64,000 bases of DNA. It comes from Polyangium mundeleinium. GTDB taxonomy: Bacteria > Myxococcota_A > Polyangia > Polyangiales > Polyangiaceae. The notes under the pieces were generated by a model. It ran no database searches and was not told where the DNA came from. It saw only the letters and a list, made by a program, of their open reading frames with translations. The translations under genes were made by a program, and so were the position numbers. The stretch is taken from assembly GCF_028369105.1 (NCBI RefSeq), contig NZ_JAQNDO010000001.1, positions 8,712,501-8,776,500 on the forward strand, given 5' to 3'. The stretch's first letter is position 1; each line of letters opens with the position of its first letter. Shown one piece after another: positions 1 through 64,000 of the stretch.

Positions 1-691
1 ACGCCATCTCCGAGAGGACGCGCTTGAACGTCTCGGCCTTGTCCGCGGCGAGCGTGGGCATCGCGTCGAACATGCGCAGGTCGAAGGTCGGCGTCGTCCA
101 GAGCACGTCGACGATGCGCGGATCGACGTGCCCCGTCGCCTGCTCGGCCTGGAAGACGAGGCTCCCGACCGCGCCCGCGTGCGCCCGGCCTTCGTGCACG
201 GCCGCGAGCACCGCGAGCTCGCTCGCGCCCGTGTCGCCGTGCTTGCCGACGTCGGAGTCGAACGCGAGGATCTTCACCTGGTTCAGATCCACGCCCGCTT
301 GCTTCAAGTAGTAGAGCGGCAAGATCCTCGACTGCGCCGAGTCGCGCGTCCCCACGGCCAGCACCTTGCCGTGGAGGTCCGTGAGCTTGCGAACGACGAC
401 CTCCCGACGGATGAGGATCTTCGCGCAGACGTCGCGGTCGCGGTCGCGCATGGCGATACCGATGGCCTTGCCTTCGGTGCGCCGCTTCACACGCACATGG
501 GAGATGCCGGAGTTCCAGGCGATGTCGACGTGCCCGTGGAGCAGGGCCTCGATCTGCCGCTCGTAGCTGGAGAAAAGCGCGAAATCGAGGGACACGCCGT
601 GCTCCTGGAAGTGCTCACGCATGCCCTCCCAGATGGTCACGACCTTTGGGTCGTATGCGACCGCCCCTATCAGGATCGTCGGATCAGCCAT
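1..691 (-). CDS. PhnD-like phosphate/phosphonate-type substrate-binding protein (partial)
   Basis: About 230 residues are visible; the C-terminus runs off the window. The product begins MADPTILIGAVAYDPK at an ATG (691-689) and has the periplasmic-binding-protein type II fold signature of the PhnD/TctC-like group: a segment around residue 60 reading GHVDIAWNSG, then VGTRDSAQS and a late GAVGSL motif. Such proteins bind oxyanions such as phosphonate or phosphite for an ABC importer. No signal peptide is seen, so it may be cytoplasmic or a sensor rather than a classical periplasmic component. It is divergent from the Omp85-like gene, separated by 98 bp. The family call is fairly secure; the ligand is unknown. 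Confidence 0.75.
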   Translation of the reverse strand, partial: MADPTILIGAVAYDPKVVTIWEGMREHFQEHGVSLDFALFSSYERQIEALLHGHVDIAWNSGISHVRVKRRTEGKAIGIAMRDRDRDVCAKILIRREVVVRKLTDLHGKVLAVGTRDSAQSRILPLYYLKQAGVDLNQVKILAFDSDVGKHGDTGASELAVLAAVHEGRAHAGAVGSLVFQAEQATGHVDPRIVDVLWTTPTFDLRMFDAMPTLAADKAETFKRVLSEMA

Positions 692-789
692 GCCGTACCT
701 TTTGGCGAGCAACTCGGGCGGACGGTAGCATCGGGACGGGCGTCTCCAAAGGGCCGCGAGCCCCTCTGTGCCCCCATCCACCTCGGCCC

Positions 790-3700
790 GTGCCCATCCC
801 GCGTTTTTCCCGGTCCCAACGAGCCCGCTGCCTGGCCGCAGCATGCTCGCTCGTCTGCCTGCTCGGCGCGGCGACGGCGGGGGCCGACGCCACGAACAAC
901 CAGGGGACGAGCCCCGGCGAAAGCGCAGCGCTCGCCGGCGAGGAGCCGCAAGCCGCGCTCGCCGCGCCGCAGCTCGGGCCGCCGCCCGACACGAGCGCGC
1001 TCACGGGCAAACCGATCAAGCGCGTCGACGTCGTGACCGTGGGCTCGCGCTGGAGCACCTCGCCGCGTGTCACGAAGATCCGCACAGGCGAGCCGTTTCA
1101 GCCCTCGGCCGCGCGAACCGTGATGCGCGAGCTCACGGAGTCGGGGCAGTTCGCGCGCGTGACGGTCGAGACGATCGCCGAGGGAGATGGCGTCGTGCTG
1201 CGCGCGCATGTCTTGCCGCGGCGCATCGTGGCCTCGATCCGCCTTTCGGGCGCGACGCTGGATCGCGCTGCGACGCTCGACGCGGCGCACGTGCGGGAAG
1301 GCGGCGAGATCACGGCGCCGATGTTGACGGAGATGGGCCAGCGGATCCGCCGGTACTACGCGGATCACGGCTACCCCCAGGCGAACGTCATGTCCGACGT
1401 CTCGGACACGGACGATCCGGGCCGCGTCGTCTTGCGCATCGACATCGACGCGGGCACGCCGCGCACCGTGTCGCGTCGCTCCTTCGTGATCACGCCCGGC
1501 ATGGAGCGCGAGCTCGGCGGCCTCGAAGAACGCTATCGGTTCGGGGTCGGCGCGCGCATCGACGAGCCGCTGCTCGAAGAGGCCGATCGGGAGCTCGCCG
1601 AGGTGCTGCGCGAAAGCGGCTTCTACCGCGCCGACGTCAAGCACGCGGTGCGGCTCTCGGCGTCGAGCAGCGAGCTCTTCGTGTACGTCACACCGGGGCC
1701 ACGCATCGTCCCGGTCTTCGAGGGCAACCGCTCCGTCGACGAGGTCGAGCTCTCCGCCGCAGTCGCGCCGAAAAAGGGCCTCGAGCAGAAGACGCAGGAG
1801 CTCATCGAGAGGCTCACCCGCTTCTACGTGCAGCGCGGCTTCCTCGACGCGCGTGTCGTCGCCGAGGAGCGCGGCGGCCCGAACGATCCGGTGCACCACC
1901 TCGTGCTCCGGATCGACGAGGGTGATCAGGTGCGGGTCGTGCAGCGCATCTTCCCGTGCCTGCCGAAGACCTGGAACGCCGAGCAGGTGCGCGGCGAGAT
2001 CGACAGCTTCCTCGTGGAGGATCTGCCCGGCGACAAAGGTTTTTCGCTGAAGGATCCGAACGCGGTCTCGGCCCTCTTCGGCGGGCGCGGTCCGCGCGCC
2101 GTGGCGAGGCCGCTCGATCTGAACCCGGCCGAGACGTACGCGCCCGAGACGTACGAGCGCGCGCTCAAGCACCTGAAGGATCTCGCGTACAGCAAGGGCT
2201 ACCTCAACGCCATCGTCGGGCCCGTGCAGGTCGAGCGCGCGACGTGCAGCGCGCGTTCGCCCGCGGGACGCTGCATCCCCGAGCCGCGCGAGCCGAACGA
2301 GGCCCTCTGCGCGAAGGACGCCCTCGGCCTCCCGCTGCCGGAGCCGGATCCCCCGCAGACGCTCGTGTGCCGCCCCGATCCTGTGAAGCACGTCGAGTGC
2401 TCGCGCGAGATCGCGCTGCGCATCCCGATGCATCTCGGCCCGCAGACCTTGCTGCACGACGTCGCCTTCGAAGGCAGCCGCACGCTCTCGGAGCAGGCGC
2501 TCTTCGAGACGAGCCGCCTCGAGCTCGGCAAGCCGCTCTCCACGATCGAGCTCGAAGCGGCGCGCCTCCGGCTCGTCGAGTCCTACCGCGATCGCGGGTA
2601 TGCGTTCGCCGAGGTGAAGGCGGCGATCGAGCCCTCACCCGACCGCACGCGGGCGCGCGCTCGCTTCGCGATCACCGAGCGGGATCAGGTCATCGTCGGC
2701 GGCTTCGTCGTGCGCGGCGCGCTCCGCACGAGTGAAGCGCTCATCCTGCGCCGCGTCGTGCTCCAGGAGGGCAAACCCTTCGTCGAGCGCGACGCGCGAC
2801 GCACCGAGGAGCGCATCGGCTCGCTCGGCGCCTTCTCCAGCGTCTCCGTGGGCCTCGAAGATCCGGAGGTCCCGCAGAAGCAGAAGCGCGTGCTCGTCAC
2901 GGTGACCGAGCAGGTCCCGCAGTACCTCGATCCGCGCGTCGGCTTCTCCACGGGCGAGGGCCTGCGCTTCGCCGTGGAGTACGGCCACAAGAACATCGCG
3001 GGCCTCGCCATCGCGCTCACCTTGCGTGTGCAGCTCTCGTACCTCTTCGACTTCATCGTCCTCGATCCCGGCGTCCGCGCCGACTACGAGAAGAAGCTCA
3101 GCGTCGGCCAGCAGCTCGAACGCCGGAACACCGCGTCGATCACGTTCCCCGAGATCGGCCTCGGCCCGCTCGTGAGCCTCTCGATCGACGGCATCGACGT
3201 CCGCGACAACCAGCGCGGCTTCGGCATCAGCCGACAGGCGCTCGTGCCCACGCTCGCTTACCGGCCGAGCCGCACGGTCACGATGCGCCTCGGCGCGTCC
3301 GCGGAGGTGAACGAGGTCGACGTCTTCAACGAAACGGCCCTCGACTCGCCGATCATCCCGCTGCTCCGCGTCCCGTTCGGCAGCACATTCGCCGTCGCCG
3401 AGCGCATCAACTTCGCGTGGGACGGCCGCAACAGCGCCTTCGCCGCGACGAAGGGCGCGCTCGTCGCGCTCGGCGTCGAGCACGTCAACGCGCTGCCCAC
3501 CGACGAGGACGAGGCCACGATCAACAGCCACTTCCTCCGCATGTCCGGCCGCGTCGCCGGCTACTTCGAGCTTGGCTCGAAGGGCCCGAGCATCGCGATG
3601 AGCCTCGCGGCCGGCTACAACCTCCAGCTCAAGGACGGCAGCTCCACCTACCCCGACCGCCTCTTCTTCCTCGGCGGCGTCGACACGATCCGCGCCTTCC

Positions 3701-4053
3701 TCGCCGACGCGCTCGTGCCCGAGGACGTCGCGCGTGGGCTCATCGCGAAGGGCCAGACCACGCGCTCGGCCGTCCTCGCGAACGTCCCGATCCGCGGCGG
3801 TGATCTCTCGATCAACCCACGCCTCGAGCTCCGCGTGCCCGTGACCGACCTCTTCCAGGCCGGCTTCTTCCTCGACACGGGCAACCTCTGGAAGGAGCCG
3901 ACCGCCATCGACTTCACGCTCCGTTACGCCCTCGGCGCGGGCCTCCGCATCACGACCCCCATCGGCCCGCTCGCGCTCGACTACGGCTTCAACCTGAACC
4001 GCCGTCAGTGGGAGGACATCGGCGCCTTCCACTTCTCGATCGGGCTCTTCTGA
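790..4053 (+). CDS. Omp85/BamA-TamA-like outer-membrane protein
   Basis: 1087 aa. The GTG at 790 is chosen because it directly precedes a signal peptide (basic start, hydrophobic stretch, GADA cleavage region); the frame stays open further upstream but would overlap the divergent gene. Several POTRA-like domains lie at roughly residues 70-700, each with the RxxYxxxGY type signature, and a 16-strand-type barrel domain follows from about 713 to the end. The family inserts or translocates outer-membrane proteins. Two oddities: a Cys-rich insertion (about residues 395-545) between POTRA units, and IRAF at about 966-969 where the barrel loop-6 motif is normally VRGF. It may therefore be a lineage-specific paralogue rather than the housekeeping BamA. 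Confidence 0.8.
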
Positions 4054-4064
4054 CAGAAATTTTG

Positions 4065-4087
4065 GAGCGGACATAGCCTGTCCGCTC
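4065..4087 (+). terminator. Hairpin after the Omp85-like gene
   Basis: A perfect 9-bp stem (GAGCGGACA / TGTCCGCTC) with a 5-nt loop starts 12 nt after the stop codon. No T-run follows, so it is only a candidate terminator or 3'-end stabiliser. Confidence 0.4.
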
Positions 4088-4094
4088 TCCCGCC

Positions 4095-4131
4095 GTTCAG
4101 CCTTGCCTCCTGAACAGCCGGACAGTATACG
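4095..4131 (+). promoter_or_regulatory. recA promoter with overlapping inverted-repeat operator (LexA-like)
   Basis: A -35-like TTGCCT (4103-4108) and a -10-like TATACG (4126-4131) are 17 bp apart. A perfect inverted repeat GTTCAG-N9-CTGAAC (4095-4115) covers the -35 box. From memory, a GTTCAG half site occurs in the SOS box described for Myxococcus recA; assigning this one to LexA is an inference. The predicted transcript start near 4138 leaves a leader of about 70 nt and supports the ATG at 4208. Confidence 0.5.
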
Positions 4132-4207
4132 CAGCCAAGACGAACGGTTCGTGGCGCAAAACCCGCGACCCATTACCCTCACTGCCCTCCTGCCCCCCGA
4201 GGTCGCC

Positions 4208-5326
<1,119 letters not shown>

Positions 5327-5334
5327 ACCATCCC

Positions 5335-5351
5335 CGAGGGGGCCTCCCTCG
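5335..5351 (+). terminator. Weak hairpin between recA and sixA
   Basis: A 6-bp stem (CGAGGG / CCCTCG) with a 5-nt loop lies 8 nt after the recA stop. It has no T-run. It could be an attenuating structure or nothing. Confidence 0.25.
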
Positions 5352-5373
5352 TGGCAGGCTCCCTCTCGTCACC

Positions 5374-5871
5374 ATGAACCTCTACGTGATGCGCCACGGC
5401 CTCGCGGCCGACAGCTCTCCGTCGGGACGAGACCGCGATCGCCCCCTCACCCCCGAAGGCATCCTCGGCGTCGAGGAGATCGGCAAGACGCTGCGGACCC
5501 AGCACGGTCCGACGCTCGGCCGCATCGTCGCGAGCACCTATGTGCGCGCGCATCACACCGCGGAGCTCATGGCCGGCGCACTCGGCGTCGCGGCGATCCC
5601 GATCGAGACGTTCCCGGAGCTCGAACCGGACGAGTCGCCGCCGGTCGCGCTCCTGCGCGAGCTCGCCGCGGCGGACGCGGACGCGCTGCTCGTCGGTCAT
5701 CACCCGATGGTGATCGCGCTTCTGCGCTTGCTCGTGCGTGACATTGGAGAGCTGCCGCTCGGCTTGCATCCGGGCATGCTCGTGGGTGTCGCGCGCCCGA
5801 GCGAGCCGAACGTGACGGCGCAGATCGGCGGCGCCTTCCGCGTGACGACGGTGCTTCGCCCGGGCCGCTGA
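5374..5871 (+). CDS. sixA: SixA-type phosphohistidine phosphatase
   Basis: 165 aa histidine-phosphatase superfamily protein. It starts MNLYVMRHG, with the RHG catalytic motif at residues 7-9. The SixA-type segment [17 protein letters not shown] and the second catalytic His in LLVGHHPMV are all present. SixA enzymes remove phosphate from phosphohistidine in phosphorelay HPt domains or in nitrogen PTS proteins. The open frame runs upstream into recA, but the ATG at 5374 gives a family-like N-terminus. There is no membrane segment. Substrate assignment is by family only. Confidence 0.85.
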
Positions 5872-5949
5872 CGCGCGCGCTCATACTCGACAGGCAAGGC
5901 GCGCCGCGCTACGCCGTTCCCTCCCCTGTTTTCAAGCGAGATCGGAAGC

Positions 5950-6918
<969 letters not shown>

Positions 6919-7044
6919 CCAGCAGGCTATCGAGAAGCGCCGCGAGCGCCCTGGAGCTAGGAAGGAGGACGCAGGAATACTTCAGTATTCCGAGGACGAC
7001 GACCGACGATCCAGGGCGCGCAGCAAGCTTATCGATGGCCTGCT
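6919..7044. repeat. Three-helix palindromic element filling a convergent intergenic gap
   Basis: The whole gap between two convergent stop codons folds on itself. Outer stem: 6921-6938 pairs with 7027-7044, 18 positions with one mismatch and one G-T pair. Middle stem: 6946-6955 pairs with 7010-7019, 10 bp perfect. Inner hairpin: GGAATAC-TTCA-GTATTCC at 6974-6991. Two direct GAGGACG copies (6965-6971 and 6992-6998) flank the inner hairpin. The right arm contains the stop codon of the minus-strand gene. It could be a bidirectional terminator, a REP/MITE-like element or a structured RNA; I do not recognise the family. Confidence 0.7.
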
Positions 7045-8536
7045 AGCGGCGGCGGTTCTCGACGAGCGAGACCACGAAGTCGATGCCGCTGCGTGCGCGC
7101 TCGGGCAGAACGCCGTCGATTCGTTTGCCCAGGCTGTGCTCGAACTTCGCGCGCTCCTCGCGGAGCTCTTCCAGAGCCCTCGCGAGATCGCTCTTGGCGT
7201 TGGTCAGCTCACGATTTTCGTTTTGAAGCTCCCGAACCTTGCCGTCGAGCGCATGGTTTTCGGCGGTAAGCTCGCGAATCTTCCCGCCGAGCTCGGCTCT
7301 CCCCGTCGCCAAATCGCGCGTCTTCTCGTCGAGCTCGCCTCTCACGACCGCGAGCTCGCGCGCCTTCCCGTCGAGCTCGGCTCTCCCCGTCGCCAAATCG
7401 CGCGCCTTCTCGTCGAGCTCGCCTCTCGCATGTTCAAGCTCGCGCGCCTTGACGTCGAGCTCACCTCGCACGGTTTCAAGCTCGCGCGCCTTCCCCTCCA
7501 GCGCGCTCCTTAGCGACGCGATCTCCTTGCGGAGCGTATCGACCTCCTCCTTCGACGGCCCCTCGACGACCGGCGCCGCGGGCTCCGCGGCCGGCGGCTC
7601 CGGCGCCGCGGCCACCTCGACGACCGCCGCGCGCATCACCTCGCCCTCGGCCGTCCCGATCCAGATCGACGTCGCCCCCTTCGTCGTCGTCGCCAAAAGC
7701 ACCCGCGGCCGGCCTTTTCCGCCGGCCGCCGTCGTGCTCACCGGCGCCTTCGGCCCCTCCGGCGCTGCCAGCGACGCCGCGTCGTACAGCGCGAGCTTCC
7801 CGCCCGTGAACGCCACGATCACGCTCGTGTCCGTCACCGCGACGTCCGCGATCGGCGCGTCCAGCGTGACGAGCAACGCCTCCGCGCGCGCCCCGTCCCG
7901 CATCACCACGCAGAGCCCCGCGCCGCCGCGCTTGTACACCACGCAGTACACGCGACCTCCGCGCACCTGATCAAAGTCCGCCGCCTCCGCCGGCAACGTC
8001 ACGCGCGCGCTCGGCCCGCGCTCCGGCGCCGTGCCCGGATACACGCGGAGCTGCCCGCCGCCTTCCCCCTCGGCGAGCAGGTACGTCACGCCGTCCCCCG
8101 CGTCCCCCGCGCGCATGCGCCCCGGAACCTCGACCGGCCGCGCGCCCACCTCGCCACGACCGAGCGAGAGCGCGAGCAACTTGCCCTCATCGCTGATCGC
8201 GAGCGCGCCTTCCCCGGAAGGACGCGCGAGCAGCATCCGCATGTCGCGCACGATCTCGCGCACCCGGTAGGGATCGGCGAGCGGCACGGACCACACCGTT
8301 CCTTCCTTGTCACGCACGAGCGCCACGTCTTTCGACAGCAGCGCCACCTCCTGCGCGGTGATGCGAGGCAGATCGATCGCATCACCGCTCGTCGCCGCCA
8401 CGGGCGTGACCGCGATGCGGGCCGGCCTCGACGTCAAGAACGCGACGAGACCCGGGCCCCCGAGCCACGCGCAGGCCGCGATGCCTGCGCCGAGATCGAG
8501 GATCTTGCGCGGAGAATCCAGGTGCGAAATCGACAT
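7043..8536 (-). CDS. Hypothetical protein with propeller-like N-terminus and repetitive coiled coil
   Basis: 497 aa. The first 320 residues are rich in short beta-type segments with GxVWSVPL, SDEGKLLAL and GKLALYDAA motifs, suggesting a WD/propeller-like repeat domain. A Pro/Ala linker follows, then about 150 residues of coiled coil built from near-identical 14-residue blocks (RGELDxKARELxx type). At DNA level an 84-bp unit is duplicated (copies begin near 7295 and 7379). The short C-terminal tail ends ENRRR. The ATG at 8536 sits 7 nt after a TACGCT element, so transcription may be leaderless. I do not recognise a family; a scaffold or filament-like role is possible. Confidence 0.75.
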   Translation of the reverse strand: MSISHLDSPRKILDLGAGIAACAWLGGPGLVAFLTSRPARIAVTPVAATSGDAIDLPRITAQEVALLSKDVALVRDKEGTVWSVPLADPYRVREIVRDMRMLLARPSGEGALAISDEGKLLALSLGRGEVGARPVEVPGRMRAGDAGDGVTYLLAEGEGGGQLRVYPGTAPERGPSARVTLPAEAADFDQVRGGRVYCVVYKRGGAGLCVVMRDGARAEALLVTLDAPIADVAVTDTSVIVAFTGGKLALYDAASLAAPEGPKAPVSTTAAGGKGRPRVLLATTTKGATSIWIGTAEGEVMRAAVVEVAAAPEPPAAEPAAPVVEGPSKEEVDTLRKEIASLRSALEGKARELETVRGELDVKARELEHARGELDEKARDLATGRAELDGKARELAVVRGELDEKTRDLATGRAELGGKIRELTAENHALDGKVRELQNENRELTNAKSDLARALEELREERAKFEHSLGKRIDGVLPERARSGIDFVVSLVENRRR

Positions 8537-8543
8537 GGCCCCG

Positions 8544-8549
8544 AGCGTA
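8544..8549 (-). promoter_or_regulatory. Leaderless-type -10 element (TACGCT)
   Basis: TACGCT on the minus strand ends 7 nt before the ATG at 8536. Transcription from such a -10 would begin at or next to the start codon. No Shine-Dalgarno sequence and no clear -35 box is seen. Confidence 0.45.
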
Positions 8550-8575
8550 CCCGAGGCCGCTCGTCCGTGTGCGGA

Positions 8576-9298
8576 CTACTTGAGCCGCGCGTCACACGTC
8601 GCGCAGCGCTTCGGAACGGCGTCCTTGTGGTAGACCTCGCCGCACCGACCGCAGAGCCGTGCGTCGCGCTCGAACGCGATGAGCTTGCCGCTCGCCTTGC
8701 ACTTGAGCCCCGCGACCTGCGCCGGCTCGAGCGGTAGCGTCTCGGCCGCGCCCTCGCTCGCGTTTTCCAGCGCCCCCGCCGCGATGTCCTCCATCTTCGC
8801 CGGGATCCGCTCGCGCGCCTCGCGCAGCACCTTGCCGGCCGCATCGGGCATCGCCGCGAGGGAGATCACGATCGACGTCCCCTCCCCCTCCACGGTCAGC
8901 GTCCGATCGCCGAGCACGAGCCGGCGCACCACGTTCCACGCGATCCGCTCGATCTCGTTCCCGCCCTTCTCGACCCCGACGCCCGCGTCGCCCACGCGGA
9001 TCGGCAGCGCCGGCCGTGGCCCGAACAGCGCCGTCACGAGCAGCACCGCCGCGCCTGCGGCGAGCAGGTACGGCGCTGCTTTGTGCGGCCCGAGCGCCTC
9101 GTCGCGCAGCCATTGCCCGTACGTCCCGGCCCCGACGAGCACCGCCGCCACCGAGAACGCGAGCACCGACAGGATCGCCGACGGCGAGCTCTTCGGCTCG
9201 AACCGCTTCTCCGTGCGCGGATCCGAGCGGAGCTTCAGCACGACCTCGTCCCGCGAAGGCGCCTTCTTTCCGCCCTTCTTCGTCTTTGCCTCTCCCAT
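8576..9298 (-). CDS. Two-TM protein with C-terminal zinc ribbon
   Basis: 240 aa from the ATG at 9298, which has a GAGGGA ribosome site; the longer open frame (to 9385) lacks support. Residues 1-40 are Lys-rich. Two membrane helices lie at about 43-64 and 77-100. A soluble domain of about 100 residues follows, and the protein ends in a Cys4 zinc ribbon (CGRCG...CATCD). Ribbons of this sort occur on membrane-associated adaptor proteins that have no enzymatic activity. It is head-to-tail with the coiled-coil gene (39-bp gap) and divergent from the next gene. Function unknown. Confidence 0.75.
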   Translation of the reverse strand: MGEAKTKKGGKKAPSRDEVVLKLRSDPRTEKRFEPKSSPSAILSVLAFSVAAVLVGAGTYGQWLRDEALGPHKAAPYLLAAGAAVLLVTALFGPRPALPIRVGDAGVGVEKGGNEIERIAWNVVRRLVLGDRTLTVEGEGTSIVISLAAMPDAAGKVLREARERIPAKMEDIAAGALENASEGAAETLPLEPAQVAGLKCKASGKLIAFERDARLCGRCGEVYHKDAVPKRCATCDARLK

Positions 9299-9351
9299 CG
9301 TCCCTCGCGCTTGCTCTATCGGATGCGCTGCCCGAACGCAAACAGGCACGG

Positions 9352-9357
9352 TAGACT
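9352..9357 (+). promoter_or_regulatory. Leaderless-type -10 element (TAGACT)
   Basis: TAGACT ends 8 nt before the ATG at 9366. An out-of-frame ATG lies in between. No ribosome-binding site precedes the start. Confidence 0.4.
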
Positions 9358-9365
9358 TGCATGGC

Positions 9366-10727
9366 ATGCTCGGTCGCCTGGCCACTTACGTCGTGCCCGC
9401 GGCCTCGGTGATCGTCACCGCGCTCGTGCTCTTTGGCCCGGGATCCCCGAACGCCGCGCCGTTCGTGCGGGTCCGCGGCGTCCCCGTGGCCGGCGGCCGG
9501 ACCCTCGCCCTCCGCCTCGAAGGCGCGCGCCGGTTGTTCGGCGTGGACGACGTCGCGGCGCTCGAAGGCGTGACCGTCGAGGTGACGGACGCCGGCGCGA
9601 ACCTCGCGCCCGAGACGGTCTCGCTCGGCCCGGACGGCGTGGGCGAAGCCTCGATCGAGACGAACGCGCCGCTCAGGGGCCCGCTCGACGTGCGGGTCGT
9701 CCAGGGAAAAACGGTCCTCGCCGAGGGGACCGTGCCGCTCCGGCCTCCTCCCCCGAAGCCCGCCCCCGCGCGTGACATCGCAGGCGTTTCGAGCGGTTTT
9801 TTCCGCTTCTTCGTACACGCGCGCCGCGGCCACCTCGTCTCGCCTTTCCCCGAGACGCTCGACGTCGCCGTCGGCCTGCCCGAGCACGTCTCGCCCTATC
9901 GCCCGAGCTTCGCGGGCATCACGCTCTCGCTTTCGGGGTCCGGCACGACGATCACGCCCGAGAAAAACGACACGGACGAGCGCGGGGCCGCGTCCTTCAC
10001 CGTCACGCCGCTCGCGCACCACGTCGAGCTCGTGATCGCCGCGCGTGATCCCGATGGCCACGAAGGTCGCTGGGAAGGCCTCTTGCCCGTGCGGCCGGGC
10101 GCGATCTGGCTCGCTCCCGACCTCCACGCCGGCCTCTCGTTCGTCTCGCCCGCCCCGCGGGATCGCGTCTACGTCTCCGTCGTGACCGACGCGGGCCGAA
10201 TCCTCGGCGCGGTCGTCCCTGTCACGCGGGACGACGCCGGGTTTTTCCGCGGCCGGCTCGACGTCACGCCGCCCACGGATCCCGCGCAGATCGTCGTCTC
10301 CGGAGATCCCGGCGAACGCGGCGACGCCACGATCACCTGGCCCCTTGCTGCACAAACCGCCTCCGCCGCCACGCCGCGCCTCGAACTCCTGCTCGACGGA
10401 TCGGGCGCGGCCGAAGCACGCGAACATGCGCGGGCCTCCTCGGCGCGGCGCGCGGCCGTTTTCCTCGTCGCTGTCGCGGCCCTCGCGGAGATCCTCTTGA
10501 TCCTCGTGCGGACGCGCCGATCGCAGCGGGACCTCGACACGAACCTCGCCGCGGCCGTCTCGCTCGAAGCGAGCGACGAGGCCGGCGCGCCCATTCCGGC
10601 CGAGGATCAACGGCGTATCGTGGCTGCGGCGCGCGAGAGCCATCCGGCGCTCCGCGTCGCGCTTGCCATCACGCTCGTCACGCTCGGGTTTGCGCTCCTC
10701 GCGGCATTGTCCACGTTTCGCCGCTGA
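9366..10727 (+). CDS. Membrane-anchored protein with Ig-like/beta-sandwich ectodomain
   Basis: 453 aa. An N-terminal hydrophobic segment (residues 7-26) serves as signal or anchor. Residues 30-350 form a beta-rich region with Ig-like/regulatory-domain features, such as a DERGAASFTVTP segment typical of CarboxypepD_reg or Big-type modules. Two membrane helices follow near the C-terminus (about 362-380 and 425-448), with a cytoplasmic loop between. The frame extends far upstream, but the ATG at 9366 fits the anchor and the -10 element just before it. Not recognised beyond the fold class; a surface protein is likely. Confidence 0.75.
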   Translation: MLGRLATYVVPAASVIVTALVLFGPGSPNAAPFVRVRGVPVAGGRTLALRLEGARRLFGVDDVAALEGVTVEVTDAGANLAPETVSLGPDGVGEASIETNAPLRGPLDVRVVQGKTVLAEGTVPLRPPPPKPAPARDIAGVSSGFFRFFVHARRGHLVSPFPETLDVAVGLPEHVSPYRPSFAGITLSLSGSGTTITPEKNDTDERGAASFTVTPLAHHVELVIAARDPDGHEGRWEGLLPVRPGAIWLAPDLHAGLSFVSPAPRDRVYVSVVTDAGRILGAVVPVTRDDAGFFRGRLDVTPPTDPAQIVVSGDPGERGDATITWPLAAQTASAATPRLELLLDGSGAAEAREHARASSARRAAVFLVAVAALAEILLILVRTRRSQRDLDTNLAAAVSLEASDEAGAPIPAEDQRRIVAAARESHPALRVALAITLVTLGFALLAALSTFRR

Positions 10728-10811
10728 TTCTTGGCACGACTTGCCAACGTCCTCGGAGTGGTGTCTGATCGAGCCTCGCGATTTCCATTCACCCCCACGA
10801 GGAATGTTCCG

Positions 10812-12095
10812 ATGGCTTCCAGGCTCGCGTTCGGATTGGTTCTTTTCTTGATGGGCTGCGGAGGCTCGACGCCTCTCCCGGAGACGAAGGAGCCCGCGGC
10901 GTCCGCGGCGAAGGCCAACGTCCCCGAGATGCAGCGCAAGGCCACCGTGCGTGTCAAGGCCGAGCTGCCCGAGGACGTGAAGACCGCGTTCGTCGAGACC
11001 GTAAAGAAGTCACACCTCCCGGACGCCATGGGCACCGCCGGCGTGGGCTGGACCTCGACCGGCAGCGGTTTTTTCCTCAAATCGCCGGACGGCAAGGGGC
11101 TCGTGCTCATCACGAACCGGCACGTCGTGGACAGCGCGCCCAAGGTCACGATCGTCCTCGACGAACACACCTCGCTCAGCGATTGCGAGGTCCTTTATAC
11201 CGACGACAAGTACGACGTCGCCGTGGTGAAGGTGCCCGAGAGCCTGGCGACGAGCGCCATTGCGGTGGCCACGCTCGCCGACGCCAGCGTGAAAAACGAC
11301 GAGGCGGTCCAGGCCTCGGGGTATCCGCGCGTCGGTGATCAGCAATCGTACCGCCTCACGAGCGGCACCATCTCGAACGCCGATTTCTCGGTCACGGTGC
11401 GCGGCCACAAATCCTCATTCCTGCAGCACACGGCCGCGATTGATCCGGGCAACAGCGGCGGCCCCCTCTTCCGCAAGGACTCGCTCGAGGTCATCGGCAT
11501 CAACACCCTGACGATGCGCTCGAATGACAACCTCTACAGCGCCGTCCCCGCCGCCACGGTGAAGGGCGTCATCGAGCGCGCCTTCAAGGTGCCGGCGAAG
11601 AGCGACGTCCAGGCGACGATCAAGCAGATCCAGGGCTCGTGCAAGGAACTCATGGACGAGCTCAGCATCGGCGGCGAACCCCCGATCTCCACGGTCGCGC
11701 TGGTCTCGGATCGCCTGGTCGCCGATCGCGGCGTGCCCACCTGGGAGCTCCGGTACATCGAGAATGGCCCTCCGCAACGCAACGAGGATACGGGCGAGAT
11801 CGTCCCGGGCAAACCCAAGGTCAACGAGGAAGCCTTTGGCGAGCTCGTATCGGCCGTGAAAAAAGGCGACGTGATGGAGCACCTGCGCGGGCTCACGTTC
11901 GCGTACCTCTACGTCGATTTGAAGCGCCAGAAGGGCGTCAACGGGGACCCGTGCTCGCGCGTCGTCGAAAAGGACGTGCGTGATTACGCGGATCGCGGCT
12001 TCGTGCGTGTCGGCATGGATCTCGGCACGGGCGAGCGCCGGACGATGCGCTTCCGCTTCGAGCAGGGGCACTGGCGCCTGTCCGGATACGAATGA
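10812..12095 (+). CDS. Trypsin-like (DegP/HtrA-type) serine protease lipoprotein without PDZ
   Basis: 427 aa. The ATG at 10812 has an AGGAATG ribosome site and begins a lipoprotein signal peptide with the lipobox LMGC (Cys at about 17). The catalytic triad of family S1C is visible: His in ITNRHVVD, Asp in YDVAVVKV and Ser in DPGNSGGPLF. The protease domain is followed by about 190 residues with no PDZ signature, unlike DegP/DegQ. That tail holds a helix-rich region and a C-terminal VGMDLGTGERRTMRFRF segment. A periplasmic quality-control or processing role at the inner or outer membrane is inferred. The next gene begins 27 bp later in the same reading frame. Confidence 0.88.
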   Translation: MASRLAFGLVLFLMGCGGSTPLPETKEPAASAAKANVPEMQRKATVRVKAELPEDVKTAFVETVKKSHLPDAMGTAGVGWTSTGSGFFLKSPDGKGLVLITNRHVVDSAPKVTIVLDEHTSLSDCEVLYTDDKYDVAVVKVPESLATSAIAVATLADASVKNDEAVQASGYPRVGDQQSYRLTSGTISNADFSVTVRGHKSSFLQHTAAIDPGNSGGPLFRKDSLEVIGINTLTMRSNDNLYSAVPAATVKGVIERAFKVPAKSDVQATIKQIQGSCKELMDELSIGGEPPISTVALVSDRLVADRGVPTWELRYIENGPPQRNEDTGEIVPGKPKVNEEAFGELVSAVKKGDVMEHLRGLTFAYLYVDLKRQKGVNGDPCSRVVEKDVRDYADRGFVRVGMDLGTGERRTMRFRFEQGHWRLSGYE

Positions 12096-12122
12096 GATCC
12101 GCGCGGTGACGCGCGATTCGAT

Positions 12123-14072
12123 TTGAAGCCCGAACAATCTCCCACCTACCGGCCCGAGATCGACGGTCTCCGGGCGATCGCCGTGACCAGCGTGGTCCTC
12201 TTCCACGCCGATCTCGGGCTCCCGGGCGGGTATGTCGGCGTCGACGTTTTTTTCGTCATCTCCGGCTTCCTCATCACATCGCTGATCCTCCGGGATCTCC
12301 GGGACGACACCTTCCGCCTCGCCGATTTCTGGGAGCGGCGCGCGCGGCGGATCCTGCCTGCGCTCGTGCCGGCCAGCGCCGCCGCGCTCCTCCTGTCGAT
12401 TGTGTTCCTCCCGCCGGACGCGCTCGCGGGCGTCGGCCGCTCGGCCACGTACCTCGCGGCCTTCGCCTCGAACGTGTTTTACCGGAACAACCTCGGCTAT
12501 TTCTCCGCGCGCGCCGAGGAGCAGCCTTTGCTCCATACGTGGTCGCTCGCCGTCGAGGAGCAATTTTACCTCTTGTTCCCGCCCCTGCTCCTCCTCGCCT
12601 TTCGCCTCGTGAAGCGCTCGCATCTGCGCCTCGCGCTTGTCCTCGGGATCACCGCCGCGCTGAGCCTGTTCACGAGCATCCGCGTCACGCCGGTGGATCC
12701 GCCGTCGGCCTTCTACCTCCTCCCCACGCGCGCCTTCGAGCTGCTCGCCGGCGCGCTCCTCGCATTCGTCCCCGCCAAACCCCTCGCGCGCCTCGGCCAC
12801 GCGCGTGAGCTCCTTTCGCTCGGGGGCCTCACGCTGATCGCCGCGTGCTGCTTTCTCTTCACCCGGGAAACCCCCTTTCCCGGCGTGGCCGCTGCCGCGC
12901 CGTGCGCCGGCGCGCTCCTGTTCCTCCTGGCAAACCTGCGCAGCGTGGCCGGACCGCCGCCCACCTGGAGCGGCCTTGCGCTCGCCTCACGACCGTTCGT
13001 CTTCCTCGGCCTCGTCTCGTATTCGTTTTACCTCTGGCACTGGCCTCCGCTCGCGATCGCCCATTTCTGGAAAGTGGGCGGCGACGCGTGGCTCTTTCGC
13101 TGCGCGGTCGTCCTCGGCTCGTTCGTGCTGGCCGTGCTTTCGTGGCGCTTCGTCGAGCAACCTTTCCGCAAGCCTCGGCCGCGCCGGAGCCGCGCCTGGG
13201 TCGCGGTCGGGGCCGCCATCGCCATGGGCGCGCTCCTGCTCGGCGGCGCCTCGATCGCCGCCCATGGGAACATTTCCCGGGTCCCGCCGGCCGCGCTCGG
13301 ATGGCTCGACGCCAAGATCGACCCCAAATACCTGCACATCATCGGCCTGGACCGAATGCGCGCGCGGAATCTGCCGTCGATCGGCGTCCGCGACGAGGAC
13401 AAGGACCCGACGGTCCTCGTGTGGGGCGATAGCCATGCCATGGCCGTCATGTCCGCGATCGACCAAGCGTGCCGCGACGTCGGCTGGAAAGGGCTCGTCG
13501 CGACCCACGCCTCGACCGCGCCCGTGCGGGGATATTACGTGCGTGAAACATATGGCCTCAACGAACGGGCCCTGCCGTACAGCGAGTCCATCTTCGAGAT
13601 GATCCCGAGCGCCGGCATCACCGACGTCGTCCTCGTCGCCTACTGGAGCTCGTACTTCCGCGAAGATCCGCCGAGCCGCGACCCGCTCGTGAAGGCCCTT
13701 CTTTTGACCATCAAGGACCTCCGGGCGCTCGGCGTGCGCGTCTGGTTCCAGCGCGAGGTGCCGAAATACGCGATCGACGTGCCGCAAGAGCTCGCGCGGC
13801 GCGCCCTCGTGGGCCTCGTGCCGGAGGCGGGCGAGGTCACGCTGGCGGAGCTTCACGTGCCGAGCCCGATGAACGCCTTCGAATCCGAGCTCGTCTCCGC
13901 CGGCGCGACGCTCGTCGACTCCATCGGCGCGCTCTCCACCACGGAGGGCGTTCCGATCGCGGGCGTCGACGGCCGATCCCTCTACTGCGACCACCATCAC
14001 CTCACCCCCGTGGGCGCGCGCCGCCTCCTCTCCGCCTACCGCGCCGCATTTGCCACCACGACGCAGCCCTGA
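12123..14072 (+). CDS. OafA/YrhL-type membrane acyltransferase with SGNH domain
   Basis: 649 aa. The N-terminal acyltransferase-3 domain (residues 10-375, about ten membrane helices) shows the family motifs RPEIDGLRAIAV, GGYVGVDVFFVISGFL and the active-site-type HTWSLAVEEQFYL. The C-terminal 250 residues form an SGNH-hydrolase-like domain with the GDSHA motif. Proteins of this build O-acetylate cell-surface polysaccharides. The start is TTG at 12123, the only start codon between the preceding in-frame stop and the conserved N-terminus. The upstream protease gene stops 27 bp before, so the two may be co-transcribed. Confidence 0.9.
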   Translation: MKPEQSPTYRPEIDGLRAIAVTSVVLFHADLGLPGGYVGVDVFFVISGFLITSLILRDLRDDTFRLADFWERRARRILPALVPASAAALLLSIVFLPPDALAGVGRSATYLAAFASNVFYRNNLGYFSARAEEQPLLHTWSLAVEEQFYLLFPPLLLLAFRLVKRSHLRLALVLGITAALSLFTSIRVTPVDPPSAFYLLPTRAFELLAGALLAFVPAKPLARLGHARELLSLGGLTLIAACCFLFTRETPFPGVAAAAPCAGALLFLLANLRSVAGPPPTWSGLALASRPFVFLGLVSYSFYLWHWPPLAIAHFWKVGGDAWLFRCAVVLGSFVLAVLSWRFVEQPFRKPRPRRSRAWVAVGAAIAMGALLLGGASIAAHGNISRVPPAALGWLDAKIDPKYLHIIGLDRMRARNLPSIGVRDEDKDPTVLVWGDSHAMAVMSAIDQACRDVGWKGLVATHASTAPVRGYYVRETYGLNERALPYSESIFEMIPSAGITDVVLVAYWSSYFREDPPSRDPLVKALLLTIKDLRALGVRVWFQREVPKYAIDVPQELARRALVGLVPEAGEVTLAELHVPSPMNAFESELVSAGATLVDSIGALSTTEGVPIAGVDGRSLYCDHHHLTPVGARRLLSAYRAAFATTTQP

Positions 14073-14181
14073 AGCCCGCGTGTGTCCCCGGAGAATGTCC
14101 CGCGATGCCGGGCTTGCCAGCCGCGCGGACGGGCCCGCTCGTGCCGCATGGTGCGAGCAGGCTCGACGCGCCTCCGCGTGA

Positions 14182-14187
14182 TACCCT
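14182..14187 (+). promoter_or_regulatory. Leaderless-type extended -10 (TGATACCCT context)
   Basis: TACCCT, preceded by TGA in the extended -10 position, ends 6 nt before the GTG at 14194. The same octamer context recurs before the gene at 27487. Confidence 0.5.
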
Positions 14188-14193
14188 GCGCGC

Positions 14194-17100
14194 GTGCGCT
14201 CCCACGTCCTCGCCGGCTGCTTGCTCCTCGGCTTGCCTTTCGCCGCGACCGTCCTCGCGCCGCCCAGCGCCGAGGCCGCGGACTTCGACCCGTCCGGGCG
14301 CAACCGCAAGAAGCCCCCCAAGCCGAACCCCGGCGCGGGCACGGGCAAGCCCGCGCAGCCAAAGCAGCCGAAGCAGCCGCAAGGCGACGCCGACGCAACG
14401 GGCAAAGGTCCGGGGAGCGACGCGCTCATCGCGCGGTACACGGCGATCGTCATCTCGCAGCCGAGCGCGCCGTTCCCGCTCCAGCGGCTCTCGCAGCTCT
14501 ATCGGGAGCGCGACGGCAACATCAAGAAGCTCGTCGAGGAGTTCGAAAAACGCGCCGCCACGCCGGGCGCCGACGCCTGGGCCGCGAAGGTCGCGCTCGC
14601 CGGCATCTACAAGCTCGACGGCCGCCCCGAGGACGCCGTCAAGACGTACGAGGCCGCGATCGCCGAGAAGCCGAACGATCCGCAGGCCATCCTCGCCCTC
14701 GCGCAGCTCCAGGCCGAGCGCGGCGACAAGTCCGCTTCCCGCACGAGCTACGAAAAAGCCCTCGCCCTGCTCAAGCCCGGCCCGGACTTCGAGCAGACGA
14801 CACGCACGCTCCTCGGGCTCTGCCTCGATCTGAAGGACTTCGAGGCCGCGAAGAAGCACCACGACGCGCTCGTGAAGGCCGCGCAGGGCTCGCTCTTCGT
14901 GAAGGCCGAGCTCGGCCGCGAGCTGCTCGCGCGGTCGCTCTACGATCGCGCCGAGGTCGAGTTCCGCGAGCTCGTGAAGGCCGCCGCCGGCGACAACCGC
15001 GCCCTCGCGCCTGCGCTCCGGGATCTCGGCCAGGTCCTCGCGCGGCAGAAGAAGACCGAGGAGGCGCTCAGCGTGCTCAAGCGCGCGCTCACGGTCGCGG
15101 GCGGCGCGGCCGGCGTGCGCGCCGAGATCCTGGTCATCATGACCGACGCCTTCCGCGCCGAAGGCAAGCTCGCCGAGCTCATCCCGATCCTCGAAGCCGA
15201 AAAGGCGCAGGACGCGCAGCGCCTCGCCACGCTGGGCGGCCTCTACGAAGAGACGGGCGACGTCGACAAGGCGATCGCCACGTACCGCAAGGTGCTCGGC
15301 ATCGACAGCCGCGCGATCGACGTGCGCCTGAAGCTCGTGCACCTCCTGCAGACCGCGGGCGAGCTCGACGCGGCGATCAAGGAGTACGAGGCGCTCATCA
15401 AGGCCGCGCCCGGCAACCCGGACTTCGTCTTCGAGCTCTGCGAGACGCTCATCCAGCGCGGCGATCGCCCGAAGGCGCTGAAGCTCCTCACCGAGCTCGA
15501 AGCGCGCGTCGGCAGCGAGCCCGAGATCCTCGCCGCCGTCGCCGACTTCTACGAGCGCGTCGAGGAGAAGGACAAAGCCCTCAAGGTCCTGCAGAAGCTC
15601 GCGGCCTCCGGCGGCGCCGACCACACGTACATCGTCGATCTCGGCGATCGCTACTACCAGGCCGGCGACAAGAAAAAGGCGCTGGAGACGTGGGCGCGCA
15701 TCAAGCAGGTCGTGCCGAACCGCGCGCGGGCAAACTCCCTCCTCGGCGAGGTCTACCTCGACCACGACATGCCGCTCGAAGCGCTGAACGCCCTGCGCGA
15801 GGCCGTCCAGCTCGAGCCGACCAACGTCCGGTACAAGAAAAACCTCGCCGTCGCGATCGAGCGCACGGCCGCGACGCTCGGCAACGCCGCGCAGCGATAC
15901 GCCGAAGCGCGCGTGATCTGGGAGGAGCTGCTCGCCGGGGCGCAGAGCGACAAACTCCTCGCCCGCGAGGCGCGCACGCACATCGTGAGCCTGTGGTCGC
16001 TCGCGCACGAGCTGCCGAGCCGCGTCGCGCCGCTCACCACGCGCTTCAACGGCACCCCGCCCGATCTCGAAGCCGGCCGGCTCCTCGCCGAGGTGCAGCG
16101 CCGCCTGCATCGCCTCGCGGACGCCGAGGCCACGCTGCGCAAGGTCACCGAGCTCGCGCCCGGCGACGAGGAGAGCCTGCTCGCGCTCGAACGAATCCTC
16201 GTGCTGGAGCAGAACCTGCTCGGCGCGATCGGCGTCCTCGAAAAACTCGTCGAGGTGAACCCCAAGCGCGCGCGCGAGTTCTACCAGCGCATGGCGCAGT
16301 ACGCGGCCGAGCTCTACCGCGACGACGACTCCATCAAGTACGCGGCGCGCGCCGTCGAGCTCTCGCCCGAGGACGCGAACGGCCACCAGAAGCTCGGCGA
16401 CATGTACCGGCGGCGGCAGGATTTTCCGCACGCGATCGCCGAGTACAGGCAAGCCATCCAGCGAAACGACAGGCTCTTCCCGGTCTACTTCGACCTCGCC
16501 GAGCTGCTCCTGTCGAGCGGCCAGGTCGACGAGGCCGACAGGCTCTTCCGCCGCGTCGTGCGCTCCTCGCCCGACGAGGAGCTCGTCTCGCGCGCGGCGC
16601 GCATGAGCATGCAGATCAACCTTGGCAAGAACTCGCTCGAGTCGCTCGAGCGCGAGCTCTTGCCCGTCGCCGTCGGCAACCCGCAGAAGGGCATCTACCG
16701 GCGCCTGCTCGTCGAGCTCTACGGCGCGATGACCCTGCCGCTCGTGCAGAAGGTGCGCCACGAGGGCGGCACGTCGCCCGCGGCGAGGGCGGCCCGCGCG
16801 GAGCTCGGGAAGATCGGCGCCCGCGCGATCAAGCCGCTGCTCGACGCCCTCGCCGACGACAAGGAGTCGCAGCAGAAGATCGCGATCGAGGTCCTCGCGT
16901 ACGTCGAGAACAAGAGCGCCGGCCCGGCCCTGTACAACTACGCCACGGGCCAGGCCGACAAGAGCCTGCGCGTGCGGGCCATGATCGCCTGCGGCGCTCT
17001 GCGCGACCCGTCGATCCTGCCGCGTTACGAGCAGATGCTCGCGCCGAAGGACACGGGCGCGGCCCTCCTGCCGAGCGACTCCATCGCCGTCGCCGCGGCC

Positions 17101-18336
17101 TGGGGCGTGGCGCGCATGGGTGACAAGAAGGCCGAACCCTTGCTGATCAAACTTCTCGGCTCGACCTCGCCGGAGGTGCGCGGCGTCGCGGCCCTCGGCC
17201 TCGGGCTCACGCACGACAAGAAGTACACGCCCGCGCTCGTGGCCCTCGCCCGCGCGCCCGAGGCCGGCGCCACCGCGCGCGCCGCCGCCGTGCACGCGCT
17301 CGCGGAGCTCGGCGCCTCGCAGAGCGAAAACCTCCACATGCTCGTCGCGCTCGCCGATACGAACGAGCCGGTCCTCCGGCAAGCGGCCCTCGTCGCCCTC
17401 GCGCGCCTCGCGCCGAAGGGCGATGCCGCGCAGAGCGCCTCAGCCGAGAACGCCCTCGCGTCGAGCCTCTTCGCGACCGACGAGTCGATGCGCCGCACCG
17501 CCGTCGCGGCCGCGACCGCCCTCGCCACGAAGAACTTCTCCCGCACGGGCGAGGCGCTGCCGGTGCCCGATGGACCGCTCTCCATGAAGGAGATCCTCGC
17601 GGGCCTCGGCCCGGATGCGGCGCGCCTCGCGGGAGCCCGCGCCCGCGCGCTCGTCGCGCTCGCGCCCTCGCTCGAACGAGCGGCCGTGGCCGCGGCCTCG
17701 ACCTCGCCCGAGCGCGCCCGCGTCGTGGCGGACGCGCTGCTCGCGAACGACGCTGAGCTCTCGCTCGCGCCGCTCCTCGGCCCCGACGACAAACTCGACC
17801 CCGAATCGGCGCGCGCGACCTCGGCTGCGATCGAGCGCATCGCCGCGGCCGTCGTGCCTGCGTTCGTCGCGCTCGTCCGCCATCCGGCGCTCGAGGTCCG
17901 CACGCGCGCGGTCGAGCTCCTCGCGCGGAGGCCTGAAAAAGAGGCGCAGGACGCCGTGATCGACGCCCTCTCCGATCCCGAGGAGAGCGTGCGGCGGGCG
18001 GCGCTCGCCGCGCTCGGCAGGGTCAAACACCCGGCCACCATTGCCGCCGTCGCGCGCCTCGGCCGTGAAGCGCCGAGCTGGCCGCTCCGTGTGCGTGCCG
18101 CCGAAGCGCTCGGCCGCCTCGGCGCGGGCGCGACGGGCCGGGTCGCGTTCGAGACCCTCACCACGATCGCGCAAGAGGACCCGTATGCCCTCGTGCGCGA
18201 GGCCGCGGCCCTCTCGATGGCCTCGCTCGATCGCGCCGCCGCCGAGCCCGTCCTGCGCAAGCTCTCCGCGAGCGACCCGGAGCCCCGCATCCGCAAGACG
18301 GCCGCGGACCTGCTCGCCGGCAAAGCTGCGAACTGA
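14194..18336 (+). CDS. Large secreted TPR and HEAT repeat protein
   Basis: 1380 aa. A signal peptide ends near AEAADFDPS (about residue 32), followed by a Lys/Pro-rich linker. Residues about 80-870 consist of many tetratricopeptide units (for example DVDKAIATYRKVLGID and PEDANGHQKLGDMYRRRQDF). Residues about 880-1375 are HEAT/armadillo-like alpha repeats (PEVRGVAALGLG and EESVRRAALAALGRV types). Such proteins are periplasmic scaffolds; no enzymatic motif is visible. Myxobacteria encode several large TPR proteins tied to motility or secretion, but no neighbour here fixes a role. The GTG start agrees with the -10 element 6 nt upstream. Confidence 0.85.
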   Translation: MRSHVLAGCLLLGLPFAATVLAPPSAEAADFDPSGRNRKKPPKPNPGAGTGKPAQPKQPKQPQGDADATGKGPGSDALIARYTAIVISQPSAPFPLQRLSQLYRERDGNIKKLVEEFEKRAATPGADAWAAKVALAGIYKLDGRPEDAVKTYEAAIAEKPNDPQAILALAQLQAERGDKSASRTSYEKALALLKPGPDFEQTTRTLLGLCLDLKDFEAAKKHHDALVKAAQGSLFVKAELGRELLARSLYDRAEVEFRELVKAAAGDNRALAPALRDLGQVLARQKKTEEALSVLKRALTVAGGAAGVRAEILVIMTDAFRAEGKLAELIPILEAEKAQDAQRLATLGGLYEETGDVDKAIATYRKVLGIDSRAIDVRLKLVHLLQTAGELDAAIKEYEALIKAAPGNPDFVFELCETLIQRGDRPKALKLLTELEARVGSEPEILAAVADFYERVEEKDKALKVLQKLAASGGADHTYIVDLGDRYYQAGDKKKALETWARIKQVVPNRARANSLLGEVYLDHDMPLEALNALREAVQLEPTNVRYKKNLAVAIERTAATLGNAAQRYAEARVIWEELLAGAQSDKLLAREARTHIVSLWSLAHELPSRVAPLTTRFNGTPPDLEAGRLLAEVQRRLHRLADAEATLRKVTELAPGDEESLLALERILVLEQNLLGAIGVLEKLVEVNPKRAREFYQRMAQYAAELYRDDDSIKYAARAVELSPEDANGHQKLGDMYRRRQDFPHAIAEYRQAIQRNDRLFPVYFDLAELLLSSGQVDEADRLFRRVVRSSPDEELVSRAARMSMQINLGKNSLESLERELLPVAVGNPQKGIYRRLLVELYGAMTLPLVQKVRHEGGTSPAARAARAELGKIGARAIKPLLDALADDKESQQKIAIEVLAYVENKSAGPALYNYATGQADKSLRVRAMIACGALRDPSILPRYEQMLAPKDTGAALLPSDSIAVAAAWGVARMGDKKAEPLLIKLLGSTSPEVRGVAALGLGLTHDKKYTPALVALARAPEAGATARAAAVHALAELGASQSENLHMLVALADTNEPVLRQAALVALARLAPKGDAAQSASAENALASSLFATDESMRRTAVAAATALATKNFSRTGEALPVPDGPLSMKEILAGLGPDAARLAGARARALVALAPSLERAAVAAASTSPERARVVADALLANDAELSLAPLLGPDDKLDPESARATSAAIERIAAAVVPAFVALVRHPALEVRTRAVELLARRPEKEAQDAVIDALSDPEESVRRAALAALGRVKHPATIAAVARLGREAPSWPLRVRAAEALGRLGAGATGRVAFETLTTIAQEDPYALVREAAALSMASLDRAAAEPVLRKLSASDPEPRIRKTAADLLAGKAAN

Positions 18337-18358
18337 CCGACGGAATCGTTCTATCCCG

Positions 18359-19186
18359 TCAAACCCGTTCCGGGATCGGGCCTCCCATGTTGAGGATCTC
18401 GACCCGCACCAACGCCCTCGCCTCGACGAGCGCGCGTTTCGTCTCGGCGTCGTCCTCCACCACGACATGCGTGACGTCTTGCTCCGGCGGCGCATGCGCT
18501 CGGATGGCCTCGAGCAACGGCCGCACGAGCGTCGGCCTGGCCACGCGGAACGGGAACGACCCCGGGTAGCTCGGATGGAAGCACGCGACCCCGACCCGCG
18601 CCTCGTCCGGCCGGGCCGTATCGACGAGGCGCAGGAGCACGGCCCCCGCCCGCGCCCGGTTCGACGCGATCGTACCGATTGGCATGCCAAACGCCGCCTC
18701 CAGCGCTGCGTCCTCGTGCGGCGCGATCGTCCGCGCCGTGATCCCCTCCTCGCCGCCTGGCAAGCGCGAAAGCACGTCCCAGCCGAGCCGCATCGCCGTG
18801 GACGCGTAGTTCCTGGCCATGCCGACCGACGAATACAGCGCGATCGCGACGACGTTGTCGACCTTCACGTTGAGGCACCAGCGCGAGCAGCCCGCCGCGC
18901 GGAATCGCTCTGCGCTCGCCCGCATGAGCGCGCGCCCCGCGCCTTTTCCGCGGACCTCGGGCGCGACCACCACGTGACGCACGTATCCCGTCTCCTTCAG
19001 GATCACGACGTACGCATACCCCGCGATGTCGCCGCCCTGCTCGAGGATCAGGGTATGGGGCATGAGCTCGGCGGCCCATACCTCGCTCGGCAGCGTGGGA
19101 TCATCGACGCCGAGCTCCGGAACCAGGCGCGCGTAAACGTCGTAGTCGTCGGCCGTGGCAGGCCTCGACGTGAACACCGCATGCAT
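18359..19186 (-). CDS. GNAT-family N-acetyltransferase (two GNAT-like halves)
   Basis: 275 aa. The N-terminal half is a standard GNAT domain with the acetyl-CoA site VVVAPEVRGKGAGRALM (about residues 78-92) and the NVxVDNxxAIALYxxxGM strand-helix motif. The C-terminal half (about 150-275) looks like a second, degenerate GNAT fold. It is an N-acetyltransferase of unknown acceptor. The ATG at 19186 is chosen because the GNAT domain begins within a few residues and a TACGTT element lies 7 nt upstream. Its stop faces the HEAT-protein gene across 22 bp. Confidence 0.85.
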   Translation of the reverse strand: MHAVFTSRPATADDYDVYARLVPELGVDDPTLPSEVWAAELMPHTLILEQGGDIAGYAYVVILKETGYVRHVVVAPEVRGKGAGRALMRASAERFRAAGCSRWCLNVKVDNVVAIALYSSVGMARNYASTAMRLGWDVLSRLPGGEEGITARTIAPHEDAALEAAFGMPIGTIASNRARAGAVLLRLVDTARPDEARVGVACFHPSYPGSFPFRVARPTLVRPLLEAIRAHAPPEQDVTHVVVEDDAETKRALVEARALVRVEILNMGGPIPERV

Positions 19187-19193
19187 GGCCAGG

Positions 19194-19199
19194 AACGTA
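19194..19199 (-). promoter_or_regulatory. Leaderless-type extended -10 (TGGTACGTT context)
   Basis: TACGTT on the minus strand, preceded by TGG, ends 7 nt before the ATG at 19186. Confidence 0.45.
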
Positions 19200-19236
19200 C
19201 CACGGCGGGACGACCCCGCCCCTCCGCGCGCCCTCG

Positions 19237-19731
19237 TCAGGCAGCCTTGCGCGCCCCTCGGGCCTCCGCCGAAAGCTCGCGTATCTCGGGCTGCTCGACA
19301 TCCCATCCGCGCAGGAGCACGGTGCCGCGCATCCAGCTCATGTGCTGCCGCGCGTCCTCGAAGTTCGCCGCGACGCGCGCGCGGATCTCCTCCGGCAGCC
19401 CCGCTCGCAACGCCGACGCGTACGCGTTGTTCGAAAGCTCCTCGTTGCCGCGCATCACCAGCACCGCCGTCCGATCCTCCTGCGAAGCGAGCGTGGTGAA
19501 GGCCCGGATGATCTCGCCCTTCGTATCGAGCTCGCGCGGCGGCTCGATTCCCGCCCGCCGGACGTGCTCGCCGAGCTCGGCGACGTGCCTCAGGTGGTCC
19601 TCCCGGAACGCGGAGAACGTCCCCTGGATCTCCTCGTCCCGCGAGACCCCGCGCGCCACCTCGTAGGCCGCTGCGCACGCGAGATCGAGCGCGATGAGCT
19701 CGTTCAGACACTGGAGGATCTTCTCGTCCAT
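19237..19731 (-). CDS. Ferritin-like four-helix-bundle protein
   Basis: 164 aa. The predicted four helices carry metal-ligand-like residues in the ferritin/rubrerythrin pattern: YEVARG in helix 1, REDHLRH in helix 2, NEELSNNAY in helix 3 and DARQHMSW in helix 4. It resembles the DUF2383/PA2169-type ferritin-like proteins, which are poorly characterised and linked to stress. The ATG at 19731 has a good AAAGGAGA ribosome site. It lies upstream of the GNAT gene on the same strand, but the latter has its own -10 element. Confidence 0.75.
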   Translation of the reverse strand: MDEKILQCLNELIALDLACAAAYEVARGVSRDEEIQGTFSAFREDHLRHVAELGEHVRRAGIEPPRELDTKGEIIRAFTTLASQEDRTAVLVMRGNEELSNNAYASALRAGLPEEIRARVAANFEDARQHMSWMRGTVLLRGWDVEQPEIRELSAEARGARKAA

Positions 19732-19993
19732 GTCCGCCTCTTCTCCTTTCGCCGCCGTGGAGGGCGCCGCGCCCTCACGGGCTACGTGGCGAGGCCCCCC
19801 GTCCACCGCAAGCGTCGCGCGGCCAGGGCAGGTTTTTCCTGCCAGACGTGGCCCCGAGCGCGTGAGCCCAGGTGAAACCCAATGCCCAGGTCGCCCTCCC
19901 CCGGGCGGCTTGCGCTCCCCCCTTCCTGTCTGCTACATGGCGCCCCTACCCATCACCGCGCGAGTGATCTCGCGCAACAACGGAGGTAAAGAC

Positions 19994-20362
19994 ATGGCAC
20001 GCAAGGCACCGCTCGCGATCGTGAAGGAGAAGTTCAGCGAGAAGGCGAAGCTCGTCGAGGCGGTCAAGGGCTTCATGACGGAGGACCTGTGGGTCGGCCG
20101 GACGAGCTCGGACCGCGGCGGCGACAAGGGCCTCGATCACGTCTCGAACGCCAAGCTCCTGCGCCTCCACGCCACGTTCTCCGAGGTCAAGGAGAAGTTC
20201 GGCACCCGGGCGAAGCTCATCGACGCCATCCTGACGGCCGAGAACCGGTCGAAGGACGCGGGGTACAAGAAGCGCCTCGAGGCCTTCCCCGTCCCGCGCC
20301 TGTACGACCAGTACAAGGCCGCTTCCAAGCGCGCCAAGGCCGCCACCGCCGCCAAGGCCTGA
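19994..20362 (+). CDS. Small basic, Lys/Ala-rich protein
   Basis: 122 aa, strongly basic, starting MARKAPLAIVKEKF at an ATG with an excellent GGAGG ribosome site. Two similar segments (VKEKFSEKAKLVEAV and VKEKFGTRAKLIDAI) suggest an internal duplication of a helical unit. It ends in a Lys/Ala tail (RAKAATAAKA) reminiscent of nucleoid-associated or histone-like proteins. DNA or RNA binding is an inference from composition only. It stands alone, in front of the speA promoter. Confidence 0.75.
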   Translation: MARKAPLAIVKEKFSEKAKLVEAVKGFMTEDLWVGRTSSDRGGDKGLDHVSNAKLLRLHATFSEVKEKFGTRAKLIDAILTAENRSKDAGYKKRLEAFPVPRLYDQYKAASKRAKAATAAKA

Positions 20363-20437
20363 GCTCCCCCTCCCGGCGCCTCCTCCTGCCTCCCATCCCG
20401 TCCGTCTGTCCCGTCCACTCGGCACTGCACCCCACCC

Positions 20438-20466
20438 TTGAAGGTTCGACCTTCCTGGCGTATTGA
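20438..20466 (+). promoter_or_regulatory. speA promoter with internal palindromic operator
   Basis: -35 TTGAAG (20438-20443), a 17-bp spacer, then -10 TATTGA (20461-20466). A perfect inverted repeat GAAGGT-TCG-ACCTTC (20440-20454) overlaps the -35 and spacer, where a repressor would block polymerase. The predicted start near 20473 gives a leader of about 150 nt. Confidence 0.55.
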
Positions 20467-20534
20467 GCCGCAGCACGGACGTACCGGAAGACCGACGTCC
20501 ACCGCACAGCATTTCACGCTCAAAGCCGCCCCTG

Positions 20535-20597
20535 GCTTCCTCGCGCGCTGCGAGGAAGCTCTGCCCCGAACAGCACGTCGCGCAAGGGCCATGGCCC
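20535..20597 (+). promoter_or_regulatory. Structured 5' leader of speA
   Basis: A 9-bp perfect hairpin (GCTTCCTCG, 7-nt loop, CGAGGAAGC; 20535-20559) is followed by a 12-bp perfect palindrome GGGCCATGGCCC (20586-20597), which ends 25 nt before the TTG start. These may control translation or leader stability. I see no known riboswitch class. Confidence 0.4.
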
Positions 20598-20622
20598 TCG
20601 GGTCCCAAGGGAGACGAAGACG

Positions 20623-22557
20623 TTGACCAGCAGCCATCACGACACTGACACCGACGCGTGGAGCACCGACGACGCGAAGGCCCTTTACATGATCGACCGC
20701 TGGGGCCGCGGCTACTTCGACGTGAATCCCACAGGGAACATCACGGCGGCGCCCCTGCAGGAGCGTGGTCGCAAGATCGCCCTCATCGACGTCGTCGAAG
20801 AGGCGCGTGAGCAGGGCCTGCGCACGCCGCTCCTGATCCGCTTCCAGGATCTCTTGCACCACCGCGTGCGCACGCTGAACGAAGCGTTCAACCGCGCCAT
20901 CTCCGACCTCAAGTTCCGCGGCACCTACCGCGGCGTGTTCCCCATCAAGGTGAACCAGCTCAAGGAGGTCGTGGAGGAGATCCTCGAAGCGGGCCGGACC
21001 TACCACTACGGCCTCGAAGTCGGCTCGAAGCCCGAGCTCTTCGCGGGGCTCAGCGTCCACACCGACAACGAGTCGCTCATCGTCTGCAACGGCTACAAGG
21101 ACGAGAACTTCATCCGCACCGCGATGATCGGCCGCAAGCTCGGCAAGAAGGTCATCCTCGTCGCGGAGAAGCTCTCCGAGGTGCGGACGATCGTTCGTGT
21201 TGCAAAGGAAATGAACGTGGAGCCCATGCTCGGCCTACGCGTCCGGCTCATGACGCAGGGCGCCGGCAAGTGGGCCGAGAGCGGCGGCGAGCACGCGAAG
21301 TTTGGCCTGTCCACGGCCGAGATCCTCGCGGCCTGCGCGATCCTCGCCGAGGCGGGCATGAGCTCGGCGTTCAAGCTCCTGCACTTCCACATCGGCTCGC
21401 AGGTCCCGGACATCCTCGTCATCAAGCGCGCGGTGCGCGAGGCGGCGCGGCACTACGCGAAGCTGCGCAAGATGGGGCACCGCATCGAGTACATGGACGT
21501 CGGCGGCGGCCTCGCGATCGACTACGACGGCTCGCGATCGACGTTTCATTCGTCGATGAACTACTCCGTCGAGGAGTACGCGCGCGACATCGTCTTCAAC
21601 ATCGCGGACATCTGCGACGACGAGAAGGTCCCGCACCCGAACATCGTGAGCGAGTCGGGGCGCGCGATCGTCGCGCACCACTCGGTGCTCGTGGTGCAGG
21701 CGTTCGGCTCGATCGAGAAGACCCCGGAGGCGCCGATCGACATCCAGACGGAGGAGCACAAGCTCATCCGGAACGTGCTCGACACGCGCGACAGCCTCTC
21801 CGTCCAGAACCTCGCCGAGTCGTGGCACGACATCCTCCAGGCGAAGGAGGAGTCGCAGAAGATGTTCGAGCTTGGCCTCTTGAACCTCGACGTGAAAGCG
21901 CGGGTGGAGGCCCTCTTCTGGGAGACCGCCGAGCGCATGCAGAAGCTCATCGCTGCGCTCGATCCCGCGGAGATCCCCGAGGACGTCGTCGAGCTCCGGA
22001 GCAAGCTCGCAGACCAGTACATCTGCAACTTCTCGGTGTTCCAGTCGCTGCTCGATCACTGGGCGCTCGGCGCGCTCTTCCCGGTCGTGCCGATCCACCG
22101 GCTGCACGAGCGGCCGGGCGCGGAGAGCACGCTCGTCGACATCACGTGCGACTCGGAGGGCAAGGTCTCGAAGTTCATCGACCTCTCCGACGTGAAGGAG
22201 ACGCTGCCGCTCCACGCGCTGCGCGGCGACGAGCCGTATTACCTCGGCATCTTCCTCACCGGCGCCTACCAGGACATCATGGGCGACATCCACAACCTGT
22301 TCGGCCGGGTGAACGAGGTCCACGTCTTCCTCGATGACGACGAGGAGTGCGGCTACTACATCGAGGAGACGATCGCGGGGAACCAGATCCGCGAGGTCCT
22401 CGCGATGACGCAGTACGACACGCAGAGCCTCATCGCGAAGGTGAAGGCCCAGGTCGACGGCGCGATCAAGCAGGACCTCCTCAAGCCCACCGAGGGCATG
22501 CGCCTGCTCGCCGATTACGAGCGTGGCCTCAAGGATCAGACCTACCTGAGCTTCTGA
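20623..22557 (+). CDS. speA: Biosynthetic arginine decarboxylase
   Basis: 644 aa, a normal SpeA length. The enzyme is PLP-dependent and converts arginine to agmatine, the first step of the agmatine route to putrescine. Landmarks are the PLP-lysine segment FPIKVNQLKEVV (about residue 110), the HFHIGSQ motif, the glycine-rich DVGGGLAIDYDG, SESGRAIVAHH and the C-terminal ITCDSEGK segment contributing the active-site Cys. The start is TTG at 20623 with an AAGGGAGA ribosome site. It has its own promoter, leader and terminator, so it is probably a single-gene transcript. Confidence 0.95.
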   Translation: MTSSHHDTDTDAWSTDDAKALYMIDRWGRGYFDVNPTGNITAAPLQERGRKIALIDVVEEAREQGLRTPLLIRFQDLLHHRVRTLNEAFNRAISDLKFRGTYRGVFPIKVNQLKEVVEEILEAGRTYHYGLEVGSKPELFAGLSVHTDNESLIVCNGYKDENFIRTAMIGRKLGKKVILVAEKLSEVRTIVRVAKEMNVEPMLGLRVRLMTQGAGKWAESGGEHAKFGLSTAEILAACAILAEAGMSSAFKLLHFHIGSQVPDILVIKRAVREAARHYAKLRKMGHRIEYMDVGGGLAIDYDGSRSTFHSSMNYSVEEYARDIVFNIADICDDEKVPHPNIVSESGRAIVAHHSVLVVQAFGSIEKTPEAPIDIQTEEHKLIRNVLDTRDSLSVQNLAESWHDILQAKEESQKMFELGLLNLDVKARVEALFWETAERMQKLIAALDPAEIPEDVVELRSKLADQYICNFSVFQSLLDHWALGALFPVVPIHRLHERPGAESTLVDITCDSEGKVSKFIDLSDVKETLPLHALRGDEPYYLGIFLTGAYQDIMGDIHNLFGRVNEVHVFLDDDEECGYYIEETIAGNQIREVLAMTQYDTQSLIAKVKAQVDGAIKQDLLKPTEGMRLLADYERGLKDQTYLSF

Positions 22558-22564
22558 GCCCCGC

Positions 22565-22593
22565 GCTCCCCCGAGCGACCGCCTCGGGGGAGC
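22565..22593 (+). terminator. Strong speA terminator hairpin
   Basis: An 11-bp perfect stem (GCTCCCCCGAG / CTCGGGGGAGC) with a 7-nt loop begins 8 nt after the speA stop. The T-run is minimal (TT), as is common in high-GC genomes. Confidence 0.65.
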
Positions 22594-22613
22594 TTCCAAC
22601 CACCCACCCACCC

Positions 22614-22858
22614 GGTCGCGACCGCCTCCGAAGTGGTTCGAACCACCCGAGACCGCCGCGCGCGGGCCTTCGAAGTGGTTTCGAACCACCGGAGACCGCC
22701 GCGCGCGGGCCTTCGAAGTGGTTTCGAACCACCGGAGACCGCCGCGCGCGGGCCTTCGAAGTGGTTTCGAACCACCCGAGACCGCCGTGCGCGGGCCTTC
22801 GAGGTGGTTTCGAACCACCGCCCTGTCGGTCGCGACCGTCCCCCGAGGTGGTTTCATG
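22614..22858. repeat. Array of 43-bp hairpin repeats bracketed by GGTCGCGACC palindromes
   Basis: Four contiguous 43-bp units occupy 22648-22690, 22691-22733, 22734-22776 and 22777-22819, nearly identical. A shorter partial copy lies on each side (22625-22647 and about 22840-22858). Each full unit holds a perfect hairpin GTGGTT-TCG-AACCAC. The palindrome GGTCGCGACC occurs on both flanks (22614-22623 and 22828-22837). The unit length is not a multiple of three and there are no spacers, so it is neither protein repeat nor CRISPR. It fills most of the 402-bp gap between speA and the MFS gene; the rest of the gap shows nothing else. Confidence 0.85.
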
Positions 22859-22959
22859 ACGCGACGAAAGGGCATGTTCGCGACGCCTGTGTCAGGATGC
22901 GCGCCCAGCGCCACCCGAACGCCTCGTGGCGCGCCGTACGAGAACGAGGCGAGCCGTCG

Positions 22960-24159
22960 ATGCGATCCCCGCTTTTGCCGATATTCCTCACCGTCTTCGT
23001 CGACGTCCTCGGCCTGACGCTCATCCTGCCGCTGCTGCCGTATTACGCGAAGGACTACGGCGCGTCGGATTTCCAGGCGACGCTCCTGACCTCGGTCTAC
23101 GCGGCGGCGATGTTCGTATCCGGGCCGATGCTCGGCCGGCTCTCGGATCGGATCGGTCGAAAGCCCGTGCTCCTGCTCAGCCAGGTGGGCACGCTCATCG
23201 GCTGGCTCACGCTCGCGGCCGCGCACAACCTGGAGATGCTCTTCGTCGGCCGTATCATCGCGGGCCTGACGGCGGGCAACCTCAGCATCGCCCAGGCGTA
23301 CATCTCCGACGTCACGAAGCCGAACGAGGAGCGCACGCAGGCCTTCGGCTTCTTCGGCATCGCCTTCGGCACCGGCTTCTTGCTCGGCCCCGGCATCACG
23401 GCGCTGCTCACGTACCTGTTCCGCGATCACCCCGATCCGCTCTTCAAGTACAAGCCGCCCACCCTCGCGGCCGCTGGGCTCAGCCTGGCCGCGATCCTGC
23501 TCACCGCGTTCTTCCTGCCGGCGCGCAAGCCCGCGGCCCAGACGGGCCGGCGGCTCTCCGGCATGGCCGAGTACCTCTCGCGCCCCGGCCCGCGCAAGCA
23601 CCTCGCCGAATTCTTCTTCTTCAGCGTCTCGTTCGCCGCGCTCACGGGCGCGCTCGGCGTCTACCTGAAGCGCCAGTTCAACTACGAGCTGCACCAGGCG
23701 GGCCTCATCTTCGGCCTCTCGGGGCTCATCGGCGCGATCGTGCAGGGCGGGCTGCTCAAGCGGCTCGTGAAGAGGCTCGGCGAGGAGCGGCTCACGGCGA
23801 TCGGCCTCGGGACCATGGTCCTCGGCTACTGCCTGCTCGGCGTGGCGACGAACCTCGGGTTTCTGCTCGTGCTCGTGGTGCTCGGCTCATTCGGCGCGGC
23901 TGTCGTGCGTCCGAGCGTGACGACGCTCATCACGCGGAGCGTCGCCAAGGAGGAGCAAGGCACGGTGCTCGGCGTGAGCCAGTCGCTCGGCAGCCTCGCG
24001 CAGATCGTGGGGCCGGCGGCGGCCGGCTGGCTCATCGATCGCAACCAGGTCGTGATGTACGGCCTCTTGTGCGCGGGCTTCAGCCTGCTCGGCCTCCTGC
24101 TCGCGCTGCAGCGCCGCGGGGAGCCACGCCCCGTGGAGCAGGCGCCCGTGGAGGGATGA
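22960..24159 (+). CDS. Major facilitator superfamily transporter (TetA-like drug efflux type)
   Basis: 399 aa with about twelve membrane helices. Motif A of the drug:H+ antiporter families is clear: GRLSDRIGRKPVLLLS in the loop after helix 2 (about residues 57-72). A second half-repeat loop, LLKRLVKRLGEERL, follows. It probably exports a small molecule across the inner membrane. The open frame runs back through the repeat array, but the ATG at 22960 begins exactly at the first membrane helix (MRSPLLPIFLTVFVDVLGL). Its stop abuts the stop of the convergent PAS-STAS gene with no gap. Confidence 0.88.
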   Translation: MRSPLLPIFLTVFVDVLGLTLILPLLPYYAKDYGASDFQATLLTSVYAAAMFVSGPMLGRLSDRIGRKPVLLLSQVGTLIGWLTLAAAHNLEMLFVGRIIAGLTAGNLSIAQAYISDVTKPNEERTQAFGFFGIAFGTGFLLGPGITALLTYLFRDHPDPLFKYKPPTLAAAGLSLAAILLTAFFLPARKPAAQTGRRLSGMAEYLSRPGPRKHLAEFFFFSVSFAALTGALGVYLKRQFNYELHQAGLIFGLSGLIGAIVQGGLLKRLVKRLGEERLTAIGLGTMVLGYCLLGVATNLGFLLVLVVLGSFGAAVVRPSVTTLITRSVAKEEQGTVLGVSQSLGSLAQIVGPAAAGWLIDRNQVVMYGLLCAGFSLLGLLLALQRRGEPRPVEQAPVEG

Positions 24160-25737
24160 CTACCGGCGCGCCTCGCGCAGGCAGTACCGCAGGCCGTCCT
24201 TCAGGTTTCGTAACGTCTTCACGTCGCCCATCCCGACCCCGAGGGTCACGACGGTCTGCGCGACGGCGGGCCGGAGGCCGGTGATCACGGTCTTCGCGCC
24301 GACGAGGCTCGCGGCGCGGGCGATCGCGAGCAGGCGATCGGCCGTCCCCGTGTCGAGCACCGGCACGCCCGTGAGGTCGACGATCAAGAACCGCGCCTGC
24401 AGATCGACCACGCTCCCGAGCGCGGCATCCATCATCTCGGCGGCGCGACCGCTGTCGACGACGCCGATCACGGGCAAACACAAAACGCCCTCCTGCACCT
24501 CCAGGATCGGGGTCGAGAGCTCCCGGATCGACGCGGCCTGCCGCTCGATGACCGCGAGTTTGTCACGTAGCTCCGCCTCGGTGCCCTTGCGCTCGGTGAT
24601 GTCCACGATCGCGGCGGCGAGCCGCACGAGCTCCCCGCTCTCGTTCCAGAGCGATTGAAAGGTGCTGGCCACCCACAGATACGAGCCGTCCCCGCGGAGG
24701 AGCCGGCTTTCGAAGGAGGTCTCTTCCTTGCGCGACGCGAGGTGCTCGGCGAAGAACAGCCTCGCGCGTTCGCGGTCCTCCGGGTGGACGAACGCCGTCC
24801 ACTCGCGGAGCGTCTTCGGGGCCGCCTCCGCCGTGATGCCGAGCAGCCGCGTGAGCCCGTCGGACACGTAGATCGGCTGCGTGGGATCACCCGGGTTCTT
24901 CGAATCCTGCGGCACGTAATCCCAAAGGCCATTCTTCGAGCCTCGCATGAGCAGCTCGAACCGCGCGAGGCTCTCCTCGGCCCGCGCGCGCTCGTGCTCG
25001 ATCTCGGTCCGGTCGAGGGCGATGCTGAGGACCCCACGCACACGCCCCTCCTCGTCGGCGAGCGGCGCGTTGTGCCATTCGCACACGACCGTACGGCCGT
25101 CCTTCGTGATGTTCTCGATCGCGCCAACGCGCCCCGAGGGGACCCGGCCTTCGCGGACCGCGAACCCCGCATCGAGGACGGTCTCGCGCTGCGGCTCGGC
25201 CACGATGAGGTCCACGAGCCGGAGGCCGAGCACCTCGTTCCGGGTGTAGCCGAAGATGCGCTCGGCGCCCGAGCTCCACTCGACGACCCCGCGGCCGACC
25301 TCGGTCTCGATCATCGCGACGGGCGCCCTGCGCAGGTAGGCCTCCAGGCGCCGCGCGGCGGTGACGGTGGCGCGCCGCGGCTGCTCGATGGAGCGCGCGC
25401 AGCAGAACACGAGCCCCCGCTCGAAGACCACGCGCATGGTCCATTCGAGCCACTTGTACGTGTCGTCCGCGCAACGGAAGCGCGTCTCCTGCACGATCGC
25501 GCCCTGGGCCTCGACGGAGATGCGCGAGGTGCGCCGGGTCGGATCCCGGTCCTCGGGGTGCAAACGGTCTTCGAGCCGCATGCCTTCGAGGGCTTCGAGC
25601 GAGAAGCCCGTGACGCGCTCCCAGGCCCCGTTCGGCTGGTAGATCCGGTTGTCGGAGTCGAGGACACAGAACAAGGCCGGGGCCTTTTCGAAAAACTCCC
25701 GCGGATCGATCCTGGGGCCTTGGGCTTGGGTTTCCAT
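24160..25737 (-). CDS. PAS-PAS-PAS-STAS regulator (RsbR-like)
   Basis: 525 aa. Three PAS domains lie at about residues 15-125, 130-260 and 265-395; the third carries the FVHPEDRERA and VDITERKGTEAEL PAC-type signatures. An RsbR-type STAS domain follows (about 405-520) with LSTPILEV, PVIGVVDSGRAAEM, VDLTGVPVLDT and GLRPAVAQT. Both threonines typical of RsbR-type STAS domains (VLDT and AQT) are present. It is likely a stressosome-style sensor whose PAS domains read a ligand or redox state. No histidine-kinase domain is present. Confidence 0.9.
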   Translation of the reverse strand: METQAQGPRIDPREFFEKAPALFCVLDSDNRIYQPNGAWERVTGFSLEALEGMRLEDRLHPEDRDPTRRTSRISVEAQGAIVQETRFRCADDTYKWLEWTMRVVFERGLVFCCARSIEQPRRATVTAARRLEAYLRRAPVAMIETEVGRGVVEWSSGAERIFGYTRNEVLGLRLVDLIVAEPQRETVLDAGFAVREGRVPSGRVGAIENITKDGRTVVCEWHNAPLADEEGRVRGVLSIALDRTEIEHERARAEESLARFELLMRGSKNGLWDYVPQDSKNPGDPTQPIYVSDGLTRLLGITAEAAPKTLREWTAFVHPEDRERARLFFAEHLASRKEETSFESRLLRGDGSYLWVASTFQSLWNESGELVRLAAAIVDITERKGTEAELRDKLAVIERQAASIRELSTPILEVQEGVLCLPVIGVVDSGRAAEMMDAALGSVVDLQARFLIVDLTGVPVLDTGTADRLLAIARAASLVGAKTVITGLRPAVAQTVVTLGVGMGDVKTLRNLKDGLRYCLREARR

Positions 25738-25813
25738 CGAAGGGTGGGCAGTCTACCAAGGGCGCGCGGAGAGGGGTGGCGGGAGAGGGGGGGCGAGGGC
25801 ACAATCCGCGCCG

Positions 25814-26389
25814 ATGCACACGGGCCGACCGAGGAAGATCGGAAAACGGGCACGACGTGGGCCCCTTTTCGCGCAAATCCTCGTCGCTGGGGCGGTCCTC
25901 GCAGGATGCAACGACGTCGCTCGTTTCTCCACGGACGCGCAGCATGCGTACTGCGGCGCCATCACGCTCGGCAGCCCGTTCCGCGAGGGGCTCAGCCCTC
26001 GCGTGCAGATGCGCCTGACGCTCGACGCGACGCGGCTCGACGGCGACGACGCGCCGGGGAGGCTCTGGACCTTCGAGGCGGCGACCGAGACGAGGCCCGA
26101 GCGGCGGCTCCTCGACGGCGCCGAGCTGCGCCCGATCCGGCCGCTCGCGCACGATCCGCTCTCGCAGTTCGAGATGGGCGAGGGCCGGGTGCGCAACACG
26201 CTCTTCGCGGTCTCGCCGAGCGAGCCCCTGGCCGAGGGGATGCTCGCGTTCCTGTCCTTGCGCTCGGACGGGGGCGTGGAGGTGCGCCTCGTGCGCGCGG
26301 GCTCGGAGGATGCGGAGGCGGACGAGGGACGGCGGCCCATCTTCGGGATGTTTTCGCTGGTGCGCCGGGAGGGCCAATGCGGGTTCTAG
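25814..26389 (+). CDS. Putative lipoprotein upstream of tsaD
   Basis: 191 aa. The Arg/Lys-rich start (MHTGRPRKIGKRARRG) leads into a hydrophobic stretch ending in the lipobox VLAGC (Cys at about 32). The rest is a soluble domain with no recognised family; it has paired Cys residues (AHAYC-type at 44 and CGF at the C-terminus). Its last 13 nt overlap the tsaD start, so translation of the two genes may be coupled. Confidence 0.7.
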   Translation: MHTGRPRKIGKRARRGPLFAQILVAGAVLAGCNDVARFSTDAQHAYCGAITLGSPFREGLSPRVQMRLTLDATRLDGDDAPGRLWTFEAATETRPERRLLDGAELRPIRPLAHDPLSQFEMGEGRVRNTLFAVSPSEPLAEGMLAFLSLRSDGGVEVRLVRAGSEDAEADEGRRPIFGMFSLVRREGQCGF

Positions 26390-27444
26390 GGATCGAGACG
26401 TCGTGCGACGAGACGGCCGCCGCCGTGGTGACGGAGGAGGGCGTGGTGCTCTCGGACGTCGTACGCAGCCAGGTCGAGGCGCACGCGCCCTACGGCGGCG
26501 TGGTGCCGGAGATCGCCTCGCGCGACCACGCGCGCGCCATCGTGCCGGTGATCCGCGAGGCGCTCGCGCGGGCCGAGATGAAGCCGGGCGACGTCGACGG
26601 GATCGCGGTCACGTCGCGGCCGGGCCTGCTCGGCGCGCTGCTCGTGGGTCTCTCGGCGGCGAAGGGACTGTCGTTCACGACGGGCAAGCCGATCGTCGGG
26701 GTGGATCACCTCGTCGGGCACCTGCTCGCGGTGTTTTTGCGGCGGGGCGAGGCCGAAGCGGAGGCGCCGGTGCCGTCGTACCCGTTCATCGCGCTCCTGG
26801 CCTCGGGCGGGCACACGGCGCTCTACCGCGTGGACGCGCCGCGGCTTTCGGCGATCCGCGAGCTCGGGGCGACGCGCGACGACGCTGCGGGCGAGGCGTT
26901 CGACAAGACGGCGAAGCTGCTCGGGCTCGGGTATCCGGGTGGCCCGGTGGTGGATCGGCTGGCGGCCACGGGGGATGCGTCCCGGGCGAAGGACGTGGTG
27001 CCGCGGCCTTTGGCGCATCGCGAGAGCCTGGAGTTCAGCTTCTCGGGGGTGAAGTCGGCGGTGATGCGCCACGTGGCGACGCTGGGCAAGGCGCCCGAGG
27101 GGCAAGAGCTGGCCGACCTCTGCGCGGCGTTCCAGGCGTCGGTCGTGGGGACGCTCGTGGACAAGGCCGTGCGCGCGGCGAAGGTGGAGGGCGTGCCGCG
27201 GATCGTGCTCGCGGGCGGCGTCGCGGCGAACCGGGGGCTCCGCGCGCGGATGGCGGAAGCGTGCGCGCGGCAGAAGATCGCGCTCTTCGTGCCGTCGTTC
27301 GCGAGCTGCACGGACAATGCGGCGATGATCGCGTACGCGGGCGCGCTGCGGCTCGCGGCCGGGGAGACGGACGACCTCGCGCTGGAGCCGTCGACCAAGA
27401 CGGCGCTGCCGCGCGTCACGCGGAAGGGGGCGGGGCTGCGGTGA
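26377..27444 (+). CDS. tsaD: tRNA N6-threonylcarbamoyladenosine transferase TsaD
   Basis: 355 aa, typical of the family. TsaD transfers the threonylcarbamoyl group onto A37 of ANN-decoding tRNAs, with TsaB and TsaE. Visible are the N-terminal MRVLGIETSCDET, the metal-binding HxxxH motif in VDHLVGHLLAV, LLASGGHTALY, the GEAFDKTAKLLGL segment, and the late ASCTDNAAMIA motif. The ATG at 26377 gives the exact canonical N-terminus. It overlaps the upstream lipoprotein gene by 13 nt. Confidence 0.96.
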   Translation: MRVLGIETSCDETAAAVVTEEGVVLSDVVRSQVEAHAPYGGVVPEIASRDHARAIVPVIREALARAEMKPGDVDGIAVTSRPGLLGALLVGLSAAKGLSFTTGKPIVGVDHLVGHLLAVFLRRGEAEAEAPVPSYPFIALLASGGHTALYRVDAPRLSAIRELGATRDDAAGEAFDKTAKLLGLGYPGGPVVDRLAATGDASRAKDVVPRPLAHRESLEFSFSGVKSAVMRHVATLGKAPEGQELADLCAAFQASVVGTLVDKAVRAAKVEGVPRIVLAGGVAANRGLRARMAEACARQKIALFVPSFASCTDNAAMIAYAGALRLAAGETDDLALEPSTKTALPRVTRKGAGLR

Positions 27445-27473
27445 GGGGCCTCCCCTGTGCCCCGCGCCCGTGA

Positions 27474-27479
27474 TACCCT
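27474..27479 (+). promoter_or_regulatory. Leaderless-type extended -10 (TGATACCCT context)
   Basis: TACCCT preceded by TGA ends 7 nt before the GTG at 27487. It favours that GTG over the GTG at 27457, which would lie upstream of the promoter. Confidence 0.5.
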
Positions 27480-27486
27480 CGACCTC

Positions 27487-27666
27487 GTGTTCGAGACACC
27501 GCAACACCTCGTAGGAGCGGATCAGGATCCCTACGACGCCGACGGGATCGACCGCTCGCTCATCCGCTGGATGCTCAGCCTGTCGCCGACCGAGCGCCTC
27601 GCGGTGGCGCAGGACTCGATCGACCTCGTCGAGAGCGTCCGCCCGCTGCCCGATGGCGCTGGCTGA
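27487..27666 (+). CDS. Small acidic partner of a nucleotidyltransferase (antitoxin-like)
   Basis: 59 aa, acidic (many D and E), with a helix-rich segment RSLIRWMLSLSPTERLAVAQDSIDLVESV. The motif LSPTERL...D resembles short proteins encoded just before nucleotidyltransferases in toxin-antitoxin-like or MNT/HEPN-like cassettes. It overlaps the next gene by 14 nt, so expression is probably coupled. No DNA-binding motif is evident. The role is inferred from arrangement. Confidence 0.6.
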   Translation: MFETPQHLVGADQDPYDADGIDRSLIRWMLSLSPTERLAVAQDSIDLVESVRPLPDGAG

Positions 27667-28129
27667 CATCCTCCGCACGCTCCTCCACCATCGGGTGGAT
27701 TTCGTCGTCGTCGGAGGCATGGCCGCCGTGATGCAAGGCGCGCCCGTGCACACGTTCGACATCGACATCGTTTATTCTCGCGCGGAGGACAACGTGGCGC
27801 GTCTGCTCGCCGCGTTGCGAGACCTCGACGCCGTCTTTCGCACGGATCCTCGAAAGCTCGTCCCCAACGAGTCCCACCTTCGCTCCACCGGGCACAAGCT
27901 CCTTTCGACGCGCCACGGCGTGCTCGACGTCCTCGGGACCATCGAGGAGGACACCTCCTACGAGGACCTCCTGCAGGATGCTTTGTGGCTGGAAGTCGCC
28001 GGCGCGCCGATCCGCGTCCTTTCTCTCGAACGCCTCATCCAGATCAAAGAGAAGCTCACGCGCCCGAAGGACCGCGCCATGCTCCTCGTGCTGAAAGCGA
28101 CCCTCGAAGAGAAACGTCGCCCGCAATGA
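27653..28129 (+). CDS. AbiEii/MNT-like nucleotidyltransferase
   Basis: 158 aa. The N-terminal nucleotidyltransferase signature is VDFVVVGGMAAVMQG followed by the metal-binding FDIDIVY (about residues 14-46), and a late helical segment LSLERLIQIKEKLTRPKDR typical of the AbiEii/DUF6036-type group. Such proteins act as toxins that modify tRNA or partner proteins, or as non-toxic NTases. It overlaps the 59-aa gene by 14 nt and forms a two-gene cassette. Confidence 0.75.
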   Translation: MALADILRTLLHHRVDFVVVGGMAAVMQGAPVHTFDIDIVYSRAEDNVARLLAALRDLDAVFRTDPRKLVPNESHLRSTGHKLLSTRHGVLDVLGTIEEDTSYEDLLQDALWLEVAGAPIRVLSLERLIQIKEKLTRPKDRAMLLVLKATLEEKRRPQ

Positions 28130-28196
28130 GCCGTCGGCCCGTGATGCCGGTGACGCCCATTGCTCCCCGCCGCGGGCCCATGCACATTGCTCTGCC

Positions 28197-29036
28197 GTGC
28201 CCACGCCTTCCCGCCTTCGCTCCGCCCTCCCCCTCTCCCTGATCGCGGCGCTCCTCCTCGCCGCCTGCCACAAATCCGACCCTGGCCCTTCCCAGCCGGT
28301 CGCGGGAGACGAAGCCGCCGCGGACACCGCTGCCGGCTCTGTCTCCCTCGAGCTTCGCAACGAGCCGGTCGACGCCGTCGCCGAGAAGCTCGCGTCCGCC
28401 GCTGGCAAACCCATCGCCATCGACGCCGACGCCCAGGCCGTCGCCCATTGCGCGCGGATCACGCTCTTCACCGGCGGCCCCGTGCCCCTTCCGAATGCGA
28501 TCCGCCTCCTCCGCGAGGCCCTCGATCCGGCCGGGCTCTCGCTCATCGAAAGCGAGGCCGGCGGGCTCGTCGTGCGCCGCATCCCCGACAAACCCCTGCC
28601 CGCGACCTGCGCAGGGAGCGTGGGCGCGCAGGCCGCGCCGTCCGAGAGTGCCCATCCGCCGTCGGAGGCGTCCGCGGAGAAATTCGCGGCGGGCGTGCGA
28701 AAGATTTCCGAGACCGAGTACGAGCTCACGCAAGCGTCGGCCGATCTCCTGAGGGACGATCAGACCGGGCTGGTTCGATCGGCCCGTTTCGTTCCGGCGC
28801 AGAAGGACGGAAAGATCGTAGGCGTGAAGCTCTTTGGCATGCGCCCGAGCAGTGTGCTCGCGACGCTCGGGCTCCAGAATGGCGATCTCGTGCTCGACCT
28901 CGGGGGATACGCGCTCACGGGCCCCGACCTCGCGCTCGAAGCTTATGCGAAGCTCAAGGGCGCGAAGAAGGTCGAGATGACGATCGAGCGGCGCGGGGCC
29001 ACGCAAAAATTCGTCTATCGCGTCGTCGAGAAATGA
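28197..29036 (+). CDS. Lipoprotein with STN-like and GspC-type PDZ domains
   Basis: 279 aa from a GTG. The signal peptide has the lipobox LLAAC (Cys at about 23). Residues 45-130 resemble a secretin/TonB short N-terminal (STN) domain: VSLELRNEPVDAVAEKLA then ITLFTGG. Residues 170-279 match the C-terminal half of type II secretion GspC, with LFGMRPSSVLATLGLQNGDLVLDLGG and a final VEMTIERRG. GspC normally bridges secretin and inner-membrane platform. No other secretion genes are nearby, so this is an orphan that may act on a secretin elsewhere. Confidence 0.72.
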   Translation: MPTPSRLRSALPLSLIAALLLAACHKSDPGPSQPVAGDEAAADTAAGSVSLELRNEPVDAVAEKLASAAGKPIAIDADAQAVAHCARITLFTGGPVPLPNAIRLLREALDPAGLSLIESEAGGLVVRRIPDKPLPATCAGSVGAQAAPSESAHPPSEASAEKFAAGVRKISETEYELTQASADLLRDDQTGLVRSARFVPAQKDGKIVGVKLFGMRPSSVLATLGLQNGDLVLDLGGYALTGPDLALEAYAKLKGAKKVEMTIERRGATQKFVYRVVEK

Positions 29037-29043
29037 GCGCCCC

Positions 29044-29823
29044 TCAGGCGCCGTCCTCTTCCATCACGCGGAGCAGCGCCCAGAACATCGCCTCGCCGTC
29101 CCGCTCGCGTTCGACCGTCTTTCCGTGCACACGCGCCCATTCGAGCGCGAGCGGCAGCGGGATGCCCGCCTGCCGTTTGCCCGTGAGCTCCCCCGTCACC
29201 TTCGTCAGCACGTCGCCCATCGGCGACGGCCGCGGCGCAATCTCGATCCCCGGGTCGAGCGCCTCGCACAACGCCGGATCCGTCACCGCGTTGTATTCGC
29301 GGCACGCGATCGGCCGCTCCTCGTAAATGCTGCACAGGTCGCCTTCGAGGAACGGGCAATCGATCCGGAGCTCGTAATACCGCCGGCTCACGTCGTCCCA
29401 CGCCGCCGAGGACGTCGTCTCCTTCGAAACCAGCGAGGACCGCCCCTTCGGCGCCCGCGGATCCACGAGCCCCACCTGTTCGAGCCGCGCGATCGCCCGG
29501 ACGAACCGCTCGCGCACCTCCGCGCGGCGCGGCTCCGGCATCACGGCCACGACCTCACCGAGCCGCCGCGCTTCGATGGGCGAGGCCGGCACGAGCTGGC
29601 GGCAGCAATGGGTGCAGCCCTTCTGGCAGGAGATCTCCTTGCCCTGCGCCCGTACGTGCGCCGTCGAGATGGCCAGGATCGACGCCGAGAGCGACCGCGC
29701 GAGCGGCAAGAGCTCGGGCACCTGCGTGCGCCCGACCCGCACCTTGCATTCGATCTCGTGCTCCTCGCCGAGCACGTGCAGGTGCACCTTCGCGTCCTCG
29801 TACGCCTTGCGCGGGCTCTTCAC
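29044..29823 (-). CDS. YkgJ-type cysteine-cluster protein
   Basis: 259 aa. It carries the metal-binding pattern of the YkgJ/Fe-S-oxidoreductase-like family: CQKGCTHCC (about residues 50-58) and a second group CPFLEGDLCSIYEERPIACREYN (spacing Cx6C...RPxxCR). The cluster probably binds zinc or iron-sulphur. The GTG start at 29823 overlaps the stop of the preceding LNS2 gene (GTGA), implying translational coupling. It is the last gene of a five-gene minus-strand operon. Biochemical role unknown. Confidence 0.78.
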   Translation of the reverse strand: MKSPRKAYEDAKVHLHVLGEEHEIECKVRVGRTQVPELLPLARSLSASILAISTAHVRAQGKEISCQKGCTHCCRQLVPASPIEARRLGEVVAVMPEPRRAEVRERFVRAIARLEQVGLVDPRAPKGRSSLVSKETTSSAAWDDVSRRYYELRIDCPFLEGDLCSIYEERPIACREYNAVTDPALCEALDPGIEIAPRPSPMGDVLTKVTGELTGKRQAGIPLPLALEWARVHGKTVERERDGEAMFWALLRVMEEDGA

Positions 29824-30905
29824 GGACACACCGCCGGCAGCTCGCCGAGCGAAGGCAAGAGCGTTCGATAGTCGTCGTGCTTCACCCCGCCCCGCGCGTC
29901 GTCGGCGAGCTTGTAATAAAACGTCCGCGGGATCCCGGAGCTCCAGTACGCGTCCACGTCGCTCGGCATGTTCCCGAACGCGAGCTCGGGCAAGAGCCCC
30001 GTCGCCGTCTTCAGCAGGCTGAGCTCGCCCGATTTGAACGAAGCGGCAGCCCCGCCCATGCGCCCCGTGGCCGTCACCGAGGTGTGCACGATTCCCGGCG
30101 GAAACCCGCGCAGCCTGAGCCATTCGCGCGTCCGCGGTTCGAGCCAGTGCGGCCGCGCCGTCAGGTAAAACATGAAAAACCCTCGGCCCGAGAGCGCCCG
30201 CATCACGTCCACCGCGCCCGGGTGCGTCTGGGAATGGTTCCCCGTGAGCACGTCCCCGACGAGCGCCTCTTCCTTTTCGGTCAACGTGCCGTCGATGTCC
30301 GTCACCACGATCCGCGCGCCGGCCGGCAGCACTTCGAGGAACAAGTCCACGCTCGTCCCATCGCCCGCGACCACCAATTTGATCCGGTGCCGCCCCACGC
30401 CGAGCGGGCCGCCGGGCAGCACCTGCGCGAGATTCACGAAGATCTGCCCGCCCCCATCCGCGACGCCGACCACCGCCGGGTGCGAGCCCTCGTCCTCGGT
30501 CGTGCGGTACGTCCCGACCTTCTCCCACGCAGCCCCGCAGCCGCGGAGCAAATACACGTCGATGTCTTCGTCCTTCAGATCCTTGTCCGCGGGCCCATAT
30601 GCGAATTTCCCGAGCACCCATTGCGGGGTGCCCGGGAGCAGGAACAGATCCCGACCCCGGTGCCGCGCGCCGAGCGCGCTCGCAAGAAGCCCCGAGCGGT
30701 TGTGCCGGAATTCCCGCTTCGATGGCGCGGGAAAGGGCGTATCACACGAGGGCCGGAGCGCGCAGGGGCCGGCCGGAACCACGGGGGGCGGCGCGGCCGC
30801 GGTCTGCGCGACGGCAGGGGGGCGGCTCTGCGCAGGTGCGCCCGAGCAAGCGGCCAGGGAGACGGCGAGGCCTGCAATCGCGAAAGATCGAGCGAAGAAA
30901 TCCAC
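29820..30905 (-). CDS. LNS2 (lipin/Smp2)-like HAD phosphatase lipoprotein
   Basis: 361 aa from a GTG. An N-terminal lipobox (SLAAC, Cys at 20) anchors it to a membrane. The C-terminal half is an LNS2-type HAD domain: catalytic VVTDIDGTLT (about residues 203-212), then YLTARPHWL...RTREWL and GFPPGIVHTS. Eukaryotic relatives are phosphatidate phosphatases or phosphatidylinositol transfer proteins. A periplasmic lipid phosphatase is a fair inference. It sits mid-operon, 61 bp after the membrane-protein gene and overlapping the YkgJ-type gene. Confidence 0.8.
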   Translation of the reverse strand: MDFFARSFAIAGLAVSLAACSGAPAQSRPPAVAQTAAAPPPVVPAGPCALRPSCDTPFPAPSKREFRHNRSGLLASALGARHRGRDLFLLPGTPQWVLGKFAYGPADKDLKDEDIDVYLLRGCGAAWEKVGTYRTTEDEGSHPAVVGVADGGGQIFVNLAQVLPGGPLGVGRHRIKLVVAGDGTSVDLFLEVLPAGARIVVTDIDGTLTEKEEALVGDVLTGNHSQTHPGAVDVMRALSGRGFFMFYLTARPHWLEPRTREWLRLRGFPPGIVHTSVTATGRMGGAAASFKSGELSLLKTATGLLPELAFGNMPSDVDAYWSSGIPRTFYYKLADDARGGVKHDDYRTLLPSLGELPAVCP

Positions 30906-30966
30906 GAGGAGGCGGATGATGCCAGAACCCGCGGGAGGCGAGAAGCGCGTCGTTCGCCCGAACGTT

Positions 30967-31887
30967 CTAGCCGGCGCCGTCGATTGCCGCCGCCTCGTCG
31001 GGCTCCAGAAACGGCCGCACTTCCTCGATCGATTCCCGCGAGACGATGGCCTTGCCCGCCGGCGACAGGTGGACGAGGAGCTGGACGAGCGGAGGCGCCG
31101 CCGCCGTGACCGCGTCTTTCACGACGTCGAGGTCGGGCGCGCGCTGCGCGAGCAAGACGTACGCCGCCGCCGCGCGGTGCTCCGGGGTTTGCCCGAGGTC
31201 GGCCACGATCGACGGCAGTTCGCCGAGCTCGATGGGCGCCTGCTCGCGATACCCCGCCCGTTTGTTCCCGGCCGCCGCGAACGTCGCGAGCGCTTCGAGC
31301 CACGCTGCGATCGGCCGGCCCTGCCGAGCGAGCGCCCGCGCCACGGGCGGCGCCGGCAGGATCGGCCCCGCGCGGCGCTGCTCGTACGATCGCAGGAGCG
31401 CAACCGCGCTCGCATGGACGCTCTTGCCGAAGAGCGGCACCCGCGCGAAGACGCGCCCGCTCGCGTTCGTCAGGGCCAACGTCGGAATGCCACGCCAATC
31501 GGGCTCGATTTGCGCGGGGCCAAGGAGCATCCACGGATAATACGTGACGAGGCCAGAGACCGCGCAACGCACGCCGGCCTCGTCGAGCGCGAGCTCCACA
31601 CGCAGGGCCTGCAAAAATGGGCTGACGAGGGTGACCGCCGCGGTGAGGAGCGTGATCGCGACGAACACGAGCGGGATGAGGTAAAGGTCCTCCTGCTCGA
31701 ACGTCCGCTCCACGACGGAGCCCCACACGAGGTAGGCCATGAGGCCCGCCGCGACCCCGCCGGTCAGGAGGGCCCGCCTGACGGGCTCCGCAGGGAGCCC
31801 TGTCGGGCGGAGCGAAGGCGCGAGGAGGCCCTTGCGATGGTGGAGGCTCTCCTGCTGCCGGAGAGGCTGAATCACTTCGAACGGCAA
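30967..31887 (-). CDS. Hypothetical two-TM membrane protein
   Basis: 306 aa from a TTG (31887) or an in-frame GTG at 31875; neither has a strong ribosome site. Membrane helices lie at about residues 38-60 and 68-92. A beta-rich PH-like domain (VELALDEAGVRCAVSGLVTYYPW, then LALTNASGRVFARVPLF) and an alpha-helical C-terminus follow. It is 12 bp downstream of the non-catalytic M16 gene, so it is probably in the same transcript. I do not recognise the family. Confidence 0.7.
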   Translation of the reverse strand: MPFEVIQPLRQQESLHHRKGLLAPSLRPTGLPAEPVRRALLTGGVAAGLMAYLVWGSVVERTFEQEDLYLIPLVFVAITLLTAAVTLVSPFLQALRVELALDEAGVRCAVSGLVTYYPWMLLGPAQIEPDWRGIPTLALTNASGRVFARVPLFGKSVHASAVALLRSYEQRRAGPILPAPPVARALARQGRPIAAWLEALATFAAAGNKRAGYREQAPIELGELPSIVADLGQTPEHRAAAAYVLLAQRAPDLDVVKDAVTAAAPPLVQLLVHLSPAGKAIVSRESIEEVRPFLEPDEAAAIDGAG

Positions 31888-31899
31888 GGCAGGGCTCGA

Positions 31900-33516
31900 C
31901 TACCGCCCGAGGTTGACCCTCGGCCGCCCGGTCGGCCCGACCGGCGCGCCCGCATCTTTCTTCGACTCTGGCTTCGCGTCCTTCTTCGCCGGCGCCTTTC
32001 GCACCTCGACGCCTCCGAGATCCAGCGCCGCGAGCTCCTTCTCCACGACGGCCGCGTCTCCGACCACGATCACGCGCATCTGATCGGGCCGCAGATACTT
32101 CTCGGCCACCCGCTTCACGTCCTCGGGCGTGATCTTCGAGATCCGCGAGGGGCGCGTGGCGAGCTCGTCGAGGGGCAGCCCCTGAACCGCCAGGGATGCG
32201 AGCGTCCCCGCCGTCTCGCCGGCCGTCTCGAAGCGCGCCGGGAGCTGCCGGACGAGGCTCGCCTTGGCATCGGCGAGATCCTCCGCGGACACAGGCTCCT
32301 TCCGCAGCCGCTCGATCTCGGCAAAGATCTCCCGCACGGCCTTTGCCGTCGCGGGCGTCATGATCGCCCCGCCCGCGGTGAAAGGCCCGGGGCCGTGGCG
32401 CATGTCGAAGCCGCTCCGCGCGCCGTACGTGTAGGCGTGTTTCTCGCGCAGGTTCATGTTGAGCCGGCTCGTGAACTGCCCGCCGAGCAGCGTGTTCATG
32501 ACCATCAGGGCGTCGAAGTCCGCGTTTTTCCGGGGCACCCCCGCGAGCGTCACGGCGACGTACGATTGCGTGGCGCCCGGCCGATCCACGAGGAAGACCC
32601 GCTTCTCGCCCTTGCCCACGGCCGGCGGATCCTTCGGCGTTTTCGCCGGGGTCCCTTGGCCCTTCCACGCGGCAAAGCTCTTCTCGACGAGCGCGAGGGC
32701 CGCGGCCTTGTCGATGTCGCCCGCGATCGTGACCGTCGTGTGCTCCGGCCGGAAGAGCGCCGCGTGCTGGCGCGAAAGCTCCGCGGGCTTGATCGCCTTG
32801 ACGGACGCCTCGGTGCCGATGAGCGGCTCGCGGTAGGGGTGCCCCGCCGGGTAGAGCCGCTCGGTGATCGCATTCTGGAGGAGCACGCCGGGCTGATCGG
32901 CCTGCTGCAGGATCGACGTGAGCCGCCGCGCGCGCTCGCGCTCGAGCTCCGCCGCATCGAAGGCCGGGTTCAGCACCACGTCGGCGAGGACCGCGAAGAG
33001 CTCGGGCGTCTTCTCGGGCAGCGCTTGCGCCGTCAGGCCCACGCCGTCGTGATCCGCCCACACGCCGTACCGCGCGCCGAGCGCGCCGAGCTCCTCGGAG
33101 AGCTTGATGGCCGATCGCTGCTTCGTGCCGGAGAGCATCATGGCGGCCATGGCGCTCGTGAGCCCGGGTGAAGGCTCCTGCTCCGCGCCGCGGTTCACCA
33201 CGATGTTCACCGCGACGACCGGCATCTCGCGCCGCATCACGTAGAGCACGCGCAGCCCGTTCGGCAGGCGCGCCTCGTCGATCTTCGGCGCGAGGAACGG
33301 CATGTCGGCCCCGGCTTGCGGCGGGGTCTTCCGGAACGAGGGATCCTCGGGCGGAGGCGCGGCCGCCTCCTTGGGCGCCTGCTCGGTGGCCACGGGATCC
33401 GGCGGGGGATCGGGCGGCGGGGGCACGACGGGCGCGGGCGTCTGGCACGCGGCGAGCGAGACAAGGGAGAGGCCGAGCAAGGCCACGATCTGCGAGCGGC
33501 GAGCGAGCTTCTTCAC
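31900..33516 (-). CDS. M16-family peptidase, non-catalytic subunit (lipoprotein)
   Basis: 538 aa. The lipobox SLAAC (Cys at about 24) is followed by a Pro-rich linker and two M16 half-domains. At the position of the catalytic HxxEH, this protein reads LTSAMAAMMLSGT, so the zinc site is missing. The second-half segment REKHAYTYGARSGF keeps the Arg/Tyr pair region that assists substrate binding in partner subunits. The arrangement matches bacterial M16 heterodimers and the alpha subunit of mitochondrial processing peptidase. Its GTG start overlaps the stop of the catalytic gene (GTGA), giving equal coupled expression. Confidence 0.88.
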   Translation of the reverse strand: MKKLARRSQIVALLGLSLVSLAACQTPAPVVPPPPDPPPDPVATEQAPKEAAAPPPEDPSFRKTPPQAGADMPFLAPKIDEARLPNGLRVLYVMRREMPVVAVNIVVNRGAEQEPSPGLTSAMAAMMLSGTKQRSAIKLSEELGALGARYGVWADHDGVGLTAQALPEKTPELFAVLADVVLNPAFDAAELERERARRLTSILQQADQPGVLLQNAITERLYPAGHPYREPLIGTEASVKAIKPAELSRQHAALFRPEHTTVTIAGDIDKAAALALVEKSFAAWKGQGTPAKTPKDPPAVGKGEKRVFLVDRPGATQSYVAVTLAGVPRKNADFDALMVMNTLLGGQFTSRLNMNLREKHAYTYGARSGFDMRHGPGPFTAGGAIMTPATAKAVREIFAEIERLRKEPVSAEDLADAKASLVRQLPARFETAGETAGTLASLAVQGLPLDELATRPSRISKITPEDVKRVAEKYLRPDQMRVIVVGDAAVVEKELAALDLGGVEVRKAPAKKDAKPESKKDAGAPVGPTGRPRVNLGR

Positions 33517-34967
33517 GGCATCCCTCCCACGAGGCGACCGGCGCGCGGCGCGTCCGCGACGGGCCGCACGAACGTGACGACGCGTTTGTCCTTCGGCAGG
33601 TACGTCGCGAGCGCCCGGGTCACGTCGCCGGCGACGACCTTCTCGTACCGGGCGAGGTCTTTCTCGAAAAACCCGGGATCGCCGGTGCGTCGATTGTAGT
33701 TGTTCAAAAGATCGGCCCGCCCCGTGACGCGCTCGGCGCCGAACACGAGCCCCGAGAGCGCGCGCGTCTTGGCCCGATCCACCTCCGCGGCGGCGGGCGG
33801 CGCGGCGCGCAGCTTGTCGAGCTCCTCGTCGACGACCTTGAAGGCCTCGTCGAGGTTCTTGTCCTTCTGCAGGGTGATCGTGATCTCGAAGACGCTGGCG
33901 AGCTCCGCGGACTCCTGCGAGGCCGTGACGCTCTGGGCGATCTGCATGTCGTAGACGAGCCGCTTGTAAAGGCGGCTCGATTTGCCGCTCGCGAGCACGT
34001 CGGAGACCATGTCGAGCTCCGCATCGCCGGGCGCGTAATGCGGCGGCGTGGTCCAGGAGATCACGATCCGCGGGAGCGTGACGCCCGCCTCGACGTCGAG
34101 CCGCACTTCCTTCGTGAGCGGCGAGGGCACGGGTCCGCGAACGGGCTTCGCGTCGGCCCCGCGCGGAAGGCCCCCGAAATACTTCGCGACGAGCTCCTTC
34201 GCCTTCGCCGGCTGGAAATCCCCCGCGATGACGAGCGTCGCGTTGTTCGGCACGTAGTACCGCTTGAAGAACGCGCGTACGTCCTCGAACGTCGCGGCGT
34301 CGAGGTCCTGGGGCGTGCCGATCGTGAGCCGATGGTAGGGGTGCGTCGGCGGGAACAAAGTGGAGCGCACGAACTGCCGCACGAGGCCGTAGGGCGCGTT
34401 CTCGTAGTTCTGCCGGCGCTCGTTTTTCACGACCTCGCGCTGGCTCTTGAACGTCTCGTCGTTGGCGTGGTCGAGGAGGAAGCCCATGCGGTCGCTCTCC
34501 AGCCAGAGCGCGAGGCCGAGCTCCCCGGACGGTACGGTCTCGTAATAGTTCGTCCGGTCCGTGTTCGTCGTGCCGTTCCTGTCGCTCGCGCCGGCGCGCT
34601 CGAGGTAGCGGAAGAACTGATCCTCGCCGACGTTGCGCGAGCCCTGGAACATCACGTGCTCGAAGAGGTGCGCGAAGCCGTTCCGCCCAGGGCCCTCGTC
34701 CTTGGATCCCACGTGGTACCAGACGTTCACCGCGACCACGGGTGTGCGGTGATCCTCGTGCAGGATCACCTCGAGGCCGTTCGAAAGGACATACTTCTCG
34801 AACGGCAAAGCCACGCGCATGCCCGGCGCCCCGGGGGGGTTGGGTGAGGGCGCGGGCGCGGGCGGCGTGGTGGCGGCCACCTGGGCCAGGGAAAGGCCCG
34901 TCGGCACGGCGAGCAAGGCGAGGGACACGAGCCCGAAGGCGGCCCTCCTCGGTATTCGGCGCAGCAT
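33513..34967 (-). CDS. M16-family zinc metallopeptidase, catalytic subunit
   Basis: 484 aa from the ATG at 34967; the open frame further upstream is not needed. A signal peptide ends near LSLAQVAA. The inverted zinc motif HLFEH (about residue 96), with the distal Glu in an ESDRMGF/NERRQNYE region, identifies M16 (pitrilysin/processing-peptidase) enzymes. It should work in the periplasm with the non-catalytic subunit encoded immediately downstream. It is the first gene of the operon M16-M16-membrane protein-LNS2-YkgJ. Confidence 0.92.
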   Translation of the reverse strand: MLRRIPRRAAFGLVSLALLAVPTGLSLAQVAATTPPAPAPSPNPPGAPGMRVALPFEKYVLSNGLEVILHEDHRTPVVAVNVWYHVGSKDEGPGRNGFAHLFEHVMFQGSRNVGEDQFFRYLERAGASDRNGTTNTDRTNYYETVPSGELGLALWLESDRMGFLLDHANDETFKSQREVVKNERRQNYENAPYGLVRQFVRSTLFPPTHPYHRLTIGTPQDLDAATFEDVRAFFKRYYVPNNATLVIAGDFQPAKAKELVAKYFGGLPRGADAKPVRGPVPSPLTKEVRLDVEAGVTLPRIVISWTTPPHYAPGDAELDMVSDVLASGKSSRLYKRLVYDMQIAQSVTASQESAELASVFEITITLQKDKNLDEAFKVVDEELDKLRAAPPAAAEVDRAKTRALSGLVFGAERVTGRADLLNNYNRRTGDPGFFEKDLARYEKVVAGDVTRALATYLPKDKRVVTFVRPVADAPRAGRLVGGMP

Positions 34968-35104
34968 CGCGGCCCTTGTAGCAAATTCTCGGGCCCGCGG
35001 CCCTCGGGATCCGCCCCTCCCGGCCTTCCGGGAACTCCGCGCAGCAAGCTGTTGTCGCGCTCCGAAGACCAGCCTAAGCCAGGCACAACGAGAGCGAGAT
35101 ACCC

Positions 35105-36859
35105 ATGCGAAGGCTTTTTCAACGCTCGGGGGCTCCACGCGGACAAGCCGCGTTGCGCCCCCGAACCCCCGTCCCTCTGTTTCTCCTCCTTGTCGCCATG
35201 GCCGGATGCAGCGCGTCCCCCACCCCCGGCCCCCAGACGCCCGTGAACGCGGGCCCCGAAACCCCCACCCCGGACACCACGAAGCCGCCCGCGCCGGATG
35301 CGACCGCCAACGCCGAGCCCAAACCCAAGCCCGACGACGCCAAGCCGGCCGGCGGCGACAAAGCCGCCTACCGCGAGGAGGAGCTCAACGAGCCGAAGTT
35401 CGATCTCGTGATCACGCCCCTGCCCGCGACCCCGAAAGGCCTGTCCGCGGCGCCCAAGGCGTGCGACGCGTTCGTCAAACGAAAGCCCGCGGCCGCGCCC
35501 GTGTGCGCCGAGCGCGCGCAGGCGCTCGAAGCGCTCGACAAGGCCCTCGCCGAAGGGAACGCGGACAAACGAGACGCAGCCCTCGCAGGCCTGGAGTCGT
35601 GCACGGGATTGCCGCCGGGCATCACGCGCGCGCTCCGCGCCGAGCTCGCGCCCACGGCCTGCGCCGACGTGATCCTGGAGCCCGTGATCGCCGCGCCCCC
35701 GAAGGGCATCGACGGCGCCGTCTACACGACGATGCGCGGCCTCGCGACGGCAGCTCGGCTCTCGCGCGCCGGCGACGCGCCCCCCAAGATCGCGGCGCCT
35801 TACGACAAGAAGAAGCTGCTCACGTTCATCGGCGGGCCGATGAAGGACTGGGTCGCCGAGCAGGCGACGGCCATCCAGGCGCTCTCGAACGAGGGCGCGG
35901 GCCTGCGCTCATATGCGCGCGGCGTCGCGGCCATCGAGGCCGGCATGGCCGATCTCCGGCTCGTCGAGGCCGTCCGCGCGGTGCCGCTGCCGCCCGAGCT
36001 CGCGAAGGACCCGGAGGCCCGGAACATCTACTACGCCGAGCTCGATCAGACGCTCGACCCGCGCAAGGACCGCGGTCGCGACGCCACGCTCGTGGGCCTG
36101 CGGGATCTCGCGGTCGTGGGCGTCCTGCGCGACGCGCGGATCGACCGCGCCCGCGGGCTGCTCTCGCGCCTCTACGGCGGCCGGCGCATCGACGCGCTCG
36201 ATGGGCTCGTGGTGCCGCCCCTGTCGAAGGCCGCGCCCGCGGACGTGACCGAGCGGCTCGCGACGAAGCTGCCGACGTTCTACGCGGGCCAGCTCCTGCC
36301 GAAGGACGCCGCGGCGAAGGCCGGCGTGCTGCGCGCCCTGATCGAGCGAGGGGTGCCGCTTTCGTACCGCGCGGCGCTCAAAACCGAGAAGCTCCCCGAC
36401 GACGCGCGCCGCATGTATGCGCGTGCGCGCGTCGAGCTCGGGCGCGTCTACCTGCGCGCCGTCGATTTTGATCAAGCCGCGTCGTTGTATGCCGGTCTGC
36501 CCGAGGGAGCCCGCACGGACGAGGATGCCTTTTTCGCCGCGCTCGTCACCGCGCTGCGAAACGGGCCCGAGGACGCGGCCACGATGGTCCGCACGGCACC
36601 GGTGTCGATGCTCGGCATGGGGCAGATCGCCGGCCTCGACACGATCACGAAGGCGAAAGGCCCCTTTGCGGGCGCCGCGGCCTTCGACGCCGCGCTGATC
36701 AAGCAGATCACGGCGCCCATCGGCGCGGACGCGGCCTATTTCCGCGACGTCGCGGCGCGATTCCGCGAGGCCGCAGGCCTGCTCGGCGACGCCGCCCAGC
36801 GCAAGGCCGCCGAAGACCGCGCCAAGGCCGCCGAGGCCACGGCGAGCGCCATTCACTGA
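35105..36859 (+). CDS. Large hypothetical lipoprotein
   Basis: 584 aa. Signal peptide with lipobox MAGC (Cys at about 34), then a Pro/Thr/Lys-rich linker of about 50 residues. The remainder is alpha-helical with TPR/SLR-like features (for example YARARVELGRVYLRAVDFDQAASLYAGL around 440). The C-terminus is Lys/Ala/Glu-rich. Two Cys pairs in residues 115-180 could form disulphides. No family recognised. It is divergent from the M16 operon (137-bp gap). Confidence 0.72.
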   Translation: MRRLFQRSGAPRGQAALRPRTPVPLFLLLVAMAGCSASPTPGPQTPVNAGPETPTPDTTKPPAPDATANAEPKPKPDDAKPAGGDKAAYREEELNEPKFDLVITPLPATPKGLSAAPKACDAFVKRKPAAAPVCAERAQALEALDKALAEGNADKRDAALAGLESCTGLPPGITRALRAELAPTACADVILEPVIAAPPKGIDGAVYTTMRGLATAARLSRAGDAPPKIAAPYDKKKLLTFIGGPMKDWVAEQATAIQALSNEGAGLRSYARGVAAIEAGMADLRLVEAVRAVPLPPELAKDPEARNIYYAELDQTLDPRKDRGRDATLVGLRDLAVVGVLRDARIDRARGLLSRLYGGRRIDALDGLVVPPLSKAAPADVTERLATKLPTFYAGQLLPKDAAAKAGVLRALIERGVPLSYRAALKTEKLPDDARRMYARARVELGRVYLRAVDFDQAASLYAGLPEGARTDEDAFFAALVTALRNGPEDAATMVRTAPVSMLGMGQIAGLDTITKAKGPFAGAAAFDAALIKQITAPIGADAAYFRDVAARFREAAGLLGDAAQRKAAEDRAKAAEATASAIH

Positions 36860-36972
36860 CCTGCTATCCCCCCGCATTCTGTCCCGCCGCCGAAAGGCCG
36901 TCCCTACGCGAATTTGATGCGCGTTTCCGGGGAGCGAAAACGATTACGCACGCGCGCTCTGTTGACGTAACG

Positions 36973-37002
36973 TTGACGCGAACGTGACGGGCTCGATATC
37001 GT
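36973..37002 (+). promoter_or_regulatory. Candidate promoter for the ATPase-GAF-PAS-STAS gene
   Basis: TTGACG (36973-36978), 18-bp spacer, TATCGT (36997-37002), in the 225-bp gap before 37085. A second TTGACG starts at 36962. The gap shows nothing else. Confidence 0.4.
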
Positions 37003-37084
37003 ACGAGGCCCCTCGCTTACACGCAGCCCGACCTTTCGCCCGCGATTGGGTCGAACGGCGCGTGGTGCGTCCCAGGAAACTTTC

Positions 37085-40000
37085 GTGGAATCGACAGCGT
37101 CCCACCGCAATGCGACGCCGCCCGCCGCGGCACACCCCCATGACGACGCGCTCCTCCGTCTGGAAAGCGCGATGCTCCGCGTCGCGGCCGGCGGCGCGCC
37201 CGAGCTGCTCCTCTTGGGCGGCGGGACAGGCGCCGCCCGCTCCCAGCTCCTGCGCTCGTTCTGCGAGAGCGCGATCGGGCTGTGCACGCTCGTGCTCTCG
37301 GGCGAGGGCAACCTGACCCACGCGGGTGAACCCTACGGCCCGATCGTCGCCGCGCTCCGCCGCGTCGCCCCGACGCTCGGCAGCGAGCCCGGCTCCCTCG
37401 GCCCGCTCCTCCGCCAGCGCGCCGAGGAGGCCATGCTCGGCAACGGCCGCCTGCTGCTCGACCTCTGCCCGGCGCTCGCCTCCTTCGTGCCGGACGATCG
37501 TCCCGCGGAACCCCTGCCCCCCGCGCTCGCCGACGAGCGCATGACGACGACCCTGCTCCGCCTGTTCGCGGCGCTCGCCGTGCCCGAGCGGCCGATCGTG
37601 CTCGCGCTCTCGCACATCGACGCGGCCGACAGCGCGACGTTGCGCCTCCTCATGCGCCTCCTGGAGAGCACCGAGTGCCGGTATCTGCTGATCGCCGCGA
37701 CGTTGTCGGACGGCGCGCACGCGGCCTGGAAGGAGACGCTCGGGCCGTGGGTCCAGAAAAGCGGGGCCCGCGTGGACGGCGTGCACCTCGGCACGCAGAT
37801 CGACGCGGAGATGCTGGCGAGGCGCGCCGCCGTCGCGTTTCTCCCGGAGCCCTCGCGTCTCGCGCTCGCCGCCGCCGCTTGCCTCGGCAGGTCGGCCGAT
37901 CTCGATGCTGTCGCGGCGGCGCTCGGCACAAGCCCGGTCGAGGCCGCCGCCCGCCTCGCGCCCGCCGAGGCGTCCGATCTGCTCGGCCGCGAGGGCGCCG
38001 CGTACGTGTTCGCCGACGCCCTGTCCGCGCGTGACCTCCGGCGCGAGGCCACGAACGACGACCCCGCGCGCCTCGCGGCGATGCACCTGCGCATCGGCGC
38101 CTTCCTCACGCGCGGGATGGGCGAGGACGAGCCCAACACACGGCTCTACGAGGCGGCCGGGCACATCCTGCTCGGGAAAACCGCAGCCCCCCGCGCGGCG
38201 CTCGCGCCCGGGGAGAGGGCGCGGCTCTGCGCGATCACCTTCGCCGCCGCCCGGCGCGCGCGGGCCGCGGGCGCTTCGAGCGTCGCGGCCGACCACCTCG
38301 GCGTGGCGGGCGACCTGCTCGAAGGCCACGACGATCCCGCGGAGATCTCGCCCGACCTCACCTGGAAGATCCGCCTCGCGCAGGCCGAGTGCGCCGCCAA
38401 GCGCGGCGATCGGCGCGAGACCGAGGCGCGCGTCGAAGAACTCCGGCGGCGCGCGCGAAATGAGCTGGAGGGACACGCTGCGGCGCGGATCCTCATCGAC
38501 CTGCACGCGGGCCTCGGCGAGCACGAGAAGGCCTACGCCTGCGCCGTGGCCTGCCTCGCGCCCCTCGGCGTGCGCCTGCCCGAACGGCCGGGCCCCGACG
38601 ACGTCGCGGCGGCATTCGAGGCGACGTGGAACGCGCTCGGCGACCGCGCGATCGAGGAGATCGCCGACCTCGAGTCCATGACGAACCCCGACGCGCTCGC
38701 GGCCACGGCGGCGCTCTTCGCGGTCCACCCCTCCGCACATGCGCTCGGGCCCGACGTCGCCGACATCGTCGCCTGCCACCTCGTGCGGCTCTCGCTCCTC
38801 CACGGCAACGCGGCCGCGTCCGTGGTCGGACACGTCGCGTTCGGCGCGGCGCTCGTGGGGCGCCTCGGGGATCACCGGGGCGGCTACCGCTTCGGCAAGG
38901 TGGCGATGGACCTCTGCGAGCAGATGGGCTCGGCGCTGCTCCAGGGCATCGTCGGCGCGTGCTTCGCCACGAACATCTCCATCTGGACGCACCACCTGCG
39001 CGCGAGCATCGCCTATTCGAGGCGCGCCCACGAGGCGGCCCTCTCCTCCGGCAACACCCCGTGCGCGCGGCGCAGCGGCGCCCTCGTCGCGCTCTTCATG
39101 CTCCTGAAAGGCGATCCGCTCGACGACGTCGCCCGCGAGCTGCGAAACCACGAGGCGGCGCGCCGGGATGCAAACGATCCCGACGGCATCGGCGAGCTCA
39201 TCGGCACGATCGAGCGATTCGTTGCACAACAAAAGGGCCGCGCCGTCCCGCCGCCCGCGCGTCGGGACGATCTCGCGCCCGAGCCGAACTTCGGCCCGCA
39301 GCTCCCCACGGCCCCGATGCGCTTCGGTACGGTCATACGGCGCGTGCTCGACCTCGCCGCCCTCGTCCTCGCTGGCGAGAACGACGACGCGCTCCTCGTG
39401 AGCGCGTCGCTCCGGGCCCACGCCCCCGCGTTCGCCTCGCAGGTCCTCCTCCCGGAGGAGCGGTATTTCGCGGCCCTCGCCGAGGCCGGCCGCCGCACAC
39501 CCACGACGCTCGCCGCCCGCCTCGCCGCGCTCGACGATCTCGCCTCGGACCTCGAGCGCTGGGCCGATCGTTGCCCCGAGAACTTCCAGCACAAACACGC
39601 GCTCGTCCTCGCCGAACGCAGCCGCCTCGCCGGCCGCGACGTCGACGCGATGCGCCTCTACGACCAGGCCATCGCCGCCGCCCGCGACAACGGTTTTACC
39701 CACGGCGAGGCCATCGCCGCCGACGCCGCCGTCCGGTTCTACGTCGACCGCGGCTTCCCCACGATCGCCGCGGCCTACCTGCGCCTCGCGCGCGCGGCCT
39801 ACGCCCGCTGGGGCGCGGGCGGCAAGGTCGAGAAGCTCGATCGCCGGTACGCCAAGCTCGTCGAGGACCCCCTCGCGGGCACCTCGAAGCCCCCGCTCCG
39901 CGGTGGATCGAGCCTCGACATCGACGTCCTCGCTGCGGTCCAGACGGCGCACGCCGTCTCCGAGGAGATCGTCCTGCAGCACCTCATCGTCACGCTCATG

Positions 40001-41329
40001 CGGATCGTCATCGAGCACGGCGGGGCCCAGCGCTGCCACGTCCTGCTCGCAACGGAGGGCGGCGAGCTCTCCCACGCGGGCCGCGCCCTCGTGACCTCGC
40101 AAGGCCTCGACATCGAGGTCCCCGGCGGCCGCGCCCGCGACCTCTCCACGCTCCTGCCCGCGTCCGTCGTCGGCTACGTCCGGCGCACGGGCGAGCCGAT
40201 CCTGCTCGAAGACGCGACCGCGGAGCCGATGTTCTCCGCCGATCCCTACGTCGCCCGCGCCCGCCCGCGCTCGGTCCTCTGCATGCCGATCACGCGGCAA
40301 ACCAAGCTCGTCGGCGTCTTCTACATGGAGAACAACCTCGTCCCGGGCGCGTTCACCCCGCGGCGCCTCTCGCTACTCGAGTTCCTCGCGGCCCAGGCCG
40401 CGATCTCCCTCGATCACGCCCAGCTCTACGCCGACCTCGCCCGCGAGAACAGCGAGCGGCGGCGCACCGAGCAGACGCTCCGCCGGAGCGAGGAGCGCAT
40501 GCGCCGCCTCGTCGAGATCGCCGGCGTGATCCCCTGGGAGGCCGACGCCGAGACCGAGCGCTTCACCTACGTCGGACCGCAGGCCGAGGAGCGGCTCGGC
40601 TGGCCCACGAGCGCCTGGTACAAGCCGAACTTCCTGCGGGATCACGCGCACCCCGAGGACCGGGACCTCGCCCTCGCGGCCTTCACGCGCGCCGCCTCCG
40701 ACGAGAACCCCGGCGGGCTCGAATACCGCCTGCGCACCAAGGACGACCGCGCCGTGTGGCTGCACATGGTCGTCAGCGTCGCCGAGCGCGAGGGCGGGCA
40801 AAGGCTCCTTTCGGGCTTCTTCTTCGACGTGACGGCGCGCAAGCACGCCGAGGAGACGCTGCGCGAGCAGCTCGAGATCATCCACCGCCAGCGCGAGGAC
40901 ATCCGCACGCTCTCGACGCCGCTGCTCGACGTGTGGGACGGGGTCGTGGCCATGCCCGTGCTCGGCGCCCTCGACGAGTCCCGCGCGGCGCGGGCCATGG
41001 AGGTCCTGCTCGGCACGATCACGCAGCGCACCGTCCATTGCGCCATCCTGGATTTGACGGGCGTCGCGAGCGTCGACGCCGTGACGGCCGAGCACCTGCT
41101 CCGGATCGTGCGCGCGGTCGAGCTGCTCGGCGCGCGCGCCCTCATCGTCGGGATCCGGCCCGACGTCGCGCGCACGATCGTCTCGCTCGGGATCGGCCTC
41201 GGCCGCGTCGAGACCCGCGCGACGTTGAAGGACGCGCTCCAGAACCTCAGGCTCCCATCCCCGCACGGGAAACGCGCAGCCGAGAAGAACCCCCGCTGGC
41301 CCGCGACGATGGGACGCACCCCCGAGTGA
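37085..41329 (+). CDS. ATPase-like/TPR-GAF-PAS-STAS signalling protein lacking a kinase domain
   Basis: 1414 aa. The GTG at 37085 is chosen for its AGGAAA ribosome site. The first 930 residues resemble the AAA/TPR region of myxobacterial kinase-ATPase-GAF proteins, but no kinase precedes it. The P-loop is degenerate: LLLLGGGTGAARSQLL (about residues 42-57) lacks the GKS/T. A GAF domain (about 955-1110), a PAS domain (about 1140-1255, with HAHPEDRDLA) and an RsbR-type STAS domain (about 1273-1390) follow. In the STAS domain one threonine site is Ala (SVDA) while the second (VART) is kept. It is likely an intracellular sensor and scaffold. Confidence 0.85.
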   Translation: MESTASHRNATPPAAAHPHDDALLRLESAMLRVAAGGAPELLLLGGGTGAARSQLLRSFCESAIGLCTLVLSGEGNLTHAGEPYGPIVAALRRVAPTLGSEPGSLGPLLRQRAEEAMLGNGRLLLDLCPALASFVPDDRPAEPLPPALADERMTTTLLRLFAALAVPERPIVLALSHIDAADSATLRLLMRLLESTECRYLLIAATLSDGAHAAWKETLGPWVQKSGARVDGVHLGTQIDAEMLARRAAVAFLPEPSRLALAAAACLGRSADLDAVAAALGTSPVEAAARLAPAEASDLLGREGAAYVFADALSARDLRREATNDDPARLAAMHLRIGAFLTRGMGEDEPNTRLYEAAGHILLGKTAAPRAALAPGERARLCAITFAAARRARAAGASSVAADHLGVAGDLLEGHDDPAEISPDLTWKIRLAQAECAAKRGDRRETEARVEELRRRARNELEGHAAARILIDLHAGLGEHEKAYACAVACLAPLGVRLPERPGPDDVAAAFEATWNALGDRAIEEIADLESMTNPDALAATAALFAVHPSAHALGPDVADIVACHLVRLSLLHGNAAASVVGHVAFGAALVGRLGDHRGGYRFGKVAMDLCEQMGSALLQGIVGACFATNISIWTHHLRASIAYSRRAHEAALSSGNTPCARRSGALVALFMLLKGDPLDDVARELRNHEAARRDANDPDGIGELIGTIERFVAQQKGRAVPPPARRDDLAPEPNFGPQLPTAPMRFGTVIRRVLDLAALVLAGENDDALLVSASLRAHAPAFASQVLLPEERYFAALAEAGRRTPTTLAARLAALDDLASDLERWADRCPENFQHKHALVLAERSRLAGRDVDAMRLYDQAIAAARDNGFTHGEAIAADAAVRFYVDRGFPTIAAAYLRLARAAYARWGAGGKVEKLDRRYAKLVEDPLAGTSKPPLRGGSSLDIDVLAAVQTAHAVSEEIVLQHLIVTLMRIVIEHGGAQRCHVLLATEGGELSHAGRALVTSQGLDIEVPGGRARDLSTLLPASVVGYVRRTGEPILLEDATAEPMFSADPYVARARPRSVLCMPITRQTKLVGVFYMENNLVPGAFTPRRLSLLEFLAAQAAISLDHAQLYADLARENSERRRTEQTLRRSEERMRRLVEIAGVIPWEADAETERFTYVGPQAEERLGWPTSAWYKPNFLRDHAHPEDRDLALAAFTRAASDENPGGLEYRLRTKDDRAVWLHMVVSVAEREGGQRLLSGFFFDVTARKHAEETLREQLEIIHRQREDIRTLSTPLLDVWDGVVAMPVLGALDESRAARAMEVLLGTITQRTVHCAILDLTGVASVDAVTAEHLLRIVRAVELLGARALIVGIRPDVARTIVSLGIGLGRVETRATLKDALQNLRLPSPHGKRAAEKNPRWPATMGRTPE

Positions 41330-41335
41330 CGGGGC

Positions 41336-44300
41336 TCAGGGGTCGAGCAGATGGCCCGCGAAATGCTCGACCGTGTCGGGGACCGATCGGGCGATCCACG
41401 TGCGTAACGCCTCGGGCTCGCGGGGCAGGTCGTCCGGCCACACCCGCACCGTGCCGTCGCGGCCCACGGACACGGCCCAGCTCCCGTCGGGGGCGATGTC
41501 CACGTCCCGCACGACGCTCTCGTGGGTCCCGAGCACGCGCCCCTCGCCGATCGCGAGATCCCATAACCGCACGGTCTTGTCGTCGCTCCCCGTCACGAGC
41601 GCCGCGCCGTTCGCCGCGAGCGCGAGCGTACGAATGGGACCGTTGTGGCCGCGGAGCACGCTGCGAATCACGCCCGTGCCGACGTCCCAGACCCGCACCG
41701 TGGCGTCGTCGCCCAGGCTGAGCAGCGTCTCGCTGTCCGGCGTGAACGACAAACCCACGACACGATACCCGCTCGCGTCGTAGGTGCGGGGCGCGGCGGC
41801 GCCCTCGTCCCAAAGCCGCAGCTTGTGATCCAAGCAGCCCGAGGCGAAGACCTTCCCGTCGGGCGAAAACGCGACCGACTCGACGGCCTCCTCGTGACCA
41901 CCGAGCACGCGGCTCTCGCCCGTGGCGAGCTTCCAGATGCGGGCGGTCTTGTCGGCGCTGCCCGTCGCGAGCCTCGATCCATCCGCGGAGAACGCGAGCG
42001 CGAGGACCAGCTCTTCGTGACGGCCGATCACGCGCGCCTCGCCGGAGTCGACGTTCCAGAGCTCGACCTCGCCCGTCGTGTGGCCGATCGCGATCGACGC
42101 GCCGTCCGGCGAGAACTTGATGACCGGCGGCTTCGCGCCGTCCACGCGAACCGCTCGAATCTCGTGGCCTTGCGTGTCCCAGAGCCGGACCGTGCCGTCT
42201 TCGCCTGCGGTGACGACCACATCCCCGGCGGGGGACATCTCCGTGTGGATCACCCGGCCCACGTGCCCCGTGAGCGTGACGGGCTTTGCGCGGCCGTTGC
42301 CCCGTGTGGGCCAGAGCTGCGCGACGCCGTCAGCCCCGGCGGAGAGCACGTGATCCCCGGCGGGCGTGATGTCGACCTCGAACGCCGCCCCCTCGTGCCG
42401 CCCGAGCACGCGGCCCGGCGTGGTGTCGAGCGGGAAGACGCGCGCGGTGCCGTCCACGCTCGCGACGACCAGGCGCTTGCCGTCGTCCGAGAACAACACG
42501 TCCGACACGTTGTCGCGCATGCCGACGAACCGGCGCCGCTCCCCGGTCGCGAAATTCACGAGCCGTACCGCGTGATCATTGCCGCCGTACGCGAGCATGC
42601 GCCCGTCGAGGGAGAAGGCCAGCGCGAACACCGAACCGTCGTACATGGGCAGCGTCGTGGCCGTGCCCGTCGCGAGGTCCCAGACCCGGACCGTTCCATC
42701 CACTGTGGCGGTCGCGAGCCGCTGGCTGTCGTGCGCGAACGCGAGCCGCTGGATGGCCGAGGCCTGCCCTTCGAGCTTCCGCGGCTTGTCCTTCTTTTGC
42801 ATGTCCCAGAGCCACAACGTCCCGTCCGGGTCGCCGGCGGCGAGCACGCGCGAGTCCGGCGAAAAACCCATGGGAAACCGCGGCAGGAACTGGGCCGTGG
42901 CGTCGTGGACGCGCATCTCGGGCAGCACGAACGACTCCCCGGTCATCCGATCGAACAGGGTCAGGGTGCCGTGTTTCCCTGCGGTCACGAAATGGCGATC
43001 GTTGGGCGCGAATGCCCCTTTTCGGGTCATCTCCGGGTCCGACGCGAGCACGCGGTGTTTGCCCGTCGCCACGTCCCAGGCCCGCACGGTCCAGTCATCG
43101 GCCTGGCTCACGACCTCCTTGCCGTTGCGCGACGGCAGGGCGAACACGATGGGCCGCACGTGCCCGCGCAGCGTGGTGATCACGGCGCCCGTGGCGGCGT
43201 CCCATATGCGGATCGTCCGGTCCTTCCCCGTCGTGAGCACGCGCTGTTCGTCCGGGAAAAACGTGGCGAACCAGACCTCGTCCTCGTGCCCGCGCAGCTC
43301 GATCGATGCGCCCGTCGCGAGATCGTAAATGCGCGCCGTGTGATCGTCGCTGGCCACGACGAGCCGCTTTCCGTCCTTCGAGATATCGACGCGATTGACG
43401 GCCCCTTTTTGGTCGCGCAGCACCTGCGCCGGCCCGTGCACCCAGGCGTCCGCGGCCACGACGCGCGCCGAGCTCCACTGATCGAACGTCGGCGAGAGCG
43501 TCTTCAGCCACGCGAGCGCCTCGTTCGGATCTCGCAGCACGGCCGCGCGCGCCTGGACCAGCGTGAGCTCGTCGGCGTGCGCGACGGCCCGTTGCTCGGC
43601 TTCCACCGCTTTTTTGCGCGCCTCCTCCGCCATCGCGTGCTCCCGCGTCACGCGATCCCGCTCCTTCAGCACGTTCGTGAAAAAGAGCCCCCCGGCCGTC
43701 ACGAGCACGCAAAGCGCCGCCACCGCCACGGAGAGCGCCGCCCGGTGCCTGCGCGCGAACCGCCACGCCTTCTCGCGGGTCGTGTAGGAGTGCACGCCCA
43801 CGAGCTGCCCCGCGAGAAAACGCCGCAGATCCTCGGCCAGCGCCTTCGCCGTCGGGTACCGCGCGGCCGGCTCCCGGGCCATCGCCTTGTCCACGATCGC
43901 CAGGAGATCAAGCTGGATCCCGCGCTGCATCTTCCGCAGCGGCGCCGGCGGGCCTTCGAGCACCCGCTGCAGGATCTTCATCCCGCTCACGCCCGCGTAC
44001 GGCGGGCGCCCCGCGAGCACGTGATAAAGGATCGCCCCGAGCGCGTACACGTCCGCGCGCTCGTCCACGGGCTCGGCCGCCGCTTGCTCGGGCGGCATGT
44101 ACGCCGGGGTCCCCATCACCGAGCCCACGAGCGTGATCCCGTCGACCAGCGTGGCCTCGTCCACGTCGTCGCCGCCTTCGGGGGCCGAGCTCCGCTCGCC
44201 TTCGCGCTTTCCTTGCCCGTTCCCCGCGGGATCTGACAGATCTTTGCCGAGGCCCCAGTCGATCACGAGCGTCTCGCCGTGCGCGCCGACGAGCACGTTC

Positions 44301-44884
44301 GCGGGCTTGAGATCCCGATGAATGATGCGTTTTTCGTGCGCATACGCCACCGCGTCGGCCACCGCGAGCACGTGCGTGAGCAGCGGGAGACGCTCGTCGA
44401 TCGTGCGGGCGCCGTCGATGATCTCGGACAGAGGCCGCCCGGAGACGAGCTTCATCGAATAAAAGGGCTCGCCCGTCGGCCAGCGCCCGGCCTCGTACAC
44501 CGGCACGATCGACGGGTGCTGCAGCCGCGCCGTCAGCAGCGCCTCGCGGACGAACCGATCCTCGGCGGCGGAGCCCGTGTCGATCAGCTCCTTCAGCGCC
44601 ACCCGCCTATCGAGCCGCTGATCCCGCGCCGAGAGGACCCGCCCGATCCCGCCCTGCGCGACCTCGCTTTCCACCGCATAACTCGCCCGCTCGACGAGCG
44701 GCAGCCGCGCCGCGCTCCACCGCCCCGACGACGGCACGTGGGTCGTGACGCCCGACGGCGCCTGGCTCCTCGAGAGCGTCGTCGCCGCGCCGAGGTCCGC
44801 CCCTGCGCCGCGCGTCGGGGGCGCGCTCGTCGCAGGTTGACCTCGCTCCGTCTCCTCCGACCCTCGCGATGGCTCCTGGTTCAT
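41336..44884 (-). CDS. Membrane Ser/Thr protein kinase with WD40 propeller
   Basis: 1182 aa from the ATG at 44884 (GGAGAGG ribosome site). Kinase domain at about residues 68-345: glycine loop VAQGGIGRV, catalytic Lys in VALKEL, HRDLKPANVL, and DWG in place of DFG. One membrane helix (about 385-410) is followed by a coiled segment. About fourteen WD40-type repeats then run from roughly 470 to 1150, enough for two propellers (GHxxxV...VRLWD units). Such kinases pass external or envelope signals to cytosolic targets; the propeller is probably on the far side of the membrane. Its stop lies 6 bp from the convergent STAS-protein gene. Confidence 0.92.
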   Translation of the reverse strand: MNQEPSRGSEETERGQPATSAPPTRGAGADLGAATTLSRSQAPSGVTTHVPSSGRWSAARLPLVERASYAVESEVAQGGIGRVLSARDQRLDRRVALKELIDTGSAAEDRFVREALLTARLQHPSIVPVYEAGRWPTGEPFYSMKLVSGRPLSEIIDGARTIDERLPLLTHVLAVADAVAYAHEKRIIHRDLKPANVLVGAHGETLVIDWGLGKDLSDPAGNGQGKREGERSSAPEGGDDVDEATLVDGITLVGSVMGTPAYMPPEQAAAEPVDERADVYALGAILYHVLAGRPPYAGVSGMKILQRVLEGPPAPLRKMQRGIQLDLLAIVDKAMAREPAARYPTAKALAEDLRRFLAGQLVGVHSYTTREKAWRFARRHRAALSVAVAALCVLVTAGGLFFTNVLKERDRVTREHAMAEEARKKAVEAEQRAVAHADELTLVQARAAVLRDPNEALAWLKTLSPTFDQWSSARVVAADAWVHGPAQVLRDQKGAVNRVDISKDGKRLVVASDDHTARIYDLATGASIELRGHEDEVWFATFFPDEQRVLTTGKDRTIRIWDAATGAVITTLRGHVRPIVFALPSRNGKEVVSQADDWTVRAWDVATGKHRVLASDPEMTRKGAFAPNDRHFVTAGKHGTLTLFDRMTGESFVLPEMRVHDATAQFLPRFPMGFSPDSRVLAAGDPDGTLWLWDMQKKDKPRKLEGQASAIQRLAFAHDSQRLATATVDGTVRVWDLATGTATTLPMYDGSVFALAFSLDGRMLAYGGNDHAVRLVNFATGERRRFVGMRDNVSDVLFSDDGKRLVVASVDGTARVFPLDTTPGRVLGRHEGAAFEVDITPAGDHVLSAGADGVAQLWPTRGNGRAKPVTLTGHVGRVIHTEMSPAGDVVVTAGEDGTVRLWDTQGHEIRAVRVDGAKPPVIKFSPDGASIAIGHTTGEVELWNVDSGEARVIGRHEELVLALAFSADGSRLATGSADKTARIWKLATGESRVLGGHEEAVESVAFSPDGKVFASGCLDHKLRLWDEGAAAPRTYDASGYRVVGLSFTPDSETLLSLGDDATVRVWDVGTGVIRSVLRGHNGPIRTLALAANGAALVTGSDDKTVRLWDLAIGEGRVLGTHESVVRDVDIAPDGSWAVSVGRDGTVRVWPDDLPREPEALRTWIARSVPDTVEHFAGHLLDP

Positions 44885-44966
44885 CGCCCCGATCCTCTCC
44901 GCCGGCGCTCGCTGCGAAGACACGCGCGAGCATCCCTCATGCTAGCCCTCACGTAGACCGCTCACC

Positions 44967-46433
44967 ATGACAATTGACGGCGCTCCGGACCCGCGTGAAA
45001 ACATCGCAGTCATGGGGGAGCAAAAAAGCCGCGGGGGTGAGCAACCCAAACGACGCGTCCCGCTCTACGTGCGCGTGCTCTCCGGCGTCGTCGCCGGCAT
45101 CTTGCTCGGGCTCGTCTTCAAGGAACGAAAGTACCTCCTCGGCAGCGTGGGCAACGCCGAGCTCGGCCGCCTGGGGCTGCTCGTGGTGAAGCTCCTCAAG
45201 GCGCTCGCCGTCCCGCTTGTGTTTTTCGCGATCCTCGACGCATTCGTCAAGACGGATATATCTCTCCGCAAAGGGGCGCGGCTCGTCCTCATCTGCGCCG
45301 TCAATGCGACGGTGGCGCTCGGCATCGGCCTTTCGATCATGAACGGCTTCTCGCCGGGACGGCACCTCGCGGGCACGCTCGCCGAGCTCCACCGGCCGGG
45401 CGACGTGCCCTCGGATTCGGCGCAGGAGCTCATCGCGGCCTCGAAAAAGGGCAGCCTCGGTTTCCTCGACAACCTCTCGGGGTACGTCCCGCGCAGCCTC
45501 GTCGATCCGTTCTCCGAGAACAGCGTGATCACGGTCGTCCTGCTCGGGCTGCTCGCGGGCGTCGCGCTGCGGCGCGCGCGGGCGCGGTCGGCCGAGGGGA
45601 CGGGGCCCGCGATATCGGTGGTCGAGCAGGGGATCGGCGCGGTGTATGCGATCCTCGTCGAGGCGCTCGATATCGTCGTGGGCATCGTGCCGATCGCGGT
45701 GCTCGGGGTCGTCGCGGACGTCGTGGGCAAGGCCGGGCTGCGGGTCTTTCAATCGATCTGGGTCTTCTTGTTCACGGTGCTCGCGGCGATGGTGCTGCAT
45801 TCGCTCGTGTATTACCCGCTCGTCGCCTGGCTCGTGGGGGGCAAGCCGCCGCGCGTGTACCTCGGGATCGGCGCGGACGCGATCTTGACGGGCCTCTCGA
45901 CGAACTCGAGCCTCGCCACGGTGCCCATCACGCTGAAGGCGCTCGCTCGAATGGGCGTCTCGCCCGCGTCGGCGCGCCTCGCGGCGTGCATCGGGACAAA
46001 CCTCAACAACGACGGCATTCTGCTCTACGAGGCGATCACGGCCGTCTTCTTGACGCAGGCGGCGGGGATGACGCTCGGGTTCGGCGAGGAGGTCACGATC
46101 GGGCTCGCCTCGGTGATGGCGGCGGCGGGCATCGCGGGGATCCCGGAGGCGGGGCTCGTCGTGCTGCCGCTCGTGCTCACCGCGGCGGGGCTGCCGGACA
46201 CCTTGATCGCTACGGCCATTCCGCTCGTGATGACGGTCGACTGGTTCATTGCCAGGTGTCGCTCGGGCGTGAACGTGATGAGCGACATGCTCGTCGCCGT
46301 GCTCCTCGATGTGGGCGACGGCAGCGGGAATGGATCAGGCGCTGCCGCGCGGCAGGGCGGCGGGGAAGACGTCGCGAATCTCCTGGGGGATCCGGGCGGG
46401 CCTTTGGGTCGCGGTCGCGACGAACGCCCATGA
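44967..46433 (+). CDS. Dicarboxylate/amino acid:cation symporter (DAACS family)
   Basis: 488 aa with about eight membrane helices and two re-entrant loops, the GltPh/DctA fold. Family landmarks are PLVFFAILDAFVKTD, a serine-rich loop STNSSLATVP and the substrate/cation segment GTNLNNDGILLYEA. These differ from the canonical SSSAATLP and NMDGTALY forms, so substrate and ion may differ. The first ATG (44967) is used; an ATG at 45012 is also possible. The last 33 codons overlap the convergent thioesterase gene. They form a Gly-rich tail after the normal family end, probably an extension by stop-codon loss. Confidence 0.85.
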   Translation: MTIDGAPDPRENIAVMGEQKSRGGEQPKRRVPLYVRVLSGVVAGILLGLVFKERKYLLGSVGNAELGRLGLLVVKLLKALAVPLVFFAILDAFVKTDISLRKGARLVLICAVNATVALGIGLSIMNGFSPGRHLAGTLAELHRPGDVPSDSAQELIAASKKGSLGFLDNLSGYVPRSLVDPFSENSVITVVLLGLLAGVALRRARARSAEGTGPAISVVEQGIGAVYAILVEALDIVVGIVPIAVLGVVADVVGKAGLRVFQSIWVFLFTVLAAMVLHSLVYYPLVAWLVGGKPPRVYLGIGADAILTGLSTNSSLATVPITLKALARMGVSPASARLAACIGTNLNNDGILLYEAITAVFLTQAAGMTLGFGEEVTIGLASVMAAAGIAGIPEAGLVVLPLVLTAAGLPDTLIATAIPLVMTVDWFIARCRSGVNVMSDMLVAVLLDVGDGSGNGSGAAARQGGGEDVANLLGDPGGPLGRGRDERP

Positions 46434-46772
46434 GGTGACGGAGCGGGCCACCTCGACGCCGCCTCCCGAGCGCACGAGGCGGGTCTTGCGCTCGCACGTG
46501 GCGGCGCCGAATTTGGCGACGTGGGTCCGGACCTCGATGCGATCGCCCAGAAACACCGGCGCGAGGTAATCGATCTCGTGGCGCCGCACGACGAACACGG
46601 CGCCGGCGCGCACGTAGGCCGACCTGTCCCAGCCGACGGCCTCGGAGTGGGCCCGGGCCGCGTCCTGCACCCAGCGCACGTAGACGACGTTGGACACGTG
46701 CCCGAGCTCGTCGATGTCGTCGGGCGAAGCGACGACGGGGAACACGTATTCGTCGGAGGGGGCGGCCGTCAT
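46335..46772 (-). CDS. Hotdog-fold acyl-CoA thioesterase (4-hydroxybenzoyl-CoA/YbgC-like)
   Basis: 145 aa. Typical single-hotdog thioesterase: DDIDELGHVSNVVYVRWVQDAARAHSEAVGW near the N-terminus, with the catalytic Asp/His region, then RRHEIDYLAPVFLGDRIEVRTHV. It hydrolyses acyl-CoA esters; chain preference is unknown. The ATG at 46772 fits the fold start and has a TACCTT element 7 nt upstream. Its final 99 nt overlap the convergent symporter gene. Confidence 0.88.
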   Translation of the reverse strand: MTAAPSDEYVFPVVASPDDIDELGHVSNVVYVRWVQDAARAHSEAVGWDRSAYVRAGAVFVVRRHEIDYLAPVFLGDRIEVRTHVAKFGAATCERKTRLVRSGGGVEVARSVTSWAFVATATQRPARIPQEIRDVFPAALPRGSA

Positions 46773-46779
46773 GGCCGGC

Positions 46780-46785
46780 AAGGTA
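46780..46785 (-). promoter_or_regulatory. Leaderless-type extended -10 (TGCTACCTT context)
   Basis: TACCTT on the minus strand, preceded by TGC, ends 7 nt before the ATG at 46772. Confidence 0.45.
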
Positions 46786-46932
46786 GCAGAAGGCCCGGCG
46801 CCGTCGACGCGGATCCAACGCGCCGGACGTACCTCCTCCGTCGAAAACGGAACCACGGAATCGCGCGCCGGCATTCTCATTTCGCTCGCAATGGCGATGC
46901 ATCTTCGATACGTTATCGTGGGGGTGCATTCC

Positions 46933-48579
46933 ATGGATGGCCGACCTTATGAGCTTTACATCTCCCTCGATGATCTTGCCCCGCTCTGGTCGGGGACGTC
47001 GGGCTGGGAGAACGAGACGCCGCTGCGCGCGGTGCTCGTCTCGCTCGAGCTCGTGTTCCTGCTGATCGCCGATACGGCGCGCGACGCCCGGGCTGCGGCG
47101 CCCAGGGACGAGCGTATTTCCCGCCTGTGGAGCGGCGCGATCGCGCAAATTCGGTTGCTCGGCGACGTGCTCGCCTCGACGCCGCCGCCGCCAACGATCC
47201 CGCCGGGGGCGCCCTCACGCGCCACGAATCTCCACGTGCTCGCGGACCTCGCGCGCCACACGAAGGCGCTCGGCATCCCCACGCGGCTCGTCCGGCAATG
47301 GGCCGACACCTACGACGCCCTTGGCTCCGACATCCCTTTCTTGCTCGGCCTCGAACCCGCGATCGATGCCCTCCGGGCCGCGCACGAGCTCCCCGAGCGA
47401 CGCTCCCGGACGGACGTCCCGACCCTCCCTCATGACGCCTGGGCCGCGCCCGTCGCCGTCGCCGCGCTCTTCCAGCGCCGCACGTTCAATGCCGAGGATC
47501 GTCTCTTTGCCGCCACCCACCAGGGCGTCGAGTGCTGGATGTTCCTCGCGCTCCGGGCGCTCGCCGCCGCCGAATCCGCGGCGCACCGGCGCGATTGGCT
47601 CGCGGGGGCCCGCTCCATCCAGCAAGCCGCATGCATCGTGAGTTACCTCGCCGAGGCCATCTTGATCCTCGAAACAATGGTCCTCTCCGATTATCACCCC
47701 CTCCGCGTCCGCCTGCGCGACGCCAGCGGGGCCCAGTCGCGCCAGTTCGCGAGCGCCCTCGCGGCGGCCCGGAGGCTCTTCCAGCTCCTCGACGCCGATC
47801 GGGCGGAGCGCGGCACCACCCTCCTCACGATCTATCGGCGCCCCGAGATCCATCGGGACGAGCACGCGTTCGTCGAGGCGCTCACGACCCTCGAAAATCG
47901 CCTCTCCCTCTTCCTCTTCAACCATTACAAATTGGCCGTACGTGTCCTCGGGACGGAGAGCCTCGGCTCCCTCGGCGTCGAGGTGCAGACGCTCGTCGAC
48001 CATTTCGTCAAGCCGCTTTACCCGGATCTGGATCGGGCGCGCTACCGGCACAGCGTCATCGCGAGCTTTGCCCACGGAAACCACGCGGGACGTATCATCA
48101 GCGATCTGGAGCGCGCCCCGGCCGATCCGCCGCCGGCCCCGCCCCCCGCGGCCCTCGACACGAGCCGCATTCGTGCCGGCGTCGCCGCCTATTTCGACGC
48201 CATGCGCGAGATGGATCTCGAGCGATGGGTCCGGCTCTTCGCGACGAACGGCGCCATCGAATCCCCCGAAGGCAGCCGCCCCTTTCGCGGGCATCACGGC
48301 CTGCGCGTGTTCTTCCGCAACTTCATGAAGGTCTTTGAGCGGGGCGTCGTCGTCACCGAGCGCGCCGTCCGCATCGACGCCCGCGAGGGCCGCGCCGAGG
48401 TCGACTGGCAGCTCGACGTCCGGCACAAAGGAATCCCCATCTCGTACACGGGCACCGAGCGATTCACGTTCTCCCCCGCGGGAGAGATCGTCCGTGTCAC
48501 CGTATTCGACGATCCCCGCGACATCGCACGGCAGATGTTGTCAGGGGTCGAGCGCGTCGCTTGCCCCCTGGAAGAATAG
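46933..48579 (+). CDS. Tryptophan 2,3-dioxygenase-like haem domain fused to a SnoaL/NTF2-like domain
   Basis: 548 aa from the ATG at 46933 (GGGGGT ribosome site). Residues about 180-370 follow the TDO fold. HQGVECW at 196-202 matches the distal-His segment of TDO. LETMVLSDYHPLRVRL...SGAQS matches the substrate Arg region (R258). LFNHYKLAVRVLG holds the candidate proximal haem ligand H331. The H196-R258 spacing of 62 equals the H55-R117 spacing I recall for Xanthomonas TDO. The GTGGSSG loop is replaced by SLGSLG, so the substrate may not be L-Trp. Residues about 405-545 form a SnoaL/NTF2-like cone domain. It converges on the STAS gene with 10 bp between stops. Confidence 0.75.
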   Translation: MDGRPYELYISLDDLAPLWSGTSGWENETPLRAVLVSLELVFLLIADTARDARAAAPRDERISRLWSGAIAQIRLLGDVLASTPPPPTIPPGAPSRATNLHVLADLARHTKALGIPTRLVRQWADTYDALGSDIPFLLGLEPAIDALRAAHELPERRSRTDVPTLPHDAWAAPVAVAALFQRRTFNAEDRLFAATHQGVECWMFLALRALAAAESAAHRRDWLAGARSIQQAACIVSYLAEAILILETMVLSDYHPLRVRLRDASGAQSRQFASALAAARRLFQLLDADRAERGTTLLTIYRRPEIHRDEHAFVEALTTLENRLSLFLFNHYKLAVRVLGTESLGSLGVEVQTLVDHFVKPLYPDLDRARYRHSVIASFAHGNHAGRIISDLERAPADPPPAPPPAALDTSRIRAGVAAYFDAMREMDLERWVRLFATNGAIESPEGSRPFRGHHGLRVFFRNFMKVFERGVVVTERAVRIDAREGRAEVDWQLDVRHKGIPISYTGTERFTFSPAGEIVRVTVFDDPRDIARQMLSGVERVACPLEE

Positions 48580-48589
48580 AGGCCGCTCG

Positions 48590-49279
48590 TCACCGGCACC
48601 GCGCGAGCGCGGCGCGCAAGGTGGGGAGCATTTGAAGGGCCGAGAGATCGGCTTCGAGCCGGACGAGCTCCTGGGCCACCCGGCTCCGCAATCCACAAAG
48701 CACGACCCGGGCCCCGAGCAAACGGAGCGCCGCGCAGACCCGCAAAAAGGCCACGGCCGTCGTCTCGTCGACCTCGTCGAGGCCCGTGAGATCGAGGATC
48801 ACGCAGCGCGCTGGCTGCGCGTGAATCCTCGCGAGCAGCGCCTCCGTCACGAGCGCGGCGCGCTCACCGTCGAGCGCGCCGATGATCGGCATGGCCACCA
48901 CGCCCTCGCCGACCTCCAGGATGGGCGCGGAGAGCGCGCGGATGGTCTCGGCCTGCTTCTCCACCACCGCGACGTGAGGCTCGAGCTCGCGCGTGCTTTG
49001 CTTGTACACGCGCTCCATGTTCTCGATACGCGCCTCGTATTGCGCCGTCGCCTCCAGGGCCGCCTCCAGGTCCTTTTCGCGCTGCCGGAGCAAGCTCCGC
49101 GTCCGGCGCAGCGAATGGGCGCTCTGCCGGAGCCGATCCAGCACGAGCCGGAGCGCGAGGGGCCCTGCGGCCGCCGCTGGGCACGCGTCGCAGGCGAGGA
49201 AATCGGAGAGGAAGGCATCCAGAGGCAGCTCGACGCGCGATTCGTCCTCGAGAATGCAACGATCACAATGCATGCTCAC
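48590..49279 (-). CDS. Coiled-coil STAS-domain protein with Glu at both phospho-sites
   Basis: 229 aa. Two Cys pairs near the N-terminus (CDRC and CDAC) and a helical/coiled segment (about 45-110) precede an RsbR-type STAS domain (about 112-229) with LSAPILEV and PIIGALDGERAA. Where RsbR proteins have Thr (VVDT and AQT), this one has Glu in both (EVDE and AQE), which mimics permanent phosphorylation. The GTG start at 49279 overlaps the FIST gene stop (GTGA); an ATG lies two codons on. It is co-transcribed with the FIST gene. Confidence 0.85.
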   Translation of the reverse strand: MSMHCDRCILEDESRVELPLDAFLSDFLACDACPAAAAGPLALRLVLDRLRQSAHSLRRTRSLLRQREKDLEAALEATAQYEARIENMERVYKQSTRELEPHVAVVEKQAETIRALSAPILEVGEGVVAMPIIGALDGERAALVTEALLARIHAQPARCVILDLTGLDEVDETTAVAFLRVCAALRLLGARVVLCGLRSRVAQELVRLEADLSALQMLPTLRAALARCR

Positions 49280-50433
49280 GCCCCGAGGAGGACCACGGTA
49301 AACGTCTCGTCGTGACAGAGGGTGACGTCACGCACGGGGCAAAGCTCGCCGTACGTATAAAACCCGACCTTGGGCACGCCCGGCGCGAGCGCGGAGAACG
49401 CGCGCCGGATCTCCTCCTGATAACGCGTGCCGAGGATGAGCTTGCGCCCGGCGCAACCAAAAATGAGCGCGAGCGCGGGCGACGGCATTTTTCGATGCGC
49501 CTCCTCGGCCGCCTGGGCGGCTGCGAGGAGCAGATCGTCCCGGGTCGAGCACGTCAGGCGAATCTTCATGCCCACGGCGATCTCGCTGCTGAGCAGCAGC
49601 CCGCCTTTCTCCTCGTCGAGCTTGCGCACCACCCGCACCACGTTCACGCGCTCGTCCGAATCCATGTAGCTGCCTTCGAAATCGAGGACCACGAGCAGCG
49701 GAAACTCGATCCCGATCATGTGCTGGTCCCGGAACGCGTGTCCGAGGAAATCCTTGTAGATCCGGAGCGCGGGTTTTCCGTCGAGCTCCAGGATGAGGTT
49801 TTTCCCCTCGACGCGCGTCACGGTGCGGACGGCCCCAAGCGGCCGAAACCCCGACTTTGCGGCCGTGGCGATCGCCCTCGTGCCGCGAATGGCGAGGGCG
49901 ACGGCGCCGCCGGTGAGCACCTCCCCGTCGCAAATCTCGTAGGTGCGCTCGAAGGCGAGGTGCTCCGCAGCGACGCCGCCCACAATGGGGAACGTCGCGC
50001 CGAGCACGTCCTGCAGCCCGCGGACGTACTCGGCGGGGCTCCCCTGGATGCCATCGGGAAACGTGACGACCAGGCTCGGGCCAAAGCCTCGAATTTTCTC
50101 CGCGAGCGCGCGCCCGGCGCGCCGGCTGTCGGGCAGCATGCCATCGACCTTGAACGCGGCGCATTCGATCCCCCGCAGGCCCATGGCGGTCACGGACGAG
50201 CTGAGGCCTTCGTCCGTATTGATCTCGGCGAAGCTCGAACACCCCACGACGACGACCCCCGCGAGCAGGCGGCCCCGGAGGCCCGCGAGCACCTCCGTGG
50301 GATCGTGCTGGCTCGACACGAAAAGAAGGACGGTCTCGGGCGGACCGCCGAGCTCGAAGGTCAGCTCCTCGGCGACCTCCCGACCCGCGATCAGGGCATC
50401 CGTATGCACGATGGATACTGTGGCTGCTCGCAT
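49276..50433 (-). CDS. FIST-domain sensory protein
   Basis: 385 aa. An FIST_N-type domain (about residues 20-205, with VVVGCSSFAEI and PIVGGVAAEHL) and an FIST_C domain (about 215-370, ending in GFYTYGELCPV) are both present. FIST proteins are thought to bind small ligands such as amino acids and feed signals to kinases or cyclases. The ATG at 50433 has a GGGAGGA ribosome site and lies downstream of the predicted promoter; the ATG at 50472 lies upstream of its start point. With the overlapping STAS gene it forms a sensor-effector pair. Confidence 0.88.
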   Translation of the reverse strand: MRAATVSIVHTDALIAGREVAEELTFELGGPPETVLLFVSSQHDPTEVLAGLRGRLLAGVVVVGCSSFAEINTDEGLSSSVTAMGLRGIECAAFKVDGMLPDSRRAGRALAEKIRGFGPSLVVTFPDGIQGSPAEYVRGLQDVLGATFPIVGGVAAEHLAFERTYEICDGEVLTGGAVALAIRGTRAIATAAKSGFRPLGAVRTVTRVEGKNLILELDGKPALRIYKDFLGHAFRDQHMIGIEFPLLVVLDFEGSYMDSDERVNVVRVVRKLDEEKGGLLLSSEIAVGMKIRLTCSTRDDLLLAAAQAAEEAHRKMPSPALALIFGCAGRKLILGTRYQEEIRRAFSALAPGVPKVGFYTYGELCPVRDVTLCHDETFTVVLLGA

Positions 50434-50470
50434 TCTTCCTCCCAATGTCGACGTGATGACGCCATTTTTC

Positions 50471-50508
50471 ATGTTACATGATGGAATTCGGTCGCACCAA
50501 TGGAATTC
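50471..50508 (-). promoter_or_regulatory. FIST-STAS operon promoter with ATGGAATTC direct repeats
   Basis: On the minus strand, -35 TTGGTG (50500-50495), 18-bp spacer and -10 TAACAT (50476-50471). Two copies of ATGGAATTC (50481-50489 and 50500-50508 on the plus strand), 19 bp apart, lie in and beside the spacer. CATGT-T-ACATG (50470-50480) covers the -10. The patch is AT-rich against its surroundings. The divergent MerC-like gene may share these sites. Confidence 0.45.
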
Positions 50509-50606
50509 CGTACATTCCTGACAGACGATGGGGACGGAGGAACTCTCCCATTGCACGGCGAATCGTCCTCGACGAAGAAGCGGCACTGCAGCTCGAGCGG
50601 GATTGC

Positions 50607-51146
50607 ATGAGCGGCCCCCGCGGTCATGTTCACGTCGTGAACGCACATACGAGCCAGGCCGAGCCTCCCGAGGCGCATCACGAAGGTTGCTGCGGAGGTC
50701 ACCGCGACAAGGCGCAGACCGCGGCGCCCGGCCGCTCGTCCTTCCTCGGCGCCGTGCTTCCGGTGCTCGCCTGCGCCGTGTGCCCGACCTGCCTCGGCGC
50801 GTGGGCGCAGGCGCTCTCGGCGGTCGGCGTCGGATTCGTGATGACCGAGACCGAGCACCTCCTTTTGCTCGTCGCCGCGGTCGTGATCACGCTGGCCGTG
50901 AGCGGCCGTCGTTATGCCCGCTCGCGTCGCGCGGGCCCGCTCGTGCTCTCGCTCGCCGGCGCGGCCGGGCTCGTCGCGAGCCACGCCCTCGGCGAGATTC
51001 AGGTCCTCGCGTGGTCATCGATTGGGGTGCTCGTGGCAGCGTCCATCTGGCAGGAGCGCGCGCGGCCGCGAAAGGCGGCCCGGCGAGACGCGCCGGAGCC
51101 GCGGGGCGCCTTTCGAGGCGCCGAGGTCCCGGCCGGCGTGGATTGA
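50607..51146 (+). CDS. MerC-like membrane protein
   Basis: 179 aa. A His/Cys-rich N-terminal stretch (AHHEGCCGGH, about residues 26-35) precedes about four membrane helices. The first contains LPVLACAVCPTCLGAWA, the Cys-pair pattern of MerC/MerC-like metal transporters. Uptake or sequestration of a heavy metal is the family expectation. The ATG at 50607 is favoured (GAGCGGGA upstream); the frame is open to 50478. It is divergent from the FIST operon. Confidence 0.75.
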   Translation: MSGPRGHVHVVNAHTSQAEPPEAHHEGCCGGHRDKAQTAAPGRSSFLGAVLPVLACAVCPTCLGAWAQALSAVGVGFVMTETEHLLLLVAAVVITLAVSGRRYARSRRAGPLVLSLAGAAGLVASHALGEIQVLAWSSIGVLVAASIWQERARPRKAARRDAPEPRGAFRGAEVPAGVD

Positions 51147-51356
51147 AGGGCCTCAGCCCGTCGCGCCCGCGCCCGGCTCCCCTTCGGGCGCCGGGGCGTC
51201 GGCGGCGATTGACCATAGCAGGCCCATATCCATGACATCGAAGAGAACCTTACGGCCCCGTTCGAGCCCCTCGCTCTCCTCCTGGTCTTCCGACCAGCAA
51301 GGCCGTGTAATGGGTCCGTAATTGACGGGGCAGCGGCGCTCGGGTAGGAGGAGCGC

Positions 51357-51899
51357 ATGCACAACGAAGACAAGCGTGGCGAAACCGGTGGCATCCATCC
51401 GCTGCAAGCCCAGCTCGATCCCGGGCTTTTGGATTGGCGGTATTATACGATCGCATGGTACGGGAGCCGGAAGTTCGCCGACATCATCGCCACCCGGATC
51501 GCCGGCGGGGGGTATAACGCCGGCAAGGAGTACTGGATCGTCGACAAGTCGATGCTGACGAACGCGAACGAGCTCGTCGTCGCCAACGGGGGCGACAAGA
51601 GTTGGACCGATCCGGTGCCCATGGCCTCCGCGGGTATGCAGGAGTTCGTCGCGAACTGCGCGGCGACCTGGACCCAGGTGACCACCGACCTCACGACCGG
51701 CATTCTCTACAAACACGCGACCCAGGACTATTACGTGCGTATCGTGCTCGCCGGCACGGCGCCGACCACGACCATCTCGGCGCTGCGATGGTATCAGAAG
51801 GACAGCACGGCCCCGGCGCCGTCCTTCGACCCGAGCGGGACGTATACCGAGGTCTCGGCCCTCGGATCCGGAACGATCTGGTATGCCGATTCGAAGTAG
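51357..51899 (+). CDS. Hypothetical protein, Trp/Tyr-rich
   Basis: 180 aa with a very good AGGAGG ribosome site (51346-51351) before the ATG. There is no signal peptide or membrane helix. It is rich in aromatic residues and Thr (LLDWRYYTIAWYGSRKF, then TDLTTGILYKHATQDYYVRIV), suggesting a beta-rich fold. I do not recognise it. The 210-bp gap before it shows nothing convincing. It converges on the kinase-FGE gene with 23 bp between. Confidence 0.65.
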   Translation: MHNEDKRGETGGIHPLQAQLDPGLLDWRYYTIAWYGSRKFADIIATRIAGGGYNAGKEYWIVDKSMLTNANELVVANGGDKSWTDPVPMASAGMQEFVANCAATWTQVTTDLTTGILYKHATQDYYVRIVLAGTAPTTTISALRWYQKDSTAPAPSFDPSGTYTEVSALGSGTIWYADSK

Positions 51900-51922
51900 C
51901 CCTGACCGCAAAGAGGCGCGAT

Positions 51923-55460
<3,538 letters not shown>

Positions 55461-55471
55461 AGGCCGTCGCG

Positions 55472-55574
55472 CCGGGGCGCTGCCCCGGTCCCCGCGGGGA
55501 CTGTTCACCCAAAGGCCCGAACCAGGCACGGCCTGGACCGAGCTGGAAGAACTGCGCGATGCGCAGTTCTTCCA
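55472..55574. terminator. Three-hairpin bidirectional terminator/REP-like cluster
   Basis: The convergent gap holds three perfect structures: CCGGGGC-GCT-GCCCCGG (55472-55488), the palindrome TCCCCGCGGGGA (55489-55500) and a 14-bp stem with a GAT loop (55544-55574; stem TGGAAGAACTGCGC). The first two resemble a GC-rich intergenic repeat that I recall as common in myxobacterial genomes. Confidence 0.6.
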
Positions 55575-55613
55575 TGGGCCGGTGGCAAGACCAGGGACGA
55601 CGTTGCCGGTTGC

Positions 55614-56204
55614 CTACCTGGAGTTGATGCCGAGCTTGGGGTCGAACGCGTAGTACGCAATGTTGCTCCCGTCGTTCGTCACCCCGAACACGAGCCCGTA
55701 CTCCAGAACCCCCTGCACGTTGCCGCTGCCCTCGAACTGGATGAACGGATCGTAGATGGTCGCGTTGGATGCCCGGAGGCTTTGCGCGATCATGGGGCAG
55801 CCTTTCCAGTTCTGATAGCTCTGGGGAGCGGTCCCCCATTGCGGGTTGTCGGTGCCGTACGTCATATAAGGCACGCCGCCCCGTTGCTCGTCGAACTCGG
55901 GGATGTTGATGGGCCGGTTCGCGGCGTCGCGCATGATCGCGTCGCTGAGCGGCTCCCCTTTGAACGAGTTCGCGAGGAGGGAGTAGGGCGCCAGCCTCGA
56001 GGTCACGGTACCATTCGCGTCGACCACGCGGAGGATGACCTGCTCGTTGGCCTTGATGTTCACGGTGTAGTCGCCATTCTGGACCGTGGTCACACCGTCT
56101 TGCTGCAAGCTGAAGTTGGGATGAGGGAGCCACGTCGGGTTCGCGAGCGTGCCGCCGGCCGGGAGCTTGGTGGAATCGACCAGGAAGTTGATCTGCGTCG
56201 TCAT
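55614..56204 (-). CDS. Possible AidA/PixA-type (inclusion-body family) protein
   Basis: 196 aa from the ATG at 56204, no signal peptide. The order of features fits the AidA/PixA family: N-terminal INFLVDSTKL, a central YTVNIKANEQVILRVVDANGT, a WGTAPQSYQNWKG segment and a C-terminal YGLVFGVTNDG...YYAFDPKL that resembles the YYxxWDP ending of AidA. These are small beta-rich proteins of uncertain role, sometimes quorum-regulated or stored as inclusions. Overall similarity by eye is weak. Confidence 0.5.
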   Translation of the reverse strand: MTTQINFLVDSTKLPAGGTLANPTWLPHPNFSLQQDGVTTVQNGDYTVNIKANEQVILRVVDANGTVTSRLAPYSLLANSFKGEPLSDAIMRDAANRPINIPEFDEQRGGVPYMTYGTDNPQWGTAPQSYQNWKGCPMIAQSLRASNATIYDPFIQFEGSGNVQGVLEYGLVFGVTNDGSNIAYYAFDPKLGINSR

Positions 56205-56679
56205 GTTCTTACCCGTCCTTCTCAGGGGAATGATGGACCGCGGTGCGCCGCCTCTCCGCGACGTCCGCCATCGACAATCGAAGGAATGCCACGCTTCGCG
56301 CCGGACCTCAATTACAGGCCCATAACAGCGAAGGACGCAGCGGCTGTGGGCAGCCCCCCCGCCGCCAGAACCCTGTAATCGATCTGTAATGGCCCCCGTG
56401 GGCGCACGGCGGGGACCGTCCGCGGGGCATCGGGCCCTCCGTCGAGAGCCGCGAAGACCTGCAGGGCAAGCCCACCCGGGGCGGCGTCGGGGCCGACACG
56501 CAGGATCCACCGCGACCACCGGGGCCCCTCCGTTCGGTGGAAATCCAGCCAAGATCCGCAGGGTTGGCGCCCCCGGGTCAGGCGTACCGGAATCCTTCTC
56601 CGCTTCCGCGTTCGCCTCCGTTTCCGCTTCCGCTCCCGCCCCCGCTTCCGCTTCCGCTCCCGCATCCTCCCGATCTAGG
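56205..56679. other. 475-bp divergent gap with CTGTAAT sites and TTCCGC-type repeats
   Basis: No gene is supported here. Three copies of ATTACAG/CTGTAAT occur: 56311-56317 (inverted), 56373-56379 and 56384-56390, the last two 11 bp apart, or one helix turn. A low-complexity run of TTCCGC/CTCCCGC hexamers fills about 56595-56667, immediately before the synthase-like gene. No clear -35/-10 pair was found. Confidence 0.5.
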
Positions 56680-59600
56680 ATGCGCGCCCCCCCGATGACG
56701 CAGCCCCGCCCCTCCCCCCCGAGCTCCTCGGCCCATCCCCTCAAGGTCGCGCTCTTGCTCTTCGGCTCCGGCCTCTCGGCGCTCGTCTACCAGACGGCCT
56801 GGCAACGTGAGCTTCGCCTCGTCTTCGGGTCCTCCACGGCTGCGAGCGCCGCCGTCCTCGCGATATTCATCGGCGGCGCGGGCGCGGGCAGCTTGCTCTT
56901 CGGCAAGCGCAGCGACGCATCGCCCCGGCCGCTCCGCCTCTATGGCCGCCTCGAACTCGCCATTGCGGCGCTCGCGGCCGTCAGCCCGTTCGCGATCGAC
57001 CTCGCGCGTATCGTGTATCGCGCCGCGGGCGGCACCTTTCTCCTCGGAATGACGCTCGGCACGGCCCTGCGCCTCGCGCTCGCCGCCCTCGTCATCGGCG
57101 CGCCCACGGTCCTCATGGGTGGCACCTTGCCCTCGGCCGCGCGTTCGGCCGAAAGCCAAACCGATACGCAGAGGCGCGCCGTCGGCTGGTTGTATGCGGC
57201 GAACACGCTCGGCGCGGTCGCGGGCGCCACGCTTTGCACGCTCCTCCTCCTGGAGACGCTCGGCACCCGCGGTGCGCTCTGGGTCGCCGCGCTGCTCAAT
57301 GCGATCGTCGCAGGCCTCGCGCTCCTCGTGGACAAACGGCTCGCCCCGATGGCCGAGGAGCCGACCACGAAGGCCGACGAGCGTGCCGCGGAATCGAAGG
57401 CGAGCTTGCCACCGCGGTTCGTGCTCGCATTCGCCGCGCTCTCGGGGTTTTTGTTCTTCTGGCTCGAGCTCGTCTGGTATCGGCTCCTCGGCCCGCTCCT
57501 CGGCGGCACGGTGTATACGTTCGGCGTCATCCTTGCCGTCGTCCTGCTCGGGATCGGGCTCGGGGGGCTCTTGTATCCCCTCCTTTTCCGCAAGCGCGTC
57601 CCGTCGGCGCGGGGGCTCGCGCTCACGGCGGCGCTCGAAGCGCTCTTCGTGGCCGTTCCTTTTGCGCTGGGCGACCGGCTCGCGGTGCTCGCGCTCGCGC
57701 TCCGGCCCGAGGCGGGCACGGGGCTCTTTCATTACGTGCCGGGCTGGATCGCGCTCACGGGCATCATGGCGTTTCCGGCGGCGCTCGTGGCCGGCGTGCA
57801 GTATCCGCTCCTCGTCGCATTGCTCGGCGAGGGCCGGACCCGCGTCGGCTCGCACCTCGGCACCGTGGGCGCGCACAATACCCTCGGCGCCATGGTCGGC
57901 TCGCTCGCCGGCGGGTTTCTCCTCGTCCCCACGCTCGGCGCCCTCGGATCCATGCGCGTCGTGGTGTTCGGGCTCCTCGCCATGGCGGCCGGCTCCGCGT
58001 ACTTCGCGATTCGCGTGCCTGCTTTGCGGCGCATGATCGCCGCCCCGCTCTCGGCCGCCCTCGCCTTTGCCGCCATTCTCTCGCCGGGCCCCTCGGCCGT
58101 CCTCCGGCATACGCCCATCGGCGCGGGCCGTGTCGATCGCGTTTTGCTCGACACGCCCGCGTTCACGCGTGCCTGGATCGAGGACGTCAAGCGCTTGATC
58201 ATCTGGCAAACCGAGGGGCGCGAGAGCAGCGTGGCCATCGACGGCACCGACGGCATCGCGATGGTCGTTAATGGCAAGATCGACGGCAATGCGCGCGGCG
58301 ACGCCTCGACGCAGGTGATGGGCGGCCTCCTCGGCGCGTTGCTCCACCCCGATCCGAAGCACGCCATGGTGATTGGCTTCGGCACCGGGAGCTCGGCCGG
58401 GTGGCTCGGCAAGGTGCCCGCCATGGAGCGCGTGGACGTCGCCGAGCTCGAGCCCTCCATGCTGGAAATCGGCCGCCGCTGCGCGCCGGTGAACGAGGAC
58501 GTCCTTTCGAACCCGAAGGTTCGTGTCCTCCTCGGCGACGCGCGCGAAATCCTCCCCACGGTGCCGGCCCGCTACGACGTGGTCTTCTCCGAGCCTTCGA
58601 ACCCGTACCGCGCCGGCGTCGCGAGCCTGTTCACGCAGGAGTATTACCGCGCCGTGCGCGGCCGGCTCAAGGAGGGCGGGCTCTTCCTGCAATGGGTGCA
58701 GATCTACGAGATCGATGTCGACACGCTTCGCACGATCTATGCGACGCTCGCCTCGGTCTTTCCGGCCGTGGAGACATGGTATCTCGGCTGGAGTGATCTC
58801 GTCCTCGTCGCGTCGGAGGCCCCGCTCGTGCACGATCCGGACCTCCTCCGGACGAAGCTCGCCGCGGAGCCCTATCGGCGGGCGCTTCTGAATGCCTGGC
58901 GCACCGAGGGCATCGAGGGGCTCTTTGCGCATTACGTGGCCGGCCCTCCGTTCGCGCGGGGGCTCGCCGACGTGCCCGGCGCCACCTTCAACACCGACGA
59001 TCGGAACCGCGTGGAGTTCGGCTTCGCGCGGGCCGTCGGCAATTTTGGCTCGGTATCGACCTTCTTCGAGTCCGTCCGGCACCGCAAGGAGGATCGCCCG
59101 ACGCTCAAATCGGGCAACCTCGATTTCGTGCGGGTCGCGGAGGATCGCGCGGCCCAGGTCGCGGGCGACGGCTCGGACCCGGCCATGCCCGAGCACCTCA
59201 CGCCGGACGCGGAGGTGCGCGTGCAAGCGCTCGTCAATTACGCGGCCGGCAACCTCGAAGGTGCGCTCGCGAAATGGGCATTCCAGGAGCAAGCTCCGGT
59301 CGGCCCGGTGGAGACGACGCTCGTGGCCGAGGGGCTCGCGTGGAAGGGCGACGACGGCGTGCTCCCGCTGCTCGAACGGCACGCGCGTGATTTCCCGATC
59401 GAGGCCGACGTGATCCGCGCCCGCTACGAATACGCGAAGGGCCGGCGCGCCGAGGCCGTGAAGCTGCTCGAACGCGCGTTCGCCGCGTACCGGCGTGATC
59501 CGTGGCCCTCGACGGCCGTCATGAACCGGGCCATGGACCTCGCGCGCGAGCTCGGCCAGAGCGCGCCCGCCGACGCGAAGCGCATCTTCACCGCCCTCGA

Positions 59601-59859
59601 CATGCCCTTTTCGGTGCTGGTGCTCGAATCGACCCGGAGGAACCTGCGTGTCGATCTCTCCGAGGTGCTCCCCGAGGAAAACGCGTGCGTGGCCGCGTTT
59701 GCCGCCCTCGAACCCCACCCGCCGTGGGACGAGCGCCTGCTCGGGCTCCGGCGTGATTGTTATGCGCGCTTCATGCACCCGCTCGCGGCGGAGGCGTCAC
59801 GCGCGACGGAGCGGCGGGCGGCGTGTGTGGGATGGCGGGGGTGGCTGACCTGTTTGTGA
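56680..59859 (+). CDS. Membrane-fused spermidine-synthase-like protein
   Basis: 1059 aa from the ATG at 56680; an ATG at 56695 is possible. The N-terminal half has about fourteen membrane helices (residues 20-485). A soluble Rossmann methyltransferase/polyamine-synthase fold follows (about 540-760): GFGTGSSAGWLG, ERVDVAELEPSML, GDAREILP and FSEPSNPYRAGVASLFTQEYY. Such fused proteins form a widespread bacterial family with SEPSNP in place of the SDP of true synthases, so polyamine synthesis is doubtful. The C-terminal 290 residues are TPR-like. The last residues are Cys/Trp-rich and may be frame drift. Confidence 0.85.
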   Translation: MRAPPMTQPRPSPPSSSAHPLKVALLLFGSGLSALVYQTAWQRELRLVFGSSTAASAAVLAIFIGGAGAGSLLFGKRSDASPRPLRLYGRLELAIAALAAVSPFAIDLARIVYRAAGGTFLLGMTLGTALRLALAALVIGAPTVLMGGTLPSAARSAESQTDTQRRAVGWLYAANTLGAVAGATLCTLLLLETLGTRGALWVAALLNAIVAGLALLVDKRLAPMAEEPTTKADERAAESKASLPPRFVLAFAALSGFLFFWLELVWYRLLGPLLGGTVYTFGVILAVVLLGIGLGGLLYPLLFRKRVPSARGLALTAALEALFVAVPFALGDRLAVLALALRPEAGTGLFHYVPGWIALTGIMAFPAALVAGVQYPLLVALLGEGRTRVGSHLGTVGAHNTLGAMVGSLAGGFLLVPTLGALGSMRVVVFGLLAMAAGSAYFAIRVPALRRMIAAPLSAALAFAAILSPGPSAVLRHTPIGAGRVDRVLLDTPAFTRAWIEDVKRLIIWQTEGRESSVAIDGTDGIAMVVNGKIDGNARGDASTQVMGGLLGALLHPDPKHAMVIGFGTGSSAGWLGKVPAMERVDVAELEPSMLEIGRRCAPVNEDVLSNPKVRVLLGDAREILPTVPARYDVVFSEPSNPYRAGVASLFTQEYYRAVRGRLKEGGLFLQWVQIYEIDVDTLRTIYATLASVFPAVETWYLGWSDLVLVASEAPLVHDPDLLRTKLAAEPYRRALLNAWRTEGIEGLFAHYVAGPPFARGLADVPGATFNTDDRNRVEFGFARAVGNFGSVSTFFESVRHRKEDRPTLKSGNLDFVRVAEDRAAQVAGDGSDPAMPEHLTPDAEVRVQALVNYAAGNLEGALAKWAFQEQAPVGPVETTLVAEGLAWKGDDGVLPLLERHARDFPIEADVIRARYEYAKGRRAEAVKLLERAFAAYRRDPWPSTAVMNRAMDLARELGQSAPADAKRIFTALDMPFSVLVLESTRRNLRVDLSEVLPEENACVAAFAALEPHPPWDERLLGLRRDCYARFMHPLAAEASRATERRAACVGWRGWLTCL

Positions 59860-59889
59860 ATGTGCGCGCTCGGTCAGGCGGTCTCCACG

Positions 59890-60267
59890 TCAATCGGCGA
59901 TGTCGCGGCCCGCGGCGACCGTCTGCCCATCGGACGTCACGAGCACCTCGAGCTCTTGCCCTCCCTTCGTGATGTGAGCCTCGAAGAAGACCTGGCCACC
60001 GGGCAGGGTATACATCTCCACCTTGTCGAGCTTGCCGCCCTGCGCCCACCTCAGGATGGTGTCGCGCGCTGCGGGCGAGGCGGAGCTCAGCGAGACCTCC
60101 CATTCCTTGCCTTGGTCGAGGAAGTCCTCGAGCGACTTGCCGCCCGTATCCAGGGGTGACGGCGTCATCTTGTTCGGCTGCTCCCCTTGCGCGTCGACTG
60201 CGGCCGGCAGGGCGACCCAAGCGAACGCGAGCGACGCGAGCAGCGGCCATCGTTCCAGCCTCGTCAT
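59890..60267 (-). CDS. Small secreted PepSY-like protein
   Basis: 125 aa. The ATG at 60267 has an excellent AAGGAGG ribosome site. A signal peptide ends near PAAVDAQG (about residue 24). The mature part contains two short repeat-like beta-alpha units, the second (VEMYTLPGGQVFFEAHITKGG then LEVLVTSDG) similar to PepSY-like periplasmic proteins, which bind or inhibit peptidases. A 14-bp palindrome lies 20 bp upstream. Its stop converges on the synthase-like gene across 30 bp. Confidence 0.7.
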   Translation of the reverse strand: MTRLERWPLLASLAFAWVALPAAVDAQGEQPNKMTPSPLDTGGKSLEDFLDQGKEWEVSLSSASPAARDTILRWAQGGKLDKVEMYTLPGGQVFFEAHITKGGQELEVLVTSDGQTVAAGRDIAD

Positions 60268-60286
60268 GAATTCGTTCCTCCTTCCG

Positions 60287-60300
60287 GGCACGTACGTGCC
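60287..60300. promoter_or_regulatory. 14-bp palindrome upstream of the PepSY-like gene
   Basis: GGCACGTACGTGCC is a perfect palindrome 20 bp from the start codon at 60267, in the 195-bp divergent gap. It could be a dimeric repressor site. The rest of the gap shows nothing clear. Confidence 0.4.
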
Positions 60301-60462
60301 GCCGGATGACGCGCGCCATCCCATGCGAACCGAATGCCGCGCGCGCCGTCGGCCGGCGTCGACGCGGCCCACGCGCCGCCCGGGGTCGTTTGATTCGTGC
60401 CGTGCGGGGCTGCTTGCATTTCTTCGTTGCACCGGGGATGCGCTTGCTCTTCCATCGCTTCG

Positions 60463-61923
60463 ATGGGGCACGCGCACCACTTCCTCTCCCGGCTCGATCG
60501 CGTCTCGCTCCCGCACGTCGAGCTCGCGCTCTCCCTTTACCGGGACGAGGGCCTGCTCCGGTACATCTTCGACCGGGCTCGCGTGCCCGAGGGCGCCGAG
60601 CGTATCGCGCTCTCGCTCGCTCACCCCGAGGAGGGGCCTTTCCTCATCGTCACGCGCGACGGGAGGTTCGTCACCTGCCTCGGCGCGGGCATGAAGGTCT
60701 CGAACCTGCCCGTGGTCACACGCGGGCAGATCGACGCAATCGCCGCCAAGGTCGGGGAGCTGCGCGAGCGCATGGAGGCCGCGAAGGCGCTCGCCGGAGG
60801 GAAAGGGGTCCAAGCGCTGCTCCGGCGGATCTACGAGGCCGCCGACGAGCTCTCGCGTGAGGAGTTCGTGGCGATCTCGGCGCTCCAGCCGCTCTACGGC
60901 TTCGAGTTCTTGCACCTCTTTGTTCACGCCGCGGTCGAACTCGACGATGCCCGCAAGATTCTCCTGCCGCTGCTCCGCAAGACCGACAAGCCGAAGCCCA
61001 TCTACGACGACGCGCTCGGCGCGTACTGGCGGACCCTTTGGGCCATGAGCCATTTCGCCGTGCTCGCGACCCTCGAGGGCAGCGAGACGTTTCCCCCGGG
61101 CCTTCTCGACATGTTCGGCGAGGGCGGCACGTTCTCCTGGCCCACCACGCGGCAAGGATTCTTGCCCTTCGCGCTCCGTGGCGCTTGGGCCGCCGCCCGG
61201 GTCGGCAAACCCTTGCTCGGCAAGTACAAACGGTTTTACCAGGAAGCGGAGAGCGAGCTTCAGAACATCGACGGCGCGCTCGGGATCCTCGCGCTCGGAA
61301 TGCGCCACGCGCGGCTCCGCGCCGAGGCGGAGAAGACGCTCGGCGTGGACATCCCCGTGCGATGGAGGGGCACGCCCCACGGCGAATTCACGGGCGCGAT
61401 ACGCAAGCTCGCCCGCCGGATCGCGGAGATGGATCGGGATTCGCCCGAAGAGCGGCAAGCGTGTGTGCGGAGGCTCGGCGCGAACCTATGGGTGGCCCTC
61501 ATGCAATCGAGGCCCGCGGGCCCCCTCCGGTACGAGCGGCCGGAGGACGTCCCGGAGGATCTCGCCTGCGCGGTCGCGTCGAATACCTTCCAGTGTTATC
61601 TGCGCGGGTCGCAGGGCCTTTCGAGCGCATTGACGTGGCTCTTCATGCTGACCCCGTGGGCCGCCCGCGCCGCGCCGGAGGCGCTCTACCTGCCGCGCGC
61701 CGCGATCGCGGCGGTCCACGTACCCTTCCGAACGGAGCTCACGCTCGGCGTGCTGCGCGCGATGCGGGATCACGTGGCCCCTGCCAGAAGGCAGGCACCC
61801 CCCGTGGGCACCGCCCGCAAAGGCCCATGCCCGTGCGGAAGCGGCAAGAAGTACAAGCGTTGTTGCGAGGAGAAGGACGCTGAATCGAGCACCGCGGCGC
61901 CCGTCGGGCCTTCCGATTCGTAG
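60463..61923 (+). CDS. Alpha-helical protein with C-terminal SEC-C zinc motif
   Basis: 486 aa from the ATG at 60463. The body is almost wholly alpha-helical with no recognised domain. Residues about 455-470 hold the SEC-C motif CPCGSGKKYKRCC, which binds zinc and, in SecA, contacts SecB and ribosomes. Many unrelated proteins carry SEC-C, so it suggests association with the translation or secretion machinery at most. No signal peptide. Confidence 0.75.
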   Translation: MGHAHHFLSRLDRVSLPHVELALSLYRDEGLLRYIFDRARVPEGAERIALSLAHPEEGPFLIVTRDGRFVTCLGAGMKVSNLPVVTRGQIDAIAAKVGELRERMEAAKALAGGKGVQALLRRIYEAADELSREEFVAISALQPLYGFEFLHLFVHAAVELDDARKILLPLLRKTDKPKPIYDDALGAYWRTLWAMSHFAVLATLEGSETFPPGLLDMFGEGGTFSWPTTRQGFLPFALRGAWAAARVGKPLLGKYKRFYQEAESELQNIDGALGILALGMRHARLRAEAEKTLGVDIPVRWRGTPHGEFTGAIRKLARRIAEMDRDSPEERQACVRRLGANLWVALMQSRPAGPLRYERPEDVPEDLACAVASNTFQCYLRGSQGLSSALTWLFMLTPWAARAAPEALYLPRAAIAAVHVPFRTELTLGVLRAMRDHVAPARRQAPPVGTARKGPCPCGSGKKYKRCCEEKDAESSTAAPVGPSDS

Positions 61924-61925
61924 GG

Positions 61926-61979
61926 CTTCCGCCTCCGGCGCCATTGCCGCTCCCGCATCCGCTCCCGCTCCGGGTTCCG
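61926..61979. repeat. CCGCTC/TTCCGC low-complexity run
   Basis: Imperfect hexamers of the CCGCTC, CTTCCG and CATCCG type directly follow the SEC-C gene stop. The composition matches the run at 56595-56667. Confidence 0.45.
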
Positions 61980-62069
61980 GCACCCCTGACTCGGCGTAAC
62001 CCGCTGGATCCGCGTCGTGCTGACAGCGGATCGGCCCCGTTGGCACACGGTGGTGCCACTTCAGACCCC

Positions 62070-62303
62070 ATGGCCGCCCTTTGGGGCATCCCTGGAGCAG
62101 ACCCACGCAAGACCCTTCTGGCCGTGCTCGTGCAAGGGGAGATCACGGCGGCGGCGACAGGCGACATCGACGCCGCAATGGTGGCGCATGACGCTGCCGA
62201 CCGGCTCCTGACGATGATCGCGGACACCGATGTCGGCACGGAGGCCGCGCGGGCTGCGCACACGGCCGTCGCCAAGCTTCTCCGAACCATGAAACGGCGG
62301 TGA
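62070..62303 (+). CDS. Small helical hypothetical protein
   Basis: 77 aa from the ATG at 62070; the frame opens at 61944 but its first part has an untypical Pro/Arg-rich composition. The product is helical and Ala-rich (TAAATGDIDAAMVAHDAADRLLTMI, then a basic LLRTMKRR end). Codon use is normal for the genome. Function unknown. The 229 bp after it hold only a hairpin. Confidence 0.5.
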   Translation: MAALWGIPGADPRKTLLAVLVQGEITAAATGDIDAAMVAHDAADRLLTMIADTDVGTEAARAAHTAVAKLLRTMKRR

Positions 62304-62492
62304 CCCAACGAACCGCAATGCCATCCGATGGCCGATGGATCCAGCGAACGGGTGCCTCGTGGAAAGCGATGCCAGAACGGTATCCGCTACGGTCGACGTG
62401 CCAGATGCGCCTTGCCACATGGAACGGGATGGCACGTGGGGCGCCTCCGCAAGGCCATCCCGGATGGTGCTGGCAGCTCGGCGCAGCCCGAT

Positions 62493-62509
62493 GGCGGAGA
62501 TCCTCCGCC
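62493..62509 (-). terminator. Hairpin after the coiled repeat protein
   Basis: GGCGGAG-ATC-CTCCGCC, a 7-bp stem with a 3-nt loop, lies 24 nt downstream of the minus-strand stop at 62533. No T-run. Confidence 0.35.
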
Positions 62510-62532
62510 ACGCCCGGTGAAGGTATCGTCAC

Positions 62533-62961
62533 CTAACTTTTCGCCCGCTCTTCCTCGGCTTCACGTCGAGCTTCATCCTCGGCTTCACGACGAGCTCGAT
62601 CCTCGGCTTCACGACGAGCTCGATCCTCGGCTTCACGACGAGCTCGATCCTCGGCTTCACGAAGACGAGCTTCATCCTCGGCCCTCCGTTTCTCAATGTG
62701 TGGGATCTCCTTTATTGCAACTTTATCTGCATAAGTCTCGTGCTTGATTCCCGGGAGATCGTCCAACTCTTCCCCTGGTCGCCGGGCGTATGCCAAGTGG
62801 CACACCAATTGATATGTCTTCCCGTCCGGATCAGGGATGACGTCCGAGACCACAAATACGGTGTTTCGTCCTCGGCCTCGGACAAAGTCACCCTTCACAA
62901 ACTGAGACTTGCCCACATCTAGACCCTTTGTTGCCAGTGTTTCGGTATCGGAACGGAGCAT
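62533..62961 (-). CDS. Small protein with charged EDRARREA repeat tail
   Basis: 142 aa from the ATG at 62961. The N-terminal 75 residues form a small beta domain (KGDFVRGRGRNTVFVVSDVI, then YQLVCHLAYAR), similar in outline to short SH3-like domains. The last 60 residues are a charged helix of 8-residue units (EDRARREA), encoded by near-identical 24-bp DNA repeats. A single long helix is likely. Codon use is less GC-rich than the window average, so it may be acquired. Confidence 0.65.
   Translation of the reverse strand: MLRSDTETLATKGLDVGKSQFVKGDFVRGRGRNTVFVVSDVIPDPDGKTYQLVCHLAYARRPGEELDDLPGIKHETYADKVAIKEIPHIEKRRAEDEARLREAEDRARREAEDRARREAEDRARREAEDEARREAEEERAKS
62552..62674. repeat. 24-bp tandem repeat inside a coding region
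   Basis: Units at 62552-62575, 62576-62599, 62600-62623, 62624-62647 and a 27-bp variant at 62648-62674. The three middle copies are identical. Copy number is likely to vary between strains. Confidence 0.85.
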
Positions 62962-63236
62962 CGCACAAGATGGTCGGGCTTCCCAGGGGGGGTACATGTG
63001 CAACGTAACATCTACTACACGGGCTTCAGCAGCAGCGAACTCCGGTATCCTGCGCTACCTTCCCGGTCGCATGGCAGCGCGCAACCTCGACGACCGAGGG
63101 CTTCTCGGGGAGGCAGCCGGCAACATGTGCGCCGATCATCACGGGAGGCTGCTCAAGAATAATCGTATTTCCGTTGACTAGGCGTGGGGCGTCGGGTTGG
63201 GAGTTGGTGGCATGGGGACACGGCGGTGCAGCAGTC

Positions 63237-63632
63237 ATGTCCTTGAGGACGGGGCAAGGAAGAGGGCTACGACAAGCCCGAGGAGCCCCACGGCAAGCAC
63301 GGAACGCTGACACCGCTGCTGACATCAAATCGAAGCGGGCGCAGTTCGTCTGCTTGCGCACCGAGGGCAACGGCCATCGCACGCTCCGCTTCTGGAACAT
63401 CGGGCCGCATTACCTCGTAAAGTCTTCGGTCAACAACGGCACCGGCGCTCTCGTGTGGATGAAGACATGCACCGGCGCGCGTATCAATGTCTATGACTCC
63501 ACCTTCAATGGCGCGCCCGAGCTCCCCGCCGATAAGATCTCGTGCGAGGACGGCGGCGAGCCGGAGATCGTCTACCTCAAGACCGATCCACGCGCGACGG
63601 GCGAGATGCCCCCGATGTTTTCGTCACGCTGA
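63237..63632 (+). pseudogene. Hypothetical protein, possibly with a frameshifted or lost 5' end
   Basis: 131 aa if started at the ATG at 63237. Codons for the first 22 residues are untypical (AGA, CGA, CTA, GGA). From about 63304 on, codon use is normal and the product looks globular (FVCLRTEGNGHRTLRFWNIG, then four Cys residues). No signal peptide lies in frame, although the Cys content suggests an exported protein. The upstream 275 bp (62962-63236) hold no convincing gene. Either a decayed gene or a gene with a misread start. Confidence 0.4.
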
Positions 63633-63716
63633 TTGAGCAGGAGATCTCGCGCGTCTGCTGCGACTGCTGTCGCTTTTGGGTGCACGTCGGCCGCGGCCGC
63701 CGGTCCCTCCTTGCCT

Positions 63717-64000
63717 TTAGAGACCGCTCATCTTTACGAGGAACCCGTCATACGGGTCGCCGCCATAGGTGGGTTGTATGGCCGCGACAATGGGGAAGTT
63801 TTTTGAGGTCGTGCTGCCAGTCACGTAGATATTCCCGCTGCTGTCGAACGCGATGCCCTCGCCGTAATCCGAGTCGGACGCCCCGAGGTACGTGGAGTAA
63901 TTCAGCGTCGAGCCCGAGGCGGACAGCTTTGCGACGAACCCATCGAGCCCTCCGCGGCCCGAAGGATAAAGGGCGCTCGCGCTCGTCGGAAAATTCGTCG
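63717..64000 (-). CDS. SBBP-repeat beta-propeller protein (partial)
   Basis: The C-terminal 94 residues are visible; the gene continues beyond the window. SBBP repeats are clear: DGFVAKLSASGSTLNYSTYLG, then GIAFDSSGNIYVTGSTTS and a last DGFLVKMSGL before the stop. These form secreted or surface beta-propellers that are abundant in myxobacteria. Confidence 0.8.
   Translation of the reverse strand, partial: TNFPTSASALYPSGRGGLDGFVAKLSASGSTLNYSTYLGASDSDYGEGIAFDSSGNIYVTGSTTSKNFPIVAAIQPTYGGDPYDGFLVKMSGL

Follow-up and report, generated by a model that had tools for sequence, protein, structure and literature searches.

A probable new family of MITEs in Polyangium and its relatives, often seated on stop codons and sharing a conserved folded core

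Several families of short bacterial repeats combine an inverted-repeat structure with an effect on neighboring genes. The ERIC sequences of enterobacteria are 127 bp long, have TA ends, and have been linked to mRNA stability; together with IRU and RU-1, they show terminal inverted repeats, TA ends, duplication, an intergenic location, and a long stem-loop transcript (PMC2229807). According to the same source, the Correia or NEMIS elements of Neisseria are small TA-ended MITEs, whose RNA stem-loops have been proposed to act on neighboring mRNAs through RNase III. In Streptococcus pneumoniae, the BOX repeat supplies the stop codon to 36 of 58 overlapping genes, and SPRITE gathers near convergent 3' ends (PMC3049150). 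MITEs have been reviewed (PMC10969869) and REP sequences, which measure 20 to 40 bp, have been surveyed (PMC3733652). Among the myxobacteria, msDNA-like repeats have been reported for Nannocystis (Lampson and Rice 1997, as cited in PMC6868368).

The element described here, located in a window of 64,000 nucleotides of Polyangium mundeleinium DNA, shares with ERIC, IRU, and RU-1 a similar length (124 bp), terminal inverted repeats, TA ends with duplication (TA being duplicated at L029, L040, and L047), an intergenic location, and a predicted fold into a long stem-loop. Compared by description, it differs from ERIC in its phylum, in a core with invariant columns, in its several terminal repeats, and in its seating on stop codons. 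Like Correia, it is a small TA-ended MITE, but stop-codon seating sets it apart. The supply of a stop recalls BOX and the convergent 3' ends recall SPRITE, a likeness again of description; SPRITE resembles a Rho-independent terminator, whereas no GC-rich hairpin followed by a T-run was found here in 6700-7300 (mean of 0.4 in shuffles). It shares with REP and REPIN the character of dispersed palindromes with conserved motifs, but its unit is about 124 bp and its genome yielded no Y1 domain. Our verdict is that it represents a new family of MITEs, comparable in kind to ERIC, Correia, and BOX, whose folded core is conserved. We give a probability of roughly 77% to the full reading, namely, a MITE-like family that is mobilized in trans, is seated on stop codons, and has a folded plus strand that aids its spread or its tolerance. 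No description of the family was found in the accessible parts of the open-licence PubMed Central literature, and the part of PMC2267715 available to us mentions neither Sorangium nor Myxococcus.

The element lies between two convergent genes and consists of the following parts.

5950..6918, plus strand: left convergent gene, encoding a protein with an HD domain that is similar to the C-terminal portion of CCA tRNA nucleotidyltransferase; its TAA (6916-6918) is just outside the element.
6921..7044, plus strand (the orientation of model R1): the element, family A, AGCAGG...CCTGCT, 124 bp, with copies in its own genome and in relatives and a fold z of -8.8.
6921..6938, plus strand: left arm of the outer stem, which is the left terminal inverted repeat; pairs with 7027-7044 and is like the ends of other family A copies.
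6942..6948, plus strand: motif GCGAGCG, where the core begins at its foot; conservation is 90% or higher in 7 of 7 columns, and the first G is invariant.
6946..6955, plus strand: left arm of the middle stem, a 10-pair helix with changes on both sides in 8 of 10 pairs.
6956..6961, plus strand: motif GCTAGG, whose GG pairs in the model with the CC of the opposite motif; AGG, its last three columns, is invariant in 46 of 46 rows of alignment A1.
6974..6991, plus strand: apical hairpin GGAATAC-TTCA-GTATTCC, with changes on both sides in 7 of 7 pairs.
7000..7009, plus strand: motif CGACCGACGA; in A1, all 46 rows agree at 6 of its 10 columns.
7010..7019, plus strand: right arm of the middle stem, the partner of 6946-6955.
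7018..7025, plus strand: motif GCGCAGCA, in which conservation is 90% or higher at 6 of 8 columns.
7027..7044, plus strand: right arm of the outer stem, which is the right terminal inverted repeat; overlaps the CTA of the minus-strand gene by two bases.
7043..8536, minus strand: right convergent gene, a coiled-coil-like protein with matches below curated cut-offs only; its TAG stop (CTA 7043-7045) overlaps the right end of the element.

The strict gap between the TAA of the plus-strand gene and the CTA of the minus-strand gene runs from 6919 to 7042. An earlier sequence-only reading had described a gap of 126 bp filled by a palindrome; the filling was borne out by the element at 6921-7044, but the gap itself measures 124 bp. 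The predicted fold is a single long hairpin with small internal loops and an energy of -71.3 kcal/mol, a value reached by none of 200 dinucleotide shuffles (mean, -40.25; standard deviation, 3.53). The helices proposed in that reading were all recovered: the 18-position outer stem (13 consecutive pairs between 6921-6933 and 7032-7044, one G-A mismatch, and then 4 pairs), the 10-bp middle stem (6946-6955 with 7010-7019), and the inner hairpin of 7 pairs (6974-6980 with 6985-6991) closed by a TTCA loop at 6981-6984. The two GAGGACG copies are at 6965-6971 and 6992-6998. The right arm had been said to include the stop codon of the minus-strand gene; it ends on the C and T of CTA, and the third base (7045) falls outside. 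Rfam gave no matches for the window at gathering scores and none for 6850-7120 up to an E value of 10, while five other loci gave two matches, both far below gathering.

For its part, the left gene matched positions 210 to 452 of the 466-position CCA tRNA nucleotidyltransferase profile with 154.2 bits (cut-off, 438.8), as an HD domain without the nucleotidyltransferase part. The closest named relatives of the neighboring gene were from P. fumosum and Polyangium sp. strains (95 to 98% protein identity).

A mobile palindrome had been among the options raised from the sequence alone, with the lack of any second copy as the finding that would speak against it, and many copies were present in the genome and in its relatives. 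A BLAST search with 6915-7050 against the 13.25-Mb genome rendered 22 matches at an E value of 1e-11 or lower, itself included. Covariance model R1, built from the 46 copies of alignment A1, detected 37 matches scoring 57 bits or more, a lower bound given that 150 of 23,227 candidates were scored; they fall into three or more subfamilies, each with its own ends. A1 comprises the window copy and 45 of 46 copies picked from 83; near-identical copies and three half copies were left out by script and one tandem copy by hand. Copies were frequent in four of the five other genomes of the genus (G002 to G005), the best BLAST match in G001 having an E value of 0.004; a tally of 59 of 59 at an E value of 1 or lower reflects largely short matches. 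Across the order, R1 matched 60 of 144 genomes and 32 of 70 genera, G001 included, at an E value of 0.001 or lower, with at most 24 candidates scored per genome. Phylum-wide, at 1e-6 or lower, matches were found in 23 of 188 genomes (its own counted) and 18 of 136 genera; 12 of these 23 genomes lay outside the order and reached 37 to 50 bits only, and the five that were aligned keep the apical hairpin and not all of the inner motifs, so that they are no more than candidate members. Two copies stand in tandem in one genome (L096:138-364, G017).

Three families of ends were distinguished in the genome, family A with (T)AGCAGGCTGTTGAGAA, family B with (T)AGCAGCCTGTGGA, and family C with (TC)AGAGGGTGTTCCACAGG, and in all three the terminal inverted repeats are the outer stem. 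For nine insertions in the genome, the joined flanks were searched in the five other genomes of the genus, and five of the nine gave readable empty junctions with a short duplication. TA was single in the empty site and double in the filled one at L029 (empty in G005), L040 (G001), and L047 (G003 and G004); 2 bp are certain and up to 4 possible, CTAG being compatible at L029 and L047. Similarly, TCAG was single in the empty and double in the filled site at L161 (G003) and L165 (G002, where one base before differs). The empty alleles of L028, L036, L045, and L046 were too altered to be read. From the short duplications, TA or TCA(G), at empty sites, copies therefore insert as a MITE does. The element is thus mobile in the MITE sense, being short (∼124 bp), noncoding, and multicopy, with terminal inverted repeats and target-site duplication. 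At the L161 site, G002 holds a reversed family C copy (L208:1379-1503), so orientation is not strictly fixed; the opposite orientations in the two species may represent two insertions or an in-place inversion. In L207 (G003) and L198 (G002), which are orthologous to L028, most of the core has seemingly been lost and the outer arms kept.

The window copy has no TA in its left flank (CC|AGCAGG), only on the right (CCTGC|TA), and therefore its own target duplication is not visible. At the orthologous site in five other Polyangium loci (four strains, with two near-identical contigs of one strain) the element was absent in all five, and a different multi-hairpin repeat, recognized by eye and giving no model match, directly follows the orthologous stop codon.

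The enzyme responsible was sought in the same genome. One option in the sequence-only reading was a REP-like element. As a REP or REPIN, it would depend on a RAYT (Y1) transposase for its movement, and the palindromic, extragenic character of the repeats and their conserved motifs fit this. However, the Y1 transposase domain (PF01797) had no match at an E value of 0.001 or lower in the genome, which is 97.5% complete (control matches were obtained in 5 of 14 genomes), which makes a RAYT-driven REP unlikely; the unit length of about 124 bp and the short duplications seen at empty sites also speak against it. We consider this narrow option extremely improbable. In the genome, no full-length insertion sequence (IS) bounded by the ends of family A or family B was recognized: the end pattern of these families matched 31 sites, compared to 25 for the reversed control, and nine sites with two mismatches lay outside copies, two of which were read by eye and seven searched for an inverted partner, which none had.

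A transposase gene of the IS5 family (NF033580, E value of 4e-64; Pfam PF01609 and PF13340) lies behind an end, AGAGGGTGTTCATCAGG, that is close to AGAGGGTGTTCCACAGG of family C, and the same kind of end occurs on both sides of the IS5-family gene in partial copies of the genus (5' in L274 and 3' in L262 and L270). Since the ends of the IS of the genus begin with AGAGGGTGTTC.TCAGG, against AGAGGGTGTTCCACAGG in family C, an IS5-family transposase is the likeliest mobilizer of family C; no complete copy of this IS was seen in the genus, and the match between the ends is partial. Near one family A left half, the remnant of an IS5-family transposase gene lies about 70 bp away (L116/L271, G000:C1:8544138-8544358).

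Family C ends also flank a second repeat family that lacks the core (L212, G000:C1:7457597-7457745; L213, G000:C1, from 8015003), in which some four hairpins follow one another (CCGGGGTTTCACCCCGG, GGGGCTGTCCGCCCC, CCAGGGCCAGCCCTGG, and a last hairpin), and thus the ends alone seem to suffice for movement. Similar hairpin arrays (L285 to L289) fill the convergent site of the window in all five other Polyangium loci. Solo family C ends with neither a core nor a second end were also seen (L209, L210, L124:3302, and L125:1649); those in L124 and L125 directly follow TGA and are perhaps remnants or chance occurrences. One locus, L214, considered as an autonomous IS with the core in its end, was discarded: by eye, it is another IS (ends TAGAAGTCATCTCATAAACC) inserted into a family C copy. 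The truncated IS is nested at L214:1360-1520 (G000:C1 near 4498250), beside the TAG motif of the core.

A different origin would be retro-insertion of msDNA, or of something else made by the reverse transcriptase of a retron or group II intron. The genome contains 14 RVT_1 matches, Nannocystis is, as noted above, a myxobacterium with reported msDNA-like repeats, and selection on a plus-strand fold would suit such a product, but the nine loci holding 13 of the 14 RVT_1 matches (L120 to L128) gave a single model match, of 20.6 bits, and the short duplications, together with terminal repeats common to another repeat, point to a DDE enzyme. This origin is very unlikely. An apparent association between solo ends and reverse transcriptase genes (L124, L125, and L126) was likewise rejected, only single ends being present, with no second end and no core.

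Conservation of the fold was then assessed in A1. Standard pairs accounted for 85.8% of cells (73.5% in shuffles), and 35 of 42 pairs had changed on both sides, with 226 both-side cells compared to 65.7 in shuffles; none of 500 shuffles matched A1 on any of five pairing measures. When the pairing partners were slid by 1 to 3 columns, at most 41.1% were paired, a comparison in which the A1 structure is favored because it was taken from one member sequence and one helix was hand-adjusted. Compensatory stem changes, whose absence was to have counted against the earlier reading, are therefore strong in the 46 copies. Twelve columns were invariant in 46 of 46 copies, nine of them located in the AGG of GCTAGG and in CGACCGACG. 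In other genera, different outer arms surround one common core, and the arms are still complementary.

A G-U pair on the plus strand is an A-C mismatch on the minus strand, so selection on one strand shows as an imbalance between the two. We compared 127 model-aligned copies (130 minus 3 degenerate rows), grouped into 34 clusters by single linkage at 10 differing pairs. In the core helices, consensus pairs between subfamilies included 38 G-U and 4 A-C, against 15 and 11 within subfamilies (Fisher, 0.002). Thresholds of 6, 8, and 13 gave 50:6 versus 11:10, 43:4 versus 13:11, and 21:3 versus 15:13, respectively. With the outer stem included, the values at threshold 10 were 53:11 between and 39:24 within (Fisher, 0.01; only 0.05 at threshold 13), and hence the outer stem leans somewhat to G-U within subfamilies as well. 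As distinct combinations of pair and type, the core had 15 G-U and 4 A-C, and core cells of a MAFFT alignment, which is not fitted to the model, had 23 and 12. These P values are optimistic because clusters share ancestry. A mutational strand bias was rejected as the cause, since singletons in families A, B, and C were symmetric (14 C>T and 16 G>A). The excess between but not within subfamilies makes the plus-strand fold seem to matter for the lineage and not for each copy. In our reading of these sequences, inserted copies would drift, and the lineages that spread would be those with a well-folding plus strand, as RNA or as single-stranded DNA. A structured RNA, another early option, thus gains partial support from the covariation and the strand-specific G-U excess.

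The compensatory changes might instead arise without any function, from palindrome correction by template switching during replication. Such correction is known for quasi-palindromes, and outer arms that differ between genera yet stay complementary would be accounted for. However, nonpalindromic core motifs are kept, with their 12 invariant columns over 46 copies, and the excess of G-U over A-C between subfamilies would not be expected. This explanation on its own has little chance of being correct.

The position of the copies relative to genes was asymmetric. Among 117 copies, the stop codon of an inward-running gene sat on the right end only in 53, the left only in 11, both in 9, and neither in 44; coding was judged by a GC-position test, and these totals count orthologous copies more than once. 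Right-only and left-only counts were 24 and 9 of 54 for family A, 4 and 1 of 17 for family B, 12 and 1 of 15 for family C, and 13 and 0 of 31 for the remaining copies. Family A is less one-sided, with 20 and 9 when near-orthologous copies are left out (P, 0.06). The plus strand of the element is antisense to the gene whose stop sits on the right end. Agreement of copy orientation with replication varied with the origin chosen: it was 14 of 37 copies with the origin placed at the contig start and 13 to 26 with the origin placed elsewhere.

The stop is restored by the end of the element, T|AGCAGG reading TAG and family C duplicating TGA. In 14 of 15 family C copies a C precedes the stop (TGA, once TAA), and its target is therefore likely CTGAG; the target of families A and B looks like YTAR. 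The window contains 13 YTAR sites, of which 3 fall in stop codons and 6 in noncoding DNA, and 36 CTGAG/CTCAG sites, of which 2 and 9 do so, respectively, a small sample in which two YTAR sites belong to the element itself. These counts seem to go against target sequence alone as the cause of the seating. Target sequence plus the loss of gene-breaking insertions may explain part of it, the seating looking stronger than the two together would give, again from a small sample.

This placement raises the alternative of a host-useful two-way hairpin that ends or protects both mRNAs and is spread by occasional transposition, close to the two-way terminator once proposed for the locus. By composition-based gene calls, convergent genes flank 35 of 83 copies (the others being 17 and 16 in tandem contexts, 5 between divergent genes, 6 inside a predicted gene, and 4 with one neighbor missing), the site in the five other Polyangium loci holds a different multi-hairpin repeat, and among 80 loci with a relative of the left gene, two carry weak relatives of the element just downstream (L307, 51.7 bits; L294, in Sorangium, 37.5 bits). 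Against this, 6700-7300 has no T-run terminator, core substitutions within subfamilies (15:11) show no clear strand preference, so copies look little constrained, and sites are empty or otherwise filled in close relatives. We regard this alternative as rather unlikely. The two weak relatives, L307:3324-3440 in a Myxococcales MAG and L294:3502-3608 in S. cellulosum So0157-2, may mark a hot spot at the HD gene or be due to chance.

Under the MITE-like reading, a DDE transposase would move copies in trans. Landing on stop codons would be tolerated, as both genes stay intact, whereas insertions at other places would often be lost. The folded plus strand, as RNA or single-stranded DNA, would help the element to spread or be tolerated, a role suggested by core-stem changes that keep plus-strand wobble between subfamilies and not clearly within them. 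In the window, the two convergent transcripts would then each carry a long hairpin at the 3' end. Because the ends suffice for a MITE to move, a DDE enzyme alone does not explain why the core is conserved in genera whose ends differ. It is conceivable, though unlikely, that the core acts as a folded RNA or single-stranded DNA of one particular strand that is needed for propagation (e.g., a guide, cofactor, or intermediate). If so, the fold and not the ends would define this mobile element, which would be aimed at stop codons, carry several sets of terminal repeats, and be spread through much of the Myxococcota.

As a MITE-like family, the element adds a fold-conserved example for the Polyangiales, whose genomes are large and GC rich, and gives a clear example of insertion onto stop codons in which the inserted end supplies the stop again. 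The comparison of G-U with A-C, within and between subfamilies, constitutes a general test that may separate selection on the fold of each copy from selection on the fold of the lineage.
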